DNA from: Hyphomonas beringensis
GTDB lineage: Bacteria; Pseudomonadota; Alphaproteobacteria; Caulobacterales; Hyphomonadaceae
DNA length: 64,000 nt
Direction of reading: 5' to 3'
NCBI RefSeq assembly: GCF_000682755.1
Contig: NZ_AWFF01000013.1
Span: 1 to 64,000 of the forward strand
Shown: positions 1 to 64,000 of the stretch, piece after piece
How positions within the stretch are numbered: position 1 is the stretch's first letter
Layout of the letters: each line of letters begins with the position of its first letter
Position numbers and translations under genes: made by a program
Notes under the pieces: model-generated
The model's database searches: none
Told to the model about the DNA's origin: nothing
The model's input: the letters and a program-made list of their open reading frames with translations, nothing else

Positions 1-2258
1 AACCCAGCCGATACCGGCGGGTTCTCATTATTTTTATCTTCTGCCGTAAGCTGAGGGATCTCACTGGAGAGGGTATCATGCGGCAGCCATACCCTCACAC
101 GCGCCCCGCGCAGTTCGTCGAGACGATTCTGCAGCGATATAGAGCCACCGTGATCGGCAATAATCCTGTTCACAATCGCGAGCCCCAGCCCTGTACCCTT
201 CTCCCGAGTGGTGACATAGGGCTCCAGCAATCTGTCGCGCGTATCCTCAGGGAATCCTGGACCATTATCCTCAATGGTGATTTCGATACCCGCATCATTC
301 TGATCCAGAGTGACCCGAATGTTGCCCTGAACTTCCATGTCTTCAGGCATGCCCTCAATGGCCTCAGCTGCGTTCTTGAGCAAATTGCCCAAGGCCTGAC
401 CGATCAGCCTTTCATCGCCCAGATAGCGGACTTCTTCATCATTGCACTCAAAGCTGACATTGATATCCGGCGTCACAACGCCTTGTGAAAAACTAGTCGC
501 CTGCAACAGCGCCTTCATGTCGAACACATCGGCACTCGGCTTTGGCATCCGCGCAAAGGAAGAGAACTCCTCCACCATGCGGCCAATATCTCCGACCTGA
601 CGCAGGATGGTCTCGATACAGCGATCAAACACACCATCATGATCATCAATCTTACTGGCATATCGCCTGCGAATACGCTCCGTAGACAGCATGATTGGCG
701 TTAGCGGATTACGGATCTCGTGAGCAATCCGGCGCGCCACATCGCGCCAGGCAAGTTGGCGCTGAGCATTCACGAGGCGGGTCGTATCGTCAAAGGTTAG
801 AACACAACCGCCAGTCGGGTCTGGTGCCGTTTTCAGGCGGAAGTGCCGGATACTACCATTGCGGTTTATATCAATCGAGGCATCAACAGGCGCACCATGT
901 TCCAGAGTGTCCTTCACATAGCGTACAAAATCCGGAGCCACATCCTGCAGTTTCTCACCCGGCATGATTTCATTGATGCTGAGCAGATCGCCTGCTGAGC
1001 GGTTGGCCAGCGTGACTATCATCTCCGGGTCCATCCGGATCACACCCGCGCTGACCTCCGCGAGTAGCGTCTCGACAAACTTGCGCCGGTCTTCCTCAAC
1101 CTCGCGCGCGCTGATCAAGGCGTGGCGCTGCTCAGACAATTGCTCCGTCATCGCATTAAATGAATGACTAAGCGCGTAGACTTCATCCTTCGGGCCTGTA
1201 ACTGGCACGCGTACCGTCAAATCCCCATCGCGCACAGCATGCGCCGCTGTTGCAAGCCGCCCAATCGGTCCGGTCACGCGGCCTGCAGCTTCAAGGCCGA
1301 GACGTCCCGCCAGCAGCAAGACAAGCGCAGCAATCTGCGCATAGCCGATCGCAAAGATCGTCTGCAGACGTCCGCCTTGCCGTTTGGCATTGTTGTATTG
1401 AATGATTTCAGCTTCAGCTTCGCGCAGACGCACAGCGGCGTTACGATCAAAGTTCTTCACTGTGTAGATATAGCCGTCGACGGGCTCAGAAATCTTGATG
1501 ATGGCCGTCGCGATGCCGCGATTCTCGTAAAGCGTTGTCGCAATCTCTCCCTTGTCTGCCTCCTCAAAGGCAGATGCCGGCGGCGGAATCAAAATCGCAT
1601 CCTGCACGCTTTCCTGAGCAAGCAGTTCAACACCGTCAGCGCCAAGGATTGCAATGGTGATAAAATCCCGGAAGGCAAGTTCGGAGCGAAGCCCCTCCGC
1701 AAAGGTCGCAGACGCTTCTGAGGTCAGCGTCAGCTGGCCATCCTCATCAGACATGCGCGCTTCCACTTCACGTGCGAAATTCTCCACATCGAGTGCCGCA
1801 AGACGAAGATCAGCGTCGAAGGTCGTCTCGAAATTGTCGACATAATTACGGAAGATTTCCGCGTTCTTCTCCATCACAGAGTCGACACGCTCACCCAGCC
1901 ATTTATCGATACCCTGCGTAAAAACAGCTCCCAGGAACACAGCTACAATTGCTGAGGGCACAAGCGCCGAGAAGCCAAACAGCATCACAAAACGACGCGC
2001 CAGCCGGCCCCTGCCTTCCCCTTCACTACCGGACTGAATCGACAGGTACTCGCGCACCACAATCGTGGTCAGGACGATGATGACAACGAAATTGAGAGCC
2101 AGCAGCCAAGGCGTTGCACCCGCAGTCGGATTATCGGGATCAACACCCGAGATCGCCATAAAGGTCGCAAACACCGCCACAAGCGCAGCGATGATGAAAA
2201 GGCCTTCGAAAAGAGCCCAACTTGCCTTTGTAGCTTGCTGACTAAGTGTATTCGACAA
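1..2258 (-). CDS. ntrY: NtrY nitrogen-related sensor histidine kinase (3' end cut by window)
   Basis: Membrane histidine kinase of the NtrY/NtrX pair. An open frame runs to base 1 without a stop, about 752 codons, so it is almost complete. N-terminal hydrophobic segments are followed by a periplasmic stretch, a further membrane segment, HAMP and PAS regions, then the phospho-acceptor H-box (RRIAHEIRNPLTPI) and an ATPase domain with DNGPGF and GTGLGLA motifs. These are the hallmarks of NtrY. The frame is closed upstream by a TAG directly before TTG at 2258, so TTG is the most upstream possible start; the first ATG would remove the first membrane helix. It lies 108 bases downstream of ntrC, as in Caulobacter and rhizobia, and ntrX would be expected just outside the window. 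The start is less sure than the identity. Confidence 0.9.
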   Translation of the reverse strand, partial: MSNTLSQQATKASWALFEGLFIIAALVAVFATFMAISGVDPDNPTAGATPWLLALNFVVIIVLTTIVVREYLSIQSGSEGEGRGRLARRFVMLFGFSALVPSAIVAVFLGAVFTQGIDKWLGERVDSVMEKNAEIFRNYVDNFETTFDADLRLAALDVENFAREVEARMSDEDGQLTLTSEASATFAEGLRSELAFRDFITIAILGADGVELLAQESVQDAILIPPPASAFEEADKGEIATTLYENRGIATAIIKISEPVDGYIYTVKNFDRNAAVRLREAEAEIIQYNNAKRQGGRLQTIFAIGYAQIAALVLLLAGRLGLEAAGRVTGPIGRLATAAHAVRDGDLTVRVPVTGPKDEVYALSHSFNAMTEQLSEQRHALISAREVEEDRRKFVETLLAEVSAGVIRMDPEMIVTLANRSAGDLLSINEIMPGEKLQDVAPDFVRYVKDTLEHGAPVDASIDINRNGSIRHFRLKTAPDPTGGCVLTFDDTTRLVNAQRQLAWRDVARRIAHEIRNPLTPIMLSTERIRRRYASKIDDHDGVFDRCIETILRQVGDIGRMVEEFSSFARMPKPSADVFDMKALLQATSFSQGVVTPDINVSFECNDEEVRYLGDERLIGQALGNLLKNAAEAIEGMPEDMEVQGNIRVTLDQNDAGIEITIEDNGPGFPEDTRDRLLEPYVTTREKGTGLGLAIVNRIIADHGGSISLQNRLDELRGARVRVWLPHDTLSSEIPQLTAEDKNNENPPVSAG

Positions 2259-2366
2259 CTACACACCGCTGGAACATGGCCACCCCGGCCCGTTGCATAA
2301 GGGAAACACATGCGTGCCCTCAACGCAACAGTGAGGCATTTAAGCCACACTCAGCTGAGTCGTCAA

Positions 2367-3743
2367 TTAGTCTTCTGCAATGCCGAGTGCGTTGATCTTC
2401 GCTCTTAGGGTGTTCCTGTTCATGCCAAGGAGTTGCGCCGCCTTCACCTTGTTGCCCGCCGTAACAGACAGGGCCAAACGGATCAGCGGCCGCTCAACCT
2501 GATCAATAACGCTCGAATAGACAGACGAATCGTCTTCTTCGCCACTCGCGATCAGATCGCCCATTATGTAGCGGTGCAACAGGGTCTCGATGTCCTTCTC
2601 GAACCCGGCGCTGGAGCCCTTCTGCTCGCTGGCACCAGCTCTCAGCTCCCGCTCCACATCGCGCAAAGTGATCGTCTCATCAGGGCATAGGACAGCCAGA
2701 CGCAAAACCAAATTCTCCAGCTCGCGGACATTCCCTGGCCAGTCATAGGCGGTAAGCAGATCGAGCGCGGATTTGTCAAAGCTCTTGGCGGCAAGTCCCT
2801 GACGCTGCGCGCGGATCAGGAAAGCGCGGGCCAGTTCCGGGATGTCTTCTTTGCGCAGACGCAGCGGCGGCATGGTCAAGCGCACAACGTTCAGCCGATA
2901 GTAAAGGTCTTCCCGGAACTTTCCATCATCAACCAATCGGCCAAGGTTTCGGCGCGTGGAGGCAATGATGCGTGCCCCACTGGAATCCCGCATCAGCTTG
3001 ACCAGCTGCGTCTGCGCTTCTGCCGGCAAGTCGCCAATTTCGTCCAGGTAGAGCGTCCCACCCTTCTGGTGCACCGCGCCCTGCTCACCATTCGCGCCGA
3101 ACAGCTGGCGATTGATTTCGGATGCTGGCAAAGCTGCCAGGTCCAGCGCGACGAACTTGCCCTCTTTGGCATCCCCCAATTGGTGGATGGCGCGCGCCGC
3201 AAGCTCCTTGCCCGTGCCGCTTTCGCCTTCAATCAGGACCGTCAGATCTGTATTCATCACCTTGGCGATGATGCGGTAGACTTCCTGCATTGCATCCGAG
3301 CGCCCAATGAGCGGCAACCCCGCATCGCTGATGGCCTTCTGCGATTCAGGATTTATCGAGCGCGCAGAAACCTTTGGCTGAGATTTCAAGGCGCGCTGCA
3401 CCAGTCCCGATAGCATGTCGATGTCGAACGGCTTCGGCAGATAATCAAAGGCGCCATGCTGGGCGGCAGAGGCCGCGGTCAGGATTGTGTTCTGGCCACT
3501 CATCACAATGAAGGGCAGCTCCGGCCGAGCCAGTTTTAAAGACGGGATCAGATCAAAGATCGATGCGTCACCAAGATACACGTCCGTGACAACCACATCG
3601 CCTTCCCCATTGCGAACCCAGCGCTCAAGCGCTTCCGGAGAGCTGGTTGCACGCACTTCATATCCGGCTGCCACCAATGTCTGGTTCACGATCAGGCGGA
3701 TGCTTGCATCATCTTCGGCAAGCAAGACGGTCTTTTCAGCCAT
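2367..3743 (-). CDS. ntrC: NtrC-family nitrogen response regulator lacking GAFTGA
   Basis: 458-residue response regulator. The receiver domain (1-120) has acidic D11/D12, phospho-acceptor D54 and K104, as in NtrC. The AAA+ domain follows, with Walker A GESGTGKE at 173-180, Walker B LYLDEIGDLP near 231-240, and the arginine-finger and sensor region FREDLYYRLNVV. The C-terminal Fis-type helix-turn-helix ends in AAQLLGMNRNTLRAKI. The GAFTGA loop that contacts sigma54 is absent: after LFG comes ANGEQGAVHQKGG (residues 217-229). Rhodobacter capsulatus and Caulobacter NtrC also lack this loop. The start chosen is the ATG with GAGGAA upstream, 4 bases after the ntrB stop; the longer frame to 3827 runs back into ntrB. 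It is cotranscribed with ntrB and partnered by it. Confidence 0.93.
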   Translation of the reverse strand: MAEKTVLLAEDDASIRLIVNQTLVAAGYEVRATSSPEALERWVRNGEGDVVVTDVYLGDASIFDLIPSLKLARPELPFIVMSGQNTILTAASAAQHGAFDYLPKPFDIDMLSGLVQRALKSQPKVSARSINPESQKAISDAGLPLIGRSDAMQEVYRIIAKVMNTDLTVLIEGESGTGKELAARAIHQLGDAKEGKFVALDLAALPASEINRQLFGANGEQGAVHQKGGTLYLDEIGDLPAEAQTQLVKLMRDSSGARIIASTRRNLGRLVDDGKFREDLYYRLNVVRLTMPPLRLRKEDIPELARAFLIRAQRQGLAAKSFDKSALDLLTAYDWPGNVRELENLVLRLAVLCPDETITLRDVERELRAGASEQKGSSAGFEKDIETLLHRYIMGDLIASGEEDDSSVYSSVIDQVERPLIRLALSVTAGNKVKAAQLLGMNRNTLRAKINALGIAED

Positions 3744-3747
3744 GAAC

Positions 3748-4812
3748 TTATTCCTCTGTGCCAAGCGGCAGTAAAACTGCAAAACGTGTAGAGCCCGGGA
3801 CACTGTCGACCCGGATTTGCCCGCCATGGGCGGTGATGACTTCCTTCACAATCGACAGGCCAAGGCCGCGGGCGCCCGACTTGCTGCTCTGGAAAACTTC
3901 GAAAATCGTGCTCTGACGGTGCCGCGGAATGCCGCGACCATTGTCTTCAACAGACACCAGCATGGCTCGGCGCAGGCCAGAGCCAAGACGTGCCTGCCGA
4001 AAAGAGAGACCCGCCGCATATGAGGTACGAACCGTGACCTTTCCCGAAGCGCCCTCTTCACTGGCCGCCTCAGCTGCGTTGCGGATCAAGTTCTGGAAAG
4101 CCTGCTGAAGGTGGTCTGAATCGCCCATCAATTGCGGAAGGGACGGATCGAAATCCCGCTTGAACTCGACCTGCGATCCCATGGCAGCCTGTTCCGACGC
4201 CAAGACGCGATCAAGGACAGCGTGAATGTTGAACGGCTCCATCTGTGGCGCTGAGAACAGCTCAAAGGCCGACAGGCGGTTAACAAGGCGCTCTATACGC
4301 CGTGCCTCTTCTTTGATGATCTCCAACAGCTCCGCCTGACCATCGACGCCATGGCGTTCCAGCAACTGCGCCGCGCCAATTATGCCACCCAGCGGGTTCT
4401 TCACTTCATGCCCCAGAATGCGCCCAAAGCCGGCCACCCCTGCGGCGGAGTCATTGGCGTCACGCGTAGCGGCCTCGCACAGGGCGATCATGTAGCCATT
4501 ATCATCTGTTGTCCGCACCCAGATGTCGCAAATCTGGCGGGACAATAGCCCAGGACCACTGACCGGCGTGCCTGGGGCGGCAATGTCCCCTACCGTTCTT
4601 TGCACACGGTCCAGCAACTCGAATACAGGCGAGTCATGATAGACAATCTCGCTGAGCGGCTTGCCCTTCATTGCGCGGCGAGAAAGTTGAAGCAGGCTCT
4701 CGCAAGCTGCGTTCACCTCAATGATGCGCCGCCGCTCGTCTACAAGCATCAACGCAATCGGAGACAAGTCTCCCAGTCTTGGCGGAGAAAGTGTCGTATT
4801 CGTTGCCATCAC
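3748..4812 (-). CDS. ntrB: NtrB nitrogen sensor histidine kinase
   Basis: Cytoplasmic 354-residue kinase/phosphatase that phosphorylates NtrC under nitrogen limitation and is controlled by PII. A PAS domain (about 12-115) is followed by a HisKA domain with H135 in GHEVKNPLGG, then an ATPase domain with NLIRNAAEA, DNGRGI and GLGLSIVKEV motifs. The length fits the family and no membrane helix is seen. Its start codon overlaps the dusB stop by 4 bases (ATGA) and its stop is 4 bases from ntrC, so the three genes form a translationally coupled operon. This is the classic alphaproteobacterial dusB(nifR3)-ntrB-ntrC arrangement. Confidence 0.95.
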   Translation of the reverse strand: MMATNTTLSPPRLGDLSPIALMLVDERRRIIEVNAACESLLQLSRRAMKGKPLSEIVYHDSPVFELLDRVQRTVGDIAAPGTPVSGPGLLSRQICDIWVRTTDDNGYMIALCEAATRDANDSAAGVAGFGRILGHEVKNPLGGIIGAAQLLERHGVDGQAELLEIIKEEARRIERLVNRLSAFELFSAPQMEPFNIHAVLDRVLASEQAAMGSQVEFKRDFDPSLPQLMGDSDHLQQAFQNLIRNAAEAASEEGASGKVTVRTSYAAGLSFRQARLGSGLRRAMLVSVEDNGRGIPRHRQSTIFEVFQSSKSGARGLGLSIVKEVITAHGGQIRVDSVPGSTRFAVLLPLGTEE

Positions 4813-5798
4813 ACAGGCTCCATTTCCCGGGACATTGCATAGGCATCCCGCAGGCCAATCACGAGGTCAGTCACATTATCGATCTGACAGAGACGGGACC
4901 GGAGCGCGCGGCGCTCTGATAGTTCCATCGACATGTCCAGCGCATCAATTGCCGCAGAGATATGCTTGCGGACCGTTCGAATACCCAACAGCTCTCCATA
5001 CAGTTCAACACTGTCAAAAACCTGCTCAATCAGGCTGTCCTGTTGATCCGGTAGCGAAGGGGTCTGGTATGCGCGTCCCTCCAACTGAGCCGCGATCTGA
5101 CCGGGCAGCCAGGGTTGCCCCATCGCCGCCCGGCCGACCATTACCCCATGCGCGCCGGATTGCTCCAGCGCAGCACGGGCGTCCCCCACGGACGCAATAT
5201 CTCCATTGACGATCACCGGAACTGACACGGCCTGCACAGTGTCAGACACCCGCTTCCAGTCCGCCTGCCCCTTGTAGAACTGGCACCGTGTCCGGCCGTG
5301 CACCGTGATCATCTGAACCCCCAGACGCTCTGCCTCGACGGCAAGTTCTGGCGCATTCAGCATGTCATGATCCCAGCCAAGTCGCATCTTCAGTGTCACT
5401 GGTATGCCTTCGGCTCCCTCAAGCGCAGCTGAAATGATGTCCAGCGCCAGTGGAAGATCGCGCATCAGAGCGGAGCCAGACTGCCCGCCTGTCACCTGGC
5501 GAGACGGGCAACCCATATTGATGTCGATGACATCGACGCCAGTATCCCGCAGCAATTGTGCACCTGCGAACATGTCTTCGGGGCGACGAGCCGCCAACTG
5601 CACGATCCAGGAAGCCTCTCCTTCATGCCGGCAAACACGCCGCACCACGTCAGGACGCGCCGTTGCCAGCATCTCTCCAGCAACCATTTCAGAGACAACT
5701 GCACGTGCCCCAAAGCGCACTGCCTGCCGACGCATGGGCGCATCGGTGGCGCCGGACATCGGCGCGAGCCATACTCTGGGTGCTCGAAATTTAATCAT
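4809..5798 (-). CDS. dusB: tRNA-dihydrouridine synthase DusB (NifR3)
   Basis: FMN enzyme that reduces uridine to dihydrouridine in the tRNA D-loop. The 329-residue TIM-barrel protein begins MIKFRAPRVWLAPMSGATDAP. It carries the catalytic cysteine in INMGCPSRQVTGGQSGSALM and the FMN/tRNA-contact signatures TVHGRTR and VIVNGDI. I chose the ATG at 5798 because it matches the usual DusB N terminus; an ATG at 5822 would add 8 residues, and the frame upstream of that is unrelated to the family. It is the first gene of the ntr operon, overlapping ntrB by 4 bases and divergent from ispDF. A candidate NtrC box lies 36 bases upstream. Confidence 0.94.
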   Translation of the reverse strand: MIKFRAPRVWLAPMSGATDAPMRRQAVRFGARAVVSEMVAGEMLATARPDVVRRVCRHEGEASWIVQLAARRPEDMFAGAQLLRDTGVDVIDINMGCPSRQVTGGQSGSALMRDLPLALDIISAALEGAEGIPVTLKMRLGWDHDMLNAPELAVEAERLGVQMITVHGRTRCQFYKGQADWKRVSDTVQAVSVPVIVNGDIASVGDARAALEQSGAHGVMVGRAAMGQPWLPGQIAAQLEGRAYQTPSLPDQQDSLIEQVFDSVELYGELLGIRTVRKHISAAIDALDMSMELSERRALRSRLCQIDNVTDLVIGLRDAYAMSREMEPV

Positions 5799-5833
5799 TT
5801 GACCATCTTTCCATTTTTTCATCTTTTCGCAAG

Positions 5834-5850
5834 TGCACAATATGCGTGCA
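5834..5850. promoter_or_regulatory. Candidate NtrC-binding dyad upstream of dusB-ntrBCY
   Basis: The sequence TGCAC-AATATGC-GTGCA is a perfect 5-7-5 dyad matching the NtrC enhancer form TGCAC-N7-GTGCA. It lies in the dusB/ispDF divergent region, 36 bases upstream of the dusB ATG and 66 bases from ispDF. Its position suggests Ntr autoregulation. The assignment rests on sequence alone. Confidence 0.55.
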
Positions 5851-5915
5851 GGTGCATTCCGAGCCGCCGATTTGCAGTATAGCCACACGTCCAGTCCTCC
5901 CCTAGAAGGCGGCGC

Positions 5916-7052
5916 ATGAGCAACACAATCGCGATCATTGTGGCCGGCGGACAAGGCCGCCGTGCTGAGACAGCCCTGCCAAAGCAATGGCAGATGCTGA
6001 ATGGAAAGCCCGTTATCAGCTGGTCGATTGAGGCCTTCCTCTCTCACCCCAAAGTCGTTGAAGTGATCGTCGTGACGAGCGCAGACATCCCCAAAAATGT
6101 GGATATGAGCGGCGTAAAGGTCGCCAAGGGCGGTGACACCCGCACGCTCTCGGTAAGAAGCGGCCTTAAGGCAATCTCGTCGCCAGCCGATGACACGGCC
6201 GTTCTGATACATGACGCAGCTCGCCCAGGCCTTACGCATCAGATCATAGATGATCTACTGTCGGCGCTGGAGATATCTGATGCAGCTGCGCCTGCCCTGC
6301 CGGTCCAGGACGCATTGAAGCGTCAGACTGGCGATGCACTGGAGACCGTCTCAAGGGAGGCGCTCTACCGCGTACAAACACCTCAAGCCTTCGCTTATGC
6401 CATGATTACCAGGGCACTGGAAACCGCAACAGATCTGGTTGACGACCTCGCCGCCGTCGAAGCTCAGGGAGCGAATGTGACTTTGGTGAAAGGCTCAGAC
6501 CGTCTACACAAGATCACCTATGCCGAGGACTTTGACATGGTTTCACGCTTGATGGACACACCTCTTGCTCCTGTCAGAATGGGGAGCGGCTTTGATGTTC
6601 ACGCCTTTGAGCCCGGCGATCATGTCACGCTCTGCGGCGTCAAAATCCCGCACGGTGCTCGCCTCAAGGGACACTCCGATGCGGATGCCGCCTGGCACGC
6701 CCTGACCGACGCCATTCTGGGTGCAGTTGCGCTGGGAGATATCGGCGATCACTTCCCGCCCAGTGAGGACCGCTGGAAAGATGCCGATAGCGGCATCTTT
6801 CTGAAGGAAGCCCAGCGCCTGGCCCTGGAAGCTGGCTATGCCATTGCCAATTGCGATATCACCATCATCTGCGAAGCCCCGAAAGTGAAACCCCACCGGG
6901 AAGCGATGCGATTACGAACGGCTGAATTACTAGAGCTCCCCCTCGACGGGATCAGCGTAAAGGCGACCACGACCGAAGGCCTTGGCTTCACCGGTCGTCG
7001 CGAAGGCATCGCCGCCGAGGCCGTTGTTTCTCTCGCCCGCGTGCAAAGCTGA
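5916..7052 (+). CDS. ispDF: Bifunctional IspD/IspF isoprenoid biosynthesis enzyme
   Basis: This 378-residue fusion catalyses two steps of the MEP pathway. The N-terminal IspD half (about 1-215) makes CDP-methylerythritol and shows [12 protein letters not shown] followed by LPKQW, plus HDAARP. The C-terminal IspF half (about 220-378) cyclises CDP-ME-phosphate and starts at [10 protein letters not shown], with metal ligands in DVH and in GHSDAD, then GDIGDHFPP. The fusion is common in alphaproteobacteria. Divergent from dusB. The CinA-type gene lies 68 bases downstream on the same strand and is probably cotranscribed. Confidence 0.96.
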
Positions 7053-7120
7053 CCCCATCCATCGCACATTGGCCAAGTTTGCGTCTTCACGCCAAACAGA
7101 ACTGCCCCTAACCTGTCGTC

Positions 7121-7612
7121 ATGTTTCCAGATCGCCTCCGCAACCTCGCCATGCTTATCCTCGACGACGCCGAACAGGCGCGTCTTCGCATCTGCACCGC
7201 CGAAAGCTGCACAGGAGGCCTGCTTGCTGGCCTGCTGACGGACATACCTGGCAGCTCCGCAGTGTTCGAGAGAGGCTTCGTCACCTACTCAAACCGCGCG
7301 AAAGAAGAAATCCTCGGCATCCCTGGAGACATATTGGCAGACTATGGCGCGGTATCTGAGCCAGTCGCCCGCATGATGGCAGAAGGCGCGCTGGAGGCCA
7401 GCCGAGCGAACATTGCGGTCGCTATTACGGGCGTTGCTGGCCCTGGCGGCGGCACTCCGATGAAACCGGTGGGTACTGTGCATGTTGCCTGCGCGCGTGA
7501 GAACCGAGCCGTTGTGCACGAAATGCTTCAGACGGGTGATATCGGCCGCGAACAGATCCGCCTGGCTGCGATGGAATGCGCGCTGAAGCAGATCCAACTA
7601 CAAATCAGCTAG
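7121..7612 (+). CDS. pncC: CinA C-terminal domain family nicotinamide-nucleotide amidohydrolase
   Basis: 163-residue stand-alone CinA C-terminal domain, the PncC type that deamidates nicotinamide mononucleotide to recycle NAD breakdown products. Diagnostic motifs are [22 protein letters not shown] near the N terminus, FVTYSNRAK, and [13 protein letters not shown]. The N-terminal molybdopterin-binding-like domain of full-length CinA is absent, as in many Proteobacteria. It follows ispDF, and its stop overlaps the convergent COQ10-type gene by 8 bases. Family membership is clear; the in vivo substrate is assumed from the family. Confidence 0.9.
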
Positions 7613-8066
7613 CAGGCGATCCGTAGCGACGTCCCGCCTCTGCCATGAAGGCAGAGAGTATCTTGCTGACAGCCAGATCATGATTGGCGGCGGCCAGCAT
7701 TCCGATGAACGGGTTCTTGAAGTCGTAATCTATGTTGAGCGAAATATCGCTGCCATGCTTGTCGGCGGCAAGGATGCGCCATTGCGCCTTCAGCTTGCGG
7801 AAAGGCCCCTTGATAAGGGTCGCCGTTACGACCCCCTCTTCGGGATCGCCCTCAACCCGTGTCGAGAACCGCTCGACGAACCCCTTGAAGCCCACGACAG
7901 CATCACCCACGCAATCAAAGCCACCATCCGGCTTACGCACCTCATCGGAGACGCGCATGGCGGTGATCCATTTAATGAAATCCGGATAGCGCCGGATATC
8001 CGAGACAAGCTCGAAGGCCTGCTCCCCGCTATAGGGGACACGAACGGATTTCGAAAATTGCGGCAT
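7605..8066 (-). CDS. COQ10/RatA-family START-domain protein
   Basis: 153-residue protein of the polyketide-cyclase/START superfamily. It opens with the hallmark of the COQ10/RatA family, [27 protein letters not shown] split over residues 4-30, followed by a beta-rich core and a C-terminal helix. Members bind hydrophobic ligands such as ubiquinone (COQ10); E. coli RatA is described as a ribosome-association toxin, but the alphaproteobacterial proteins are generally read as coenzyme Q-binding. It starts 2 bases after the lipA stop, so the two are an operon. The lipA link favours a respiratory or cofactor role, which is inference. Confidence 0.85.
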
Positions 8067-8068
8067 GC

Positions 8069-9043
8069 CTACTCGGCGGCTGCGAGCTGAGCTTCACGAG
8101 CGGCACGCAGCTGGGCGAAATCTTCCCCTGCATGGTGCGAAGACCGGGTCAGCGGAGAAGCCGAAACCATCAGGAAGCCCTTCGCACGCGCAATCTCCTC
8201 ATACGCCTTGAACTCTTCCGGGGAGACATACCGGTCAATCGCAGCGTGCTTACGCGTCGGCTGCAGGTATTGCCCAATGGTCAGGAAGTCGACACCGGCA
8301 GAGCGCATGTCGTCCATTACCTGCATGACTTCCTCTTTCGTCTCACCCAGGCCAACCATCAGGCCGGACTTGGTAAACTGGTTCGGATCGCGGTCCTTGA
8401 CCTTCTGAAGCAAGCGCAAAGAGTGGAAATACCGCGCACCCGGACGAATCGAGAGGTACAGGCGCGGAACAGTTTCAAGATTGTGGTTGAACACATCCGG
8501 CTTGGCGTCGATCACTCGGTTTTCCCAGCCATCCTTACGCAGGAAGTCCGGCGTGAGGATCTCGACCGTTGTCCCTGGAGCGGCAGCGCGAATCGCCTCG
8601 ATCGTACTGACGAAGTGCATGGCTCCGCCATCTGTCAGGTCATCACGGTCCACCGAGGTGATCACGACGTGCTGAAGCCCCATCTCGGCGACAGCTTCGG
8701 CTACACGGCGTGGCTCGTCTTCATCAACGCGGCCAGGCGTCAGCGGCTTGCCTGTGGAGACATTGCAGAAACTGCAGGCGCGGGTGCAGATCTCACCCAA
8801 AATCATCATGGTTGCGTGCTTTTTATCCCAGCACTCACCGATATTAGGACAGCCCGCTTCCTCGCAGACTGTGACGAGCCCATTGGACTTCACAATCTGG
8901 CGCGTCTCCGCATAGCCTTGAGAAGTCGGCGCCTTCACCCGAATCCATTCGGGTTTGCGCATCACCGGCGTATCAGGCCGGGACTGCTTTTCCGGGTGGC
9001 GGTGTTTGCGACCCGTGGGGGTAAGATCAATCAGGTTTGCCAT
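8069..9043 (-). CDS. lipA: Lipoyl synthase
   Basis: 324-residue radical-SAM enzyme that inserts two sulfurs into octanoyl groups on lipoyl domains. Two iron-sulfur clusters are visible: the auxiliary cluster cysteines in [12 protein letters not shown] and the radical-SAM motif CTRACSFC. The C-terminal [11 protein letters not shown] contains the conserved RSSH ligand. I chose the ATG at 9043 (MANLIDLTP); the frame continues open to 9205 but that extension would cross the divergent promoter. It is immediately upstream of the COQ10-type gene and divergent from the AMP ligase, with two inverted repeats between them. Confidence 0.96.
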
Positions 9044-9083
9044 GGCGCGAAGATGGACTTGAGAGACTGTTACATCAAGGGAA

Positions 9084-9114
9084 ATACACTGCAGAGTGTA
9101 TATGCAAACTTGCA
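9084..9114. promoter_or_regulatory. Two inverted repeats in the lipA / AMP-ligase divergent promoter
   Basis: ATACACT-GCAG-AGTGTAT (9084-9101) has two perfect 7-base arms. It is followed directly by TGCAA-AC-TTGCA (9103-9114), with perfect 5-base arms. Both lie 41-71 bases upstream of lipA and 80-110 bases upstream of the ligase. Their placement suits operators for a dimeric regulator, but no regulator is identified. Confidence 0.45.
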
Positions 9115-9193
9115 ATATAGCTTGCGGCATAGTCCTTAAGTGACAAAATATTACAGAAAGTGAGGCGCCGCCTCGGAGGAAACAAAGGCCAAC

Positions 9194-10771
9194 ATGACCG
9201 GACACACCATCCCTGCGCCCCTGCCGTACAAGCCATCTCGCACACGTACAGACCTTTTCAACGCGCTGTATCGCGCGAAAAAGGAGTTTGGTGGCGACAA
9301 GGCCATCATTATTGACGGCGATGAGCGTGAACTCACCTATAATGAGATCATCCGCGCAGCCTTCGCGCTCGGATCAGCCCTGCGCAAAGGCACAAAGCCT
9401 GGCGAATCTGTCGGCATCATGCTGCCAACTGGCGCGGGCGCTGTTATCGCCTTCTTTGCCCTCACGGCCTTTAACCGCATCCCTGCCATGCTCAACTTCA
9501 CGGCAGGCTCAAAGAACCTCAAGGCCGCCATGCAGGCAGGCCAGGTCAAGCGAATCATTACCGCCCACCGCTTTGTTGAACTCGGTGAGTTGGGTCCATT
9601 GATCGACGAACTCTCCAAAGAGTCTGAAATTGTCTATCTGGAGGATGTTCGCGAGAACCTGTCCCTGGGCGACAAGGTAGCCGGTGCAGTCGGCCCTCTA
9701 CTTCCAAGTCTGGTGCGCAAGCAGTCGCGGTACAAATCCCCCGGTGTTGTGCTGTTTACGTCAGGCACGGAGGGCGAACCCAAGGGTGTTGTTCTCAGCC
9801 ATGAGAATGTCATTGCGAATGTGGAACAGGTGCGGGCGCATATCGGCCTGGACCCGGACACGGACAAATTGTTCAATCCTCTCCCCACATTTCACTGCTT
9901 CGGACTGACCGTGGGCGCTGTTTTACCCCCGATCGCGGGTATCCCTGTTGTGTTCCACCCGTCCCCGCTTCAGCCGCGAGAGATCGTCAAGCGCATCCGC
10001 GCCACGGCGTCCACCATCCTGCTCGCCACGGATACATTCATCTCCCAATATGCCCGCGTCGGTGCAGATGGAGACATGAGTTCCATCCGCCTGGCAGTGT
10101 GCGGTGCGGAGCGCGTGAAAGACGAGACCCGCGCATTGGTGCGTCGCAAATTCGAGATCGAGATCCTGGAAGGCTATGGCGCGACAGAAGCCTCTCCCGT
10201 CGTAGCCGCAAACCAGTGGGAGCGGAACAAGCCTGGCACGGTTGGTCTCCTTATGGCCGACATGGAATCCAAGCTGGTGCCGGTGGACGGAATTGAGCAT
10301 GGCGGCCGGCTGCACATACGTGGGCCCAACATCATGATGGGCTATCTCCGCCCCTCCAACCCGGGCATTCTTGAGCGCCCTGATGACGGTTGGCACGACA
10401 CGGGCGATATTGTTGCCATCGATGAAGAAGGCTTTATTCGCATCATGGGGCGCGTAAAGCGTTTTGCAAAGATTGGCGGAGAGATGGTGTCACTTGCCGT
10501 CGTGGAAAACTGTGCCAGCGCGATCTGGCCGGACAATCTGCATGCCGCCGTGACCTTGCCGGATCCTCGCAAAGGCGAGCAGATTATCCTTCTCAGCGAC
10601 AGCCGAGCCTGCAACCGAGATGATATTCTGGCTTGGGCCAAGAACCACGGCGTGCCGGAACTTTCCGTGCCTAAGCGGGTCTACCATGTCGAGGATATCC
10701 CTGTTCTGGGAACGGGGAAAGTTGACTATGGCGCAGTGCAGAAAAAGGCCGAAAGCCTTTTGAACGATTAA
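9194..10771 (+). CDS. AMP-dependent acyl-CoA/acyl-ACP synthetase (Aas-like ligase)
   Basis: 525-residue adenylate-forming enzyme. The P-loop motif [13 protein letters not shown] (about 195-207), YGATEASPV, the HDTGDI core motif and a C-terminal GTGKVDY with the catalytic lysine are all present. The N-terminal half resembles the ligase domain of Aas (acyl-ACP synthetase / 2-acyl-glycerophosphoethanolamine acyltransferase), but there is no acyltransferase domain. It probably activates fatty acids for transfer to ACP or CoA. There is a strong ribosome site (CGGAGGA) before the ATG. Divergent from lipA, which hints at a link between fatty-acyl activation and lipoate supply. The exact substrate cannot be read from sequence. 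Confidence 0.85.
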
Positions 10772-11133
10772 GCCGACGTCGCCCGGCGTACCGGCATGTG
10801 CTTCTTGCCCCAGTCGCGAAGCGTCAGCAGGGCCGGCGCCAATTCCTGCCCCTTGTCTGTCAGCACATAATCATACCGTTTCGGGCTCGTGCTGTAGGCC
10901 TTGCGCTCCAGAATTCCGGACTCAACCAGCCTCTTGAGACGGTCCGCCAGAATGTGACGCGTCATGCCACTCGATTCGATGAATTGCTCGAACCGCGACA
11001 TTCCCAGGAAGCAGTCACGCAAGATCAGCAATGTCCAGCGGTCGCCTACAATGGACAGCGTCCGAGCGACTGGGCACCAATTATCGGAGAGATCAGACCA
11101 TTTCATGCTGACAAGCCTATCCTGATTTGCCAT
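10768..11133 (-). CDS. HxlR-family winged-helix transcriptional regulator
   Basis: 121-residue DNA-binding protein of the HxlR family. The signature CPVARTLSIVGDRWTLLILRD is followed by a winged helix containing MTRHILADRLKRLVESGILERK and RYDYVLTDKG. The start at 11133 has GGAACT just before it; an internal ATG at 11106 is possible. It is divergent from the DsbA-like isomerase, only 33 bases apart, so it probably controls that gene and itself. Its tail overlaps the AMP-ligase end by 4 bases. HxlR proteins often sense aldehydes, quinones or redox-active compounds; the ligand here is unknown. Confidence 0.9.
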   Translation of the reverse strand: MANQDRLVSMKWSDLSDNWCPVARTLSIVGDRWTLLILRDCFLGMSRFEQFIESSGMTRHILADRLKRLVESGILERKAYSTSPKRYDYVLTDKGQELAPALLTLRDWGKKHMPVRRATSA

Positions 11134-11166
11134 AGTTCCAAAACGAAACTTACCTTGAGGGTGGAC

Positions 11167-11772
11167 ATGTCAGGCAAGCTCGAATTCTTTTTCGACTATA
11201 TCAGTCCTTTTTCATATGTGGCGAATGCGGCTGTAAAGGAACTCCAGGTAAAGACAGGCACGGAAATCGTGTTTCGTCCCATGTTCCTTGGGGCGGTCAT
11301 GCGCGAGACAGGTAATCGCCCGCCAGGCATGGTCCCTGCGAAGGGCGCTTATATGCTCAAGGATCTCGCCCGATGCAGCGCGCGCCATGGCGTCACGTTC
11401 AGGATGAATCCCCACTTCCCAATGGTCGACACACGAAAGCTCTTGAAGGCAACCTGTGGGATGGCAGCAGACCCAATTCGCCAGCAAGCCTTCATAGACA
11501 CCTGTTTCCATCACATGTGGGCGGCGGAGCCTGCGCTTAATCCGGCGGACGAAGCTTCAATATCTGCCATGTGCGAGACGGCAGGCATCAGCTTTGATGA
11601 CGTCACTGCCCTTGCAGAAGATGCAGCCAATGGCACGGCGCTGAAGACCAACACTGCAGAGGCCATTTCACGTGGCGCCTTTGGAGCCCCCACTTTCTTC
11701 ACGGGTGAAGAGATGTTTTTCGGCCATGACCGCCTGGATTACGCGGTCGAAGCGCTGGCCGATCAGGCGTAA
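11167..11772 (+). CDS. 2-hydroxychromene-2-carboxylate isomerase / DsbA-family protein
   Basis: 201-residue thioredoxin-fold protein of the HCCA isomerase (kappa glutathione transferase-like) family. It begins LEFFFDYISPFSY, the SPYSY-type glutathione-contact motif, and ends with GAFGAPTFFTGEEMFFGHDRLDY, including the cis-proline APTF. Named members isomerise a naphthalene-pathway intermediate using glutathione, but many homologues have unknown substrates. I chose the ATG at 11167, preceded by GAGGGTGG; longer frames run through the divergent regulator. The neighbouring HxlR gene suggests inducible control. The stop overlaps the convergent adenosine-kinase gene by 10 bases. Confidence 0.85.
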   Translation: MSGKLEFFFDYISPFSYVANAAVKELQVKTGTEIVFRPMFLGAVMRETGNRPPGMVPAKGAYMLKDLARCSARHGVTFRMNPHFPMVDTRKLLKATCGMAADPIRQQAFIDTCFHHMWAAEPALNPADEASISAMCETAGISFDDVTALAEDAANGTALKTNTAEAISRGAFGAPTFFTGEEMFFGHDRLDYAVEALADQA

Positions 11773-12761
11773 ATGCCAGCCTTTTCGGCCAGAGACTTGT
11801 AAGGCGTCTCGGGGCGCGGACCGAAATGGCTAATGACCTCCGCCGCAGCGATATGACCGAGATGCGCACAAGTCGCCAGAGGCAGACCGCGTGAGACCCC
11901 ATACAGGAATCCTGCCGCATACTGATCGCCAGCTCCAGTCGTATCCACGACTTTTTCAACAGGCTCAGCCGATACAACAATCGGCTCTCCGTCTCCGATG
12001 ACCACGGAACCCTTTTCGCTACGCGTCACAGCGGCAATGGCCGTATCGGCCTGCAGCGCGTCCAGCGCCTTGTCGAAATCATCGGTTTCGTAGAGCGCCA
12101 GAAGCTCTTCCTCATTAGCGAACACGATGTCCACATTATTGCGTACCAGCTGCAGGAAGCTTGCCCGGTGACGGTCCACACAGAAACGGTCTGACAGGGT
12201 CAGTGCAACCTTGCGGCCTGCCGCCTTGGCGACTTCAGAGGCGAAGATGAAGGCTTCCTTGGCCTCATCCTTGTCGAACAGGTATCCTTCCAGATAGAGA
12301 ATGCTGCCTGCGCGAACCACCTCTTCATCGACATCCTCTTTAGAAAAAAGAACGGACGCCCCCAGAAATGTATTCATGCTGCGGTGGCCATCATCAGTCA
12401 CAAAGATGATGCTTCGCGCGGTCGCCGGGCCGGTCTCGAGCGGCTTGGTCGCAAAAGGCACACCGCCTGCCGTCATTTCCCGCGTGAACTGGCTGCCCAG
12501 CTCATCCTTGGCGACCTTGCCAATATAGGCCGCCTTTGCGCCAAAGCTGGCTAGGCCAGCAATCGTGTTCGCGCCGCTTCCACCGGATGTGTAGAAAGGT
12601 TCAACCGCCGCTTGGGTCAGAGCTTCCGCTCGATCTTCCTCGATCAGGTTCATCGCATTCTTGTGGATGCCCCATTCTTCCAGAAACGCATCTGTCGCGC
12701 GGGACAGAACATCGACGATAGCGTTGCCGAGACCAACAACATCATAGCGGGCTTCAGTCAT
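11763..12761 (-). CDS. PfkB-family adenosine kinase
   Basis: 332-residue ribokinase-fold sugar/nucleoside kinase. The N-terminal GLGNAIVDVLS, the substrate-binding GGSGANTIAGLASFG and the C-terminal DTTGAGDQYAAGFLYG with the catalytic aspartate are typical of adenosine kinases, which phosphorylate adenosine to AMP. The length fits. It ends overlapping the DsbA-like isomerase and is divergent from the ATP-grasp gene, so it is probably a single transcription unit. Another PfkB substrate is possible, but the pattern best resembles adenosine kinase. Confidence 0.87.
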   Translation of the reverse strand: MTEARYDVVGLGNAIVDVLSRATDAFLEEWGIHKNAMNLIEEDRAEALTQAAVEPFYTSGGSGANTIAGLASFGAKAAYIGKVAKDELGSQFTREMTAGGVPFATKPLETGPATARSIIFVTDDGHRSMNTFLGASVLFSKEDVDEEVVRAGSILYLEGYLFDKDEAKEAFIFASEVAKAAGRKVALTLSDRFCVDRHRASFLQLVRNNVDIVFANEEELLALYETDDFDKALDALQADTAIAAVTRSEKGSVVIGDGEPIVVSAEPVEKVVDTTGAGDQYAAGFLYGVSRGLPLATCAHLGHIAAAEVISHFGPRPETPYKSLAEKAGIYA

Positions 12762-12843
12762 CTAGGTATTCCCCTTCAAGCAGCCTGCCAATTGCCAGAC
12801 AGACCCGCTGGACGCAACTGGCAGACATGCTAAAGCACGCCAC

Positions 12844-13728
12844 ATGAAAATCGCTTATCTCAGTTCGGTCGTCACCCAACCTGGCTCGCCAACCCGCCGC
12901 CCCGACGCTTTCGAGCATGACTACATGATGCGGGCGCTGCGCCCGGAATTTGCTGAACGCGGCATGCAGATCGAGGATATCTGCTGGGATAATCCCGATG
13001 TCGACTGGACAGAGTTTGCCGCGGCAATGATCGGCACAACCTGGGATTACTGGGACAGACAGGAAGAGTTCCTGACAACACTGGAAACAATCGAGCAGTC
13101 AATTCCGCTGTTCAACCCCTCTGCGCTGGTGCGCTGGAACAGCCGGAAATCCTATCTACGCGACCTGGAAGCGAAAGGCGCTCGTCTAATACCAACTCTG
13201 TGGATCGATCAGGTTACGGATGAGTCCTTTGCAAACGCCTTCGACCAGTTGGGCAGCAATGATCTTGTCTTCAAACGTCAAATCGGCGCGGGCGCATCAG
13301 GCCAGTACCGCCTGTCGCCTTCAGACGCAAAACCTGACATGCCCCATCCGATGATGGTGCAGCCCTTCCTGCCGATGATTCAGGAAGAAGGTGAGCTTAG
13401 CTTCATCTTCATTGATGGGGAGCTGTCGCATGCTCTCATCAAGCGCGCAAAGGCGGGCGATTACAGGATCCAATCCGCCTATGGCGGCCAGGAAGAGAAG
13501 ATTACGCCGAGCGTTTCCGACCTGGAAGCCGCCAAAGAGATCATGCAGACGCTCGACAGCACGCCGCTATATGCACGCGTAGACATGCTGCGGAATACTG
13601 ATGGCACCCTGTTCCTGATGGAACTCGAAATGATCGAGCCCTATCTCTATCCGGAACAAGGCCCCCAGCTGGGCGGACGACTGGCCAAGGCTGTGGCCAG
13701 TCGCCTGAAGGCCCCTGCCGAGCTTTAG
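12844..13728 (+). CDS. ATP-grasp domain protein of unknown substrate
   Basis: 294-residue protein with an ATP-grasp layout: an N-terminal pre-grasp region containing GTTWDYWDR, a central nucleotide-binding part around LVFKRQIGAGASGQYRL, and a C-terminal metal-binding part with FLMELEMIEPYLYPE. This resembles the RimK/glutathione-synthetase-like proteins, including the group annotated as cycloserine-biosynthesis DcsG-like, which join a carboxylate to an amine or thiol. No biosynthetic neighbours are present, so the product cannot be named. Its end overlaps the convergent DUF481 gene by 4 bases. Confidence 0.75.
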   Translation: MKIAYLSSVVTQPGSPTRRPDAFEHDYMMRALRPEFAERGMQIEDICWDNPDVDWTEFAAAMIGTTWDYWDRQEEFLTTLETIEQSIPLFNPSALVRWNSRKSYLRDLEAKGARLIPTLWIDQVTDESFANAFDQLGSNDLVFKRQIGAGASGQYRLSPSDAKPDMPHPMMVQPFLPMIQEEGELSFIFIDGELSHALIKRAKAGDYRIQSAYGGQEEKITPSVSDLEAAKEIMQTLDSTPLYARVDMLRNTDGTLFLMELEMIEPYLYPEQGPQLGGRLAKAVASRLKAPAEL

Positions 13729-14498
13729 TGCCCCAGCTTGTAGACGATTGAAAATTTGGTCGCCGTGTCCGTTGCCTCGAACTCAGGCTGCGGATCGGTA
13801 TCGTGGCGCACATCAAAGGAAATGCGCGCAGAAAGATGCCCGTTCAGGGCCGCAGTCAGAGCAAGGCTGTTCGTCAGCTGCGTGGATTCTTCGCCATAGA
13901 CGACACTGCTCTTGTTGGAGAGAGAGACCGCATCATTGAATGCAAGAAAATAGTCGGACTGCGCGACCGCACCTAAGGAACGTTCCGTCATGGCCGGAAT
14001 GATCAGCGCAGCGCCATTCTGATCTACAGTGATACGGCGCTTCACTTCATCAATTTTCATACCGGGCCCCCCGCGGACCGTCCAATGATGCTCTTCCTTG
14101 TCCAAGACATGCCAACCGATACCCCCACCGATGAAGCTGCGGCTATCAAAACCGGTGAACTGGTCAACTTCATAAGACCCGCGGGCGAAGGCAAACATCG
14201 TGTCGTTGAAGTCATGGTCCAAATCGGCAGCAACCATGTAGCGGTTACGGCTCTCGATGCCGTCTTCCTCACCATAATCTCCTGAAAGCTGCAGACCAAA
14301 AGTCCAGTCACCATCATTGCGATCAACATCTACTCCGAGACCGGCCTGTGTGGTCTCGGTATTGCCGGTTGTCATCCCGGCACTGATGGATGCTTCACCA
14401 ACCCATCCGTCCTGGTCTCCCTCTGCGAAGGCCGGCGCGCTGGTCAGCGCAGCAATTACGGCGGTGCCAAGGATCATCTTATTGTAGGCGGTCATCAA
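13725..14498 (-). CDS. DUF481 outer-membrane beta-barrel protein
   Basis: 257-residue secreted protein with a clear signal peptide (positively charged start, hydrophobic core about 8-20, cleavage after APAFA). The rest is alternating beta strands with aromatic and glycine patterns (GLQLSGDYGEE, FIGGGIGWHVLDKEEHHWTVRGGPG), as in DUF481 salt-stress-type outer-membrane proteins. It ends YKLGH, not on the aromatic residue usual for porins. Downstream of nth on the same strand but 117 bases away. Function is unknown; probably an outer-membrane barrel. Confidence 0.82.
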   Translation of the reverse strand: MMTAYNKMILGTAVIAALTSAPAFAEGDQDGWVGEASISAGMTTGNTETTQAGLGVDVDRNDGDWTFGLQLSGDYGEEDGIESRNRYMVAADLDHDFNDTMFAFARGSYEVDQFTGFDSRSFIGGGIGWHVLDKEEHHWTVRGGPGMKIDEVKRRITVDQNGAALIIPAMTERSLGAVAQSDYFLAFNDAVSLSNKSSVVYGEESTQLTNSLALTAALNGHLSARISFDVRHDTDPQPEFEATDTATKFSIVYKLGH

Positions 14499-14615
14499 TA
14501 CGCTCCATATTACACACTGTCGCCCTGTAGGGCGCGCGTGGCAGCTCTTTAGCGAAAAAAAGGCAGACTGAAGGCAACTGTGATTCGGTGTAACAACGCC
14601 ACACTCGGCCTGATG

Positions 14616-15344
14616 CTAGCCGCCTTTTGGCCCCAGCGAAGAAACCTTTGCAGGATCAGGGGTCTTCGGCTTGAACTTGCAAAGATCTGAAATCACGCAG
14701 TGCCAACATTCAGGCTTTCGTGCCTTGCAGACATAGCGGCCATGCAGAATCAGCCAGTGGTGTGCGCCTTTCTTGAACTCCTCCGGGGTCGCACGTTCAA
14801 GCCCGGCTTCCACCTCATCAGGCGTCTTGCCAGGGGCGAGACCCGTTCGGTTGCTGACACGGAAAATATGCGTATCAACCGCGATGGTCGGATGACCGAA
14901 AGCCTCATTCATGACGACATTGGCAGTCTTGCGCCCCACGCCTGGCAGGCGGGTGAGTTCATCACGCGTTTCCGGGACTTGCCCGTCAAACTCTTCAATG
15001 ATCATCCGGCTGAGCGCGATCACGTTTTTGGCCTTGTTGCGCCATAGGCCAATCGTCTTGATGTGCTCGGCAACGCCCTCTTCCCCAAGCGCGAGCATCT
15101 TTTCCGGCGTGTCCGCAATCTTGAACAGTTTCGCGGTTGCCTTGTTCACGCCGACATCTGTTGCCTGAGCAGACAGGGCAACTGCCACCACCAGCGTATA
15201 CGGGTTTACGAAATCCAATTCAGTTCGCGGGTCAGGGCGATCTTCCGCCAGAGCGCTGTACAGTTGCGCAGCCTTTTCCTTGCTGAAAACGCGCGGTGAC
15301 CGCTTGCGGGATTTGCTTGAGGAGGCAGACGAGGTTTTTTTCAT
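14616..15344 (-). CDS. nth: Endonuclease III (base-excision DNA glycosylase)
   Basis: 242-residue iron-sulfur DNA glycosylase/AP lyase for oxidised pyrimidines. The helix-hairpin-helix LPGVGRKTANVV carries the catalytic lysine, and VDTHIFRVSNR carries the catalytic aspartate. The C-terminal cluster loop has cysteines in C-x6-C-x2-C-x5-C (CKARKPECWHCVISDLC). A lysine/serine-rich N-terminal tail of about 18 residues precedes the domain. Divergent from the DUF2244 gene, with 54 bases between the starts. Confidence 0.96.
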   Translation of the reverse strand: MKKTSSASSSKSRKRSPRVFSKEKAAQLYSALAEDRPDPRTELDFVNPYTLVVAVALSAQATDVGVNKATAKLFKIADTPEKMLALGEEGVAEHIKTIGLWRNKAKNVIALSRMIIEEFDGQVPETRDELTRLPGVGRKTANVVMNEAFGHPTIAVDTHIFRVSNRTGLAPGKTPDEVEAGLERATPEEFKKGAHHWLILHGRYVCKARKPECWHCVISDLCKFKPKTPDPAKVSSLGPKGG

Positions 15345-15398
15345 GGCTCCTGTCTATAGTCCCCTTTCCTGCATACAAGAGCGTGATAGATCTGTTCT

Positions 15399-15890
15399 GT
15401 GTCTGACCTGCAGGAAATCATCTATATGGACGCCGTGCTGCGTCCCAACCGCTCGCTCAGCCAGCGCGGCTTTACGATTGTCATGGCGATCGTTGGCGGC
15501 GTCAGCTTTCTGACAGGCATGGCCTTTATCTCTATGGGCGCCATCCCTGTGATCGGCTTTTTCGGTCTGGACGCTCTGGCCTTCTATTTCGCCTTTCGCC
15601 TGTCCTTTCGCCGCCAGCGTGAAGAAACCCATATCCGCATCAGCGCCCGGGAAATGTGCCTGACTCATACCAAGGCGGATGGTTCGCGTAAGGAGGCCAA
15701 ACTTCCGACCGCATTTGCTCGCGTGGAGTTGGAAGAGCCCCTCACCCCAAATAGCTGGCTGCGCATCGAATATGGCAAGACAGCCTATGTGATTGGCCGG
15801 TTCCTCACCCTTCCAGAACGAAAGTCCCTGGCAAAGGCTCTTAGACGCGCACTTCACGAAGCCCGGTTGGAGCGAAACCCGGCACAATAA
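15399..15890 (+). CDS. DUF2244 family membrane protein
   Basis: 163-residue integral membrane protein with two adjacent hydrophobic helices (about 24-44 and 48-66), separated from a soluble C-terminal domain by a basic stretch. The N-terminal VLRPNRSLSQRGF and the later SWLRIEYGKTAYVIGRFL match the DUF2244 family, common in alphaproteobacteria and often near nth. The function is unknown. The start is ATG at 15399; an internal ATG at 15426 is less likely. Confidence 0.8.
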   Translation: MSDLQEIIYMDAVLRPNRSLSQRGFTIVMAIVGGVSFLTGMAFISMGAIPVIGFFGLDALAFYFAFRLSFRRQREETHIRISAREMCLTHTKADGSRKEAKLPTAFARVELEEPLTPNSWLRIEYGKTAYVIGRFLTLPERKSLAKALRRALHEARLERNPAQ

Positions 15891-15893
15891 AAA

Positions 15894-15907
15894 TGACGCA
15901 GGCGTCA
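15894..15907. promoter_or_regulatory. 14-bp palindrome upstream of CYP153
   Basis: TGACGC-AG-GCGTCA, with perfect 6-base arms, lies 84 bases upstream of the P450 ATG and just after the DUF2244 stop. The same arms recur at 33618-33631, also in a promoter region. This suggests an operator for a shared regulator, not identified here. Confidence 0.45.
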
Positions 15908-15990
15908 TGGTTTTTTCATAACAGCCATGCTATATCTATTTCCGTAGTCAGAAATCGACCTCGAAGAAGGTCACTGCCGGAGGAATAGAC

Positions 15991-17322
15991 ATGGCTGCCG
16001 ATACGGCCCAAACAATTGATCACCCCGCCTTGCAGCGCCCTAAAGTCACGGAGCGCGAGCCCCTTCATCCGGGCTATCTGCGCCTTGGTGAGGAAGTTCC
16101 GCCTGCAAGCGAACTGGATATGGAAACGCTGGATCTGGTCGACCCTGAAGTCTGGCGCCAAGGGAAATATTGGGACCGCTTCGCACGCCTGCGTAAAGAA
16201 GACCCGATCCACTTCACTCCGGATTCCTTTGTCGGCCCATACTGGTCCGTCACCCGCTATGAAGACATCATGGCCGTGGATACAGACCACAAGCGCTTCT
16301 CCTCCAGCTGGGAATATGGCGGTATCACGCTCGGCAGCCCACCACCGGATTTTGAACTTCCCATGTTCATCGCCATGGACGAGCCGCGCCACTCCGAACA
16401 GCGAAAGACTGTTTCACCGGCCGTAGCCCCGAACATGCTCAAGGAATTCGAGCCGCTGATCCGCGAGCGCACCGCAAAAGTGCTCGACAGCCTTCCGGTT
16501 GGCGAACCCTTTGACTGGGTGGATCGCGTTTCCATCGAGCTGACCGGCTTGATGCTGGCAACCCTGTTCGACTTCCCGCAGGAGCGCCGCCGTGAGCTGA
16601 CCCGCTGGTCTGACATTGTTACAAACATGAACAATCCTGACATTTGTCCTGGGGGTGAAGAGCAGTGGAAGCAAGAGCTTCTGTCATGCCTCACCGTCTT
16701 CATGGGCATCTTCCAGGAACGTCAGGCCATCCCGCTGAAGAATGATCTGATCAGCCTTCTGGCGCATGGCGAGAAGACCAAGAACATGACGCCGATGGAA
16801 TTGCTCGGCAATGTGATCCTGCTAATTGTCGGAGGCAACGATACGACCCGGAACTCGATGACCGCGTCTGTCTATGCTCTCAACTCTTTCCCCGATGAGT
16901 ACAAAAAGCTGAAGGCAAATCCGTCCCTGATTCCAAACATGGTTTCAGAGACGATCCGCTGGCAGACCCCACTCGCCCACATGCGCCGCACTGCGGTTGA
17001 GGATGTCGAACTGGGCGGCAAGCTCATCAAGAAGGGCGACCAGGTCGCCATGTGGTATGTCTCAGGCAACCGCGATGAGGAATTCTGGGACCGCCCGAAC
17101 GACTACATCATTGATCGCTCGAATGCCCGCCGGCACCTCTCCTTCGGCTTCGGCATTCACCGCTGCGTCGGCAACCGTCTGGGCGAGCTGCAGCTGCAGA
17201 TCCTGTGGGAAGAGCTGATGAAGCGCTTTGAGCATATTGAAGTTCTTGACGAGCCATCCCGCACCTCTGGTGGCTTCGTCAAAGGCTACACCTGGATGCC
17301 AGTGATCCTGCACGGCAAATAA
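15991..17322 (+). CDS. Cytochrome P450, CYP153 family (alkane / fatty-acid omega-hydroxylase)
   Basis: 443-residue soluble P450. The oxygen-binding I-helix reads GGNDTTRNS (281-289), the K-helix ETIR is at 320-323, and the haem loop FGFGIHRCVGNRLGE carries Cys392. The pattern over the whole length (FIAMDEPRHSEQRKTV, LTGLMLATLFDFP, PNMVSETIRWQTPLAHMRR, WYVSGNRDEEFWDRP) is that of CYP153, which hydroxylates the terminal carbon of alkanes or fatty acids. These enzymes need ferredoxin and a ferredoxin reductase, and neither gene is adjacent. GGAGGA precedes the ATG. A hairpin with a T-run follows the gene. Confidence 0.92.
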   Translation: MAADTAQTIDHPALQRPKVTEREPLHPGYLRLGEEVPPASELDMETLDLVDPEVWRQGKYWDRFARLRKEDPIHFTPDSFVGPYWSVTRYEDIMAVDTDHKRFSSSWEYGGITLGSPPPDFELPMFIAMDEPRHSEQRKTVSPAVAPNMLKEFEPLIRERTAKVLDSLPVGEPFDWVDRVSIELTGLMLATLFDFPQERRRELTRWSDIVTNMNNPDICPGGEEQWKQELLSCLTVFMGIFQERQAIPLKNDLISLLAHGEKTKNMTPMELLGNVILLIVGGNDTTRNSMTASVYALNSFPDEYKKLKANPSLIPNMVSETIRWQTPLAHMRRTAVEDVELGGKLIKKGDQVAMWYVSGNRDEEFWDRPNDYIIDRSNARRHLSFGFGIHRCVGNRLGELQLQILWEELMKRFEHIEVLDEPSRTSGGFVKGYTWMPVILHGK

Positions 17323-17351
17323 GGCTTTGGCTAACGCAGCGCCAAGACGAT

Positions 17352-17385
17352 AAACCTCCTGTCAGAGCATGACAGGAGGTTTTTT
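17352..17385 (+). terminator. Intrinsic-terminator hairpin that also contains the nitroreductase RBS
   Basis: A perfect 13-bp stem pairs 17352-17364 with 17370-17382 around a GAGCA loop. The T-run 17380-17385 makes it an intrinsic terminator for the CYP153 transcript. The 3' arm includes the AGGAGG (17374-17379) that serves the nitroreductase ATG at 17387, so a read-through RNA would hide that ribosome site. Confidence 0.8.
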
Positions 17386-17386
17386 C

Positions 17387-18058
17387 ATGGATGTCACTCA
17401 GGCTGTCGACCAGCGCATTTCCACGCGCGCCTACTTGCCGGATGCCCTGCCTGAAGCGGAAGTCCGCGAATGGCTGGAACAGGCACAGCGATCCCCATCC
17501 GGCGGCAATCTTCAGCCATGGCGAACAATAGCCGTGACCGGTCAGGCCCAGGATGACGTGATTGCCATGGCGGCGCCGATCCTCGCAGCAGATCCGCGCG
17601 GCCAAAAGACAGACTATCCCATCTACCCCAAGGATCTCTGGGACCCCTACGAGGCCCGTCGACGCCAAGTTGGTGAGATGATGTACGAGACACTGGAAAT
17701 CCCCCGCGAAGACCGCGCGGCCCGAATTGCCTGGTTCTCCAACAATTTCCGGTTCTTTGGCGCGCCGCTGGCCCTGTTCATCGTGATTGATGAGCGTATG
17801 GGCCACGGCCAGTGGGGCCATACCGGCATGTATCTGCAAACGCTGGCGCTGCTAGCGGAAGAACGCGGCTGGGGCACGTGCATGCAGGAGTGTTGGGGTG
17901 TCCTGCGCCCTGCCTTGAAGGACCATTTCAAGCTCGCGCCTTCGGAAATGGTCTGGTGTGGCATGGCTGTGGGCAAGCCTGACCCTGAACATCCGGTCAA
18001 TCAATTGCGCAGCACCCGCGCGCCCCTCTCAGAAGTGGTAGAGTTCCACGGTTTCTGA
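17387..18058 (+). CDS. Nitroreductase-family FMN oxidoreductase
   Basis: 223-residue flavoprotein of the nitroreductase fold. FMN-contact features are RISTRAYLPD near the N terminus, SPSGGNLQPWR (about 39-49) and a C-terminal GMAVGKPDPEHPVNQ. A GWGTCMQECW segment lies at the dimer interface. Members reduce nitroaromatics, quinones or enones with NAD(P)H; the substrate is not evident. The ATG at 17387 has AGGAGG at ideal spacing; the upstream ATG at 17369 lies in the hairpin loop and has no ribosome site. It follows CYP153 and may be read through from it. Confidence 0.88.
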   Translation: MDVTQAVDQRISTRAYLPDALPEAEVREWLEQAQRSPSGGNLQPWRTIAVTGQAQDDVIAMAAPILAADPRGQKTDYPIYPKDLWDPYEARRRQVGEMMYETLEIPREDRAARIAWFSNNFRFFGAPLALFIVIDERMGHGQWGHTGMYLQTLALLAEERGWGTCMQECWGVLRPALKDHFKLAPSEMVWCGMAVGKPDPEHPVNQLRSTRAPLSEVVEFHGF

Positions 18059-18101
18059 TTTCCGCCGCAAAACGGACAAATCTGCGTGGCGTGCTGGCTT
18101 G

Positions 18102-18710
18102 ATGCTGACACGCCGCTCAACTCTTTTTGGCTGCCTTGCCCTGCCTTTGGCGCCCAGTGTTCTAGGCGAGAAAAGCCTGCCCTGGCCAATACGACTTGTC
18201 TTGGCGGCGCGCCAGCAGATCGGCGTCACACTCACCTACGATCCCGCCTATGCCAGCCTCGCCTATCCGATGGGCGATGTACCCCGCGACAGAGGGGTCT
18301 GTACGGATGTGATCATTCGTGCCTATCGCGACGCCTTCGATGTGGATCTTCAGGCCATTGTTCATGAGGACATGAAGACCGCCTTCGCTGAATATCCAGC
18401 CAATTGGGGGCTCAGCCGTCCCGACCGGAATATTGACCACCGTCGTGTCCCAAATCTGGAGCGCTATTTCGAACGTAGAGGCTTGGATAAACCCTTGCCA
18501 GCAAGTCCTTCAGGTTGGGAAGCCGGTGATCTTTATACGATGCGATACAATGGCCGACTGCCCCATATTGGAATCGTCTCTGACAGAAAAACACGCATGG
18601 GCAAACCGCTCGTCATTCACAATATGGGCTGGGGCACATCAGAAGATGACATCATAGGGCGGTTCGAACAGGAACGGCGTTTCCGGTACGAACCAGATAG
18701 CCAGATTTAG
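18102..18710 (+). CDS. DUF1287 family secreted protein
   Basis: 202-residue protein with an N-terminal twin-arginine-like or Sec signal (MLTRRSTLFGCLALPLAPS). It then shows the DUF1287 signature: YPMGDVPRDRGVCTDVIIRAYR with a conserved cysteine, a central DHRRVPNLERYFER, and LPHIGIVSD followed by VIHNMGWG. The Cys/His arrangement resembles NlpC/P60-like papain-fold enzymes, so a cell-envelope hydrolase role is possible but unproven. A TTG three bases earlier is an alternative start. Convergent with scpB. Confidence 0.8.
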   Translation: MLTRRSTLFGCLALPLAPSVLGEKSLPWPIRLVLAARQQIGVTLTYDPAYASLAYPMGDVPRDRGVCTDVIIRAYRDAFDVDLQAIVHEDMKTAFAEYPANWGLSRPDRNIDHRRVPNLERYFERRGLDKPLPASPSGWEAGDLYTMRYNGRLPHIGIVSDRKTRMGKPLVIHNMGWGTSEDDIIGRFEQERRFRYEPDSQI

Positions 18711-18714
18711 CGAT

Positions 18715-19761
18715 TTATTCGTCGTCGCCCCATTCATCCATTTTTTGCTCAGGGATGCGTGTCTGGGATTTCAGCTGGATGACGGCATTCTTGATGTCGG
18801 CACTGTCGAACTCATCACGCTCGGCATCGCTGCGTTCCGGTGCGCGCGTGTATGAGAAAACACTGACCGTACCTTCGTCTTCATCGATCTCATCAGACGC
18901 CACGTCCAACTCGGCATCAGCAGAGAGTTCGTCTTCCGTCTCAACCTCATCTTCATTCCCGACGGACGTTTCGCCATCAGCCTCATCCAGTTCGTCACCC
19001 TCTTCCATGAAATCAGTGACAAAGGATTCGGTTTCATGGCTCTCATCCATGTCGTCGATCAGCGTGTCTTCTTCGGTCAGCGCTTCTTCATCCGGCATCT
19101 GGAACCCATCGGGAATGACATCGGACAACAGGCCCTCGGCTTCCAGATCAGCCTTGCCGGGCAATGTGTTCAGATTCTCCAGTCCGAAATGCTCCAGGAA
19201 AGCATCTGTCGTACCATAGGTAAGTGGCTGGCCGGGTGTCTTGCGGCGGCCCTTGATCTTCACCCATCCGCTTTCAAGCAGCGTATCAATGGTCGTCTTG
19301 GACACAGCCACGCCGCGAACAGCCTCAATCTCGGCGCGCGTCACGGGCTGGCCATAGGCGATGATGGCCAGAGTCTCCATGGTGGCCTGGCCCAGTTTCT
19401 TCTGAACCTGACGCTCTTCCACGAACAAATAGGAAAGATCCTGCGCCGTCTGGAAACGCCACTTGCCGGCAACTTCCACAAGGTTCACGCCGCGATTGGT
19501 GTACAGAGCACGCAGCGCCATTAGAACTTCAGGCGCCTCAACGCCGTGCGGCAGAATTTCGGCAATCTGATCCGCAGACAAAGGCTCACCTGCAGCAAAC
19601 AGAATGGCCTCAGCGCGGCGAACCCCTTCAGCCAGCGCCTCATTCTCATTGTTCAGCAGGGCCTCTTCCGAGCGCCGATAGGCGAACGAAAGTTGTGTTA
19701 CCGGATCGTTTTCCGTTTCCGGATTTTCATCAGTCATCTGAAGCTTCTCAAGCGGTTGCAT
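18715..19761 (-). CDS. scpB: Segregation and condensation protein B with long acidic tail
   Basis: 348-residue ScpB, the winged-helix kleisin partner of SMC-ScpA that helps chromosome condensation. The conserved core (about 40-205) includes ILFAAGEPLSADQIAEILP, ETLAIIAYGQPVTRAEIEAVRG and LLESGWVKIKGRRKTPGQPLTYGTT. The last 130 or so residues are a strongly acidic, low-complexity tail (runs of D and E), longer than in typical ScpB. The ATG at 19761 overlaps the scpA end by 14 bases and has GAGGGGGG upstream; an ATG at 19737 is a weaker alternative. Part of the SPOR-nagZ-scpA-scpB operon. Confidence 0.93.
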   Translation of the reverse strand: MQPLEKLQMTDENPETENDPVTQLSFAYRRSEEALLNNENEALAEGVRRAEAILFAAGEPLSADQIAEILPHGVEAPEVLMALRALYTNRGVNLVEVAGKWRFQTAQDLSYLFVEERQVQKKLGQATMETLAIIAYGQPVTRAEIEAVRGVAVSKTTIDTLLESGWVKIKGRRKTPGQPLTYGTTDAFLEHFGLENLNTLPGKADLEAEGLLSDVIPDGFQMPDEEALTEEDTLIDDMDESHETESFVTDFMEEGDELDEADGETSVGNEDEVETEDELSADAELDVASDEIDEDEGTVSVFSYTRAPERSDAERDEFDSADIKNAVIQLKSQTRIPEQKMDEWGDDE

Positions 19762-20581
19762 TACTGCCCCCCTCTGGGCTGGTCCCTGCACTGCGCAGGT
19801 ATAGCGGCGCAAAGTGTTCGTCCTGCCGCACATCAACTTCCCCATCGCGGACAAGTTCAAGCGCAGCAGAGAACACACTGGCCGTTACGGAACGCGGTGG
19901 CAGTTCCGGGTCCACAGACGTCATGGTCGTGCGGATTTCTTCCAGACTGTGCCACTGTTCCAGTTGCTGGCGTAGGGCGCGCAGGCTGGTGCGGGCAAGC
20001 TCAAGTGGCAGCACCATCTGCTGTTCGATTGTGTGCGGGCGTTCCTTTTCACGGCGATCGCGGATGGCACCAAAGGCCTGCGTCAGCTCGTAAAGGCTCG
20101 CGTTGAACTCGGTATGCTTGACAACTTTAGGCTGCTCCGGAGAACCGCGTAGGAAAATGACATTATTGAGGACCGGCCCGGATTCCAGCTCTTTCACAGC
20201 GCCGCGCATTGCTTCCAGCCGCTTGAGTCGGAAGGCCAGCCGCGCAGCCATTTCCTCGCCACTCGGCTCATCCTCTTCGGCCTTTTCAGGCTTCGGCAGA
20301 AGCAAGCGGGACTTCATGAACGCCAACCAGGACGCCATCAGCAGATAGTCGGCCGCCAGATCGATTCGCTTGGCTTTGGCATCCTCGATAAATTCGAGAT
20401 ACTGCTCAGATAGAGACAGCATGGAAAGGTGCAGCAGGTCGACTTTCTGCTTTCGCGCCAGCTCCAGCAGCAGATGAAGCGGCCCTTCATAGCCGCCGAC
20501 ATCTACGGTGAAGAGATCGCCAGCCTCAGCGTCTTGCGCGTCAGCAGACAAGGCATCGATTGAGATCACATCAGCGCTCAT
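19748..20581 (-). CDS. scpA: Segregation and condensation protein A (kleisin)
   Basis: 277-residue kleisin that bridges SMC heads. The N-terminal helical domain contains YEGPLHLLLELARKQKVDLLHL and the conserved LAADYLLMASWLAFMKSRLLLP, and a C-terminal winged helix ends near 265. The start codon overlaps the nagZ stop by 4 bases (ATGA), and the 3' end overlaps scpB. The nagZ-scpA-scpB order is typical of alphaproteobacteria. Confidence 0.95.
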   Translation of the reverse strand: MSADVISIDALSADAQDAEAGDLFTVDVGGYEGPLHLLLELARKQKVDLLHLSMLSLSEQYLEFIEDAKAKRIDLAADYLLMASWLAFMKSRLLLPKPEKAEEDEPSGEEMAARLAFRLKRLEAMRGAVKELESGPVLNNVIFLRGSPEQPKVVKHTEFNASLYELTQAFGAIRDRREKERPHTIEQQMVLPLELARTSLRALRQQLEQWHSLEEIRTTMTSVDPELPPRSVTASVFSAALELVRDGEVDVRQDEHFAPLYLRSAGTSPEGGSNATA

Positions 20582-21615
20582 GCAGCCCCCTGCAATTGCG
20601 GGAAATACTCATGAAAGCGCTGCCAGCCTTCCTGAACATTGAACTCCTGCTCATGCGTAGACATCGCTTCAGCGCGCACGGCCCGCTCAAGGGCCTTGCC
20701 CTCCAGTTCAGGAGATGCCGCCGCGATCTCGGCCATTTCGGCCAGGATCGCGTCAGGATCTTTCAGGAAACCGGAGCAATGAAGCAGCACGTCGCACCCC
20801 GCAGCAATTGCCGCAGTGCCCCGCTCTCTCAGGCTTCCGCCCAGCGCCCGCATGCCCAGATCATCCGTCATTAACAATCCATCAAACCCGATTCGGCTGC
20901 GGATCACGTCCTGAATCATCACTTTTGACAGAGTCGCAGCTACACCGGCGTCAAATGCGTCATAGGCAATGTGTGCGGTCATCGCCATGGGGGCATCGGC
21001 AAGGCGGGAAAAGGCATCAAAGTCCTTGGCCAATTCATTGTCGCCCGCTGTAACGCGGGGCAGCTCCATATGGCTGTCAGACATGGAACGGCCATGCCCT
21101 GGTATATGCTTGATGACCCCCGCTACGCCGCCATCTGCAAGGCCCTTGAGGGCTGCGCCCGCAAGGTCGGCAACCATCTCAGGCTCAGTCCCGAAGGCGC
21201 GGTCCCCGATAACGTCATGCGCGCCTGGTACAGGCAGGTCGACAACGGGGGCACAATCGGCATGAATGGACATGGCAGACAGTTCCGCCGCAATCAGGCG
21301 GTGCCCCAGCCATACAGCCTCTCTCCCCGCCAGACGGTCCTTTGCGTAAAGGTCTGCATAGTCATGCCCGCGCGGGAATAGCGGCCATTCCGGCGCTTTC
21401 AGACGGGCAACCCGGCCACCTTCCTGATCTATGAAGATCAGGCACGGGCGATCCATGGCATTCCAGATATCATCTACCAGCCGGCGAACCTGCCCCCGAG
21501 AGACACAGGAGCGGCCCATCAGGATCACACCCCAGGGCTGATGCGCGGCAAATAGCGCGGCCTCATCTTTCGTGAGCACAGGCCCCGAAACGCTGAGGAT
21601 GCATGCCTTCGCCAC
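20578..21615 (-). CDS. nagZ: Beta-N-acetylhexosaminidase (peptidoglycan recycling)
   Basis: 345-residue family 3 glycoside hydrolase that removes GlcNAc from anhydromuropeptides in the cytoplasm. Signature parts are FIDQEGGRVARL, the catalytic-loop sequence KHIPGHGRSMSDSH, and the nucleophile aspartate in LLMTDDLGM. I chose GTG at 21615 (VAKACILSVSG), which touches the stop of the SPOR gene and fits the family N terminus; a TTG at 21636 would add 7 residues inside that gene. Coupled to scpA downstream. Confidence 0.93.
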   Translation of the reverse strand: MAKACILSVSGPVLTKDEAALFAAHQPWGVILMGRSCVSRGQVRRLVDDIWNAMDRPCLIFIDQEGGRVARLKAPEWPLFPRGHDYADLYAKDRLAGREAVWLGHRLIAAELSAMSIHADCAPVVDLPVPGAHDVIGDRAFGTEPEMVADLAGAALKGLADGGVAGVIKHIPGHGRSMSDSHMELPRVTAGDNELAKDFDAFSRLADAPMAMTAHIAYDAFDAGVAATLSKVMIQDVIRSRIGFDGLLMTDDLGMRALGGSLRERGTAAIAAGCDVLLHCSGFLKDPDAILAEMAEIAAASPELEGKALERAVRAEAMSTHEQEFNVQEGWQRFHEYFPQLQGAA

Positions 21616-22478
21616 TATCCGGTCACCACGATACAATTATCGCCGCTGGCCTTGACCGCGTCGCAGAATGCAGACGCCTCGGCCCGCTCAACAAAGCTGC
21701 CGACACGCAGCCTGTAGAACACACCTTTGGCGCCCAGGTCAGCACGCTGAACATACTTGCGGGCTCCGCGATACAGATCTGGTCTGGATGTCGTCGCCTT
21801 GCCCCAGGCCGTCTCCGCTGCATCCTGAGACCGGAATGCTGCCAGCTGTACCAAATAGGTGCCGCCATCGGTAAACGCGAATTGCGATGTAGGCGCAGCA
21901 GGTGCAGGCGGCAGTTGCCGCGTGGCGGGCAGCGTGACTGGCGCATTGGAGGCAACTTCAACACTGTCTCGGGGGTCTTCTGGACGATCATCCAGTTCCG
22001 CAAGGGCGCGAACCTGGTCGGCCACGGCATTCGGCATTCCATTTTCCGGGTCCGAATCATCCATTTCACGCTCTTGGCCGGGCCGCAGCTCTATTGGCGG
22101 GCCACCCTGAAGCATCTCCCCGCTTTCTTCATCCTGGTTACGATCTGCGTAATCGCGCACCTCTTCTTCGGGGCGGTCAGAGGCATCCATCTGATCATAA
22201 AAACGCTTATCGACGTCCGGCACAGCAACGCCGCCCCGGTCTTCCGGCGCGCGCTTGTAAGGCTGCTTTTCTGCAATAACGCTTGGGATTCCGGCACCAT
22301 TGGACCGCACGCCCTGACGATAGGTGTTCCACACCACCGCGCCAAAGACGAGGAGAACGCCAATCGCGAGCGCAAGGATCAGCGGCCCCCGCGCGGTATC
22401 ATCCTCCCGGATTTCAAATCCGCGGTAATCGTCTTCGAAGGGGGAGTAATCACCCCCGCTTTCCCGATATCGACCCAT
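21615..22478 (-). CDS. SPOR-domain membrane protein
   Basis: 287-residue bitopic protein: a cytoplasmic N terminus rich in charged residues (1-30), one transmembrane helix (about 31-50, GPLILALAIGVLLVFGAVVW), a long acidic/proline linker, and a C-terminal SPOR domain (about 207-287, GGTYLVQLAAFRSQDAAETAW and FYRLRVGSFVERAEASAFC). SPOR domains bind denuded glycan at division sites. It is first in the operon with nagZ and scpAB, which fits a wall or division role. The family order dgt-argS-SPOR-nagZ is expected, but argS is missing here. Confidence 0.9.
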   Translation of the reverse strand: MGRYRESGGDYSPFEDDYRGFEIREDDTARGPLILALAIGVLLVFGAVVWNTYRQGVRSNGAGIPSVIAEKQPYKRAPEDRGGVAVPDVDKRFYDQMDASDRPEEEVRDYADRNQDEESGEMLQGGPPIELRPGQEREMDDSDPENGMPNAVADQVRALAELDDRPEDPRDSVEVASNAPVTLPATRQLPPAPAAPTSQFAFTDGGTYLVQLAAFRSQDAAETAWGKATTSRPDLYRGARKYVQRADLGAKGVFYRLRVGSFVERAEASAFCDAVKASGDNCIVVTG

Positions 22479-22611
22479 GGAATCGCCCTTCAGAATGCTG
22501 TCACAGAGTTAATATTACGGGGCGTTTCGTTAACGACGCTTGAATGGAACTGCGCTTTCCCGCCTGAACAGGTGATGAAGCGCTTAATGCCCGTAAATCA
22601 TACCCTGCTGA

Positions 22612-23784
22612 CTAACGCAGAGCCTCGGGGTCATACAACCGGCGATACTCATCCATCGCAAATCCGTCCGTCATACCGGCAATATAGTCACACACGATAC
22701 GGGCCCGCTTGGCCTCGGTGGCCTGTGTGGCATCCATACGCCAGGGCGATGGCAGTGTATCCGGCTCCTGCAGGAAGATGTCGAACAGATCCTTGAGCAT
22801 ACGCTTGGCTTTGCTGCGCATGCGATTGACCTTGTAGTGCTTGTACATACGCTCATACAGGAAGGCCCTCAGTGCGCGTTGGCGCGTTTCCAGCTCCTCG
22901 GAGAACGCGACCAGTGGCACATCCATCGCCCGCACAGCCGCCGCGCTCTGTGGATTGTACTCCTTCACCCGGCGCATGGTTTCGCCGGTGAGATCATTGA
23001 TCCACAGGCCAATCAGACGCCGCACGGCTTCATAGGAAACCATCCGGTCATTCAGGTGCGGATATTCGACCCTGACACCCCGGAAAACATCTCCAACAAT
23101 CGGCAGGTCCATCAATTCGTCAATCGTGAACAGGCCCGCTGCGATGCCGTCATCAATGTCGTGATTGTTATAGGCGATATCGTCTGACAGGGCGGCGACC
23201 TGCGCTTCCGGCCCGGCAAACTGTTCCGGCTCCAGATCCTTCAGATAGGGAAACTCCCGAAAAGCCGCCGGCAATGACTCGAAAGGCGTGTCCGGACCGA
23301 CAACCGGCCCATTATGCTTCACCAGTCCTTCCAGCAATTCCCAGGTCAGATTGAGACCATCATGATTGGGATAGCGCACCTCCAGCTTTGTCACGATGCG
23401 TAGGGTCTGGGCGTTGTGGTCAAAGCCTTCATACTCGGCCATGCATTCGTCCAGCTGGTCCTCACCGGCATGACCGAAGGGCGGATGGCCCATATCATGA
23501 GCCAGAGCCAGTGCCTCAGCGAGATCCTCGTCCAGACCAAGCGTGCGGGCGATACTGCGGGCAATCTGTGCGACTTCCAGAGAATGCGTCAGGCGCGTGC
23601 GGAAATGGTCCCCCTCATGCGCCACAAAAACCTGTGTCTTCTGCTTCAGACGGCGGAAGGCCGTAGAGTGGATGACCCGGTCGCGGTCGCGCTGGAAAGG
23701 CGTGCGCGTGGCTGACGGGGCCTCGTCATAATACCTGCCCCGGCTGTCTTCATGCCGCGTTGCATACACTGCTCTCTTTTCCAT
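22612..23784 (-). CDS. dgt: dGTPase-like HD-domain deoxynucleotide triphosphohydrolase
   Basis: 390-residue HD-superfamily enzyme that hydrolyses dGTP (or other dNTPs) to nucleoside and triphosphate. Metal ligands are seen in RLTHSLEVAQIARS, in LAHDMGHPPFGHAGE and in SDDIAYNNHD. The N terminus has the family signature RTPFQRDRDRVIHSTAFRRL. It is divergent from erpA, with only 27 bases between the starts, a conserved alphaproteobacterial pairing. The stop lies 133 bases from the SPOR gene start. Confidence 0.94.
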   Translation of the reverse strand: MEKRAVYATRHEDSRGRYYDEAPSATRTPFQRDRDRVIHSTAFRRLKQKTQVFVAHEGDHFRTRLTHSLEVAQIARSIARTLGLDEDLAEALALAHDMGHPPFGHAGEDQLDECMAEYEGFDHNAQTLRIVTKLEVRYPNHDGLNLTWELLEGLVKHNGPVVGPDTPFESLPAAFREFPYLKDLEPEQFAGPEAQVAALSDDIAYNNHDIDDGIAAGLFTIDELMDLPIVGDVFRGVRVEYPHLNDRMVSYEAVRRLIGLWINDLTGETMRRVKEYNPQSAAAVRAMDVPLVAFSEELETRQRALRAFLYERMYKHYKVNRMRSKAKRMLKDLFDIFLQEPDTLPSPWRMDATQATEAKRARIVCDYIAGMTDGFAMDEYRRLYDPEALR

Positions 23785-23811
23785 TGGCCGGAGAATCCCT
23801 ATCTATAGATT

Positions 23812-24153
23812 ATGAGCACGATGACGGCCCCTGATGTGACCCTTACAGCCTCTGCTGCCAAGCGGATTAATGCGATTCTGGCAAAACAGGACGGCGTAGA
23901 CTATCTGCGCGTGTCAGTTGAAGGAGGCGGCTGTTCCGGCTTCTCCTACAAGTTCGACTTTGACACGGCCGCCAAGGAAGATGATCGGGTCATCGAACGC
24001 GACGGCGCGAAAGTGCTGATCGACGAGATGAGCATGGAATTCCTCGCAGGCTCCGAGATCGACTTCACGACGGAGCTGATTGGCGCAGCCTTCAAGATCA
24101 ACAACCCCAACGCCACAGCGGCGTGTGGCTGCGGAACCAGTTTCTCGATTTAA
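23812..24153 (+). CDS. erpA: Iron-sulfur cluster insertion protein (ErpA/HesB family)
   Basis: 113-residue A-type carrier that hands iron-sulfur clusters to apo-proteins. The three cluster cysteines are in GGGCSGFSY and the C-terminal ACGCGTSF. The length and overall pattern are standard. Divergent from dgt. The next gene (epoxide hydrolase) is 58 bases downstream on the same strand, separated by a small hairpin. Confidence 0.94.
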   Translation: MSTMTAPDVTLTASAAKRINAILAKQDGVDYLRVSVEGGGCSGFSYKFDFDTAAKEDDRVIERDGAKVLIDEMSMEFLAGSEIDFTTELIGAAFKINNPNATAACGCGTSFSI

Positions 24154-24176
24154 CTTGCATGGCCCGGCGGCAGGCC

Positions 24177-24201
24177 CCCTAAGATGATCCTTGTCTTAGG
24201 G
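24177..24201 (+). promoter_or_regulatory. Hairpin overlapping the epoxide hydrolase ribosome site
   Basis: A perfect 8-bp stem, CCCTAAGA (24177-24184) with TCTTAGGG (24194-24201), encloses a 9-base loop between erpA and the epoxide hydrolase. The 3' arm runs into GGGAGGGA, the likely ribosome site for the ATG at 24212. No T-run follows, so this is not a standard terminator. Confidence 0.45.
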
Positions 24202-24211
24202 AGGGACACCC

Positions 24212-25381
24212 ATGTCTAAAGCTCAGCCGTTCCGCATAGAGGTGCCACAGGAGAAGCTCGACGCCATTATGGCGCGCGTTAAGGACTATGAGTGGTTCCC
24301 CGCCCCGGCCAATGAGCAGGGCTTTGCCTATGGCATGTCCACCAGCGTGATGAAGGACATCCAACGCTACTGGATAGCCGGTTATGACTGGCGCAAAGCC
24401 GAAGAGAAGCTGAATCACTTCGCCAATTATAAGGCCAAGGTGGACGACATCGACATCCACTATGTTCACGTCGTTGGAGAAGCTGGCGGCCAGCGTCCCC
24501 TTCTGATCACCCATGGCTGGCCTGGCTCCGTATTTGAATTCTGGGAATGTATCGGCCCCCTGGCCTTTCCGTCCAAATATGGCGGACGCAAGGAAGACGC
24601 GTTCGATGTGATTATCCCCTCGCTGCCCGGCTATGGTTTCTCGGGTAAGCCCAAATCCCCCATCGGGCCACGCGCGACGGCGGCCCTGTGGGACAAATTG
24701 ATGAGGGAGGTGCTGAAATATGACACCTATCTCGCGCAAGGCGGAGACTGGGGCGCGATGGTCACCTCATGGCTGGGTATGAACCACGGCGCGTCAGAGG
24801 GCAAAGGCGGCTGCAAGGCGATCCATCTGAACATGATTGGCTTCCGCCCCTCTCCTGCGACACCGCAAAACGATGAAGAGGCCGCATGGCTCACCCGCAT
24901 GCGGGAAGCGATGCAAAGTGAAGGCGCCTATTTCATGGAGCAAACCACTAAACCGCAAACGCTCGCCATGGCCCTGATGGACAGTCCCGTCGGCACGGCA
25001 GCCTGGATCATCGAAAAGTTTCATGGCTGGTCAGACCTCTCGGATGGGGGCCTGCTGGATACCTATACCAAGGACCAGTTGATCACCAATGTGATGATCT
25101 ATCTGGTGAATGACGCCATCGCGACCAGTGTCTGGTTCTATAATGGCTTCATGCAGGAAGGCGCCAACGTGCTGCCGGAGGATACACGTTGCGAAACGCC
25201 GACCGCTTTTGCCAGTTTCCCTGGAGAGTCCGTCTATACACCCGCCCCACGCAGCTGGATCGAACGCGCCTACAATCTCACACGCTGGACAGACATGTCG
25301 CGCGGAGGGCACTTTGCCGCCATGGAAGAACCTGAGCCCTTCGTGGAAGAGATCCGCAGCTGGGCGAATGAGGGGGAATAG
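24212..25381 (+). CDS. Epoxide hydrolase (microsomal-type, EHN plus alpha/beta hydrolase)
   Basis: 389-residue protein with an N-terminal EHN domain (PFRIEVPQEKLDAIMARV, about 5-110) followed by an alpha/beta-hydrolase fold. The oxyanion-type motif HGWPGS, PSLPGYGFSGKP and the nucleophile aspartate in QGGDWGAMV are visible. The C-terminal catalytic histidine sits in SRGGHFAAMEEPE. Members open epoxides to diols. The position near a CYP153 gene 7 kb away fits hydrocarbon metabolism but is not direct evidence. No signal peptide. Confidence 0.9.
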   Translation: MSKAQPFRIEVPQEKLDAIMARVKDYEWFPAPANEQGFAYGMSTSVMKDIQRYWIAGYDWRKAEEKLNHFANYKAKVDDIDIHYVHVVGEAGGQRPLLITHGWPGSVFEFWECIGPLAFPSKYGGRKEDAFDVIIPSLPGYGFSGKPKSPIGPRATAALWDKLMREVLKYDTYLAQGGDWGAMVTSWLGMNHGASEGKGGCKAIHLNMIGFRPSPATPQNDEEAAWLTRMREAMQSEGAYFMEQTTKPQTLAMALMDSPVGTAAWIIEKFHGWSDLSDGGLLDTYTKDQLITNVMIYLVNDAIATSVWFYNGFMQEGANVLPEDTRCETPTAFASFPGESVYTPAPRSWIERAYNLTRWTDMSRGGHFAAMEEPEPFVEEIRSWANEGE

Positions 25382-25685
25382 ATCCAGCCTCTCCCCCTGG
25401 TTTCAGTAACAATGCCACTGGATACGGAGCCCCCAATCCATTGGGGGTCAAGTCGCCTTAGCTTGTAATTGTCGCCGCAGCACCAGCAAAGCGGCGGCAG
25501 GTCCGGAAAGGCGCTGAGTGCCCCACCACTCCTGTCTTTCCACGCGGGTGGGAACGGGCCCCAATGCATGGGGGCACCAGACTATCCAATACAAATGAAT
25601 AAACGTCCTCATGCCCGGGAAGCCTGGCTTCCATCCGCAAGGACTGCATCAGCTAGCAAAACCGGATGGCTCCAGGCCAGTCCGG
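25382..25685. other. Convergent intergenic region with two G/C-rich inverted repeats
   Basis: This 304-base gap between epoxide hydrolase and nusB holds no convincing gene. Two inverted repeats stand out. CCCCCAAT-CC-ATTGGGGG (25430-25447) has perfect 8-base arms and a 2-base centre. GCCCC (25558-25562) pairs with GGGGC (25571-25575) around AATGCATG. Between them CCCACC and GGTGGG could pair. None has a T-run. They may be convergent transcription ends or a structured RNA. Confidence 0.4.
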
Positions 25686-26153
25686 CTATTGGCGCAGATC
25701 CTTGGCCAGATTGTCGAGCACGGCGTTTGCGAACTTGGCTTCCTGCTCTTCGAAGAAGTCATGCGCCAGAGAGACATACTCATCCAGAATGATCGCATTG
25801 CTGAGATGGGTGTGGGCGATGAACTCCCCCGAACCGGCACGCAAAAGGGCGCGCATCGTGGCATCCAGACGGGTCAGCTTCCAGCCTTTGGCAAGGCGCG
25901 CCAGGATGGCTTGGTCAATTGCGGCCTGATGGTCGACCACAGACAGCACAATGGATTTGAAGAGGTCCGGATCGGCCTCTTCTACGGGCTGTTCGTCCGG
26001 GCCGATGCCCAGACGGTCTTCCATGAAGGCCCGCACGGTCGCCTTGGCGGATTTGCCGGTCTGCTCCATTTCATAGAGCGCCTGAACGGCAGCGAGGCGT
26101 GCACCTGCCCGCCTCGCCCGTGTAACCTCAAAAGGAATATTCTGCTCGTTCAC
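25686..26153 (-). CDS. nusB: Transcription antitermination factor NusB
   Basis: 155-residue all-helical RNA-binding protein that joins NusE in rRNA antitermination. The family pattern is clear: ARRAGARLAAVQALYEME near the N terminus, and LDATMRALLRAGSGEFI and the C-terminal NAVLDNLAKDLR. It overlaps ribH by 4 bases and is the last gene of the riboflavin operon, a standard linkage in Proteobacteria. Confidence 0.94.
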   Translation of the reverse strand: MNEQNIPFEVTRARRAGARLAAVQALYEMEQTGKSAKATVRAFMEDRLGIGPDEQPVEEADPDLFKSIVLSVVDHQAAIDQAILARLAKGWKLTRLDATMRALLRAGSGEFIAHTHLSNAIILDEYVSLAHDFFEEQEAKFANAVLDNLAKDLRQ

Positions 26154-26578
26154 CGAATGAGTTCCTTGCGAAACTTGATCATGGCGAGACAGGCTTCGGC
26201 CGCATCTGCGCCCTTGTTGCCGCGCTTGCGGTCGGCGCGAGCCAGTGCCTGCTCTTCATTCTCGACTGTCAGGATGCCGAAACCAATGGCCTGACGGCGC
26301 TGCACGATCAGATCCATCAGGCCCCGCGCGCTCTCACCGCAGACATAGTCATAGTGCGTGGTCTCGCCGCGAATGACGCAGCCCAGCGCAATAGCGCCGT
26401 CAAAGCGGCCGCTGTCGGCTGCCATGGCAATCAGGCCTGGCAGTTCGAATGCGCCCGGCACTTCCATGACGGTGATCTTGGCACCGGCTTTTTCCAGCAC
26501 TTCCAGCGCGCCAGCTTCCAGCTCGTCAGCGATGTGTTTGTAATATCTAGAAACGGCGACGAGTACGCGGTCCACCAT
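26150..26578 (-). CDS. ribH: 6,7-dimethyl-8-ribityllumazine synthase
   Basis: 142-residue lumazine synthase, which condenses the pyrimidine-dione with dihydroxybutanone phosphate. Motifs are VPGAFELPG, the phosphate/substrate loop ALGCVIRGETTHYDYV and the C-terminal ADRKRGNKGADAA. It shares one base with the ribBA stop and overlaps nusB by 4 bases. Confidence 0.96.
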   Translation of the reverse strand: MVDRVLVAVSRYYKHIADELEAGALEVLEKAGAKITVMEVPGAFELPGLIAMAADSGRFDGAIALGCVIRGETTHYDYVCGESARGLMDLIVQRRQAIGFGILTVENEEQALARADRKRGNKGADAAEACLAMIKFRKELIR

Positions 26579-27705
26579 TATTCAGTCTCCTCATTAAGAC
26601 GGCGCCACCCCTCTATGGTCAGGCCGTATCCGTCAAGTCCTGCAACGCGGGTCGGCTGCGTATCGGACAGGTAAATCATGCGGCGAACGCCCAGCTCGCG
26701 CAGCATCTGAGCGCCAACGCCATACTCACGCAGTGGTGCAGTCGGATCGACCGGAGCAGATGTTTTCAGGCCCAGACGCTCGGCAATGATGTTCGGGCGC
26801 ATCGTATTGACGAAAACGACAACGCCCGGCTCCTCCGCCTCGGCAATGATACGCATCGCCCGCTCGACCAGCCCCTGACGCGGGCCCGTCTCTCCCAGCA
26901 CATCCGCCAGAATATCGGTGCGGTGGACACGTACCAGTGTCGTGGAGTCCGGCGTGATGTCACCATGGACGATGGCAATATGCTCGGAATTGTCGAGGGC
27001 ATTGCGGAAGCAGACCGTTTTGAAGCCTTCACCGAAGGCAGAGGTCAGCGTGGCTTCCACGCGCCGCTCCAGGAAGCGATCATTCTGGCGGCGCCAAGCA
27101 ATCAGGTCTGCAATCGTGCCGATCTTCAGATTGTGTAACTGGGCAAAGCTGACGAGTTCCGGAAGACGAGCCATGGAGCCATCTTCATTCATGATCTCGC
27201 AGATTACGCCTGCCGGGAACAGCCCGGCCATGCGGGAGATGTCCACCGCAGCCTCAGTATGGCCAGCGCGCACCAGCGTGCCACCATCGCGCGCCACCAG
27301 CGGGAAAACGTGGCCTGGCGAAACGATGTCGTCATGATCCTTGGTCGGGTCGATCGCCACGGCAATCGTGCGGGCGCGGTCATGGGCCGAGATGCCGGTC
27401 GTTACACCCTCTTTGGCCTCAATGGAGACCGTGAAGGCGGTGCCCATGCTTTCCCGGTTGTTACGGGTCATCATGTCCAGATTCAGCGTGTGGGCACGCT
27501 CCTGCGTCATCGCCAGACAGATCAGGCCCCGGCCATGACGCGCCATGAAGTTCACATGCTCCGGCGTCGCGAAATTGGCAGGGATGATCAGGTCGCCCTC
27601 ATTCTCCCGGTCTTCCGCATCGACCAGGATGAACATCCGGCCATTGCGGGCATCCTCGATGATTTCATCAATAGAGGAAATTGCGTCGTGAAATTCGCTC
27701 GACAT
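26578..27705 (-). CDS. ribB: 3,4-dihydroxy-2-butanone-4-phosphate synthase with degenerate GTP cyclohydrolase II domain
   Basis: 375-residue RibBA-type protein. The N-terminal synthase (about 1-205) is intact, with LVDAEDRENEGDLI, the conserved RHGRGLIC and AGHTEAAVDI. The C-terminal half aligns with GTP cyclohydrolase II, but its zinc cysteines are gone: where GDVFGSRRCDCG is expected, it reads DILADVLGETGPRQG. The catalytic RQEGRNIG-type segment is also replaced by NTMRPNIIAERLG. It therefore probably makes only dihydroxybutanone phosphate. The ATG at 27705 lies 10 bases after the ribE stop. Confidence 0.93.
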   Translation of the reverse strand: MSSEFHDAISSIDEIIEDARNGRMFILVDAEDRENEGDLIIPANFATPEHVNFMARHGRGLICLAMTQERAHTLNLDMMTRNNRESMGTAFTVSIEAKEGVTTGISAHDRARTIAVAIDPTKDHDDIVSPGHVFPLVARDGGTLVRAGHTEAAVDISRMAGLFPAGVICEIMNEDGSMARLPELVSFAQLHNLKIGTIADLIAWRRQNDRFLERRVEATLTSAFGEGFKTVCFRNALDNSEHIAIVHGDITPDSTTLVRVHRTDILADVLGETGPRQGLVERAMRIIAEAEEPGVVVFVNTMRPNIIAERLGLKTSAPVDPTAPLREYGVGAQMLRELGVRRMIYLSDTQPTRVAGLDGYGLTIEGWRRLNEETE

Positions 27706-27715
27706 AATCTGGTGC

Positions 27716-28336
27716 CTATCGCCCTTCCGGCGCGTCTGCGCCAATCATCCGCGCCACGTAGCGCGCCAGCATATCAATCTCAAGATTGACCCTGGAGCCG
27801 GGCTGCAGATCGCTGAGTGTGGTGACCTCCCAGGTGTGCGGGATAATGGCCAGTTGAAAATCGCCATTCGGCAATGCGGCTGCGACAGTCAGCGACACGC
27901 CATTCACTGCTGCGGAGCCCTTCGTCGCAAAGTATCGAGCAATCTCTTCAGGCGGGCGGATCGTCAGGCGGTAGCTCTGGCCCTCCGGCTCAATTGAAAC
28001 CACTTCGCCCACGCCGTCGACATGGCCAAACACAAAATGCCCGCCCAATTCGTCTCCCAGCTTCAGGCTTTGCTCAAGATTGACGCGAGCGCCCTCTTCC
28101 CAATCGCCAAGCACTGTCTTGGAAAGTGTCTCCGGCACAGCCTCAACGGCGAACCATGCGCCGCGCTCAGCCTCGCCCATATCGACGACGGTCAGGCAAA
28201 CGCCAGAATGCATGATGGACGCACCCATGGCGATGTCTTCCAGCGGATAGCCGCTCTCGACCTCAAACCGGCGCAAACCGTTGCGATCTTCGGCCTTGCG
28301 TACGCGGCCGACGTCAGTGACGAGTCCTGTGAACAT
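27716..28336 (-). CDS. ribE: Riboflavin synthase alpha subunit
   Basis: 206-residue riboflavin synthase with two tandem lumazine-binding barrels. It starts MFTGLVTDVG, the family hallmark, with SGVCLTVV in the first repeat and VNGVSLTVAAAL in the second. It converts two ribityllumazines to riboflavin. It lies between ribD and ribBA, 24 bases downstream of the ribD stop. Confidence 0.96.
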   Translation of the reverse strand: MFTGLVTDVGRVRKAEDRNGLRRFEVESGYPLEDIAMGASIMHSGVCLTVVDMGEAERGAWFAVEAVPETLSKTVLGDWEEGARVNLEQSLKLGDELGGHFVFGHVDGVGEVVSIEPEGQSYRLTIRPPEEIARYFATKGSAAVNGVSLTVAAALPNGDFQLAIIPHTWEVTTLSDLQPGSRVNLEIDMLARYVARMIGADAPEGR

Positions 28337-28360
28337 CTTTTGTTGCCCTCAAAAACCTGC

Positions 28361-29008
28361 TCAGGCCCGTACATAGGTATCGAAGACGTCATCCCCAATC
28401 CGTTCCGTTGCGACAGCGCGCCACCGTGACGCTGCGCCAAGGTCGGACAGGCCAAGAGAGCCGAGCGCTGGCAGGCCGTCCCCGCCAATCAGGATTGGTG
28501 CGCGGAACCAGGCGATTTCATGTACAAGGTCTGCGCGAATGAAGCTGGCCGCCAGCGTACCGCCGCCTTCCAGCAGGATAGATGTAATGCCTTCGGCCTC
28601 TGCGCGGCGGACAAGTTCTTTGACGTCAACACGGATGCCTTTACCGCAACGCCAGATATCAACACCGCTCGCCGCCAGAATATCCTGCGGCTGGCCATTC
28701 GTGGCGACGACAACGCGGCCGCTTGAAATGGATTGCACCAGACGCGAATTGCGCGGCGTGCGACCATGAGAGTCGGCAATGATACGGACAGGCTGGGTTT
28801 TAGGCAGCGGCACCGTGCGCGCCGTCAGCAGCGGATCGTCTGCCAGAACTGTCCCGATGCCTACCAGTACAGCATCATGCGCAGCCCGCAATTCATGTGC
28901 CTTGGCGCGAGAACCGCTGGAGGTAATCCACTGGCTGGTGCCATCAGCCAAGGCAATGCGGGAATCCAGAGACGTCGCAATCTTCAGGGTGACCTTCACC
29001 CCACTCAT
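28361..29008 (-). CDS. ribD: Stand-alone riboflavin-pathway reductase (RibD C-terminal domain only)
   Basis: 215-residue protein equal to the C-terminal reductase half of RibD (5-amino-6-(5-phosphoribosylamino)uracil reductase). It begins [20 protein letters not shown] and holds [19 protein letters not shown] and [12 protein letters not shown], the NADPH/substrate signatures. The N-terminal zinc deaminase domain of normal bifunctional RibD (about 145 residues with HAE and PCCHxGRTPPC-type motifs) is absent, and nrdR overlaps the start directly, leaving no room for it. The gene is complete, not frame-shifted. A separate deaminase would be needed elsewhere. Confidence 0.92.
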
Positions 29009-29481
29009 TCCTCGTTACCTTCCTCGTCAAAGTCGAGGGAGGTTTTCTCGATGAAATGCGCGAAATCATTGGGATCGCGGAAATCCTTGTAGACGCTGGC
29101 AAAACGCACATAGCCGACCGGGTCGACCATGCGCAGTGCTTCCATGGCGAACTCGCCAACATCATTCGAAGACACTTCCGTTTCGCCCGCACTTTCCAGC
29201 TTCCGAACGATGCCGGAGACCATCTGGTCGATCTGCTCCCGGTCCACCGGGCGCTTGCGCAAGGCAATGGTGATCGACTTTGCGAGCCGCTCCCGGTCGA
29301 ACGGCACGCGCTTCCCATCGCGCTTGACCACGGTGATCTCGCGCAGCTGAACGCGTTCGAATGTCGTGAAGCGGGCTCCGCAAGCTTCGCACACCCGTCT
29401 GCGGCGCACAGCGGTGTTGTCTTCAGCCGAGCGGCTGTCCTTCACCGATGTGTTCTCGGAACCGCAGAACGGGCAGCGCAA
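29005..29481 (-). CDS. nrdR: Transcriptional repressor NrdR
   Basis: 158-residue zinc-finger plus ATP-cone regulator of ribonucleotide reductase genes. The N-terminal finger has CPFCGSENT and [13 protein letters not shown], and the ATP cone (about 49-139) starts [16 protein letters not shown]. It overlaps ribD by 4 bases and follows glyA by 6 bases; the glyA-nrdR-rib order is typical of alphaproteobacteria. Confidence 0.96.
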
Positions 29482-29487
29482 GGTCTA

Positions 29488-30795
<1,308 letters not shown>

Positions 30796-30865
30796 AGGCG
30801 AATCTCCTGCTGGGTTCCCGCGGTGTTTACGCTCAGGCGGGCCAAGCTGCAACCATCACAGCGCC

Positions 30866-31016
30866 TTAGCAGCACAATAACATATCGCTTTTGCTTAGCT
30901 CAGAGACATCTTCAACTATTTGATGCAAATACTTGAAGAAATATGATATTTCAGAGATTAGGTGGCGATAATCAGTAAAACTAAATTCTTTTACGTGCTG
31001 GATTCTTGGGGAACGC
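30866..31016 (+). promoter_or_regulatory. A+T-rich promoter region of the MucR-like gene
   Basis: This stretch is visibly richer in A and T than its surroundings. It holds the inverted repeat CTTCAA ... TTGAAG with a 17-base spacer at about 30910-30938. MucR/Ros proteins prefer A+T-rich DNA and usually repress their own promoters, so autoregulation is likely. GGGGAAC precedes the ATG at 31017. Confidence 0.45.
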
Positions 31017-31433
31017 ATGAGTGAAACACAGCAAACAGATTTTCTGACCATGACTAGCCGGATTGTTTCCTCCTATGTGGCAAACAATACATTGGAGGCT
31101 GAGCAGCTGCCGGAGCTGATCCGGAAGGTGTATGAAACCTGCACGACCCTGTCGGAAACGGCCGCACCGCAGGCCGAGTCACTGGAGCCCGCCGTCCCCG
31201 TCTCCAAATCCATCACGCCGGATTTTCTGATCTGTCTGGAAGATGGACGGAAGCTGAAAATGCTTAAACGATATCTGAGGTCACGCTTTGACATGACCCC
31301 GGATGAATATCGCGCAAGATGGAACTTGCCGGCGGACTATCCGATGGTTGCTCCGAACTACGCAAAGCTCAGATCGAAGCACGCCAAGCAAATCGGGCTT
31401 GGCAAGAAACCACCGGCGAAAAAGTCCAAATAG
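31017..31433 (+). CDS. MucR/Ros-family regulator with altered zinc-finger ligands
   Basis: 138-residue global-regulator homologue. An N-terminal oligomerisation region (about 8-45) is followed by a disordered linker and the C-terminal DNA-binding domain (about 67-128), with TPDEYRARWNLPADYPMVAPNYA nearly identical to MucR. The zinc site is not conserved: Cys73 is kept, but the positions of the second cysteine and the two histidines read Asp76, Tyr86 and Arg90. The basic tail KKPPAKKSK suits DNA binding. MucR proteins are H-NS-like repressors of envelope, motility and cell-cycle genes. Its stop lies 1 base from the convergent hemA stop. Confidence 0.9.
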   Translation: MSETQQTDFLTMTSRIVSSYVANNTLEAEQLPELIRKVYETCTTLSETAAPQAESLEPAVPVSKSITPDFLICLEDGRKLKMLKRYLRSRFDMTPDEYRARWNLPADYPMVAPNYAKLRSKHAKQIGLGKKPPAKKSK

Positions 31434-31434
31434 G

Positions 31435-32652
31435 TCAGGCGGCCTTGTCGAGGCCCAGCTGCTTCCAGACGGCAAGGATTGCGGCGATCAACTCGTCCAT
31501 CATCACCTCATCGTGCACGGGGCTCGGCGTGAAGCGCAGACGCTCCGTGCCGCGCGGCACTGTCGGATAGTTGATAGGCTGAACATAGATACCGAAATCG
31601 AAGAGCAGCGTGTCGGAGAGCGCCTTGCAGCGTTCCGGATCACCCACCAGCAACGGCACGATGTGGGAGGGTGAATCCATCACCGGCAGGCCCGCATCAC
31701 GGAATTTCTGCTTCAGCATGGCCGCATTGGCCTGCTGCATGTCACGCAGCTTGCGGCCTTCGTCTGTACGCAGCTTGCGAACACTTGCCAGCGCACCAGC
31801 CGCCATCACGGGACAGGTGGATGTCGTGAAAATGAAGCCTGACGCCATGGAGCGGATCGCGTCAATCACCGTTTCGTGGCTGGCAATGTAGCCGCCCATC
31901 ACGCCGAATGCCTTGCCAAGCGTGCCTTCGATGATGTCGATACGGCCTGCGAGACCGAGCTTCTCGGCAACGCCAGCGCCATTGTGGCCGTACATGCCAA
32001 CAGCGTGCACTTCGTCCAGATAGGTCAGCGCATCGAACTCATCTGCCAGATCGCAGATCTCTTCCATGCGGCCGAAGTCGCCATCCATGGAATAGACACT
32101 TTCGAACGCGATCACTTTCGGACGGCCAGGATCGTCGTTTTCCATAAGGGCGCGCAGATGATCCACGTCATTGTGACGGAAGATACGGCGGTCTGCACCG
32201 GAGCGGCGAATGCCCTCAATCATGGAAGCGTGGTTCAGCGCGTCGGAATAGATGATCAGGTTCGGCAGGATTTTGCCCAATGTAGACAGGGTCGCGTCAT
32301 TGGAAACATAGCCGGACGTGAAGAGCAGTGCTGATTCCTTCTCGTGAAGGTCAGCCAGCTCCTGCTCCAGATCCACGTGGTAACGTGTCGTACCGGAGAT
32401 GTTGCGTGTGCCGCCAGAGCCAGCCCCAAAGCTGTCGATCGCATCATGCATCGAATTGATGACGTGATCATCCTGGCCCATGCCAAGATAGTCATTCGAG
32501 CACCAGATGGTGACTTCGCGCTCGCCATCCTCAAAACGTGCTGTCGCCTTCGGGAAGCGTCCCTTATGGCGTTGCAGGTCAACGAAGACGCGATAGCGGC
32601 CTTCACCATGGATTGCGCTCAATGCGTCTTCAAAGGCCTTGAGATGTTTCAT
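31435..32652 (-). CDS. hemA: 5-aminolevulinate synthase
   Basis: 405-residue PLP enzyme condensing glycine and succinyl-CoA to start haem synthesis, the alphaproteobacterial C4 route. It shows [23 protein letters not shown], the [10 protein letters not shown] aspartate region and the PLP lysine in [15 protein letters not shown] chose ATG at 32652 (MKHLKAFED), giving the usual length; TTG at 32667 is an alternative. The nearest upstream gene is the aldolase, 105 bases away, and the spacing allows its own promoter. Confidence 0.96.
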
Positions 32653-32757
32653 CTGCACATTTTCCAAAATTACATGCCGCTCTACATAAGGGCGTGAGGG
32701 AAATTTGATAATGGTCCCTTACGTCACACCCTGCGGGAAGCGCATACGTATATTTCC

Positions 32758-33549
32758 TTAAGCATCATACCCTGGCAACTGCCGATCCAGTTTTCGCATC
32801 AGAGCCGGCCAGATAAGTCTCTCTGTCAGCACGCTCATACCCGAGGAATGCTCCGTCAGGCCACCCTGCCCGGCCACTTTCTCCTGCAGATCATTTCCAC
32901 ACTCCAATACGCCATCACGGCCAGCTGACAGGGCCATGATCTGCATGTTGCAGGCACGTTCGAGGAAAAACATGCGGGTAAATGCCTGCGCAGGGGTTTC
33001 GCCAATGGTCAGCGTGCCGTGATTGCGCAGCAGCATGGAGTGCTTTTTCGGGCCGAGGTCTGCAACCAGACGCTCGCGCTCATCAAGGTCCAGCGCGATG
33101 CCTTCATAGTCGTGATAGGCAATGTCCTCACGCACAACCATCGCCGTCTGGCTGAGCGGCATCAGCCCCTCTTTCTGTGCAGAAACGGCCACGCCCTGAT
33201 CGGTATGGACGTGAATCACCACCTTGGCATCGTCGCGCGCATCATGAATGGCGGAGTGAATCGTGAAGCCCGCCGGATTGATAAAGTGGTCTGTCTCCTG
33301 GACGATATTGCCTTCCAGATCGACTTTCACGAGCGAAGACGCCGTGATCTCTTCAAAGAAATGGCCATATGGGTTGATCAGGAAGTGGTGGTCAGGCCCC
33401 GGCACACGATGGGATATGTGTGTGAAGATCATGTCATCCCATCCATGCATCGCGACAAGACGGTACAAAGCGGCCAGGTCGACACGGGCCTTCCACTCAT
33501 CTGCCGTTACGGATGATCGAATATCAACTTTCTGCGCGCCGTCGGCCAT
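32758..33549 (-). CDS. Class II aldolase/adducin-family protein
   Basis: 263-residue zinc aldolase-fold protein. Ligand histidines appear in VVIHVHTDQG and LRNHGTLTIGE, and the N-terminal FTHISHRVPG is typical. The length matches the adducin-like group, many of which have no assigned reaction, so the substrate is not given. Upstream, 69 bases away, is the second copy of the TGACGC-GG-GCGTCA palindrome. Divergent from NAD kinase. Confidence 0.87.
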   Translation of the reverse strand: MADGAQKVDIRSSVTADEWKARVDLAALYRLVAMHGWDDMIFTHISHRVPGPDHHFLINPYGHFFEEITASSLVKVDLEGNIVQETDHFINPAGFTIHSAIHDARDDAKVVIHVHTDQGVAVSAQKEGLMPLSQTAMVVREDIAYHDYEGIALDLDERERLVADLGPKKHSMLLRNHGTLTIGETPAQAFTRMFFLERACNMQIMALSAGRDGVLECGNDLQEKVAGQGGLTEHSSGMSVLTERLIWPALMRKLDRQLPGYDA

Positions 33550-33617
33550 GTTCCGGGTCTCCCTCCATATTATTTTCTAAAGAATATCCGAAAACACCTT
33601 GAGACGCCAGCCAATGA

Positions 33618-33631
33618 TGACGCGGGCGTCA
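33618..33631. promoter_or_regulatory. 14-bp palindrome in the aldolase / NAD kinase divergent region
   Basis: TGACGC-GG-GCGTCA has the same 6-base arms as the site at 15894-15907 upstream of CYP153, differing only in the central two bases. It is 69 bases from the aldolase start and 78 from nadK, so it could regulate either. Confidence 0.45.
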
Positions 33632-33708
33632 CCTTCCCGCTGCGGCAGATATTGTAAGAACATTCGCCGCAGTGCTTATCCTTGACGCCTGTAGCAAACC
33701 CAAAGCAG

Positions 33709-34482
33709 ATGGCTGCCATGACCGGCATGAAACTTCATTTCTTCGCCTCCAAGCGCCCTGAAGCTCAGGACGCGCTGCCGAAATTCATTCAGATGTATGG
33801 TCAGTGCGACGAGGAAGAGGCCGACGTGATCGTGGCGCTCGGAGGTGACGGCGCCATGCTTGATTCGCTGCGTCGCCAGTTTGATGTAGGCAAGCCCGTC
33901 TACGGCATGAACCGCGGCACGGTCGGCTTCCTGATGAATGAGTATCAGGAGAAGAATTTGCCCGAGCGCATCAATGCCGCAGAGCGCGCGGTGATATCTC
34001 CCCTGCGTATGACGGCGAAGGATGTTCACGAGAACGAACATCATGCCCTTGCGATCAATGAAGTCTCTATCTTCCGTCAAACCGCGCAGACTGCCCGCCT
34101 GAAGATTACCGTCGACGGCCGGGTACGCATGGAAGAACTGGCCTGCGACGGCGTCATGGTTGCCACACCAGCCGGATCAACCGCCTACAATCTCTCGGCA
34201 CATGGCCCGATCCTGCCGATCGGCGCCGGGCTGCTGGCGCTCACACCTGTCAGCGCATTCCGCCCGCGCCGTTGGAAAGGCGCGCTCTTGCGCCGGGACG
34301 CCTCCGTGCAGATCGAAGTGGTCGCACCCATGCTGCGCCCTGTCGCAGCCGCTGCCGACAATCAGGAAGTGCGCGATATTGTCAGCGTTCACGTCCAGGA
34401 AGACCGCAGGCGCCTGACCATGCTGTTTGACCCCGGCCATGCGCTGGATGAACGCATTCTGCGCGAACAGTTCGGATTTTAG
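33709..34482 (+). CDS. nadK: NAD kinase
   Basis: 257-residue kinase that makes NADP from NAD and ATP. The phosphate-binding GGDG motif is in VALGGDGAML, and VMVATPAGSTAYNLSAHGPILP is the second conserved NAD-kinase segment. It starts with closely spaced in-frame ATGs at 33709, 33718 and 33727; none has a strong ribosome site, so the exact start is open. Divergent from the aldolase, and followed by the Hpt gene after 74 bases. Confidence 0.94.
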   Translation: MAAMTGMKLHFFASKRPEAQDALPKFIQMYGQCDEEEADVIVALGGDGAMLDSLRRQFDVGKPVYGMNRGTVGFLMNEYQEKNLPERINAAERAVISPLRMTAKDVHENEHHALAINEVSIFRQTAQTARLKITVDGRVRMEELACDGVMVATPAGSTAYNLSAHGPILPIGAGLLALTPVSAFRPRRWKGALLRRDASVQIEVVAPMLRPVAAAADNQEVRDIVSVHVQEDRRRLTMLFDPGHALDERILREQFGF

Positions 34483-34556
34483 AGCCTTTTCAAGACGGTG
34501 CGTCAGCACAATGTTAAGTCTTAGGATATATGGTTAACCCGAATTATCGGGGAACC

Positions 34557-35138
34557 ATGATGCTGAAAGACTTGCTGGAAAAGCTGAAGCCCTCATCCAA
34601 GGGCAAGGGTACGCAATCAACAACAATTGCGACTCCTGACATCAGCCGCGTCATCAAGATGCCAAGGCCAGACACCGTCACACCGGAAGCATCATCTCCC
34701 TCTCCCCAGGCAGCTGCCCCAAAGACCCATGATCCGGAAGAAATGGGCGCCCTTGCCGAAGCGGCCGTCGATGACCTGTCAGGCCAGTTTGAAGCCTGGA
34801 TGCAGATGGATCTTAATCGCCTGAAAGATGCCTGGGCGCTTGCGCAGCAACCGGTTGCCACACCGGAAGACTATCGCAGCCTTTATACGTGTGCACACAA
34901 TATTCGTGGCGTCGCAGGTTCCTATGGCTATCCAGCCATTTCGCGGCTTTGCGGCTCTCTCTGCACCCTGCTATCTGATACCACGCCGGGTGAGAATTCC
35001 GCTCTGATCAATCTGCATGTCGAAGCCTGCCGCGCGGCACATACCTCTATAGGCCGGGGCGAGTCCTCCCAGTCCGTTGCCGATGCCGTTTGCGATGCGC
35101 TGGAACAGCGCGTGGCGCGTAAAACGTCCAATAGCTGA
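34557..35138 (+). CDS. Histidine phosphotransfer (Hpt) domain protein
   Basis: 193-residue protein. A low-complexity N-terminal half rich in P, S, T and A is followed by a helical Hpt domain (about 65-175). The phospho-accepting His114 lies in TCAHNIRGVAGSYGYPAISRLC, a standard Hpt signature. Such proteins shuttle phosphate between a hybrid kinase and a response regulator, but no kinase or receiver is adjacent, so its partner is unknown. I prefer ATG 34557, which has GGGGA before it; ATG 34530 would add 9 residues. The stop abuts the convergent phaZ stop without a gap. Confidence 0.85.
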   Translation: MMLKDLLEKLKPSSKGKGTQSTTIATPDISRVIKMPRPDTVTPEASSPSPQAAAPKTHDPEEMGALAEAAVDDLSGQFEAWMQMDLNRLKDAWALAQQPVATPEDYRSLYTCAHNIRGVAGSYGYPAISRLCGSLCTLLSDTTPGENSALINLHVEACRAAHTSIGRGESSQSVADAVCDALEQRVARKTSNS

Positions 35139-35978
35139 TCAGGCGGCCCTTTCAGCCTCCTCATCTTCCTCATTGAGGAAGTCCTGTATGATGGCTGCAG
35201 TCTCTTCCGCCTGCGTTACAAGAAACAGGTGACCGCCGCCTTTCATAATATGCAGGCGGGCGTCTGGCAGACCAAACTTCAGAATGTGACCATTCGCAAC
35301 CGGCACGATTGTATCCTGATCGCCCATCAGGATCAGTGATGGCATGCTCAGGAAACGGATGAATGGCAGACTGGACCAGCCGAGAAATGCCAGCAATTGG
35401 TAGACATAGCCTTTCGGGTCCGGCGCCATCAGATTGTTGATGTGCCGGCCGGCCTCCCCTTCAACGGCATCACCGTAGAGCGTCTCGAAGCTCTCGCGCA
35501 TGAAATCCGGGTCAGAATACCGGCGCGCATCGACCATCTTGGACAGGGATTTTGGACGACCTGGCACCATGGTCATGCCAGCCGTTGTCGCACACAGGAT
35601 CAACTTGCCAACACGTTTGCGATACTGAAACGCATATTGTTGGGCCAGCGCCCCGCCCCACGAAACGCCCATTACATCCACATCTTCGATGCCGTAAATA
35701 TCCAGCAGCTTGCGGGCCCAGCGGGCCAGCATCCAGGGCCGGTAAGGCCATTGGGTTACCGGGCTTTTGCCAACGCCGGGCACATCAAAGGTGATGATAT
35801 CCCGATCCGTGAACATCTCACCCAAGCCTGCAGTCAATTCCAGATTGGCGCCAATGCCATTGAAGAACAACAAAGGCCGGTTGCCCAAATCTGTTTCAGC
35901 CTTCCAGAAAGCTGTGCGCAGCTGGATACCATCGACATCCTGCATCAGGATTACGGGCGTTCTATCTGTCTGGGCCAT
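35139..35978 (-). CDS. phaZ: Intracellular medium-chain PHA depolymerase
   Basis: 279-residue alpha/beta hydrolase matching Pseudomonas PhaZ throughout: PLLFFNGIGANLEL, ITFDVPGVGKS, the nucleophile Ser106 in GVSWGGALAQQYAF, ATTAGMTMVPGRPK and a histidine in GGGHLFLVTQAEE. It releases hydroxyacids from stored polyester granules. No signal peptide, as expected for a cytoplasmic enzyme. It starts 5 bases after the phaC stop, so it is in the phaC operon. A general serine hydrolase is possible but unlikely given the context. Confidence 0.9.
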   Translation of the reverse strand: MAQTDRTPVILMQDVDGIQLRTAFWKAETDLGNRPLLFFNGIGANLELTAGLGEMFTDRDIITFDVPGVGKSPVTQWPYRPWMLARWARKLLDIYGIEDVDVMGVSWGGALAQQYAFQYRKRVGKLILCATTAGMTMVPGRPKSLSKMVDARRYSDPDFMRESFETLYGDAVEGEAGRHINNLMAPDPKGYVYQLLAFLGWSSLPFIRFLSMPSLILMGDQDTIVPVANGHILKFGLPDARLHIMKGGGHLFLVTQAEETAAIIQDFLNEEDEEAERAA

Positions 35979-35983
35979 ATTGG

Positions 35984-37672
35984 TTACTCATCAAAAACAT
36001 ATCTTCCGGGAGCATTATAGAGAGGCGGAAAGCTCTCATTTCCGCAAGCTTTTGGCGCAGTCTTGAGTGCTCCCGATCTCTGCTTCAGCCATTCTCCCCA
36101 GACGGGCCACCAACTGCCCGCCTCTTCCGTTGCACCCTCGGCCCATTCTTCGGCTGTTGGCGCAATATCAGAATTGCGAAACATCTTGGCCTTGGGGTTA
36201 CCAGGCGGGTTCAGCAGGGATTGGATATGACCACTAGAAGACAGGACAAATTCGACATTCTCAGACCCCAGAAGACCCGTCGTACGGTAACAAGCCTTCC
36301 ACGGCGTAATGTGATCCGTCAGGCCTGCGACCACAAAGGCATCTGCCTTGACCTGCGTCAGGTCCAGCTTGTGGCCGGCGACATCATATTCGCCGGGATG
36401 ATCAAAGGGCTGGTTGAGACCAAGGTCAAGATAGTCGGAATGCAACTGCGCCGGAAGATTGGTTGAATCATTGTTCCAGTACAGAACATCAAATGGTGGC
36501 GGATCTTCCCCCATCAGATAATTGTTCACGACATAGTTCCAGACGAGATCATTCGGCCTCATCCAGGCAAACATGCGCGCAAGGTCATCCCCTTTCAGAA
36601 TGCCCTTGCGGCGGGAATATTTGCGCGCCACTTCGAGGCTTGCATCAGAGACGATCTGACCAAGCTCGCTATCTTCACGCTGAGGGTTCAGCACACAGAC
36701 CATGAAGGTGAGCGTATTGATACGGTCATCGCCGGCCCCAGCAAGCAGGCTGGCCAGCGTTGCTGTCGTGATACCACCTGAACAGGCGCCAGAGATGTTG
36801 ATCTTCCTGGACTTGGTAACACGCCGGACCACTTCGCTCGCCTGGACGAGACTGTCGATATAATCCGACAGGCCCCAATCCTTGTGCTCTTTGGTCGGGT
36901 TACGCCAGGACACGACGAAGGGCTGCATCTCCATGGCGAGCAGGAATTGCACCATGGACACCATAGGCGAAAGGTCCATGGCATAGAATTTGTTGATTTG
37001 AGGCGGAATAATGAAGATCGGTGTACGGTGAACCTTGTCCGTCAGCGGCTGATACTGGATCAGCTCCATCATCTCGTTCTTCCAAATGACGGAGCCCTTC
37101 GTTGTCGCGAGGTTTTCACCGACCTTGAACGGCCTCTTGTCCACCTGGCTCGGCAAACCGCCATTCTTCGTCAGATCCGTATAGGCGTTTTTCAGACCCT
37201 TCAGCAGCGATAAGCCACCGGAATCAACAACACGCTTCGTTGCTGCCGGATTGCCGAGCAGCGTGTTCGTGGGCGCCATGGCGTCAGTGATCATACTCAT
37301 GACGAACTTAGCTCGGGCATGCTCCAGCTCTGTCATGCTCAGCTCAGCCACCCAGTCGTTAAGGTGCTCCTGCGTCGCCAGATAGGCCTGCATACCGCGC
37401 CTGTAGAACGGGTTGTGCTGCCAGGCGGGGTCCTTGAAACGACGATCCTTCGGGTTGGCCGCACGATCTGACTTTCCGAACAGGATCTTTGTGTGCTCTG
37501 CGGTGATCTTCCCGGCAGTTTTGGCCGTAGTCACCGGGTTCGTCATGGTAGAGCGCAGCATCATCGCGACCGCGCCCAGTAATTCCTGTCTGTTAAAGCC
37601 CGCCATCAGCGGATTCATGGCATTCGTGGCTTCGGCCGCATTTCGGGCGATTTCATCCTTGGCGCCTGGCAT
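35984..37672 (-). CDS. phaC: Class II (mcl) poly(3-hydroxyalkanoate) synthase
   Basis: 562-residue PHA synthase, close in length to Pseudomonas PhaC1 (559). The lipase-like box is GACSGG with nucleophile Cys297, and the triad is completed by Asp453 (LTDHITPW) and His482 (SSSGHIQS). Segments such as RRFNDPAW-like RRFKDPAWQHNPFYRR, MAPTNTLLGNPAA, PPQINKFYAMDLSP, SWRNPTKEHKDWGL and FAWMRPNDLVWNY are those of class II enzymes, which polymerise C6-C14 hydroxyacyl-CoA. ATG 37672 has GGAGGA and AGGGA upstream and matches the Pseudomonas start; the longer frame is not supported. Divergent from the PhaD-type regulator. Confidence 0.93.
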   Translation of the reverse strand: MPGAKDEIARNAAEATNAMNPLMAGFNRQELLGAVAMMLRSTMTNPVTTAKTAGKITAEHTKILFGKSDRAANPKDRRFKDPAWQHNPFYRRGMQAYLATQEHLNDWVAELSMTELEHARAKFVMSMITDAMAPTNTLLGNPAATKRVVDSGGLSLLKGLKNAYTDLTKNGGLPSQVDKRPFKVGENLATTKGSVIWKNEMMELIQYQPLTDKVHRTPIFIIPPQINKFYAMDLSPMVSMVQFLLAMEMQPFVVSWRNPTKEHKDWGLSDYIDSLVQASEVVRRVTKSRKINISGACSGGITTATLASLLAGAGDDRINTLTFMVCVLNPQREDSELGQIVSDASLEVARKYSRRKGILKGDDLARMFAWMRPNDLVWNYVVNNYLMGEDPPPFDVLYWNNDSTNLPAQLHSDYLDLGLNQPFDHPGEYDVAGHKLDLTQVKADAFVVAGLTDHITPWKACYRTTGLLGSENVEFVLSSSGHIQSLLNPPGNPKAKMFRNSDIAPTAEEWAEGATEEAGSWWPVWGEWLKQRSGALKTAPKACGNESFPPLYNAPGRYVFDE

Positions 37673-37739
37673 TTCCCTTATTCCTCCACATGCCGGTCTT
37701 CTCTGGCACAAGGGCCAGGCGCCGACTTCGTTCCCCACT

Positions 37740-37758
37740 TCTTTCCATGATGGAAAGA
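37740..37758. promoter_or_regulatory. 19-bp palindrome in the phaC / phaD divergent promoter
   Basis: TCTTTCCAT-G-ATGGAAAGA has perfect 9-base arms around one central base. It lies 68 bases upstream of phaC and 70 bases upstream of phaD. The symmetry and position suit a TetR-type operator, most simply for the adjacent PhaD regulator. Confidence 0.6.
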
Positions 37759-37827
37759 GTAATCATGAAACTTTGAAATAAAATTCGTTCCATAGTCAGA
37801 ATTGCGTGTCAAACTACTTCGCAAACC

Positions 37828-38460
37828 ATGAAGACCCGAGAGCGCATCCTTCACGTCAGCCTGCTTCTCTTCAATGAAGAAGGAGAAGCCCCTCAAACGG
37901 CTGTCGATATTTCGAACGCGCTGAATATCAGCCCGGGCAATCTGTACTACCATTTCAAGGGCAAGGACGCGATTATCCGAGCCCTTTTCGACCGGTTCGA
38001 CGAGGAGATGCGGATCATCCTGCGTGGCTCCCGCGGCGGCGTAACCTCCATTCAGGACAATTGGGTCTACCTCTACATCATCCTCGAAGAGATCTATGAC
38101 TTCCGCTTCTTCTATCGGGATCTTGGCCTGTTGCTGGATCGCTACCCGGACCTTGCCGTGCGCTTCCGCGCCATGGTGGCCGAGGAGAAGAAAACGATCC
38201 ACCGCGTGCTGGACGAGTTGACACGGGAATCCGTCCTGAACCTTGATCCGCGCCTGAAGGCTGCACTGGTGGACCAGATCATGATGACGCTGACCTTCTG
38301 GCTGGCAGGAGACAGTCTGTCTTCTGAGCATCATGACGGCCCTGCCCTGATCCATAAAACTGTGTTCCAGGTGATGTGCCTGATCGTACCCTATATGGGC
38401 GAGGCAGGCTTTGACACGCTGACGCACATGATCGCCCATTACGAAAAGGCGACCTCCTAA
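37828..38460 (+). CDS. phaD: PhaD-like TetR-family regulator
   Basis: 210-residue TetR-type protein. The N-terminal helix-turn-helix is MKTRERILHVSLLLFNEEG followed by ALNISPGNLYYHFKGKDAIIRALFDRF. The recognition helix NLYYHF and the C-terminal part (FRFFYRDLGLLLDRYPDLA, VDQIMMTLTFWL) match PhaD of Pseudomonas, an activator that senses a fatty-acid-derived ligand. Divergent from phaC, with a palindrome in between. A shared bidirectional hairpin separates its end from the convergent phasin gene. Confidence 0.88.
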   Translation: MKTRERILHVSLLLFNEEGEAPQTAVDISNALNISPGNLYYHFKGKDAIIRALFDRFDEEMRIILRGSRGGVTSIQDNWVYLYIILEEIYDFRFFYRDLGLLLDRYPDLAVRFRAMVAEEKKTIHRVLDELTRESVLNLDPRLKAALVDQIMMTLTFWLAGDSLSSEHHDGPALIHKTVFQVMCLIVPYMGEAGFDTLTHMIAHYEKATS

Positions 38461-38486
38461 AAAAAGGGCGGCTCGTTGAGCCGCCC
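38459..38486 (-). terminator. Intrinsic terminator of the phasin gene
   Basis: A perfect 9-bp stem, GGGCGGCTC (38466-38474) with GAGCCGCCC (38478-38486), has a 3-base loop. On the minus strand it is followed by seven T (38465 down to 38459), so it ends the phasin transcript; the plus-strand phaD reading lacks a T-run. The stem starts 6 bases after the phaD stop. Confidence 0.85.
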
Positions 38487-38500
38487 TGTCAAAGTGCTGT

Positions 38501-39424
38501 CTAGTTCTTGAGAACCTTGGCCTGTTTGACCCATTCGTCACGCAGGACACGCCCGCGTGCTGCAATGGTTTCATCCAGCTTTTCCGCTTCTGCCTTTGTC
38601 ATGGCCGCGATCTGGGTAAAGCTCGTGACGCCAGCTGCCTTCAGCTTTTTCGCCAGAGCCGGGCCAACGCCTGTCATCAGAGTGAGATCGTCAGCCGTCG
38701 TTGCTTTTGCAGGCGCTGCCTTCGCGGCGACTGGTTTGGCCGGTGCGGCCTTCTTGGCGGAGGCAGGCTTGTCTGCCTTCTTCGCCTTTTTGGCTTTTTC
38801 CGGTTTGGCCATGGCGTCCTTCACGGCCTTCGTCGTGCGCTTGGCGACCTTCTTGGTTGCCTTGGCATAATCAGCCGTTGCTTCTCCAGCCACGGACTCA
38901 ATCTCTGCTGTCAGACGGCTGATGCGGTCTTTGAGGTCCGAATTGCGTTCCTTGGCCTTGCCGCGCGCCTTGGAGACGGTTTCAGCGACTTCGTCTTCCA
39001 GCTTGTCGATCTTGGCGGCGAGCTTGTTGCCCTTCTTGCCGAGATCCTTGACGCCCAGAAGATCACGCATACGCTCCATGCGGGCCTCGAACTCGTCACG
39101 GGCCTGCGCCTGAAAGTCACGTGCAGCTTCCGCATATTTGGAAACGGATTGCCCCGCCTTTGCAACGGTTTCATTCGTCGCCAGGCGTTCGCGGACTTCG
39201 TTTTCAATTTCTTCGCCGCGCTTGACCAGATCGTCAAAAACGTCCGAGGACTGTTTGTTGAACTTGTTGGCATTCGCCAGCGCCTTGTCATAGGCCTTGC
39301 CATAGGCGCCGACGCCAGCAAGCCATATCTTGTGAGCCATATCAGCTGTGTTTGCTTCAATGGCCTTACCGACGGTCTCGGCCTTTTTACGGGCCTTCGT
39401 CTTTTCTTTCTTGTTCTTTGCCAT
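38501..39424 (-). CDS. phaF: Phasin with Lys/Ala-rich histone-like region and C-terminal helix-hairpin-helix
   Basis: 307-residue granule-associated protein. The N-terminal phasin domain (about 18-125) resembles PhaI/PhaF (IWLAGVGAYGKAYDKALANANKFN, VFDDLVKRGEEIENEV), followed by coiled coil (about 125-185). Next is a K/A/P-rich, histone H1-like stretch (about 190-245) as in PhaF. The last 60 residues add a helix-hairpin-helix fold (LTLMTGVGPALAKKLKAAGVTSFTQIAAMT), which standard PhaF lacks. PhaF binds granules and DNA to segregate granules. ATG 39424 has AGGAG upstream. The gene symbol is by resemblance. Confidence 0.85.
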   Translation of the reverse strand: MAKNKKEKTKARKKAETVGKAIEANTADMAHKIWLAGVGAYGKAYDKALANANKFNKQSSDVFDDLVKRGEEIENEVRERLATNETVAKAGQSVSKYAEAARDFQAQARDEFEARMERMRDLLGVKDLGKKGNKLAAKIDKLEDEVAETVSKARGKAKERNSDLKDRISRLTAEIESVAGEATADYAKATKKVAKRTTKAVKDAMAKPEKAKKAKKADKPASAKKAAPAKPVAAKAAPAKATTADDLTLMTGVGPALAKKLKAAGVTSFTQIAAMTKAEAEKLDETIAARGRVLRDEWVKQAKVLKN

Positions 39425-39562
39425 GAGGGGCTCCTTCAAAGATGTCTCATTGCCCCTGTAGATAAGGATAAAGTCTAGAATCTGCATACTAATCGAGATC
39501 GCCCTTGAAACTGGGGGGCGAATGCCCTGTATCTGTTAGAGACACATCAGGAGGATATATCC

Positions 39563-40267
39563 ATGAGCGCAGTTGATTACACCGTCGATGGCAAGACTTA
39601 TGAAGGCTATTACCTTCGCGCCAAGGGCAAAGACGTTGCCCCTGTCGTGGTGATTGCCCACGCCTGGGGCGGTCTGGGCGATAATGAAATCGAAAAGGCT
39701 GAGCGTGTTGCAAATGAACTCGGCTATGCTGCGTTCGCAATGGACGTTTACGGCAAGGGAAAGCGCGGCACGACCGTTGAGGAAAACCAGGCACTCATGA
39801 ATCCACTGGTTGAAGACCGCGCGGAATTGCAGAAGCGCCTTGCTGGCGGGCTGGCCGCAGCAAAGCAGCAAGTCGGCGTTGACCCTAAGAACGCAGCAGC
39901 CATCGGCTTCTGCTTTGGCGGTCTATGCGTGCTGGACATGGCGCGCGCCAATATGGACGTCGCCGGCGTTGCCTCTTTCCACGGCCTGTTCAGCCCGGCT
40001 GACAACATTCCGTCCCCGAAGATCAGCGCCAAAGTCCTGATGGAGCATGGCTGGCTGGACCCTATGGCCACACCAGAGGATGTCATGGCCATCACTAAGG
40101 AAATGGGCGAGGCCGGCGCAGACTGGCAGATGCATGTGCACGGCCAGTGCCAGCACGCCTTCACGACGAAGGGTGCGAACAACCACGACATGGGCACAGT
40201 TTATAATGCCGATGCGGACCGGCGCAGCATGGAAAGCCTCAAGGCCTTCCTGGCTGAACTGTTCTAG
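39563..40267 (+). CDS. Dienelactone hydrolase-family protein
   Basis: 234-residue alpha/beta hydrolase of the dienelactone hydrolase family. The nucleophile cysteine is in IGFCFGGLCVLDMA and a catalytic histidine is in CQHAFTTKGAN. AHAWGGLGDNE is the oxyanion region. Named members cleave dienelactone in chloroaromatic breakdown, but this broad family includes many uncharacterised esterases, and the neighbours (phasin, phoB) give no hint. AGGAGG precedes the ATG. Its end overlaps phoB by 4 bases. Confidence 0.87.
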   Translation: MSAVDYTVDGKTYEGYYLRAKGKDVAPVVVIAHAWGGLGDNEIEKAERVANELGYAAFAMDVYGKGKRGTTVEENQALMNPLVEDRAELQKRLAGGLAAAKQQVGVDPKNAAAIGFCFGGLCVLDMARANMDVAGVASFHGLFSPADNIPSPKISAKVLMEHGWLDPMATPEDVMAITKEMGEAGADWQMHVHGQCQHAFTTKGANNHDMGTVYNADADRRSMESLKAFLAELF

Positions 40268-40950
40268 TCAGCGCGCAGCGCATACCCGGCGGAGCGGACG
40301 GTCCGGATCGGATCGTCCCCGCCTTCCTGACGAAGGGCCTTGCGAAGACGGCCGACATGAACGTCCACCGTCCGCGCTTCGACATAGACGTCAGACCCCC
40401 AGACGGTATCCAGCAATTGCTCGCGTGAGAACACGCGCCCCGGGTGCTGCATGAAGTAGTCCAGCAGGCGGAATTCCGTCGGCCCGAGGTGAATTTCGAC
40501 ATCATTGCGGATCACTTTGTGCGCCACACGGTCGATCTCTATATCGCCGACGACAATGCGATCATCCTTGAGGCCAGGCCGAATACGGCGTAGCACGGCG
40601 CGCACCCGCGCCATCAGTTCGGTCGTTGAGAAAGGCTTGGTGACATAATCATCCGCGCCGGTATCCAGCCCGCGAATACGGTCGCTTTCCTCGCCCCGGG
40701 CCGTCAGCATGATGATCGGCAGATTAGGGTTGGTTCCGCCGCTGCGAACCCGGCGGCAGACTTCAATGCCGCTGATCTTGGGCAGCATCCAGTCCAGTAA
40801 CAACAGGTCCGGCGCCCGCTCCTCGATCATCAGCAGGGCTTCCTCACCATCTGCAGCGATTGCCACCTCATAATCCTCTTTCTTGAGGTTATAGAACAGC
40901 AGTTCGGAGACGGCGCTCTCGTCTTCGGCGATGAGCACATAGGGCTTCAT
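40264..40950 (-). CDS. phoB: Phosphate regulon response regulator PhoB
   Basis: 228-residue OmpR-class regulator. The receiver has E9/D10 and phospho-acceptor D53 (LLLLDWMLP), T and K in MLTARGEE and YVTKPFS. The winged-helix effector has LGPTEFRLLDYFMQHPGRVFSREQLLDTVWG and RTVDVHVGRLRKAL. These are textbook PhoB. ATG 40950 has GAGGA upstream. It is last in pstC-pstA-pstB-phoU-phoB; its kinase gene phoR is not in this window. Confidence 0.95.
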   Translation of the reverse strand: MKPYVLIAEDESAVSELLFYNLKKEDYEVAIAADGEEALLMIEERAPDLLLLDWMLPKISGIEVCRRVRSGGTNPNLPIIMLTARGEESDRIRGLDTGADDYVTKPFSTTELMARVRAVLRRIRPGLKDDRIVVGDIEIDRVAHKVIRNDVEIHLGPTEFRLLDYFMQHPGRVFSREQLLDTVWGSDVYVEARTVDVHVGRLRKALRQEGGDDPIRTVRSAGYALRAD

Positions 40951-40975
40951 GTCAGATCCTCTCAACTAGACCTAT

Positions 40976-41668
40976 TCAGATACCCGTATTGGGTGTTTTC
41001 GGGCGCTCATGGGGAATGAGATATTCGCCAGTGATCTGAAAGTAAATGAATTCTGCGATGTTGGTACAGTGGTCGCCGATGCGCTCAAGGTTCTTGGCCA
41101 TGAACAACATATGCGCGCCAGCGCTGATCGTGCGCGGGTCTTCAATCATGTAGGTGAGCATTTCCCGGAACAGGGAATTATAGTGCTGATCGATGTCGTC
41201 ATCGCTCTCCCAGACCGTCTTGGCGGCCTCGGCATTGCCGGTCGCATAGGCATCCAGCACCATGTGCAGCTGCAGCGAAACCGGGCGCGCCATGCGGGCC
41301 ACACCGTGGCGCATGGCGACCGGCACGGACTCATCCAGCATCAGCGTACGCTTGCCGATATTCTTTGAGAGATCGCCGATCCGCTCAAGTTCGCCTGCTG
41401 TCTTGAGGGCCGAGAAGACAGACCGCAAATCATGCGCCATAGGCTGGCGCCGCGCGATCAGGCTGACGATCTGGCGTTCGACCTCCTCCTCCAGGCGATC
41501 GACTTCCGGATCGCGCGTGATCACGTCTCGCGCCATGTCGTGATTGTTCCGGTCTACGGCCGCGCAGGAATCCAGGATCATGGTTTCCACGATCCCGCCC
41601 ATACGCATCAGGTCTGCGGCGATCTTTTCAAGTTCGTCTGTGAAGGCGGAAACAATATGTTCTGACAT
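40976..41668 (-). CDS. phoU: Phosphate transport regulator PhoU
   Basis: 230-residue protein of two three-helix PhoU repeats. The metal-binding signatures ELERIGDLSKNIGKR and NLERIGDHCTNIAEF are visible, one in each repeat. PhoU dampens PhoR signalling when phosphate is sufficient, acting through the Pst transporter. ATG 41668 (MSEHIVSAF) is 10 bases after the pstB stop. The longer frame to 41773 overlaps pstB and is not used. Confidence 0.95.
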   Translation of the reverse strand: MSEHIVSAFTDELEKIAADLMRMGGIVETMILDSCAAVDRNNHDMARDVITRDPEVDRLEEEVERQIVSLIARRQPMAHDLRSVFSALKTAGELERIGDLSKNIGKRTLMLDESVPVAMRHGVARMARPVSLQLHMVLDAYATGNAEAAKTVWESDDDIDQHYNSLFREMLTYMIEDPRTISAGAHMLFMAKNLERIGDHCTNIAEFIYFQITGEYLIPHERPKTPNTGI

Positions 41669-41678
41669 GTGAAACCTA

Positions 41679-42509
41679 TCAGCCGAAACGGCCGGTAATG
41701 TAGTCCTCTGTGCGGCGTACGCGAGGATTGGTGAATATCTGGTCGGTGTCTCCCATCTCCACGAGATTACCAAGATGGAAGAAGGCTGTGCGTTGGGACA
41801 CGCGGGCGGCCTGTTGCATGGAGTGGGTCACGATGACAATGCAGTAGCGCTTACGCAGTTCGTCGATCAGTTCCTCGATACGGGCTGTCGCAATCGGATC
41901 CAGGGCGGAACAGGGTTCGTCCATCAGGATAACTTCCGGACGCACAGCAATGGCGCGGGCGATGCAGAGGCGCTGCTGCTGACCGCCTGACAGGCTGGTG
42001 CCGGGCTGGGTCAGGCGATCCTTGACCTCATCCCACAGGCCTGCACGACGCAAGCTTTTCTCCACGACGGCATCGAGATCGTCCCGTCCGTCCACCATGC
42101 CATGGATACGCGGACCGTAGGCGATGTTGTCGTATATACTCTTCGGAAACGGGTTCGGCTTCTGGAACACCATGCCTACTCGCGAGCGCAGCAGCACCGG
42201 GTCGACGTCTGGCGAGTTGATGTTCTCGCCTTCCATGAAAATGTCACCGGTCACTTTCGCGCCCTCGATCGTGTCATTCATGCGGTTGAGACAGCGCAAA
42301 AAGGTCGACTTGCCACAGCCAGATGGCCCGATGAGAGCCGTCACGGCCCGGTCATGGATCGCGAGAGAGACGTCGAAAACGGCTTGTTTGTCATCGTAGT
42401 AGACGCTGACATTCTTACAATCGATGCGCGGATAGGTCAGCGCCTGCGTATTGTCAGCGCCTTCCCCGGTCAGTGCCAGGTCTGCTTTTGCCGGTCCGAC
42501 CGTATCCAT
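41679..42509 (-). CDS. pstB: Phosphate ABC transporter ATP-binding protein PstB
   Basis: 276-residue ATPase that drives phosphate uptake. Walker A is GPSGCGKST, the family-specific [21 protein letters not shown] follows, the ABC signature is [14 protein letters not shown], and Walker B is [16 protein letters not shown] 42509 has GGAG six bases upstream and overlaps the pstA stop; ATG 42515 is an alternative. The larger frame to 42614 is not needed. Confidence 0.95.
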
Positions 42510-44077
42510 CACCATCTCCGTTCGAACCTGCGGCGCAGGAACACAACAACGACATTCATGATAACAAGAAGCGACAGCAATATGACAATCGCTGCTGCTG
42601 TCATGGGCTCCCACGCTCTTTCGGCGTTTGATGCCCAGCTATAAATCAGCACGGGAAGTGCTGTGGCCTCATCTGTAGCAGAGTTTGGCACTTCCGCCAC
42701 AAAGGCCACCATACCGATCAGGAGAAGCGGTGCCGTCTCTCCCAGGGCCCGCGCCATGCCCAGAATTGCCCCCGTGAACATGCCAGGCGCGGCAAGGGGC
42801 AGCACATGGTGAAACACGGCCTGCATACGCGAAGCCCCGACCGCCAGCGCGCCACTGCGAATGGAAGGCGGCACGGATCTGAGCGAAGCGCGTGAGGCAA
42901 TAATCACCACAGGCAGGATCAGCAGGGCGAGCACAAGCCCGCCTACAATGGGGGCAGACCTCGGCAACCCGAACGTCCCAAGCAAAAGAGACGCCCCGAG
43001 CAGACCAAACACAATAGACGGCACTGCCGCCAGATTGTTGATGTTCACTTCGATGAGATTGGTCAGGCGATTACGCGGCGCGAATTCTTCCAGATACACG
43101 GCGGCGAAGATGCCCATGGGAATGGCCACACAGGCCGTCACCATCATGGTCAACAAAGAGCCGACAATGGCGGCCAGCGTGCCGGCGAGTTCTGGATAGG
43201 TGCTGTCTGTATGGGTCAGCAGGCTGGTATGCAGCACCCTGCGCGCATTGCCCGCCTTTTTCAGCGCGATGGCCCAGGCGATTTGCTGGTCCGAAATCGG
43301 GCGCTCAGCCTCAGGCAGCGGAATGATATGAGCAATAAGAGGTGTCTGTGTCAGATCTTCCAACTCACCCGTCAGCAAGGTTAGCCTGGCGGCATCCGCC
43401 GTGAGGGCTTCGACGCGGGCAACGGCATCCCCTCCTGCGAGAAGGACAGAACCGGTTGTCTGCCCCTCTTCCAGAAGGCTGCGAGTGCTGACCACTTTGC
43501 TGAGGCCAGGTGTGCCCGTGAGATTTATGCTTCCCTCTGCATCTGTCTGAACCTTCCCGGCAGAACCAACACGAACAGTCACATCCTTCGGTGAGCTGCC
43601 TTTGAAGTAGAGGTCCAGATCGTCAGATAGCGGCACCCGCACCTTGATTGACTTGCCAATCAGGGTCGGATTGGCCGCAACGCGCTCGGCCAGAGGCAAC
43701 ACGGCAAGACGGTTCACCAGTTCACTCAGTTCCTGGCGCGTCGCTTGTGACTGGGTCGCCTCCGGAAACTCTGTAAACAACTTATCGCGGACGAGTGTGT
43801 AGAACCCCTCGATGTTACGCGTGATCTCTGCCTCGCTCGTCTCACCTTCTGGCGCGACGAGGTCGGCCTGCAGCAGGACCTCCGTCTGATAGACATATTG
43901 CGTCGTGGCCGAATAGGCGCGCGTACCGATGGCAATGACCAGCAGAGCCAATGCAGACAAGGCGAATACAATTGCCGCAATCCCATACAGCCGGAACCGG
44001 GCATCCGCGGCCCGGCGCTTCTTGAGATGCTTCAGCGCCTTGGGTGTAATAAGTGAGGAGTCAGGCATCTTACTCAT
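42509..44077 (-). CDS. pstA: Phosphate ABC transporter permease PstA (long, with periplasmic insert)
   Basis: 522-residue permease, far longer than the 280-300 residue classical PstA. The first membrane helix (about 32-54) is followed by roughly 250 extra periplasmic residues of the DUF3333 type. Then comes the normal five-helix permease domain starting near 300, with [29 protein letters not shown] and the cytoplasmic loop [23 protein letters not shown]. It overlaps pstC by 8 bases. The large insert is usual in several alphaproteobacteria. Confidence 0.92.
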
Positions 44078-45485
44078 ATTTCTCCCGATAGCGTTGGACG
44101 ACGCGCAAGGCGATCAGGTTGAAGCAAAGTGTCACCAGGAACAGGACCAGGCCCAGCGCGAAGGCAGACAGGGTTTTGGGGCTGTCGAATTCTGTCTCCC
44201 CGGTCAGAAGGGCCACAATCTGCACCGTAATCGTGGTGAGATCAGTTGAGGGGTCAAAGGATATCCGCGCGCGCTGTCCAGCCGCCATCACGACAATCAT
44301 CGTCTCACCGATCGCCCGTGAGACCGCCAGCAACAAGGAGGCGACAATCCCCGGCAGAGCGGCTGGAAGAATAACCTGCTTGATCGTCTCTGACTTGGTC
44401 GCCCCCATGGCAAAAGCCGCGTCACGCAATGTCTGTGGCACGGCATTGATCACATCATCGGACAGGGACGAGACAAAGGGGATCACCATAATGCCCATGA
44501 CCAGACCTGCGGCGAGCGCGCTCGTCGGCTGCGCCGCAAACACGGGGCCGTTCGCCAGTCCCACATCAATCAGCGTCGCATTGATCCACAGCGCGATACT
44601 TCGCACGCCCGGCGCAACAACGAGCAAGGCAAAGAAGCCGTACACAACCGTCGGGATGCCGGCCAGCACCTCCAGCAAGGGCTTCACATAGGCGCGGGTT
44701 TTGCCGGAAGCATATTCGGAAAGATAGATCGCCGCGAAGAGGCCTACTGGAGCAGCCACGAACATCGCGATGAGCGCGATCATGAATGTGCCGAAAAATA
44801 GAGGAACAGCGCCAAACTCGGCATTAGTCTGCGCATTCCAGCGCGTGCCGAACAAGAAGTCCGTCACGGGCACCTGGGAGAAGAAGCGGATGCTCTCATA
44901 GAATAGTGAAGCCACGATGCCGACAGTCGTCGCAATGGCAATCGCCGCGCAGAGGAACAGGAAAAGCTCTGCGCCTGATTCCACCCGTTGCCGTGCCCGG
45001 AAATCCGGCGATACATGCGAGCGCGCAAACATCACGCCCAGCACCGCACTCAGCAGGATCATCGCCAGCGTGGTGATCTTGAGGCTGCCTGACAGTTCCA
45101 GATAGCGGTGCGTGACCGCTGTAAACACACGATCCGATCCATCATAGGCGCCATGAGCAGACACTGCGGAGACGGCATCAAGATAGGAGACCAATTCTGC
45201 CTTGGGCAGTCTGTGGAACGCTGCCGGTAATTCTCGAGTCAGCAGGTCTCTGGCAAGTGGTTCAGCCAGCAAGAGGTAAGCCAGCGCAAGAATCAGCGCC
45301 GGTGCCAGCCCCCACATGGCGACGTAATAGCCATGATAATTGGGCCGGGAGTGAAATTTTCCCGACGAGGACAGCGAGTAGCGCTCAGCCCGGATGCGGC
45401 CAATGGAAAATCCTGCCGACACCACAAAGAGCAGCAATGCGGTCAGCAGCCACCCCATCGGTAATTGGCCGAGCTGTTGCAACAT
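44070..45485 (-). CDS. pstC: Phosphate ABC transporter permease PstC
   Basis: 471-residue permease. An N-terminal extension of about 190 residues with three helices precedes the conserved permease domain, which includes GLFAAIYLSEYAS, LLEVLAGIPTVVYGFFAL and AFAMGATKSETIKQVILPAALPGIVAS. The first gene of the pst-pho operon; pstS and phoR are not next to it because hslV is divergent here. A Pho-box-like sequence sits 44 bases upstream. Confidence 0.93.
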   Translation of the reverse strand: MLQQLGQLPMGWLLTALLLFVVSAGFSIGRIRAERYSLSSSGKFHSRPNYHGYYVAMWGLAPALILALAYLLLAEPLARDLLTRELPAAFHRLPKAELVSYLDAVSAVSAHGAYDGSDRVFTAVTHRYLELSGSLKITTLAMILLSAVLGVMFARSHVSPDFRARQRVESGAELFLFLCAAIAIATTVGIVASLFYESIRFFSQVPVTDFLFGTRWNAQTNAEFGAVPLFFGTFMIALIAMFVAAPVGLFAAIYLSEYASGKTRAYVKPLLEVLAGIPTVVYGFFALLVVAPGVRSIALWINATLIDVGLANGPVFAAQPTSALAAGLVMGIMVIPFVSSLSDDVINAVPQTLRDAAFAMGATKSETIKQVILPAALPGIVASLLLAVSRAIGETMIVVMAAGQRARISFDPSTDLTTITVQIVALLTGETEFDSPKTLSAFALGLVLFLVTLCFNLIALRVVQRYREKYE

Positions 45486-45528
45486 TCAGGAGGAACCCCT
45501 TCCAGTGGCGCCCACATAGCCGGGCAAA

Positions 45529-45546
45529 GCTACAATAATGTGACAT
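45529..45546 (-). promoter_or_regulatory. Candidate Pho box upstream of pstC
   Basis: Read on the minus strand the sequence is ATGTCAC-ATTA-TTGTAGC: the first half matches the CTGTCAT/C repeat closely, the second only partly, with the proper 4-base spacer. It sits 44 bases upstream of the pstC start, where PhoB would act. Confidence 0.45.
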
Positions 45547-45615
45547 ATCCTTGTTTGCTTGCAGACAACAGGTGCTGACTTGCACACGGCCCCCTGATCC
45601 TCCACATCAAAGCTC

Positions 45616-46173
45616 ATGATGAACGACAAGAACAGTGACGCCATTTGGCACGGCACAACCATTCTGGCCGTGCGTAAAGGCAAGAAGTTGGTCATGCTTA
45701 GCGATGGCCAAGTGTCGATGGGACAGACCATCATGAAGGGCAATGCCCGCAAGGTCCGCCGGATTGCCGACGGTGACATTCTTGCAGGCTTTGCCGGGGC
45801 GACGGCGGATGCCTTCACCTTGTTTGAACGGCTGGAGGCCAAGCTGGAGCGCCATCCCGGCCAGCTGCAGCGCGCCGCTGTGGAACTGGCCAAGGACTGG
45901 CGGACGGAGAAATACCTCCAGAAACTTGAAGCCCTGCTGATCGTAGCCGACAAGGAATCGACGCTGGTGATCACCGGCGCAGGTGATGTGCTGGAGCCCG
46001 AACACAATGTCGTGGCTGTCGGCTCTGGCGGAAACTATGCGCTCGCTGCGGCACGCGGCCTTTATGAGTATGAAGAGGATTCCGAAGTCATCGGACGCAA
46101 GGCGATGCAGATTGCCGCAGATATCTGCGTCTACACAAATGCCCACTTCACGCTTGAATCGCTGGACCTCTGA
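45616..46173 (+). CDS. hslV: ATP-dependent protease subunit HslV
   Basis: 185-residue threonine protease, the proteasome-like ring of HslVU. The catalytic Thr14 follows Gly13 in [12 protein letters not shown], so the mature form starts TTILAV after removal of 13 residues. LSDGQVSMG and [10 protein letters not shown] are conserved. hslU follows, and pstC is divergent upstream. Confidence 0.96.
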
Positions 46174-46229
46174 GGGTGGCCTCACCGCCCTGTTCCGCCC
46201 CCTCCTCTGACACGCTTTCGGAAAGATAC

Positions 46230-47534
46230 ATGAAAGACCTTACCCCCCGCGAGATTGTCGCAGAACTCGACCGCCACATTGTCGGCCAGACTGGCGCCAA
46301 GCGCGCTGTTGCCATTGCCCTGCGCAATCGCTGGCGTCGTAAAAAGGCGCCGGACAACATCCGCGCAGAAATCACACCAAAGAATATCCTGATGATAGGG
46401 CCCACGGGCGTCGGCAAGACTGAAGTCTCCCGCCGTCTCGCACGCCTGGCCAACGCCCCCTTCCTGAAAGTGGAAGCCACCAAGTTTACTGAAGTCGGCT
46501 ATGTTGGTCGGGACGTTGAACAGATCATTCGCGATCTTGTTGAAGCAGCCATTGGCATGGTGCGTGAGCAAAAACGCGCAGGTGTCAGCAAACAGGCACA
46601 GGACGCCGCTGAAGAGCGCCTTCTGGATGCGCTGGTCGGAGAAGACGCGCAATCTTCAACGCGTGAAGTTTTCCGCACCAAGCTGCGCGCCGGTGAACTG
46701 GACGACAAGCCGGTAGACCTGGACGTGGCCGAAACAAACAACCCAATGCAAATGATGGATATTCCCGGCCAAGGCGGCTCCATGGGCATGATCAATCTGT
46801 CGGACATGCTGGGCAAGGCCATGGGTGGACGCACCAAGCGTGTACGGACGACTGTGCGCGAAGCCTACGAACCTCTGACAGAGGAAGAGGCCGACCGTCT
46901 GCTGGATGAAGACGCCATCATTCGTGAAGCTGTTTCCGCTGTGGAAGAAGATGGCATCGTATTCCTGGACGAGATCGACAAGGTGGCCGCCCGTAAGGAA
47001 CGCGGCGGCGCAGATGTCAGCCGCGAAGGCGTTCAGCGGGACCTGCTGCCCCTGATCGAAGGCACAACAGTTTCCACAAAGCGCGGCGCGGTTAAGACGG
47101 ACCATATTCTGTTTATTGCATCTGGCGCCTTCCATGTTTCAAAGCCATCAGACCTTCTGCCGGAACTTCAAGGGCGTCTGCCTATCCGCGTGGAACTGGA
47201 AGCCCTCACCCGTGACGATCTGCGCCGCATTCTGGTCGAGCCGGAAGCCAGCCTGATCCGTCAGTATGAGGCGCTTATGGCTGCGGAGAATGTCACGCTG
47301 GAATTTGAAGACGCAGCGATTGATCGCCTGGCAGACCTTGCCGAAGCTGTGAACAGCTCGGTCGAGAATATTGGTGCGCGGCGTCTGCAGACAGTGCTCG
47401 AACGCCTGCTCGACGAAATCAGCTTTGATGCTCCGGACAAGACCGGAGAGACCATCACGATCACGGCTGATTATGTGGATGAACGCGTCGCCAGCCTGGC
47501 CGGCAACGCAGATCTTTCCAAATTCATCCTCTAG
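46230..47534 (+). CDS. hslU: ATP-dependent protease ATPase subunit HslU
   Basis: 434-residue AAA+ unfoldase partner of HslV. Walker A is GPTGVGKTE, Walker B is [33 protein letters not shown], and the inserted I-domain covers about 110-230. The C-terminal LSKFIL is the tail that docks into HslV. ATG 46230 has GGAAAG upstream; GTG 46176 would add 18 residues. The stop is 5 bases from the convergent NUDIX gene. Confidence 0.96.
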
Positions 47535-47539
47535 CCTCG

Positions 47540-48343
47540 CTACACGTTCACGCGTGACAACAATTCAATTGTCTGGCCGTAGCCTGCCTCTTCCGGAATG
47601 ACGAGGCAGGCTTCGCCTTTTTCGGTCTTGTCCTGACGCGGCAGGACCGTGACGACCGGCTCAGCCGCAAAACGCCTGGCAGCGTCCGCAACCGAGCTGG
47701 CCTTTGCCAGCTTCTTCAGATTCATTCGTGTCGGGAATATTATGACCGACTCACCTGCCTCTTCCGAGTTCAGAGCACCCTGAGCGGTGATCCAGACCGA
47801 GTCTGTCGTCTCACGCCCATCATGTGCAGCAATCTGGTCTGGTGGCGCAGGTGCGATGTAAAAATGCGTATCGAAACGCTTCGGCATCATGTCCGGCGTG
47901 ATCCAATGTCCGAAATGGACGAGGCTGTCGAGCGCGAGGACGAGGTCATGTTCACGGATCAATTCCAGGAAGCTCTGCTCGCCCCGGTCCACAGCGGCGC
48001 GGAACGGGTCCAGTTTCTCGGCCACATCCGGCCCAACCAGAGGCATGTCTGTGCCCCGCTTCTGCCTGGGGCGTGCCAGTAGCAGTCCTGATTCCTCATA
48101 CGCCTCTCTTACCGCAGCAATGCGCGCATCCTGTTGTACTGGGCCGAAATCCCCATCGGTATAGGGATCCCAGCCTGAACTGGAATCTTCTGTCGTTGCC
48201 TTGCCGCCCGGAAAAACGAGCGCGCCGGCAGCGAAATCTATCTGATAGTGACGCTTCACCATCAGCACTTCAGGCGCTGTTTCACCGTCCCGCACGATCA
48301 GGACGGTCGCAGAGAGTTTTGGCTGGGTATTTTCTTTATTCAT
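47540..48343 (-). CDS. NUDIX hydrolase
   Basis: 267-residue NUDIX protein. The Nudix box is partly split by an insert: GGKATTEDSS is followed by AAVREAYEESGLLL, the metal-binding helix (REAYEESG). The family VLMVKRHYQIDFAAGALVFPGG resembles mammalian NUDT19-like and other coenzyme A or fatty-acyl-CoA pyrophosphatases, but the substrate is uncertain. ATG 48343 has GGGGGAGGA upstream. Divergent from the degenerate EAL gene. Confidence 0.85.
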   Translation of the reverse strand: MNKENTQPKLSATVLIVRDGETAPEVLMVKRHYQIDFAAGALVFPGGKATTEDSSSGWDPYTDGDFGPVQQDARIAAVREAYEESGLLLARPRQKRGTDMPLVGPDVAEKLDPFRAAVDRGEQSFLELIREHDLVLALDSLVHFGHWITPDMMPKRFDTHFYIAPAPPDQIAAHDGRETTDSVWITAQGALNSEEAGESVIIFPTRMNLKKLAKASSVADAARRFAAEPVVTVLPRQDKTEKGEACLVIPEEAGYGQTIELLSRVNV

Positions 48344-48375
48344 TGTGTCCTCCCCCATTTGTTCAAATTTATTCG

Positions 48376-48391
48376 AAATCCAAATGGATTT
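48376..48391. promoter_or_regulatory. Inverted repeat in the NUDIX / EAL-like divergent region
   Basis: AAATCC-AAAT-GGATTT has perfect 6-base arms. It sits 33 bases upstream of the NUDIX start and 69 bases upstream of the EAL-like gene, in an A+T-rich spacer. It could be an operator; no regulator is nearby. Confidence 0.35.
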
Positions 48392-48459
48392 GTCCGCGTG
48401 ATCTTCAGTCCTGTCCGTTAGGTAAAGCAATAGGCACGGTCAGAAAGACGGGAAGAGTG

Positions 48460-49140
48460 ATGCGGGAATTGCTACAAACAAGAGTTGTCGCTCACACTGG
48501 ACAGAAGGTCCAATTCCGCTTCCACCCGGTCATGCATCTGCTTGACGGGGATTCGTTCGGTGCTGTTTGTGAGATGTCGCAGACTTTTGAAGAGTCCGCA
48601 TCTTTTGGCCCGATGAGTACTGCCAGCAGTGTCTCAGATCCGGCCAAATGGCTTTCAGACAGACTGTCCGAAGTTGCCAGCGCCGCGCACCATATGGACC
48701 AGCGCATGCGCCCCATCATTGTGCCCTCCCCTATGGCAGCGCTCTCTCACGCGAATACGGCTATCGCCTGCGATGCCGCTATTCGCAGGACGACACTCTG
48801 CCAGCAGGAAATCTGCCTGGAGTTTGAAGACTCCGCTTTTGCCGGCTGCCCGAGTGATATTGTACGCCATGTAGCCCATCTGCGGCGTCACGGCTTTCGT
48901 GTGTCCGTCGACATGCGCAAATCCTGGCAAACGCCGATTGGCGAGGGCCTGCGCCTGCTGATCGACAGTTTGCGCGTCGATGCACGTGATTTGGAGATGA
49001 ATGAGACGCTGATGGAGATCTGCGAAGTCGCATCCGCCTCAGGCATGCTCGTGATCGCAGAAAATGCAAACTGGCGGGATGGAGAGTTCCTGAACCGCAT
49101 TGGTATCCATGCGGGCTCAAAACTTCGCGCGGATTCCTAA
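48460..49140 (+). CDS. Degenerate EAL-like domain protein
   Basis: 226-residue protein weakly like the c-di-GMP phosphodiesterase (EAL) barrel. The stretch EICLEFEDSAFAG resembles the ICLEVTE strand of EAL domains, followed by VRHVAHLRRHGFRVSVDM and LRVDARDLEM, like the barrel helices, and the last part GMLVIAENANW. The EAL metal-binding motif itself and the DDFGTG loop are missing, so enzymatic activity is unlikely. The ATG has GGAAGAG upstream. It is convergent with the DUF2336 gene, overlapping by 4 bases. Function unknown; possibly a binding or regulatory protein. Confidence 0.65.
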   Translation: MRELLQTRVVAHTGQKVQFRFHPVMHLLDGDSFGAVCEMSQTFEESASFGPMSTASSVSDPAKWLSDRLSEVASAAHHMDQRMRPIIVPSPMAALSHANTAIACDAAIRRTTLCQQEICLEFEDSAFAGCPSDIVRHVAHLRRHGFRVSVDMRKSWQTPIGEGLRLLIDSLRVDARDLEMNETLMEICEVASASGMLVIAENANWRDGEFLNRIGIHAGSKLRADS

Positions 49141-50303
49141 GCGGCTCCGAAAGACGCGTCACCGCCGCTCTCTTCCATGGCGGCCATCTCGGAATAATAA
49201 TCCAGTTTTTCCAATAGGTATTCCAGGTCTTCCCGCGGAATAGCCTGGAACTGGGTCAGCACACGCTCGATCATACGAGCGCGGAAACGTGCGCGGTCGT
49301 TCGGCCCGCCATCATGGCTCGTCTCATGAAACACGTTCACAGCTGCGCGGAAGGCCGGCAGCATCTTGCGCGGCATTCCGGCCCGATCAAACACAGCCTG
49401 CAGGCCCAATGGCCCGGCGTCGTGGATCATCAGCCAGACACGCTGGTGACCGACGCCCGAAAGCTCAGCCAGCGCATGCTCAACAAACGGCATCTGGCCG
49501 CAACATAGGGCGCGCATGATCAGCGAATGCGTCAGGCGGCCATTAAGGTTCAACTGGGTTACAAAGCGCGGCAAATCGTGGGAGCGGCCCGCCTGCTCAA
49601 CCAGATCGATCGTCGCGCGTTCCCGTGCACCTGATGCCAGATCGATCGCAAGCTGCGCTGGCAATTCGTGGCGATTGACCAGCATGTCGAACAATTGCCC
49701 GGAGACGAGGCTGACCATCTTTTCGGCGATATGTGTTGGGATGTACTCACGGCTTATCAGCCCGCGCTGCACACCTTCATCTGTTCCGTAGCGCCGCATG
49801 GCATCGTCATATGCCTTGTCGCTCCAGTCCGCGCCCTCATTTCCGGACAGCGCGCGAACGGCTTCCAGAGCGCCATGCTCCGTAAGAACTTCTGTCAGAG
49901 TGAGCGATAGCGAATCGCGTGACGCAATCGCGACTTGTTTTGCCGCCGTTACAGACAGCGCCAGCTCGATCAGATCCTCATCTGTGAAGACGGGCGAGTC
50001 CTGAAGCACCGGAATCGCCACGGCCTCAATATCCTGAGCCAGCTTGAACGCGATCTCGCGCGGGAGGATGGGCGAATTGCGAAGCGTGACAGACAGGGTG
50101 CGGCGAACCAGGTCTGCGGCATCCTCGGCCAGAATGCCCATGATTTCCTGAGCGTAGGCACGCTCTTCGTCGGTCAGGACATCCAAGGCGATTCGGCGGC
50201 ACAGCCTGTGCGCCACGGAAGCACGCTGTTCTGGCGTATCCCCCTTCATCAGGCGATGAATATCGTCTTCGGTCAGTTGCGGGCGTATGCTTTGGACGCT
50301 CAT
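49137..50303 (-). CDS. DUF2336 domain protein
   Basis: 388-residue protein, mainly helical and built from repeated short helix pairs, as in the DUF2336 family of alphaproteobacteria. Segments such as LAEDAADLVRRTLSVTLRNSPILPREIAFKLAQDIEAVAIPVLQDSP (about 50-110) recall HEAT-like repeats. The function is unknown. ATG 50303 (MSVQSIRPQ) is preferred; a TTG at 50336 is an alternative. Convergent with the EAL-like gene and tail-overlapping it. Confidence 0.75.
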   Translation of the reverse strand: MSVQSIRPQLTEDDIHRLMKGDTPEQRASVAHRLCRRIALDVLTDEERAYAQEIMGILAEDAADLVRRTLSVTLRNSPILPREIAFKLAQDIEAVAIPVLQDSPVFTDEDLIELALSVTAAKQVAIASRDSLSLTLTEVLTEHGALEAVRALSGNEGADWSDKAYDDAMRRYGTDEGVQRGLISREYIPTHIAEKMVSLVSGQLFDMLVNRHELPAQLAIDLASGARERATIDLVEQAGRSHDLPRFVTQLNLNGRLTHSLIMRALCCGQMPFVEHALAELSGVGHQRVWLMIHDAGPLGLQAVFDRAGMPRKMLPAFRAAVNVFHETSHDGGPNDRARFRARMIERVLTQFQAIPREDLEYLLEKLDYYSEMAAMEESGGDASFGAA

Positions 50304-50387
50304 CTTCTGATGCCTTTGCTTAATGATTCCCTGCAATTTCGCGATGTGCGGTTAACATGCAGTTTACCTATTCGGCTTTGCGGCATC

Positions 50388-50416
50388 AAAAAAGCCGGCC
50401 ACTGCGGACCGGCTTT
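50388..50416 (-). terminator. Intrinsic terminator downstream of tig
   Basis: AAAGCCGG (50391-50398) pairs with CCGGCTTT (50409-50416) around a 10-base loop. On the minus strand six T (50393 to 50388) follow. The stem begins 27 bases past the tig stop. Confidence 0.8.
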
Positions 50417-50442
50417 CTTTAACTGGTATTTTCTGTGGAGAC

Positions 50443-51780
50443 TTACTCTTCATCTTCCTTGAAGAGGTCTTCACGGGAAACGGTCTCATCGGACACTTCG
50501 GCAACGCCGAGAATGTGATCGACGACCTTGTCTTCATAGATCGGTGCGCGGAGCTGAGCCATGGCGCCCGGATTCTGCTGGAAGAATTGAACGACCTGTT
50601 GCTCTTGGCCAGGATACTGACGCGCTTCACGGATCAGGGCCTGATTCACTTCCTGCTCGGAAATGCGGACATCATTAACCCGGCCGATTTCAGCAAGCAC
50701 CAGACCGAGACGCACGCGGCGCTCTGCGATCTTGCGGTACTCTTCCTTCAGCTCGTCCTCGGACTTGCCCTTGTCTTCTTCAGCGGTGCGGCCGGCATCC
50801 ATTTCAGCCTGCAGCTGCTGCCAGATCTGATTGAACTCCTGCTCAACCATATTCGGCGGCAGGTCGAACTCGTGCGCTTCGTCCAGCTTGTCCAGCAGGT
50901 CACGCTTTGCTTTGGAACGCGAAGCGGCGTCATGCTCACCCTGCAGCTGGTCTTTGACCAGGCCGGTCAGCTGTTCGAGGCTTTCAAGGCCAAGACCTTT
51001 GGCAAACTCATCATCGACTTCCGGGGTCTTCGGCGCGCGGACTTCCTGGACTTTCACCTCGAAGGTCGCTTCCTTTCCAGCAAGATCCTCAGTCGGATAC
51101 TCCTCAGGGAAAGTGACGGTGATTTCTTTTTCTTCACCCGTCTTCACGCCGACGAGTTGTTCCTCAAAGCCCGGGATGAAGCGGCCGGAGCCAATCACAA
51201 GGGTCTGCTGCTCGGCAGAACCACCCTCAAAAGCTTCACCGTCGATCTTGCCAACAAAATCCATCACGACAGCATCGCCGTCCTTGGCCTTCGCAGTTTT
51301 GCCGCGAGGCTCGAACTGGGTGTTCTGCTCGGCGATGCGACCAAGAGCTTCTTCAATCTGCTCTTCAGAGACTTCGGCAACAGGGCGGGTCACTTTCAGC
51401 TTGGAAACGTCAGCCGGCTCAAATTCTGGCATCACGTCGACATGCATGTGATAGGAGAGATCTGCCTCGCCCGTCACAACTTTCTCAACGTCGCCGTCCA
51501 TATGGACGTCCGGCTGACCAGCAGGGCGCAGTTCGTTTTCTTCCAGGGCTTTCTGGTTGGTTTCATCCACCAGCTTGTTGATCAGCTCGCCCATCAGGTC
51601 TTTGCCGAACATCTTGCGCACGTGAGAGGCAGGAACCTTGCCTGGACGGAAGCCTTTGAGCTTCATTTGCGGGCGGATTTCTTCGATCCGCTCATCCAGC
51701 TTCGCCTTCAGTTCCGATGCCGGCACTGTGACGGCGAACGTACGGCTGAGACCTTCTGCCTTGGTCTGGGTAACTTCCAT
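50443..51780 (-). CDS. tig: Trigger factor (ribosome-associated chaperone)
   Basis: 445-residue chaperone. The N-terminal ribosome-binding domain includes the signature KGFRPGKVPASHVRKMFG. The peptidyl-prolyl isomerase domain (about 155-245) shows DGDAVVMDFVGKIDGEAFEGG and SGRFIPGFEEQLVG, and the C-terminal helical chaperone domain runs to the acidic end. ATG 51780 (MEVTQTKAEG) is the family start; an ATG at 51792 adds MIEP. It follows tRNA-Leu and ends in a terminator. Confidence 0.96.
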   Translation of the reverse strand: MEVTQTKAEGLSRTFAVTVPASELKAKLDERIEEIRPQMKLKGFRPGKVPASHVRKMFGKDLMGELINKLVDETNQKALEENELRPAGQPDVHMDGDVEKVVTGEADLSYHMHVDVMPEFEPADVSKLKVTRPVAEVSEEQIEEALGRIAEQNTQFEPRGKTAKAKDGDAVVMDFVGKIDGEAFEGGSAEQQTLVIGSGRFIPGFEEQLVGVKTGEEKEITVTFPEEYPTEDLAGKEATFEVKVQEVRAPKTPEVDDEFAKGLGLESLEQLTGLVKDQLQGEHDAASRSKAKRDLLDKLDEAHEFDLPPNMVEQEFNQIWQQLQAEMDAGRTAEEDKGKSEDELKEEYRKIAERRVRLGLVLAEIGRVNDVRISEQEVNQALIREARQYPGQEQQVVQFFQQNPGAMAQLRAPIYEDKVVDHILGVAEVSDETVSREDLFKEDEE

Positions 51781-51960
51781 CGGTTCAATCATCCGTTTTA
51801 TTGGGTCACGGGCGCAAATATCTGCGCGCGGGCGCCCTGTGAATCCTGTCTGAAGGGGCGGCTTATGTCATAGCCGAAAGCCCCTGTCCACGCAGGACTC
51901 GGCCTGTTTTACAGCATAGAGATCCGCCCCGGATGCCCGAGCCGGATTCCCATGCCTTGT

Positions 51961-52045
51961 TGGTGCGGATGAGAGGACTCGAACCTCCACGCCTTGCGGC
52001 GCTGGAACCTAAATCCAGTGCGTCTACCAATTCCGCCACATCCGC
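51961..52045 (-). tRNA. tRNA-Leu (anticodon UAG)
   Basis: An 85-base tRNA on the minus strand. The acceptor stem GCGGATG/CATCCGC closes perfectly, the CCA end is encoded (51961-51963), the anticodon loop TTTAGGT gives UAG, reading CUA, and the T-arm is GAGGTTCGAGTCCTC. A long variable arm, CGCCGCAAGGCG, marks a leucine tRNA. Confidence 0.96.
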
Positions 52046-52110
52046 TTGTGGCGAGTTCCTACGCGAGCGTTTTCAAGGCATCAACCAGAAAGCTGCGACA
52101 GACTGCCAAA

Positions 52111-53553
52111 TCAGCGTTTTTCGCCGTGCAGGGCGCTCAGAATTTCCGGCAATTGCTTCTCGAGATCTTCGGAGATCAGGCCAGCCCCTACCCGGCGACC
52201 TGACTCGCCATGCAGCCAGCTCGCCATTGCGGCTGCTGTGAAGGCATCAACACCCTGAGCAATCATGCCACCGGCGATACCCGCCAGAACGTCTCCGGAG
52301 CCTGCCGTTGCGAGCCAGCGTGTGGCGTGTGTATTCACAATGGCTGTTCCATCTGGCGACGCGATCACAGTATCCGCCCCCTTCAGCAAAACAACACACC
52401 CCGCAATTTCTGCAGCTTTGCGAGTCGCATCCACCTTGTTGCTGGATGTCTCCAAAAGGTCTCCGAAGATGCGCGTGAACTCACCAATATGGGGCGTGAT
52501 CAGGTCAGAGGGCCGCAGCAGCTTGTGCAGGGCTTCGCTATCATCACCGAAGACCGTCAGCGCGTCAGCATCCAGTACAGCCTTGGTTTCAGATCCGAGC
52601 AGGCATTCCACATTCTCACGCGTAGTGGAACTGACACCCGCCGCTGGGCCGAGAATCGCGACGGTAGCTGTTTCCAGCGCGTCGCATACATCTTCACGCT
52701 TCGAGAATTCCTTCAGCATCACGGCCGTCAGGTGGCTTGCATTCACCTGAATGGCATCCGGAGGCGACAGCACCGTCACGAGACCCGCCCCTGCTCTTAA
52801 TCCGGCCCGGGCTGCCAGCCTGGCCGCACCCGTTGCATGCGCAGGCCCGCTAACCACCGCCAGATGGCCACGCTGATGCTTATGTGTGCTCTGACCTGGC
52901 TGCGGCAGTCTCTTCCCCCACAGAAGAGGACTGTTCTCCAGAAGGCGAGATTTCACCGGCACACCAATGTCGGCGACAAACACGCCGCCACAATATGCAG
53001 CAGCCGGCAGCAGGACGTGCGCTGGCCTCAAAGCCGCAAAAGTGATCGTGCCCTCAGCGCGAAAGCATGGCCCAAGCGGCTCGGCCGTGAAACCATCGAT
53101 ACCAGAGGGTACATCAATCGAGACAACCCTGCCCCCACGCTGAGACAATGCAGCAACGGTGCCCTCGAGGGCACGGGACAAGCCGCCGCCAAACAGCGCA
53201 TCCAGAACGATATCATGGGGGGCCTCCAGCGCGTCCTCCAGTGGTCTGATGTCCTTCTCCCAGAGAGCCGCTGCCTTAGCTGCGTCGCCTTTCAGATCCT
53301 CCCGAGGAACAAGACAGAAGACATCGACATCCCGCCAAAGCTTTGCGAGCTGGCTGGCCGCGACAAAGCCGTCACCACCATTTCCACCCGGTCCACATAG
53401 AACCTGAATACGGCCTTCGGGCCAGTTGGCATGAAGGAATTCCGCAACGGCATTTCCCGCGCGCTGCATCAATTCAAAACTATCGAGCCCGCCAGAGAAT
53501 AAGGCCTGCTCGGCGTCACGCATTTCCTGCGGTGTAAGTATCGGTCTGCCCAT
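52111..53553 (-). CDS. nnr: Bifunctional NAD(P)H-hydrate epimerase/dehydratase
   Basis: 480-residue repair enzyme for hydrated NAD(P)H. The N-terminal epimerase (YjeF, about 1-205) shows QVLCGPGGNGGDGFVAA and DALFGGGLSRAL. The C-terminal ADP-dependent dehydratase (about 215-480) shows the VLDADALTVF region, ITPHIGEFTRIF and the adenylate-binding TAGSGDVLAGIAGGMIAQG. Complete on the minus strand, between tRNA-Leu and the phosphohistidine phosphatase gene. Confidence 0.95.
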   Translation of the reverse strand: MGRPILTPQEMRDAEQALFSGGLDSFELMQRAGNAVAEFLHANWPEGRIQVLCGPGGNGGDGFVAASQLAKLWRDVDVFCLVPREDLKGDAAKAAALWEKDIRPLEDALEAPHDIVLDALFGGGLSRALEGTVAALSQRGGRVVSIDVPSGIDGFTAEPLGPCFRAEGTITFAALRPAHVLLPAAAYCGGVFVADIGVPVKSRLLENSPLLWGKRLPQPGQSTHKHQRGHLAVVSGPAHATGAARLAARAGLRAGAGLVTVLSPPDAIQVNASHLTAVMLKEFSKREDVCDALETATVAILGPAAGVSSTTRENVECLLGSETKAVLDADALTVFGDDSEALHKLLRPSDLITPHIGEFTRIFGDLLETSSNKVDATRKAAEIAGCVVLLKGADTVIASPDGTAIVNTHATRWLATAGSGDVLAGIAGGMIAQGVDAFTAAAMASWLHGESGRRVGAGLISEDLEKQLPEILSALHGEKR

Positions 53554-53562
53554 AGGGCGATC

Positions 53563-54102
53563 TCATAGCACGCGGGTTGCGGATTCGCTGCCCAGTTCCT
53601 TGACTTTCAACAGCCCGTTTTCGCGCACCAATTGGGTGACCGAGCAATGACCAGGCCGAAACACGATTGTCTTGGCATCATTTCTGAGTGCACTCACGAT
53701 CGCATTGATGGCTACGAAGTGAGAGAAAACCACGGTCCCGTCTTCAGCCTTCGCTAGACGTGCCATCATTCGGTCACGCCAGGGCAAGTGTTCGCTGCCT
53801 TCTGCAGCCCATGTCCCATCCATGTATCTCTTCAGCCAGGTTACACGATCGGTGACATAGCTCGGTGTATCGATCTCAGAGACCTCTTCCACGACGGGAG
53901 CTGTCACGCCCAAGGCACGCTCAAAGGGCTGCGCTGTTTCGCGGCAACGTTGCATCGGACTGGTAATGGCCTGAGTCGCGCCGAGCGTTTGCAATTGTTC
54001 TGCAACAGCTTCGGCCTGTTTGCGCCCGAGTTCACTCAAGCCCGGATCGGGATGGTTCCCCCATGCTGCGGCAGCTTCTCCGTGGCGAACAAGAAAGATC
54101 AT
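53563..54102 (-). CDS. SixA-like histidine phosphatase
   Basis: 179-residue member of the phosphoglycerate-mutase-like superfamily. The phospho-histidine RHGEA motif is at the N terminus (IFLVRHGEAAA) and the second conserved histidine in VVFSHFVAINA. E. coli SixA dephosphorylates phosphohistidines, but substrates in this broad family vary. ATG 54102 is the natural start; the longer frame to 54159 has no matching N terminus. It is divergent from glnB, 467 bases away. Confidence 0.82.
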   Translation of the reverse strand: MIFLVRHGEAAAAWGNHPDPGLSELGRKQAEAVAEQLQTLGATQAITSPMQRCRETAQPFERALGVTAPVVEEVSEIDTPSYVTDRVTWLKRYMDGTWAAEGSEHLPWRDRMMARLAKAEDGTVVFSHFVAINAIVSALRNDAKTIVFRPGHCSVTQLVRENGLLKVKELGSESATRVL

Positions 54103-54236
54103 TACTGAGCCCCTGGCTAGTGTGACTTTAACGTGTCCCGACCAGAATTGGTCGGGCATTATCTGCTGCCTGCAGGAGATGCGCCTTTCCTACGCACACG
54201 TCACCTCTAGACGACGTGGCTGCATCGCCCCAGGCG

Positions 54237-54253
54237 TGCACCGACACGATGCA
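54237..54253. promoter_or_regulatory. Candidate NtrC-binding dyad (distal) upstream of glnB
   Basis: TGCAC-CGACACG-ATGCA is one base away from the perfect 5-7-5 dyad seen upstream of dusB-ntrBCY. It lies 317 bases upstream of glnB. The assignment is by motif only. Confidence 0.45.
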
Positions 54254-54425
54254 CACGAAACCATGGTCTGGGCAGACCCTCTCCACGCAAACAGAGCAAT
54301 GAAGAAAGCCCCAGAGCAGATACCTGAAACCTGTGAGTTACGCTGTATATACTGCAAAGCGCAGTCCGCGCACCCCCGAAAATGACGCGCATGTCACGGA
54401 ATACGTGATAGCCCCGCGCAGTCGG

Positions 54426-54442
54426 CGCACAAAAAACGTGCA
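54426..54442. promoter_or_regulatory. Candidate NtrC-binding dyad (proximal) upstream of glnB
   Basis: CGCAC-AAAAAAC-GTGCA differs by one base in the left arm from the TGCAC-N7-GTGCA form. It lies 128 bases upstream of glnB, a common distance for NtrC sites. Confidence 0.45.
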
Positions 54443-54485
54443 GTAAAGTCCAAAAAGCAACCAGCAGTCCGTCAGCTACCGTTAA

Positions 54486-54908
<423 letters not shown>

Positions 54909-54969
54909 CACCGGCGTCCTGTAACAAGGTTACCCATGAATTCTGATTTTTACTGGAGGGCAAATTCCA

Positions 54970-56373
54970 ATGGCTGAGAACCTAATGAAGCTGATGAAAG
55001 ACGAAGACGTACAATACGTCGATCTCCGCTTCACCGATCCACGTGGCAAGATGCAACACGTGTCATTCCACAAGGACATGGTTGAGGATGATTTCTTCAC
55101 CGAGGGCCAAATGTTCGATGGCTCCTCGGTTGCTGGCTGGAAAGCCATCAACGAGTCCGACATGGTCCTGATGCCGGACACCAGCACAGCCATGATCGAT
55201 CCATTCTTCCAGCAGACCACGCTGGCAGTGATGTGCGATATTCTCGATCCGATTTCCGGCCAGGCCTACAATCGTGACCCGCGCACGACCGCAAAAAAGG
55301 CAGAAGCCTATGTGAAGTCCAGCGGCGTTGGCGACACCGTGTTCTTTGGTCCTGAAGCCGAATTCTTCGTCTTTGACGATGTGCGTTGGTCCACTGAGCC
55401 GCACAAAACCGGCTACAGCTTTGACTCGACTGAGCTGCCGATCAATACGGGCAAAGAGTACCCGATGGGAAATATGGGGCACCGCCCTGGTCCAAAAGGC
55501 GGCTACTTCCCAGTACCTCCGGTAGATTCCGAACAGGACATGCGTTCCGAGATGCTGTCCGTCATGGCCGATATCGGCCTGGAACCGGAAAAGCATCACC
55601 ACGAAGTGGCGCCTGCACAGCACGAGCTTGGCCTGAAGTTCTCCACGCTCACCACGATGGCGGACCGTCTGCAGCTGTATAAATATGTGATCCACAATGT
55701 GGCCGCATCCTACGGCAAGACGGCAACCTTCATGCCGAAACCGATGTTTGCGGACAACGGCTCCGGTATGCACGTTCACCAGTCCATCTGGTCTGGCGGC
55801 AAGCCGCTCTTCGCTGGCGATCAGTATGCCGGTCTGTCCGAGCAGTGCCTGTTCTATATCGGCGGTATCATCAAGCACGCACGTGCTCTGAACGCTCTGA
55901 CGAACCCGTCGACCAACAGCTACAAGCGCCTGGTTCCGGGCTATGAAGCTCCGGTCATGCTGGCCTACTCTGCCCGCAACCGGTCTGCCTCCATCCGTAT
56001 TCCTTTCGGCTCCAACCCGAAAGCAAAACGGATCGAGACCCGCTTCCCGGACCCGACCGCCAACCCGTATCTCGCCTTCGCAGCCCTGCTCATGGCTGGC
56101 CTCGACGGCATCGAGAACAAGATCCATCCGGGCGACGCGATGGACAAAGACCTGTACGATCTGCCGCCTGAAGAGGCGAAATCGATCCCGCAAGTTTGCG
56201 GTTCACTGCGAGAAGCGCTTGCAGCGCTCGACGCAGACCGTAAGTTCCTTACCAAGGGCGGCGTGTTCGATGACGACCAGATCGATGCATATATCGAACT
56301 GAAAATGGAAGAGAACATGCGCTATGAGCTCCACCCTCACCCGGTGGAATTCGACATGTACTACAAGGTCTAG
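54970..56373 (+). CDS. glnA: Glutamine synthetase type I
   Basis: 467-residue enzyme making glutamine from glutamate and ammonia. The N-terminal beta-grasp region contains [17 protein letters not shown], the catalytic core [12 protein letters not shown] and the [18 protein letters not shown] loop. Tyr396 in KDLYDLPP is the adenylylation site of type I enzymes (GS-I beta). AGGG precedes the ATG. The gene ends in a perfect hairpin at 56404. Confidence 0.97.
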
Positions 56374-56403
56374 GGGCCTTATCTCTCTCCCTTAATCCTT
56401 GTA

Positions 56404-56436
56404 GAGGCCGGTATCGAAAGATACCGGCCTCTTCTT
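56404..56436 (+). terminator. Intrinsic terminator of glnBA
   Basis: A perfect 12-bp stem, GAGGCCGGTATC (56404-56415) with GATACCGGCCTC (56420-56431), has a GAAA tetraloop and is followed by TTCTTT. It is 30 bases past the glnA stop. Confidence 0.9.
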
Positions 56437-56505
56437 TATCCAAAACTGAAAAGCGGAATTGATGACCGACGCCCCAGCGGCGAACGTCTCTCCTGTCTGC
56501 GCAAA

Positions 56506-56542
56506 CAAAAACGCCCCGGTCGATCTGACCGGGGCGTTTTTG
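56506..56542. terminator. Bidirectional terminator between glnA and clpX
   Basis: A perfect 16-bp stem pairs CAAAAACGCCCCGGTC (56506-56521) with GACCGGGGCGTTTTTG (56527-56542) around a 5-base loop. The A-run on one side and T-run on the other serve both strands. It ends clpX (minus) and backs up the glnBA terminator. Confidence 0.9.
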
Positions 56543-56568
56543 TTTTGGCTTGTTTGTGCCTGAAAGGA

Positions 56569-57831
56569 TCAGCCAGCTTCTGGTTGGCTCTTCTTGGCAT
56601 GTACGTAAAGCGGCTCAGCATTGCCTTCGACGACTTCGCCATTGATGACGACTTCCTCGACACCGCGCAGATTTGGCAGTTCGAACATCGTGTCGAGCAG
56701 AATGCCCTCCATGATCGACCGCAGACCACGTGCACCGGTCTTCCGCTTGATGGCACGGCGAGCAACAGCCGTCAGCGCCTCAGGTGTGAAGTTCAGTTCG
56801 ACATTCTCCATATCGAACAGGCGCTGATACTGCTTGAGCAGAGCATTCTTCGGCTCGGTCAGGATCTTGATGAGCGCTTTCTCGTCGAGATCTTCCAGGG
56901 TTGCGATCACCGGCAGACGGCCGATGAATTCCGGGATCAGGCCGAAACGCTGAAGGTCTTCCGGTTCCGTGTTGCGCAGGATTTCACCCACGCCGCGATC
57001 TTCGGAATTCTTGATAGAAGCCCCAAAGCCAATCGATGCGCTCTCACCACGAGACGAGATGATCTTGTCCAGGCCCGCAAAAGCGCCGCCACAGATAAAG
57101 AGAATGTTGGTTGTGTCGACCTGCAGGAACTCCTGCTGCGGGTGCTTGCGGCCACCTTGTGGAGGCACAGCCGCAACCGTGCCCTCCATGATTTTCAGAA
57201 GCGCCTGCTGCACGCCCTCACCCGACACATCACGCGTGATGGACGGATTGTCGGATTTGCGGGAAATCTTGTCGATCTCATCGATATAGACGATGCCGCG
57301 CTGCGCACGCTCGACATTGTAGTCAGCGGCCTGAAGCAGCTTCAGGACGATGTTTTCAACGTCTTCCCCGACATAACCGGCTTCGGTCAGTGTCGTGGCA
57401 TCTGCCATCGTGAAAGGCACGTCGAGAATACGAGCAAGCGTTTGCGCAAGAAGCGTCTTGCCGCAGCCTGTCGGACCGACCAGCAGGATATTGGACTTGG
57501 AAAGCTCAACCCCGTCTGTTTTCCCGGCGTGGGACAGACGCTTGTAATGGTTATGCACAGCAACCGAGAGAATGCGCTTGGCGTGAACCTGACCGATGAC
57601 GTAATCGTCAAGCACATCGCAGATCTCCTGCGGCGTGGGGACCCCTTCGCGAGACCGGACCATTGAGGTCTTGTTCTCTTCGCGAATGATATCCATGCAA
57701 AGTTCTACGCATTCATCGCAGATGAACACCGTCGGGCCGGCAATCAGCTTTTTCACTTCATGCTGGCTTTTTCCACAGAAGGAGCAATAAAGCGTGTTCT
57801 TGGAATCGCCTGAGCCGTTTTGTTTGGTCAT
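56569..57831 (-). CDS. clpX: ClpX unfoldase of the ClpXP protease
   Basis: 420-residue AAA+ protein. The N-terminal zinc domain has cysteines in [12 protein letters not shown] and [10 protein letters not shown]. Walker A is GPTGCGKTL, Walker B is [13 protein letters not shown], and [21 protein letters not shown] is standard. The IGF loop reads SIGFGAS. It unfolds substrates for ClpP. clpP lies 126 bases upstream on the same strand; lon, often the next gene, is not here. Confidence 0.97.
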
Positions 57832-57862
57832 GCCGTCCTCAATGCCGGGTAAGCCTTAATTT

Positions 57863-57876
57863 CGTCTTTAAAGACG
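57863..57876. promoter_or_regulatory. 14-bp palindrome upstream of clpX
   Basis: CGTCTTTAAAGACG is a perfect palindrome in the 126-base clpP-clpX spacer, 32 bases upstream of clpX. It may be an operator or part of a clpX-specific promoter. Confidence 0.35.
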
Positions 57877-57957
57877 TCCCACCCGTTTACTAACAAGACA
57901 ATAAGTTTCTGAGCCTGCACTGCAAGAGGCAGGCCATTTTTGTGCGAGGGATGCACC

Positions 57958-58599
57958 CTATTTGTCATCCTCGGCTGTCCGGCGCTCAAAAACCTTGTCC
58001 ACAATGCCGAATTCCTGGGCTTCTTCAGCCGTCAGGAAGGTGTCACGATCCAGCTTGCGCTCGATTACATCATATTCTTGGCCGGTGTGGCGCACATAGA
58101 TGTTGTTGAGACGACGCTTAAGATCAATAATTTCCTCGGCATGGCGCTCAATATCGGTCGCAACCCCCTGATATCCGCCAGAGGGCTGGTGCAGCATGAC
58201 GCGCGCATTCGGAAGCGCGATACGCATGTCTTTTTCACCTGCAGCAAGGAGAAGCGATCCCATGGACGCAGCCTGACCGATACATACGGTCGAAATTGGG
58301 CAACGGATGTACTGCATTGTGTCATAGATCGCGAGACCGGAGGAAACATATCCGCCCGGGCTGTTGATATACATCGCGATGTCTTTTTTCGGGTTTTCTG
58401 ATTCGAGGAACAGAAGCTGGGACGTGATCAGCGCTGCCATGCTGTCATCAATTCCGCCGGTGACAAAAATGATGCGCTCTTTCAGGAGGCGGGAGAAGAT
58501 GTCGAATGCCCGCTCGCCACGGCTCGTCTGCTCCACAACCATTGGAACCAGGTTTAGAGCTGTCTGATAGGAAGTCATCATGAATCGGGCCTTGCTCAT
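57958..58599 (-). CDS. clpP: ATP-dependent Clp protease proteolytic subunit
   Basis: 213-residue serine protease. The catalytic Ser112 ([11 protein letters not shown]), His137 ([11 protein letters not shown]) and Asp186 (KLDRDTFLT) are present, and [19 protein letters not shown] is the typical mature start near residue 16. In-frame starts at 58599 and 58581 are both possible; neither has a strong ribosome site. The clpP-clpX order is conserved. Confidence 0.96.
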
Positions 58600-58693
58600 C
58601 TATAGCGGGAATCTCTACCGGGCAGGAGTGGCAGAATGAAGTATATTTGTCCACGCATCTGTCACCGCAAGAGGTAAAGCGCTGTGGAAACTG

Positions 58694-59734
58694 CTAGCGA
58701 AACGGCCATTCAGGCGAATGGCTGGGTAGATCGCCCGCCGGATTGACCATGAAGGCAAGGTAATCGGCATTTACCGTCTCTGCCTGCAAATCGCGTGTCA
58801 GCATGTGATAGCCATCTTCGTAATAAACTGTCCTGACATGATCCGGCAGCTCTTTTGCGGTCCGCTTAACGCCCTTAGGGGGCACGACATAGTCATTAGC
58901 GCCATAGGATAGCAGAACAGGCAGCTTTGGCGGCAGGTCTTGAACACTCTGGTGCGCCGACTCCATGAGAGAGACCAGGCCATAGACCTGATCAATCCTG
59001 TTCTCAGTCAGCATCAAAGGGTCTTCCGAGGCTCTGCGGAGCATCTCGATATTATCAGATGGCTCAATATGGACGAAACGTGCTGGAGGACGCACGATCC
59101 ATCCTGGCCGCGCATGGGCCGATGCCCACAGGCTGGCCCTGTAGAGGAAATTCATCGCCCCCCATCCGCGCAAGCCCGGACCAGAAGCAATCAATCTGTC
59201 TGCATCTGGCGGATTGTCAGAACCAAAGGCTGAGAGCGCTACGGACCCGCCCATGGATATGCCAATAACGGCAATCGTTGCATCTGGATGACTCTTGCGA
59301 GCCAAGGCCGTAGCTGTGCGAAGATCCTGGCGCATGACCTCTTCATCGGGCCAGACACCGCGCTCAGGCGACCTGCCAAAACCTCTCTGGTCATAAGCAT
59401 AAGTCGTCACGCCCTGCTCGGCCCAATATGGCGCCGCTATATGGAACGCATTGGCATAATCATTCATGCCATGAAGACCGATGACGACATATTCAGGCTG
59501 ATCTGTTCCCTCTGCAGGCCAGACCGTCAGGCCCAGGCGGGCACAATCGAAAGAAACAAATGTGCTCTCTTCCGGCAGGAATACGGGCTCAGGCGGTTTC
59601 ATTGGACTCAATCTTGTTTGCGTGACGGGGGTGGCACAGCCTGACAGCAGGAATGCGAGAGACCATAGGATCAGTACTCCAACGCCAATCGAACTGATCC
59701 GCGCAGTTCGGATATAATGCCTGTTTCGAACCAT
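58694..59734 (-). CDS. Lipoprotein alpha/beta hydrolase (monoacylglycerol lipase-like)
   Basis: 346-residue lipoprotein with a signal peptide and lipobox (FLLSGCA, mature Cys near 32). The alpha/beta hydrolase core shows VIGLHGMNDYANAF, YAYDQRGFGRSPERGVW, nucleophile GISMGG and the C-terminal DGYHMLTRDLQAE histidine, like Hydrolase_4 monoacylglycerol lipases and lysophospholipases. The substrate is not known. The start at 59734 gives a short n-region; 59770 would add 12 residues. Gene orientation is opposite to the pirin gene, 173 bases away. Confidence 0.82.
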   Translation of the reverse strand: MVRNRHYIRTARISSIGVGVLILWSLAFLLSGCATPVTQTRLSPMKPPEPVFLPEESTFVSFDCARLGLTVWPAEGTDQPEYVVIGLHGMNDYANAFHIAAPYWAEQGVTTYAYDQRGFGRSPERGVWPDEEVMRQDLRTATALARKSHPDATIAVIGISMGGSVALSAFGSDNPPDADRLIASGPGLRGWGAMNFLYRASLWASAHARPGWIVRPPARFVHIEPSDNIEMLRRASEDPLMLTENRIDQVYGLVSLMESAHQSVQDLPPKLPVLLSYGANDYVVPPKGVKRTAKELPDHVRTVYYEDGYHMLTRDLQAETVNADYLAFMVNPAGDLPSHSPEWPFR

Positions 59735-59907
59735 GGATGGTGGCGCTTCAGCCAAGACGTGTTCCTCCATCTCGGAAACGGCAGGACAAAAATATGCTCG
59801 TCTGCCCGATCTATCCAGTTACTGTCAGTTGCGGTCATGGTTTTAAAGCTCTCTTGCCATAGGTAACAATTTGGAGATGAAATCGATCCGTCCAAGGGAA
59901 AGTTGCC

Positions 59908-60810
59908 ATGTCATCACCCATCACACGCATAATTGAACCCCGTAGCCGGGATCTGGGCGGCAGCTTCAGGGTGCGACGTGTTCTGCCCTTCCATGCGCAA
60001 CGCACCGTCGGGCCTTTCGTCTTTTTCGACCATTTTGGACCCGTGGATTATGCCCCGGGCGAGGGCTTTGATGTAAACCCTCACCCGCATATCGGCCTGT
60101 CGACGGTCACTTACCTGTTCGATGGCGCCATACGCCATCAGGACTCTCTCGGCACAGACGTCGTAATCAGGCCCGGCGCCATGAACTGGATGACCGCTGG
60201 GCATGGCATTGTCCATTCCGAGCATACACCGGAAGAGCTTCGCACACAGGGCCAGAGCATGCATGGCCTGCAAACCTGGGTCGCGCTGCCAGATGGAGAG
60301 GAAGATTGCGAGCCATCCTTTGAGCATCACGCCGCAGACAGCCTTCCGGAATTCGAGATATCAGGCGCGCGCATACGCGTGCTGGCCGGCGAAGCATGGG
60401 GAAAGGCGTCCCCTGTAAAATTCCCCTCGCCCATTCTCTACGTTGCCCTGGAAACCGAGAGCGTGGCTGAACTTACCTTATCCTCTGAACTCGCTGAGGA
60501 GCGCGCGCTCTATCTTGTGTGCGGTTCGGCCAATGTGGCGGGAGAATTTACGGATGCCGGCGTCATGCTGGTCTTGGAGAGCGGCGTGGATGTTGCCATC
60601 AAGCTCAGCCCTGGCACCAAAGGCGTCATCTGTGGCGGCGCAAAGCTGCCCGGGAAGAAACGGATCGAATGGAATTTGGTCTCCAGCAGCCAGGAAAAGA
60701 TCGATCAGGCCAAGATTGACTGGACCGCAGCTGTACAGGCCGGTGGCAATCTCCGCTTCCCAGCTGTGCCAGGCGATGAAAACCCATGGATCCCCCTGCC
60801 CGGTAATTGA
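59908..60810 (+). CDS. Pirin-family protein
   Basis: 300-residue bicupin. The metal-binding pattern is in the N-terminal cupin: FVFFDHFGPVDYAPG, PHPHIGLSTVTYLFDG and the MTAGHGIVHSEHTPE box. Pirins bind Fe and include quercetinases and regulatory proteins; the role is not evident. The stop is 101 bases from the M28 gene. No signal peptide. Confidence 0.9.
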   Translation: MSSPITRIIEPRSRDLGGSFRVRRVLPFHAQRTVGPFVFFDHFGPVDYAPGEGFDVNPHPHIGLSTVTYLFDGAIRHQDSLGTDVVIRPGAMNWMTAGHGIVHSEHTPEELRTQGQSMHGLQTWVALPDGEEDCEPSFEHHAADSLPEFEISGARIRVLAGEAWGKASPVKFPSPILYVALETESVAELTLSSELAEERALYLVCGSANVAGEFTDAGVMLVLESGVDVAIKLSPGTKGVICGGAKLPGKKRIEWNLVSSSQEKIDQAKIDWTAAVQAGGNLRFPAVPGDENPWIPLPGN

Positions 60811-60911
60811 TGCAGCCAGATCTCAGCTTGGCAGAACCACCCAACTTGCTGTCTTCAGGCACCCGTGCCACACAATTCGCAAATTGAATTCAGTCCCGAA
60901 AGCGACTCGTT

Positions 60912-62654
60912 ATGAAGAAATATCTGATTTCAGCATCCCTGATCGTTCTGGCTGCCTGTGGCGCCGAAAAAAACGAAGCCCCGGAACCGCAAGCCGAAGC
61001 GGACGCCGTGGAAGAGACTGCCCTGCTGATGCCCCTGCCAACTGACACGACAACGGACATCACCTCTAAAGACCTGGCGGTCCGTATTGAGACACTTGCC
61101 GATGATACGTTTGAAGGCCGCGGGCCAGGCACGGAAACCGGCGAAGCGGCCGCAGACTGGGTCGCAGCGGAGATGAAACGCATCGGCCTGCAGCCTGGCG
61201 GTGAAGACGGCACCTATTTCCAGACCGTCAAAATGGTCAATCAGACTGTGGATCTATCTGCGTCCAACCTGACCTTTACCGCTCCGGATGGCACCGAAAT
61301 GCCCATGGAACCCAAAAAGGACGCTGTCTTCTGGACGAAACGCCAGAATACGGATCACATATCCTTTGATCCGACGGATGTTGTGTTCGTCGGCTATGGC
61401 GCTGTCGCCCCGGAATATGACTGGAATGATTACGGAGATCAGGACCTTAGCGGCAAGACCGTCATCATCCTTGTGAATGATCCGGGCTTTGCTACGGGCG
61501 ATCCGGATCTCTTCAAAGGCAAGGCCATGACGTATTATGGCCGCTGGACGTATAAATTCGAGGAAGCCGCCCGTCAGGGCGTTACTGCAGCCATCATCAT
61601 TCATGAAACCGAACCTGCCGCCTACGGATGGGATGTCGTGACAGGATCATGGTCTGGCGCACAATCCGACCTGGTACGTTCGAATGGCGGCGAAGACCGC
61701 GCAGCGCTAGAAGGTTGGATAACGCGGGACGCGGCTGAAAAGCTGTTCGCCACTGCCGGGCTTGACCTGGAAGAGATGAAGCAGGCCGCCAAGACCCCTG
61801 GCTTCAAACCGGTGCCTCTGGAGGGCATGAAGGCAAGTGGTGAGATCACGCAGACGATCGAACAACTTGAAAGTCGTAACGTCATCGGCATGCTGCCCGG
61901 CAAGACTACGCCGGACGAATATATGCTGTACACGGCGCACTGGGACCATCTGGGCAAAAAGCCGGAACAAAAAACAGGCGCGCCGGGCGAAGACTTCTAC
62001 GCGGACCAGATTTTCAACGGCGCTGTAGACAACGCAACCGGCACCGCGGCGCTACTGGAAATCGCTGAAGCCATGGCCGCACAAGACCTGGACCGGTCGG
62101 CTATCTTTGCAGCCGTGACACTTGAAGAGTCCGGACTGCTGGGGTCCGCCTATTTCGCCGAACACCCCACGGTGCCGCTCAACGAAATTGTCGCCGGTAT
62201 CAATATGGATGGCGCCCTGCCAATCGGTCGCACGAAAGACATGGTCGTTATCGGCTATGGCGCATCCGAACTGGAAGACATGCTGAAGGATGTGCTGGCA
62301 ACACAGGACCGCGTCATCAAACCGGACTCCAAACCCGAAGCAGGATACTTCTATCGCTCTGACCACATATCTCTGGCCAAAAAAGGCGTACCCATGCTGT
62401 ACGCGGATGGCGGCGAAGACAAGCGGGATGGCGGGATTGCCGCCGGCAAAGCGGCCGCAGCGGTCTATACAGCAGAGCGCTATCACAAGCCGATGGATGA
62501 GTATTCTGAGGACTGGGATCTGGAAGGTTTCAAGGAAGACGTTCAGGCCTTTTATGACGTTGGCACACAAATCGCCCAATCCGATGAATGGCCAACCTGG
62601 TATCCTGGCAACGAATTCGAAGCAGTTCGCAAGGAAAGCCTAAGTAAAAAATAA
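60912..62654 (+). CDS. M28-family metallopeptidase (lipoprotein)
   Basis: 580-residue exported lipoprotein: signal peptide MKKYLISASLIVLAACG with the lipobox cysteine. A PA-like insert (about 120-290) precedes the M28 zinc-peptidase domain. Zinc and catalytic residues appear in TAHWDHLG, GAVDNATGTAALLE, TLEESGLLGSAYF, INMDGA and YRSDHISLAKKGVP. M28 enzymes remove N-terminal amino acids. It has a standard acidic, hydrophilic linker after the signal. It follows pirin on the same strand. Confidence 0.9.
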   Translation: MKKYLISASLIVLAACGAEKNEAPEPQAEADAVEETALLMPLPTDTTTDITSKDLAVRIETLADDTFEGRGPGTETGEAAADWVAAEMKRIGLQPGGEDGTYFQTVKMVNQTVDLSASNLTFTAPDGTEMPMEPKKDAVFWTKRQNTDHISFDPTDVVFVGYGAVAPEYDWNDYGDQDLSGKTVIILVNDPGFATGDPDLFKGKAMTYYGRWTYKFEEAARQGVTAAIIIHETEPAAYGWDVVTGSWSGAQSDLVRSNGGEDRAALEGWITRDAAEKLFATAGLDLEEMKQAAKTPGFKPVPLEGMKASGEITQTIEQLESRNVIGMLPGKTTPDEYMLYTAHWDHLGKKPEQKTGAPGEDFYADQIFNGAVDNATGTAALLEIAEAMAAQDLDRSAIFAAVTLEESGLLGSAYFAEHPTVPLNEIVAGINMDGALPIGRTKDMVVIGYGASELEDMLKDVLATQDRVIKPDSKPEAGYFYRSDHISLAKKGVPMLYADGGEDKRDGGIAAGKAAAAVYTAERYHKPMDEYSEDWDLEGFKEDVQAFYDVGTQIAQSDEWPTWYPGNEFEAVRKESLSKK

Positions 62655-62711
62655 GTCTCGAGTCCTTTCAAACAATATCAAGAAACCGTTGCGACCAGAC
62701 AGGAAGACAGG

Positions 62712-63509
62712 ATGCTTTCCTATCAACATGGCTTTCATGCGGGCAACAGGGCGGACGTGCTGAAGCATGCCGTCCTGCATGCCCTGTTTGAAGGATTCAG
62801 CAAGGCGACTAGTCCTCTACTCTATGTGGAGACCCATTCCGGACGCGGACGATATGACCTGAAAGGCCCGCAGTCTCGTAAGGGTGGCGAGGCGGATGAT
62901 GGCATCCTGTCCATGACCGACGGTAAAGCCCCGAAACCACTACAGCCCTGGGTCCGCTTTGTCGAACAGGAAGGGATACAAAACTATCCCGGCTCACCTG
63001 CTCACGCACAAAAGCTGTTACCGGAGAAGAGTCGTTACATTCTCTTCGAAAAGCATCCTGCTGAATATGAGGCACTCACCAAGGCAATGGCGGGTGATGA
63101 TCGCATCCAGATCAGGAAAGCTGATGGGTATGGCAGCGCACTGAAGCTCTCCCCCCGCACAGGAGAACAGATGGTCTGCCTCGTGGACCCAAGCTATGAG
63201 ACGACACGCGATATCAACGCCCTTGCCTTGTGGACTCCGAAAGCCCTCAAACGCTGGCCTCGCGCCACGCTGATCCTATGGTTGCCGCTATTCCGGGACG
63301 GCCGCGAAGCAGAGTTCGGCGAGTATCTGACAACCCTAGACGAATGCTTTGTTGCAGGCGCCAGATGGCCTGTGGACGCTCTGAAGGAAACGGCCCTCGA
63401 AGGATCTGCCATGGTGGTCTATCGCGCACCGCCTGAAACCCGGGAGCCCTGCCTGAACATTGCATCCGCCTTGCAGTCGTGGTGGTCCAACAAGCCTTTG
63501 GGAGGCTGA
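62712..63509 (+). CDS. rlmJ: 23S rRNA (adenine2030-N6)-methyltransferase
   Basis: 265-residue SAM-dependent methyltransferase of the RlmJ family. It starts MLSYQHGFHAGNRADVLKHAVL, the family hallmark, with YVETHSGRGRYDL and the catalytic DPSYE (the usual DPPYE with a Pro to Ser change). Methylates A2030 of 23S rRNA. The next gene begins 7 bases after its stop, so they may be coupled. Confidence 0.93.
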   Translation: MLSYQHGFHAGNRADVLKHAVLHALFEGFSKATSPLLYVETHSGRGRYDLKGPQSRKGGEADDGILSMTDGKAPKPLQPWVRFVEQEGIQNYPGSPAHAQKLLPEKSRYILFEKHPAEYEALTKAMAGDDRIQIRKADGYGSALKLSPRTGEQMVCLVDPSYETTRDINALALWTPKALKRWPRATLILWLPLFRDGREAEFGEYLTTLDECFVAGARWPVDALKETALEGSAMVVYRAPPETREPCLNIASALQSWWSNKPLGG

Positions 63510-63516
63510 GGACAGC

Positions 63517-64000
63517 ATGACGGCCCTGCTTCTCATCGGAGGCGGACACGCTCACGTTACGGCCCTGCGATGGCTAAAGCAGAATCCGCAGTCTCATCTG
63601 ACGATAACTCTGCTCACCCCTGACAGTCGATCCGTATACAGCGGAATGGTCCCAGGCTTTGTTGCCGGTCACTTCGCCAGAGAAGAAGTAGAAATAGACC
63701 TTGCTGGCCTTTGCAGGGATACAGGAACAGTCTTGATTGAAGAGGCAGCATCACACCTGGATGTGGACAGTCAGTTCGTAACTACAGGATCAGGTAGGCA
63801 AATCCCTTACGATCTAGCTTCCATAGATGTTGGAATTGTATCCCAACCGCCTACAGCCTCCAATTATCCAGACAGTATCGCCGTAAAACCTATGGCAGGC
63901 TTTCTCGATCACTGGGAAGCCATAAGTGGTGCAACGGGCGCAAAAGATATCGCCATCATTGGCGCGGGCCTTGGAGGGGTGGAACTTGCGCTCTCTGTCC
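63517..64000 (+). CDS. FAD-dependent oxidoreductase, 5' part only (cut by window)
   Basis: The first 161 codons of an open frame. The N-terminal FAD fold begins LLLIGGGHAHVTALRWL, and later IAIIGAGLGGVELALS starts the second nucleotide fold. The stretch YSGMVPGFVAGHF is that of the NADH-dehydrogenase-like oxidoreductases often fused to selenophosphate synthase SelD. Whether SelD follows is outside the window. Seven bases downstream of rlmJ. Confidence 0.75.
   Translation, partial: MTALLLIGGGHAHVTALRWLKQNPQSHLTITLLTPDSRSVYSGMVPGFVAGHFAREEVEIDLAGLCRDTGTVLIEEAASHLDVDSQFVTTGSGRQIPYDLASIDVGIVSQPPTASNYPDSIAVKPMAGFLDHWEAISGATGAKDIAIIGAGLGGVELALSV

Follow-up and report, generated by a model that had tools for sequence, protein, structure and literature searches.

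Does a Pseudomonas-like set of PHA genes in an alphaproteobacterium represent a transferred cluster, and which polymer would it make? The question is raised by a locus in a 64,000-nucleotide stretch of Hyphomonas beringensis DNA (contig NZ_AWFF01000013.1, hereafter the window). A sequence-only reading had described clustered genes for PhaC, PhaZ, a PhaD-type TetR regulator and a PhaF-type phasin, and had correctly taken the host to be an alphaproteobacterium. We consider it quite probable that the locus is a self-contained, long-resident Hyphomonas PHA module, fed with medium-chain or mixed 3-hydroxyacyl-CoA and operating beside a class I synthase.

Gene content and layout of the pha cluster

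The clustering was confirmed. All four ORFs are intact between positions 35139 and 39424, with catalytic residues in place, and the G+C content of the cluster resembles that of the surrounding DNA. The features are as follows.

35139–35978, minus strand: phaZ, 279 aa, encoding an intracellular PHA depolymerase of the type found in class II clusters
35984–37672, minus strand: phaC, class II-type PHA synthase, ATG start, 562 aa
37673–37827: intergenic region between the divergent phaC and phaD genes; conserved across Hyphomonas and a candidate promoter/operator region for both
37741–37757: 17-bp perfect inverted repeat CTTTCCATGATGGAAAG; candidate TetR (PhaD) operator
37828–38460, plus strand: phaD-type TetR regulator gene, 210 aa
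38465–38487: hairpin resembling a terminator, lying where phaD and the phasin gene converge; 10 pairs, 8 of them G–C, with a T run on the minus strand
38501–39424, minus strand: phasin gene, 307 aa

PhaC carries a PhaC_N domain (Pfam, 9.9e-64), and Cys297, Asp453 and His482 occupy invariant alignment columns. Cys297 and the length of 562 residues agree with the sequence-only reading. PhaZ has an SWGG box and a Ser106-Asp222-His250 triad that is kept in every row with the segment; its best NCBIfam match, TIGR02240, scores 218.7 bits, below the cut-off of 250.6. The TetR protein contains the C-terminal family PF13972 (Pfam, 9e-28) and is 36–39% identical (E 1e-40 to 1e-42) to the TetR in the PhaD position of three Pseudomonas clusters. 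The phasin scores 34.6 bits against PF05597 (2.2e-08), above the cut-off of 28.8, and below the cut-off of TIGR01837. It is built from a PhaF/PhaI-type N-terminal domain, a Lys/Ala/Pro-rich linker and an HHH C-terminal domain resembling the tails of alphaproteobacterial PhaH and L21 proteins. Likeness to PhaF is confined to the N-terminal domain: of the histone-like DNA-binding tail associated with PhaF, the linker is there, but the HHH domain closes the protein.

In the proposed mechanism, PhaC would polymerise (R)-3-hydroxyacyl-CoA via Cys297, with Asp453 and His482, the phasin would coat the granule and PhaZ would release monomers. The divergently transcribed PhaD-type regulator may control the cluster. 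The inverted repeat is the sole match in the window, where about two one-mismatch matches are expected by chance, and is present in variant form in the Hyphomonas copies shown aligned. No copy was found in phasin upstream regions, so a PhaD operator common to the phaC–phaD and phasin promoters was ruled out.

Neither phaJ nor phaG lies inside the cluster. Genome-wide family searches located phaB and phaR adjacent to each other on another contig, and a PhaJ-type hydratase unlinked to the pha cluster. Besides the window phaC, just one further synthase was found in the genome, a class I copy of 614 aa on another contig (G000:C36), which scores above the TIGR01838 cut-off.

Neighbouring hydroxylase genes had also been held to fit the cluster. 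These reduce to one CYP153 P450 gene at 15991–17322, 18.7 kb from phaC. In each of the 11 Hyphomonas genomes checked, a CYP153 copy is located about 16–21 kb away from phaC; because the intervening genes are mostly housekeeping, this linkage is read as general synteny. Functional coupling of CYP153 to the cluster was set aside in favor of gene-order conservation only.

Class and phylogeny of the synthase

The best NCBIfam match of PhaC is the class II model TIGR01839, at 690.3 bits against a curated cut-off of 855.4. Its score against class I TIGR01838 is 499.1 bits, also below the cut-off (622.65). Over 397 genomes, TIGR01839 scores are bimodal, with Pseudomonas-type synthases at 1024–1080, an alphaproteobacterial group at 601–700 and the rest at 472 or less. 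The PhaC tree splits class II-type from class I synthases with support of 100/100, and joining the window PhaC to class I was rejected (tree test, p 0.0003). The PhaZ tree is congruent with the PhaC tree. The phylogeny that the sequence-only reading had suggested as a check therefore upholds its view that synthase and depolymerase are of class II type, and the TIGR01838 score and tree test together rule out a class I assignment for PhaC. Class I synthases, including the copy elsewhere in this genome, resemble the window PhaC as alpha/beta hydrolase synthases with the same catalytic triad and 38% identity, but form a separate clade.

Within the class II-type superclade, the main alphaproteobacterial PhaC clade (100/99) is separate from the Pseudomonas clade (100/100), and placing the window PhaC inside Pseudomonas was rejected (p 0.0002). 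By this phylogeny, the window PhaC is a member of a deep alphaproteobacterial clade and not a copied Pseudomonas gene. Tests on the deep order of the Pseudomonas, beta- and alphaproteobacterial branches gave p 0.29 for Pseudomonas with the main alphaproteobacterial clade and p 0.11 for all alphaproteobacterial rows, deciding neither grouping.

In the strict curated sense, PhaC is outside class II on account of its score, its occurrence as a single synthase and its departure from Pseudomonas PhaC1 at three of six specificity sites. A search for fixed columns diagnostic of class I or class II returned only seven, of which the window PhaC has the class II state in three, the class I state in one and neither in three, a number too small to settle its class.

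The Pseudomonas cluster (phaC1-phaZ-phaC2-phaD and phaF-phaI) is like the window in that phaC adjoins phaZ, the N-terminal phasin domain is homologous, and PhaZ is 42–44% identical. Unlike the class II layout, in which two synthase genes flank phaZ, the window has a single phaC, a divergent phaD, a phasin gene beyond phaD, an HHH phasin tail and scores under curated cut-offs. Betaproteobacterial class II-type clusters (Burkholderia s.l. group C, PMC8231600; Cupriavidus pinatubonensis PhaC2, PMC4636328) also have a single phaC with phaZ, at about 47% PhaC identity, but carry maoC/phaJ, with no phaD found beside them. Loci of Robiginitomaculum, Caulobacter, Phenylobacterium, Kordiimonas, Tepidicaulis, Parvibaculum, Erythrobacter and Qipengyuania belong to the PhaC clade of the window and share the phaC–phaZ pairing. 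Kordiimonas and Marinicaulis types differ in having collinear phaC-phaZ-phasin-phaD, and in Erythrobacter types no phaD or phasin was detected beside phaC.

A large genome-mining study assigned almost all proteobacterial class II genotypes to Pseudomonas (PMC8312272). A deep, widespread alphaproteobacterial branch alters the view of class II as a near-Pseudomonas speciality. The curated class II model overlooks this branch because its members score under the cut-off, and no description of an alphaproteobacterial class II-type clade was found in the open-access literature searched.

Residence in Hyphomonas and transfer

The sequence-only reading had taken the cluster to suggest transfer or an unexpected lineage. 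A recent horizontal acquisition of an mcl-PHA cluster from Pseudomonas would account for the same kinds of genes and for PhaC identities of 44–48% to Pseudomonas. It is also consistent with related modules on plasmids, one of them conjugative, and with patchy spread beyond the genus (5 of 19 family genomes and 14 of 40 order genomes). Against it, the window PhaC type is present in 40 of 42 Hyphomonas genomes at 75–98% identity, the phaC neighbourhood is conserved across the genus, flanking genes included, and the cluster shows the G+C content of its surroundings. Gene order and synthase number also differ from Pseudomonas. Given the tree test, genus-wide presence and synteny, recent transfer from Pseudomonas was rejected as extremely improbable. 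On its distribution and phylogeny, the module belongs to Hyphomonas by long residence and not by recent import. An ancient exchange between classes is possible, as are transfers from one alphaproteobacterium to another. Related phaC–phaZ modules occur across Caulobacterales, Sphingomonadales, Parvibaculaceae and Kordiimonadales, and nearly every class II-type locus with an examined flank has phaC paired with phaZ.

Specificity sites and predicted product

The published specificity sites of the window PhaC are D130, C326, G418, S480, Q484 and L487. Cys326, Ser480, Gln484 and Leu487 correspond to Pseudomonas positions 325, 477, 481 and 484, and Gly418 to the tunnel Tyr/Phe site. S480, Q484 and L487 are like Pseudomonas PhaC1, whereas D130, C326 and G418 are unlike it. 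Gln481 and Leu484 are class II states at published sites (PMC4636328); each of the 20 class I proteins has Ala at the first and Ile or Val at the second. Pseudomonas has Ser in place of Cys326. Asp130 is also found in 13 of 17 Pseudomonas rows, PhaC1-type rows carrying Glu.

The substrate is most likely 3-hydroxyacyl-CoA of medium chain length, or a mixture of short and medium lengths, that derives from beta-oxidation and may be supplied through the unlinked PhaJ-type hydratase. A medium-chain product of the window PhaC is likely but unproven, because the Cupriavidus pinatubonensis enzyme, also grouped with class II, is short-chain only. That synthase, PhaC2, uses only 3-hydroxybutyryl-CoA (PMC4636328). 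On this precedent, the window PhaC could be class II-type by descent and short-chain in function, making PHB or PHBV. Cys326, the presence of phaB in the genome and Asp130, which is shared with most class I and many Pseudomonas class II proteins, agree with such a product. However, both Gln484 and Leu487 match Pseudomonas, and betaproteobacterial synthases as a group carry Ile at the latter site; Gly418 in place of an aromatic residue would if anything widen the tunnel, and short-chain polymer is already accounted for by the class I synthase. We regard a purely short-chain product as possible but unlikely.

Site 418 has been discussed as affecting the substrate entrance tunnel (PMC6403647). 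It is Gly or Ala in all 35 Hyphomonas sequences and Gly, Ala or Ser in all 10 sister sequences, whereas all 20 class I proteins have Tyr and all 17 Pseudomonas proteins have Phe; other alphaproteobacterial loci have Tyr or Phe. An opened tunnel could make PhaC a broad-range scl-co-mcl synthase or admit bulky or unusual acyl groups. This argument draws on a single residue, and we consider it rather doubtful. A medium-chain product remains the preferred but provisional reading, since the active site has some residues in class II states and some in other states.

Tentatively, the alphaproteobacterial class II-type synthases may constitute a distinct functional subclass making mixed or unusually bulky polymers, and medium-chain PHA may be widespread in marine and freshwater alphaproteobacteria and not essentially a Pseudomonas trait. 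In this putative subclass, Gln481 is kept and Ser325 is replaced by Cys; Gly, Ala or Ser takes the place of the aromatic tunnel residue in Hyphomonas and the sister sequences. The branch provides natural variants at sites mutated by protein engineers. Within Hyphomonas, about half of the sequences have Leu and about half Ile at Pseudomonas position 484, a natural experiment on chain-length choice.

Gene content and class of the PHA cluster

The sequence-only reading had placed a set of PHA genes at 35139–39424 and assigned PhaC 562 residues and a Cys297. Four intact open reading frames occupy this stretch of the 3.8-Mb host genome, and all four identities were backed by domain searches.

PHA cluster (coordinates, strand, gene)
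35139–35978, minus, phaZ, PHA depolymerase, intact
35984–37672, minus, phaC, PHA synthase of 562 aa, intact
37828–38460, plus, phaD-type TetR gene, intact
38501–39424, minus, phasin gene, intact

Both PhaC details held: a GACSGG box surrounds Cys297, and Asp453 and His482 are also present. The Ser-Asp-His triad of PhaZ is intact.

PhaC scored 690 bits with the NCBIfam class II model (TIGR01839) and 499 bits with the class I model (TIGR01838), under both curated cut-offs (855 and 623). PhaZ best matched TIGR02240, the model for depolymerases from class II gene clusters, with a score under its cut-off. Across 397 Pseudomonadota genomes, class II model scores were bimodal, with the Pseudomonas-type family at 1024–1080 bits, 17 alphaproteobacterial genomes at 601–700 bits, and no other score >472. 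In a tree of 73 synthases, the class II-type proteins were all set apart from class I at 100/100 support; the main alphaproteobacterial clade was supported at 100/99 and the Pseudomonas clade at 100/100. Identical groups were obtained in the first PhaC tree built under a mixture model, and the PhaZ tree gave the same groups. Constrained placements of the window PhaC inside class I (p 0.0003) and inside Pseudomonas (p 0.0002) were rejected. The tree and topology tests favour no single branching order for Pseudomonas, the betaproteobacteria, and the alphaproteobacteria. Both phylogenies group the window proteins with the class II type, and this assignment of PhaC is supported, but strict class II membership fails on score and layout.

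Distribution and gene order

The Hyphomonas PHA cluster is a resident module. Among 42 Hyphomonas genomes, 40 carry window-type PhaC (75–98% identity), and most of its best named relatives are Hyphomonas. A dienelactone hydrolase gene is conserved on one flank, with the pst-phoU-phoB phosphate operon past it in 9/9 Hyphomonas-type loci examined; in several loci the opposite flank carries Hpt-domain, aldolase, and 5-aminolevulinate synthase genes. With these flanks and the rejected Pseudomonas placement, the earlier suggestion of transfer was not borne out. Outside the genus this PhaC is patchy (5/19 genomes in the rest of the family, 14/40 in the rest of the order), which leaves room for losses, or for transfers among alphaproteobacteria.

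Alphaproteobacterial loci show two arrangements, phasin> phaD< phaC> phaZ> in Hyphomonas and Caulobacterales, and phaC> phaZ> phasin> phaD> in Kordiimonas, in Marinicaulis, and in a subset of Robiginitomaculum. Pairing of phaC with phaZ extends across the class II-type loci, those of beta- and actinobacteria included. Relatives of the module also occur on plasmids. A conjugative Bradyrhizobium plasmid and a Tsukamurella plasmid (L184 and L190) carry class II-type phaC-phaZ modules accompanied by a MaoC-type hydratase and an acyl-CoA ligase. Under the titles Acidobacteria bacterium and Candidatus Sulfopaludibacter, which look wrong, genome records L085 and L087 have the pha and pst-pho gene surroundings of Hyphomonas, with PhaC at 77–78% identity. 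In a Rhodobacterales-labelled MAG (L108, 4665–6476), a Hyphomonas-type phaC is broken into two adjacent open frames, perhaps by a frameshift or assembly error.

Specificity residues and probable product

Site numbering was validated on Pseudomonas 559-aa PhaC1-type proteins, whose E130, S325, S477, and Q481 match the residues reported for Pseudomonas sp. 61-3 and MBEL 6-19 (PMC3815930). Window PhaC has D130, C326, S480, and Q484 at the corresponding sites. In the alignment, site 481 is Gln in every class II-type proteobacterial row and Ala in 20/20 class I rows. Pseudomonas has Leu at site 484, where class I enzymes have Val or Ile (PMC4636328); window PhaC has Leu487, and the genus is divided between 17 Leu and 18 Ile. 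Published work gives Tyr for class I synthases and Phe for class II synthases at the tunnel site (PMC6403647), which was located by alignment with 5xav; the residue there is Gly418 in window PhaC and Gly, Ala, or Ser in all Hyphomonas and sister sequences. These residues may influence monomer choice.

The host genome also encodes a class I synthase scoring over the class I cut-off, and phaB with adjoining phaR. It further encodes, away from the PHA cluster, a PhaJ-type hydratase that most resembles (R)-specific enoyl-CoA hydratases of solved structure. The simplest reading of this gene content is two storage routes: the class I synthase would produce short-chain polymer, and the window module would produce medium-chain or mixed polymer fed from fatty-acid oxidation. 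Cupriavidus pinatubonensis PhaC2, likewise grouped with class II yet active on 3-hydroxybutyryl-CoA only (PMC4636328), is a warning for this predicted product.

Regulation and neighbouring genes

Features around the cluster (coordinates, description)
15991–17322, CYP153-like P450 gene, nearest solved structure CYP153A7
37741–37757, perfect 17-bp inverted repeat in the phaC-TetR gap, predicted candidate operator
40264–45485, phosphate operon phoB, phoU, pstB, and pstC (curated models) and an intervening permease-like ORF, adjoining the PHA cluster

Phosphate limitation triggers PHA storage, so linkage of the cluster to the phosphate operon may merit a test. PhaD regulates pha genes in Pseudomonas putida (PMC3918157). 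The TetR gene and phaC are divergent, and their 155-base gap is conserved in Hyphomonas. About two one-mismatch chance matches to the 17-bp repeat are expected per window, and a search of the phasin promoter found no copy. Upstream of phaD, TTTGACACGCAATTCTGACTATG (37791–37813) is near-invariant in aligned Hyphomonas copies and has no second match in the window at up to 3 mismatches.

CYP153 is an alkane hydroxylase family. The hydroxylase described as neighbouring does exist, and a metabolic link to the PHA module is plausible, but it lies 18.7 kb from phaC (16–21 kb in 11/11 Hyphomonas genomes checked) with mostly housekeeping genes between, and gene order gives no demonstration of the link. 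Besides this gene, the host genome carries another of CYP153-like type (59% identical) and additional P450 genes.
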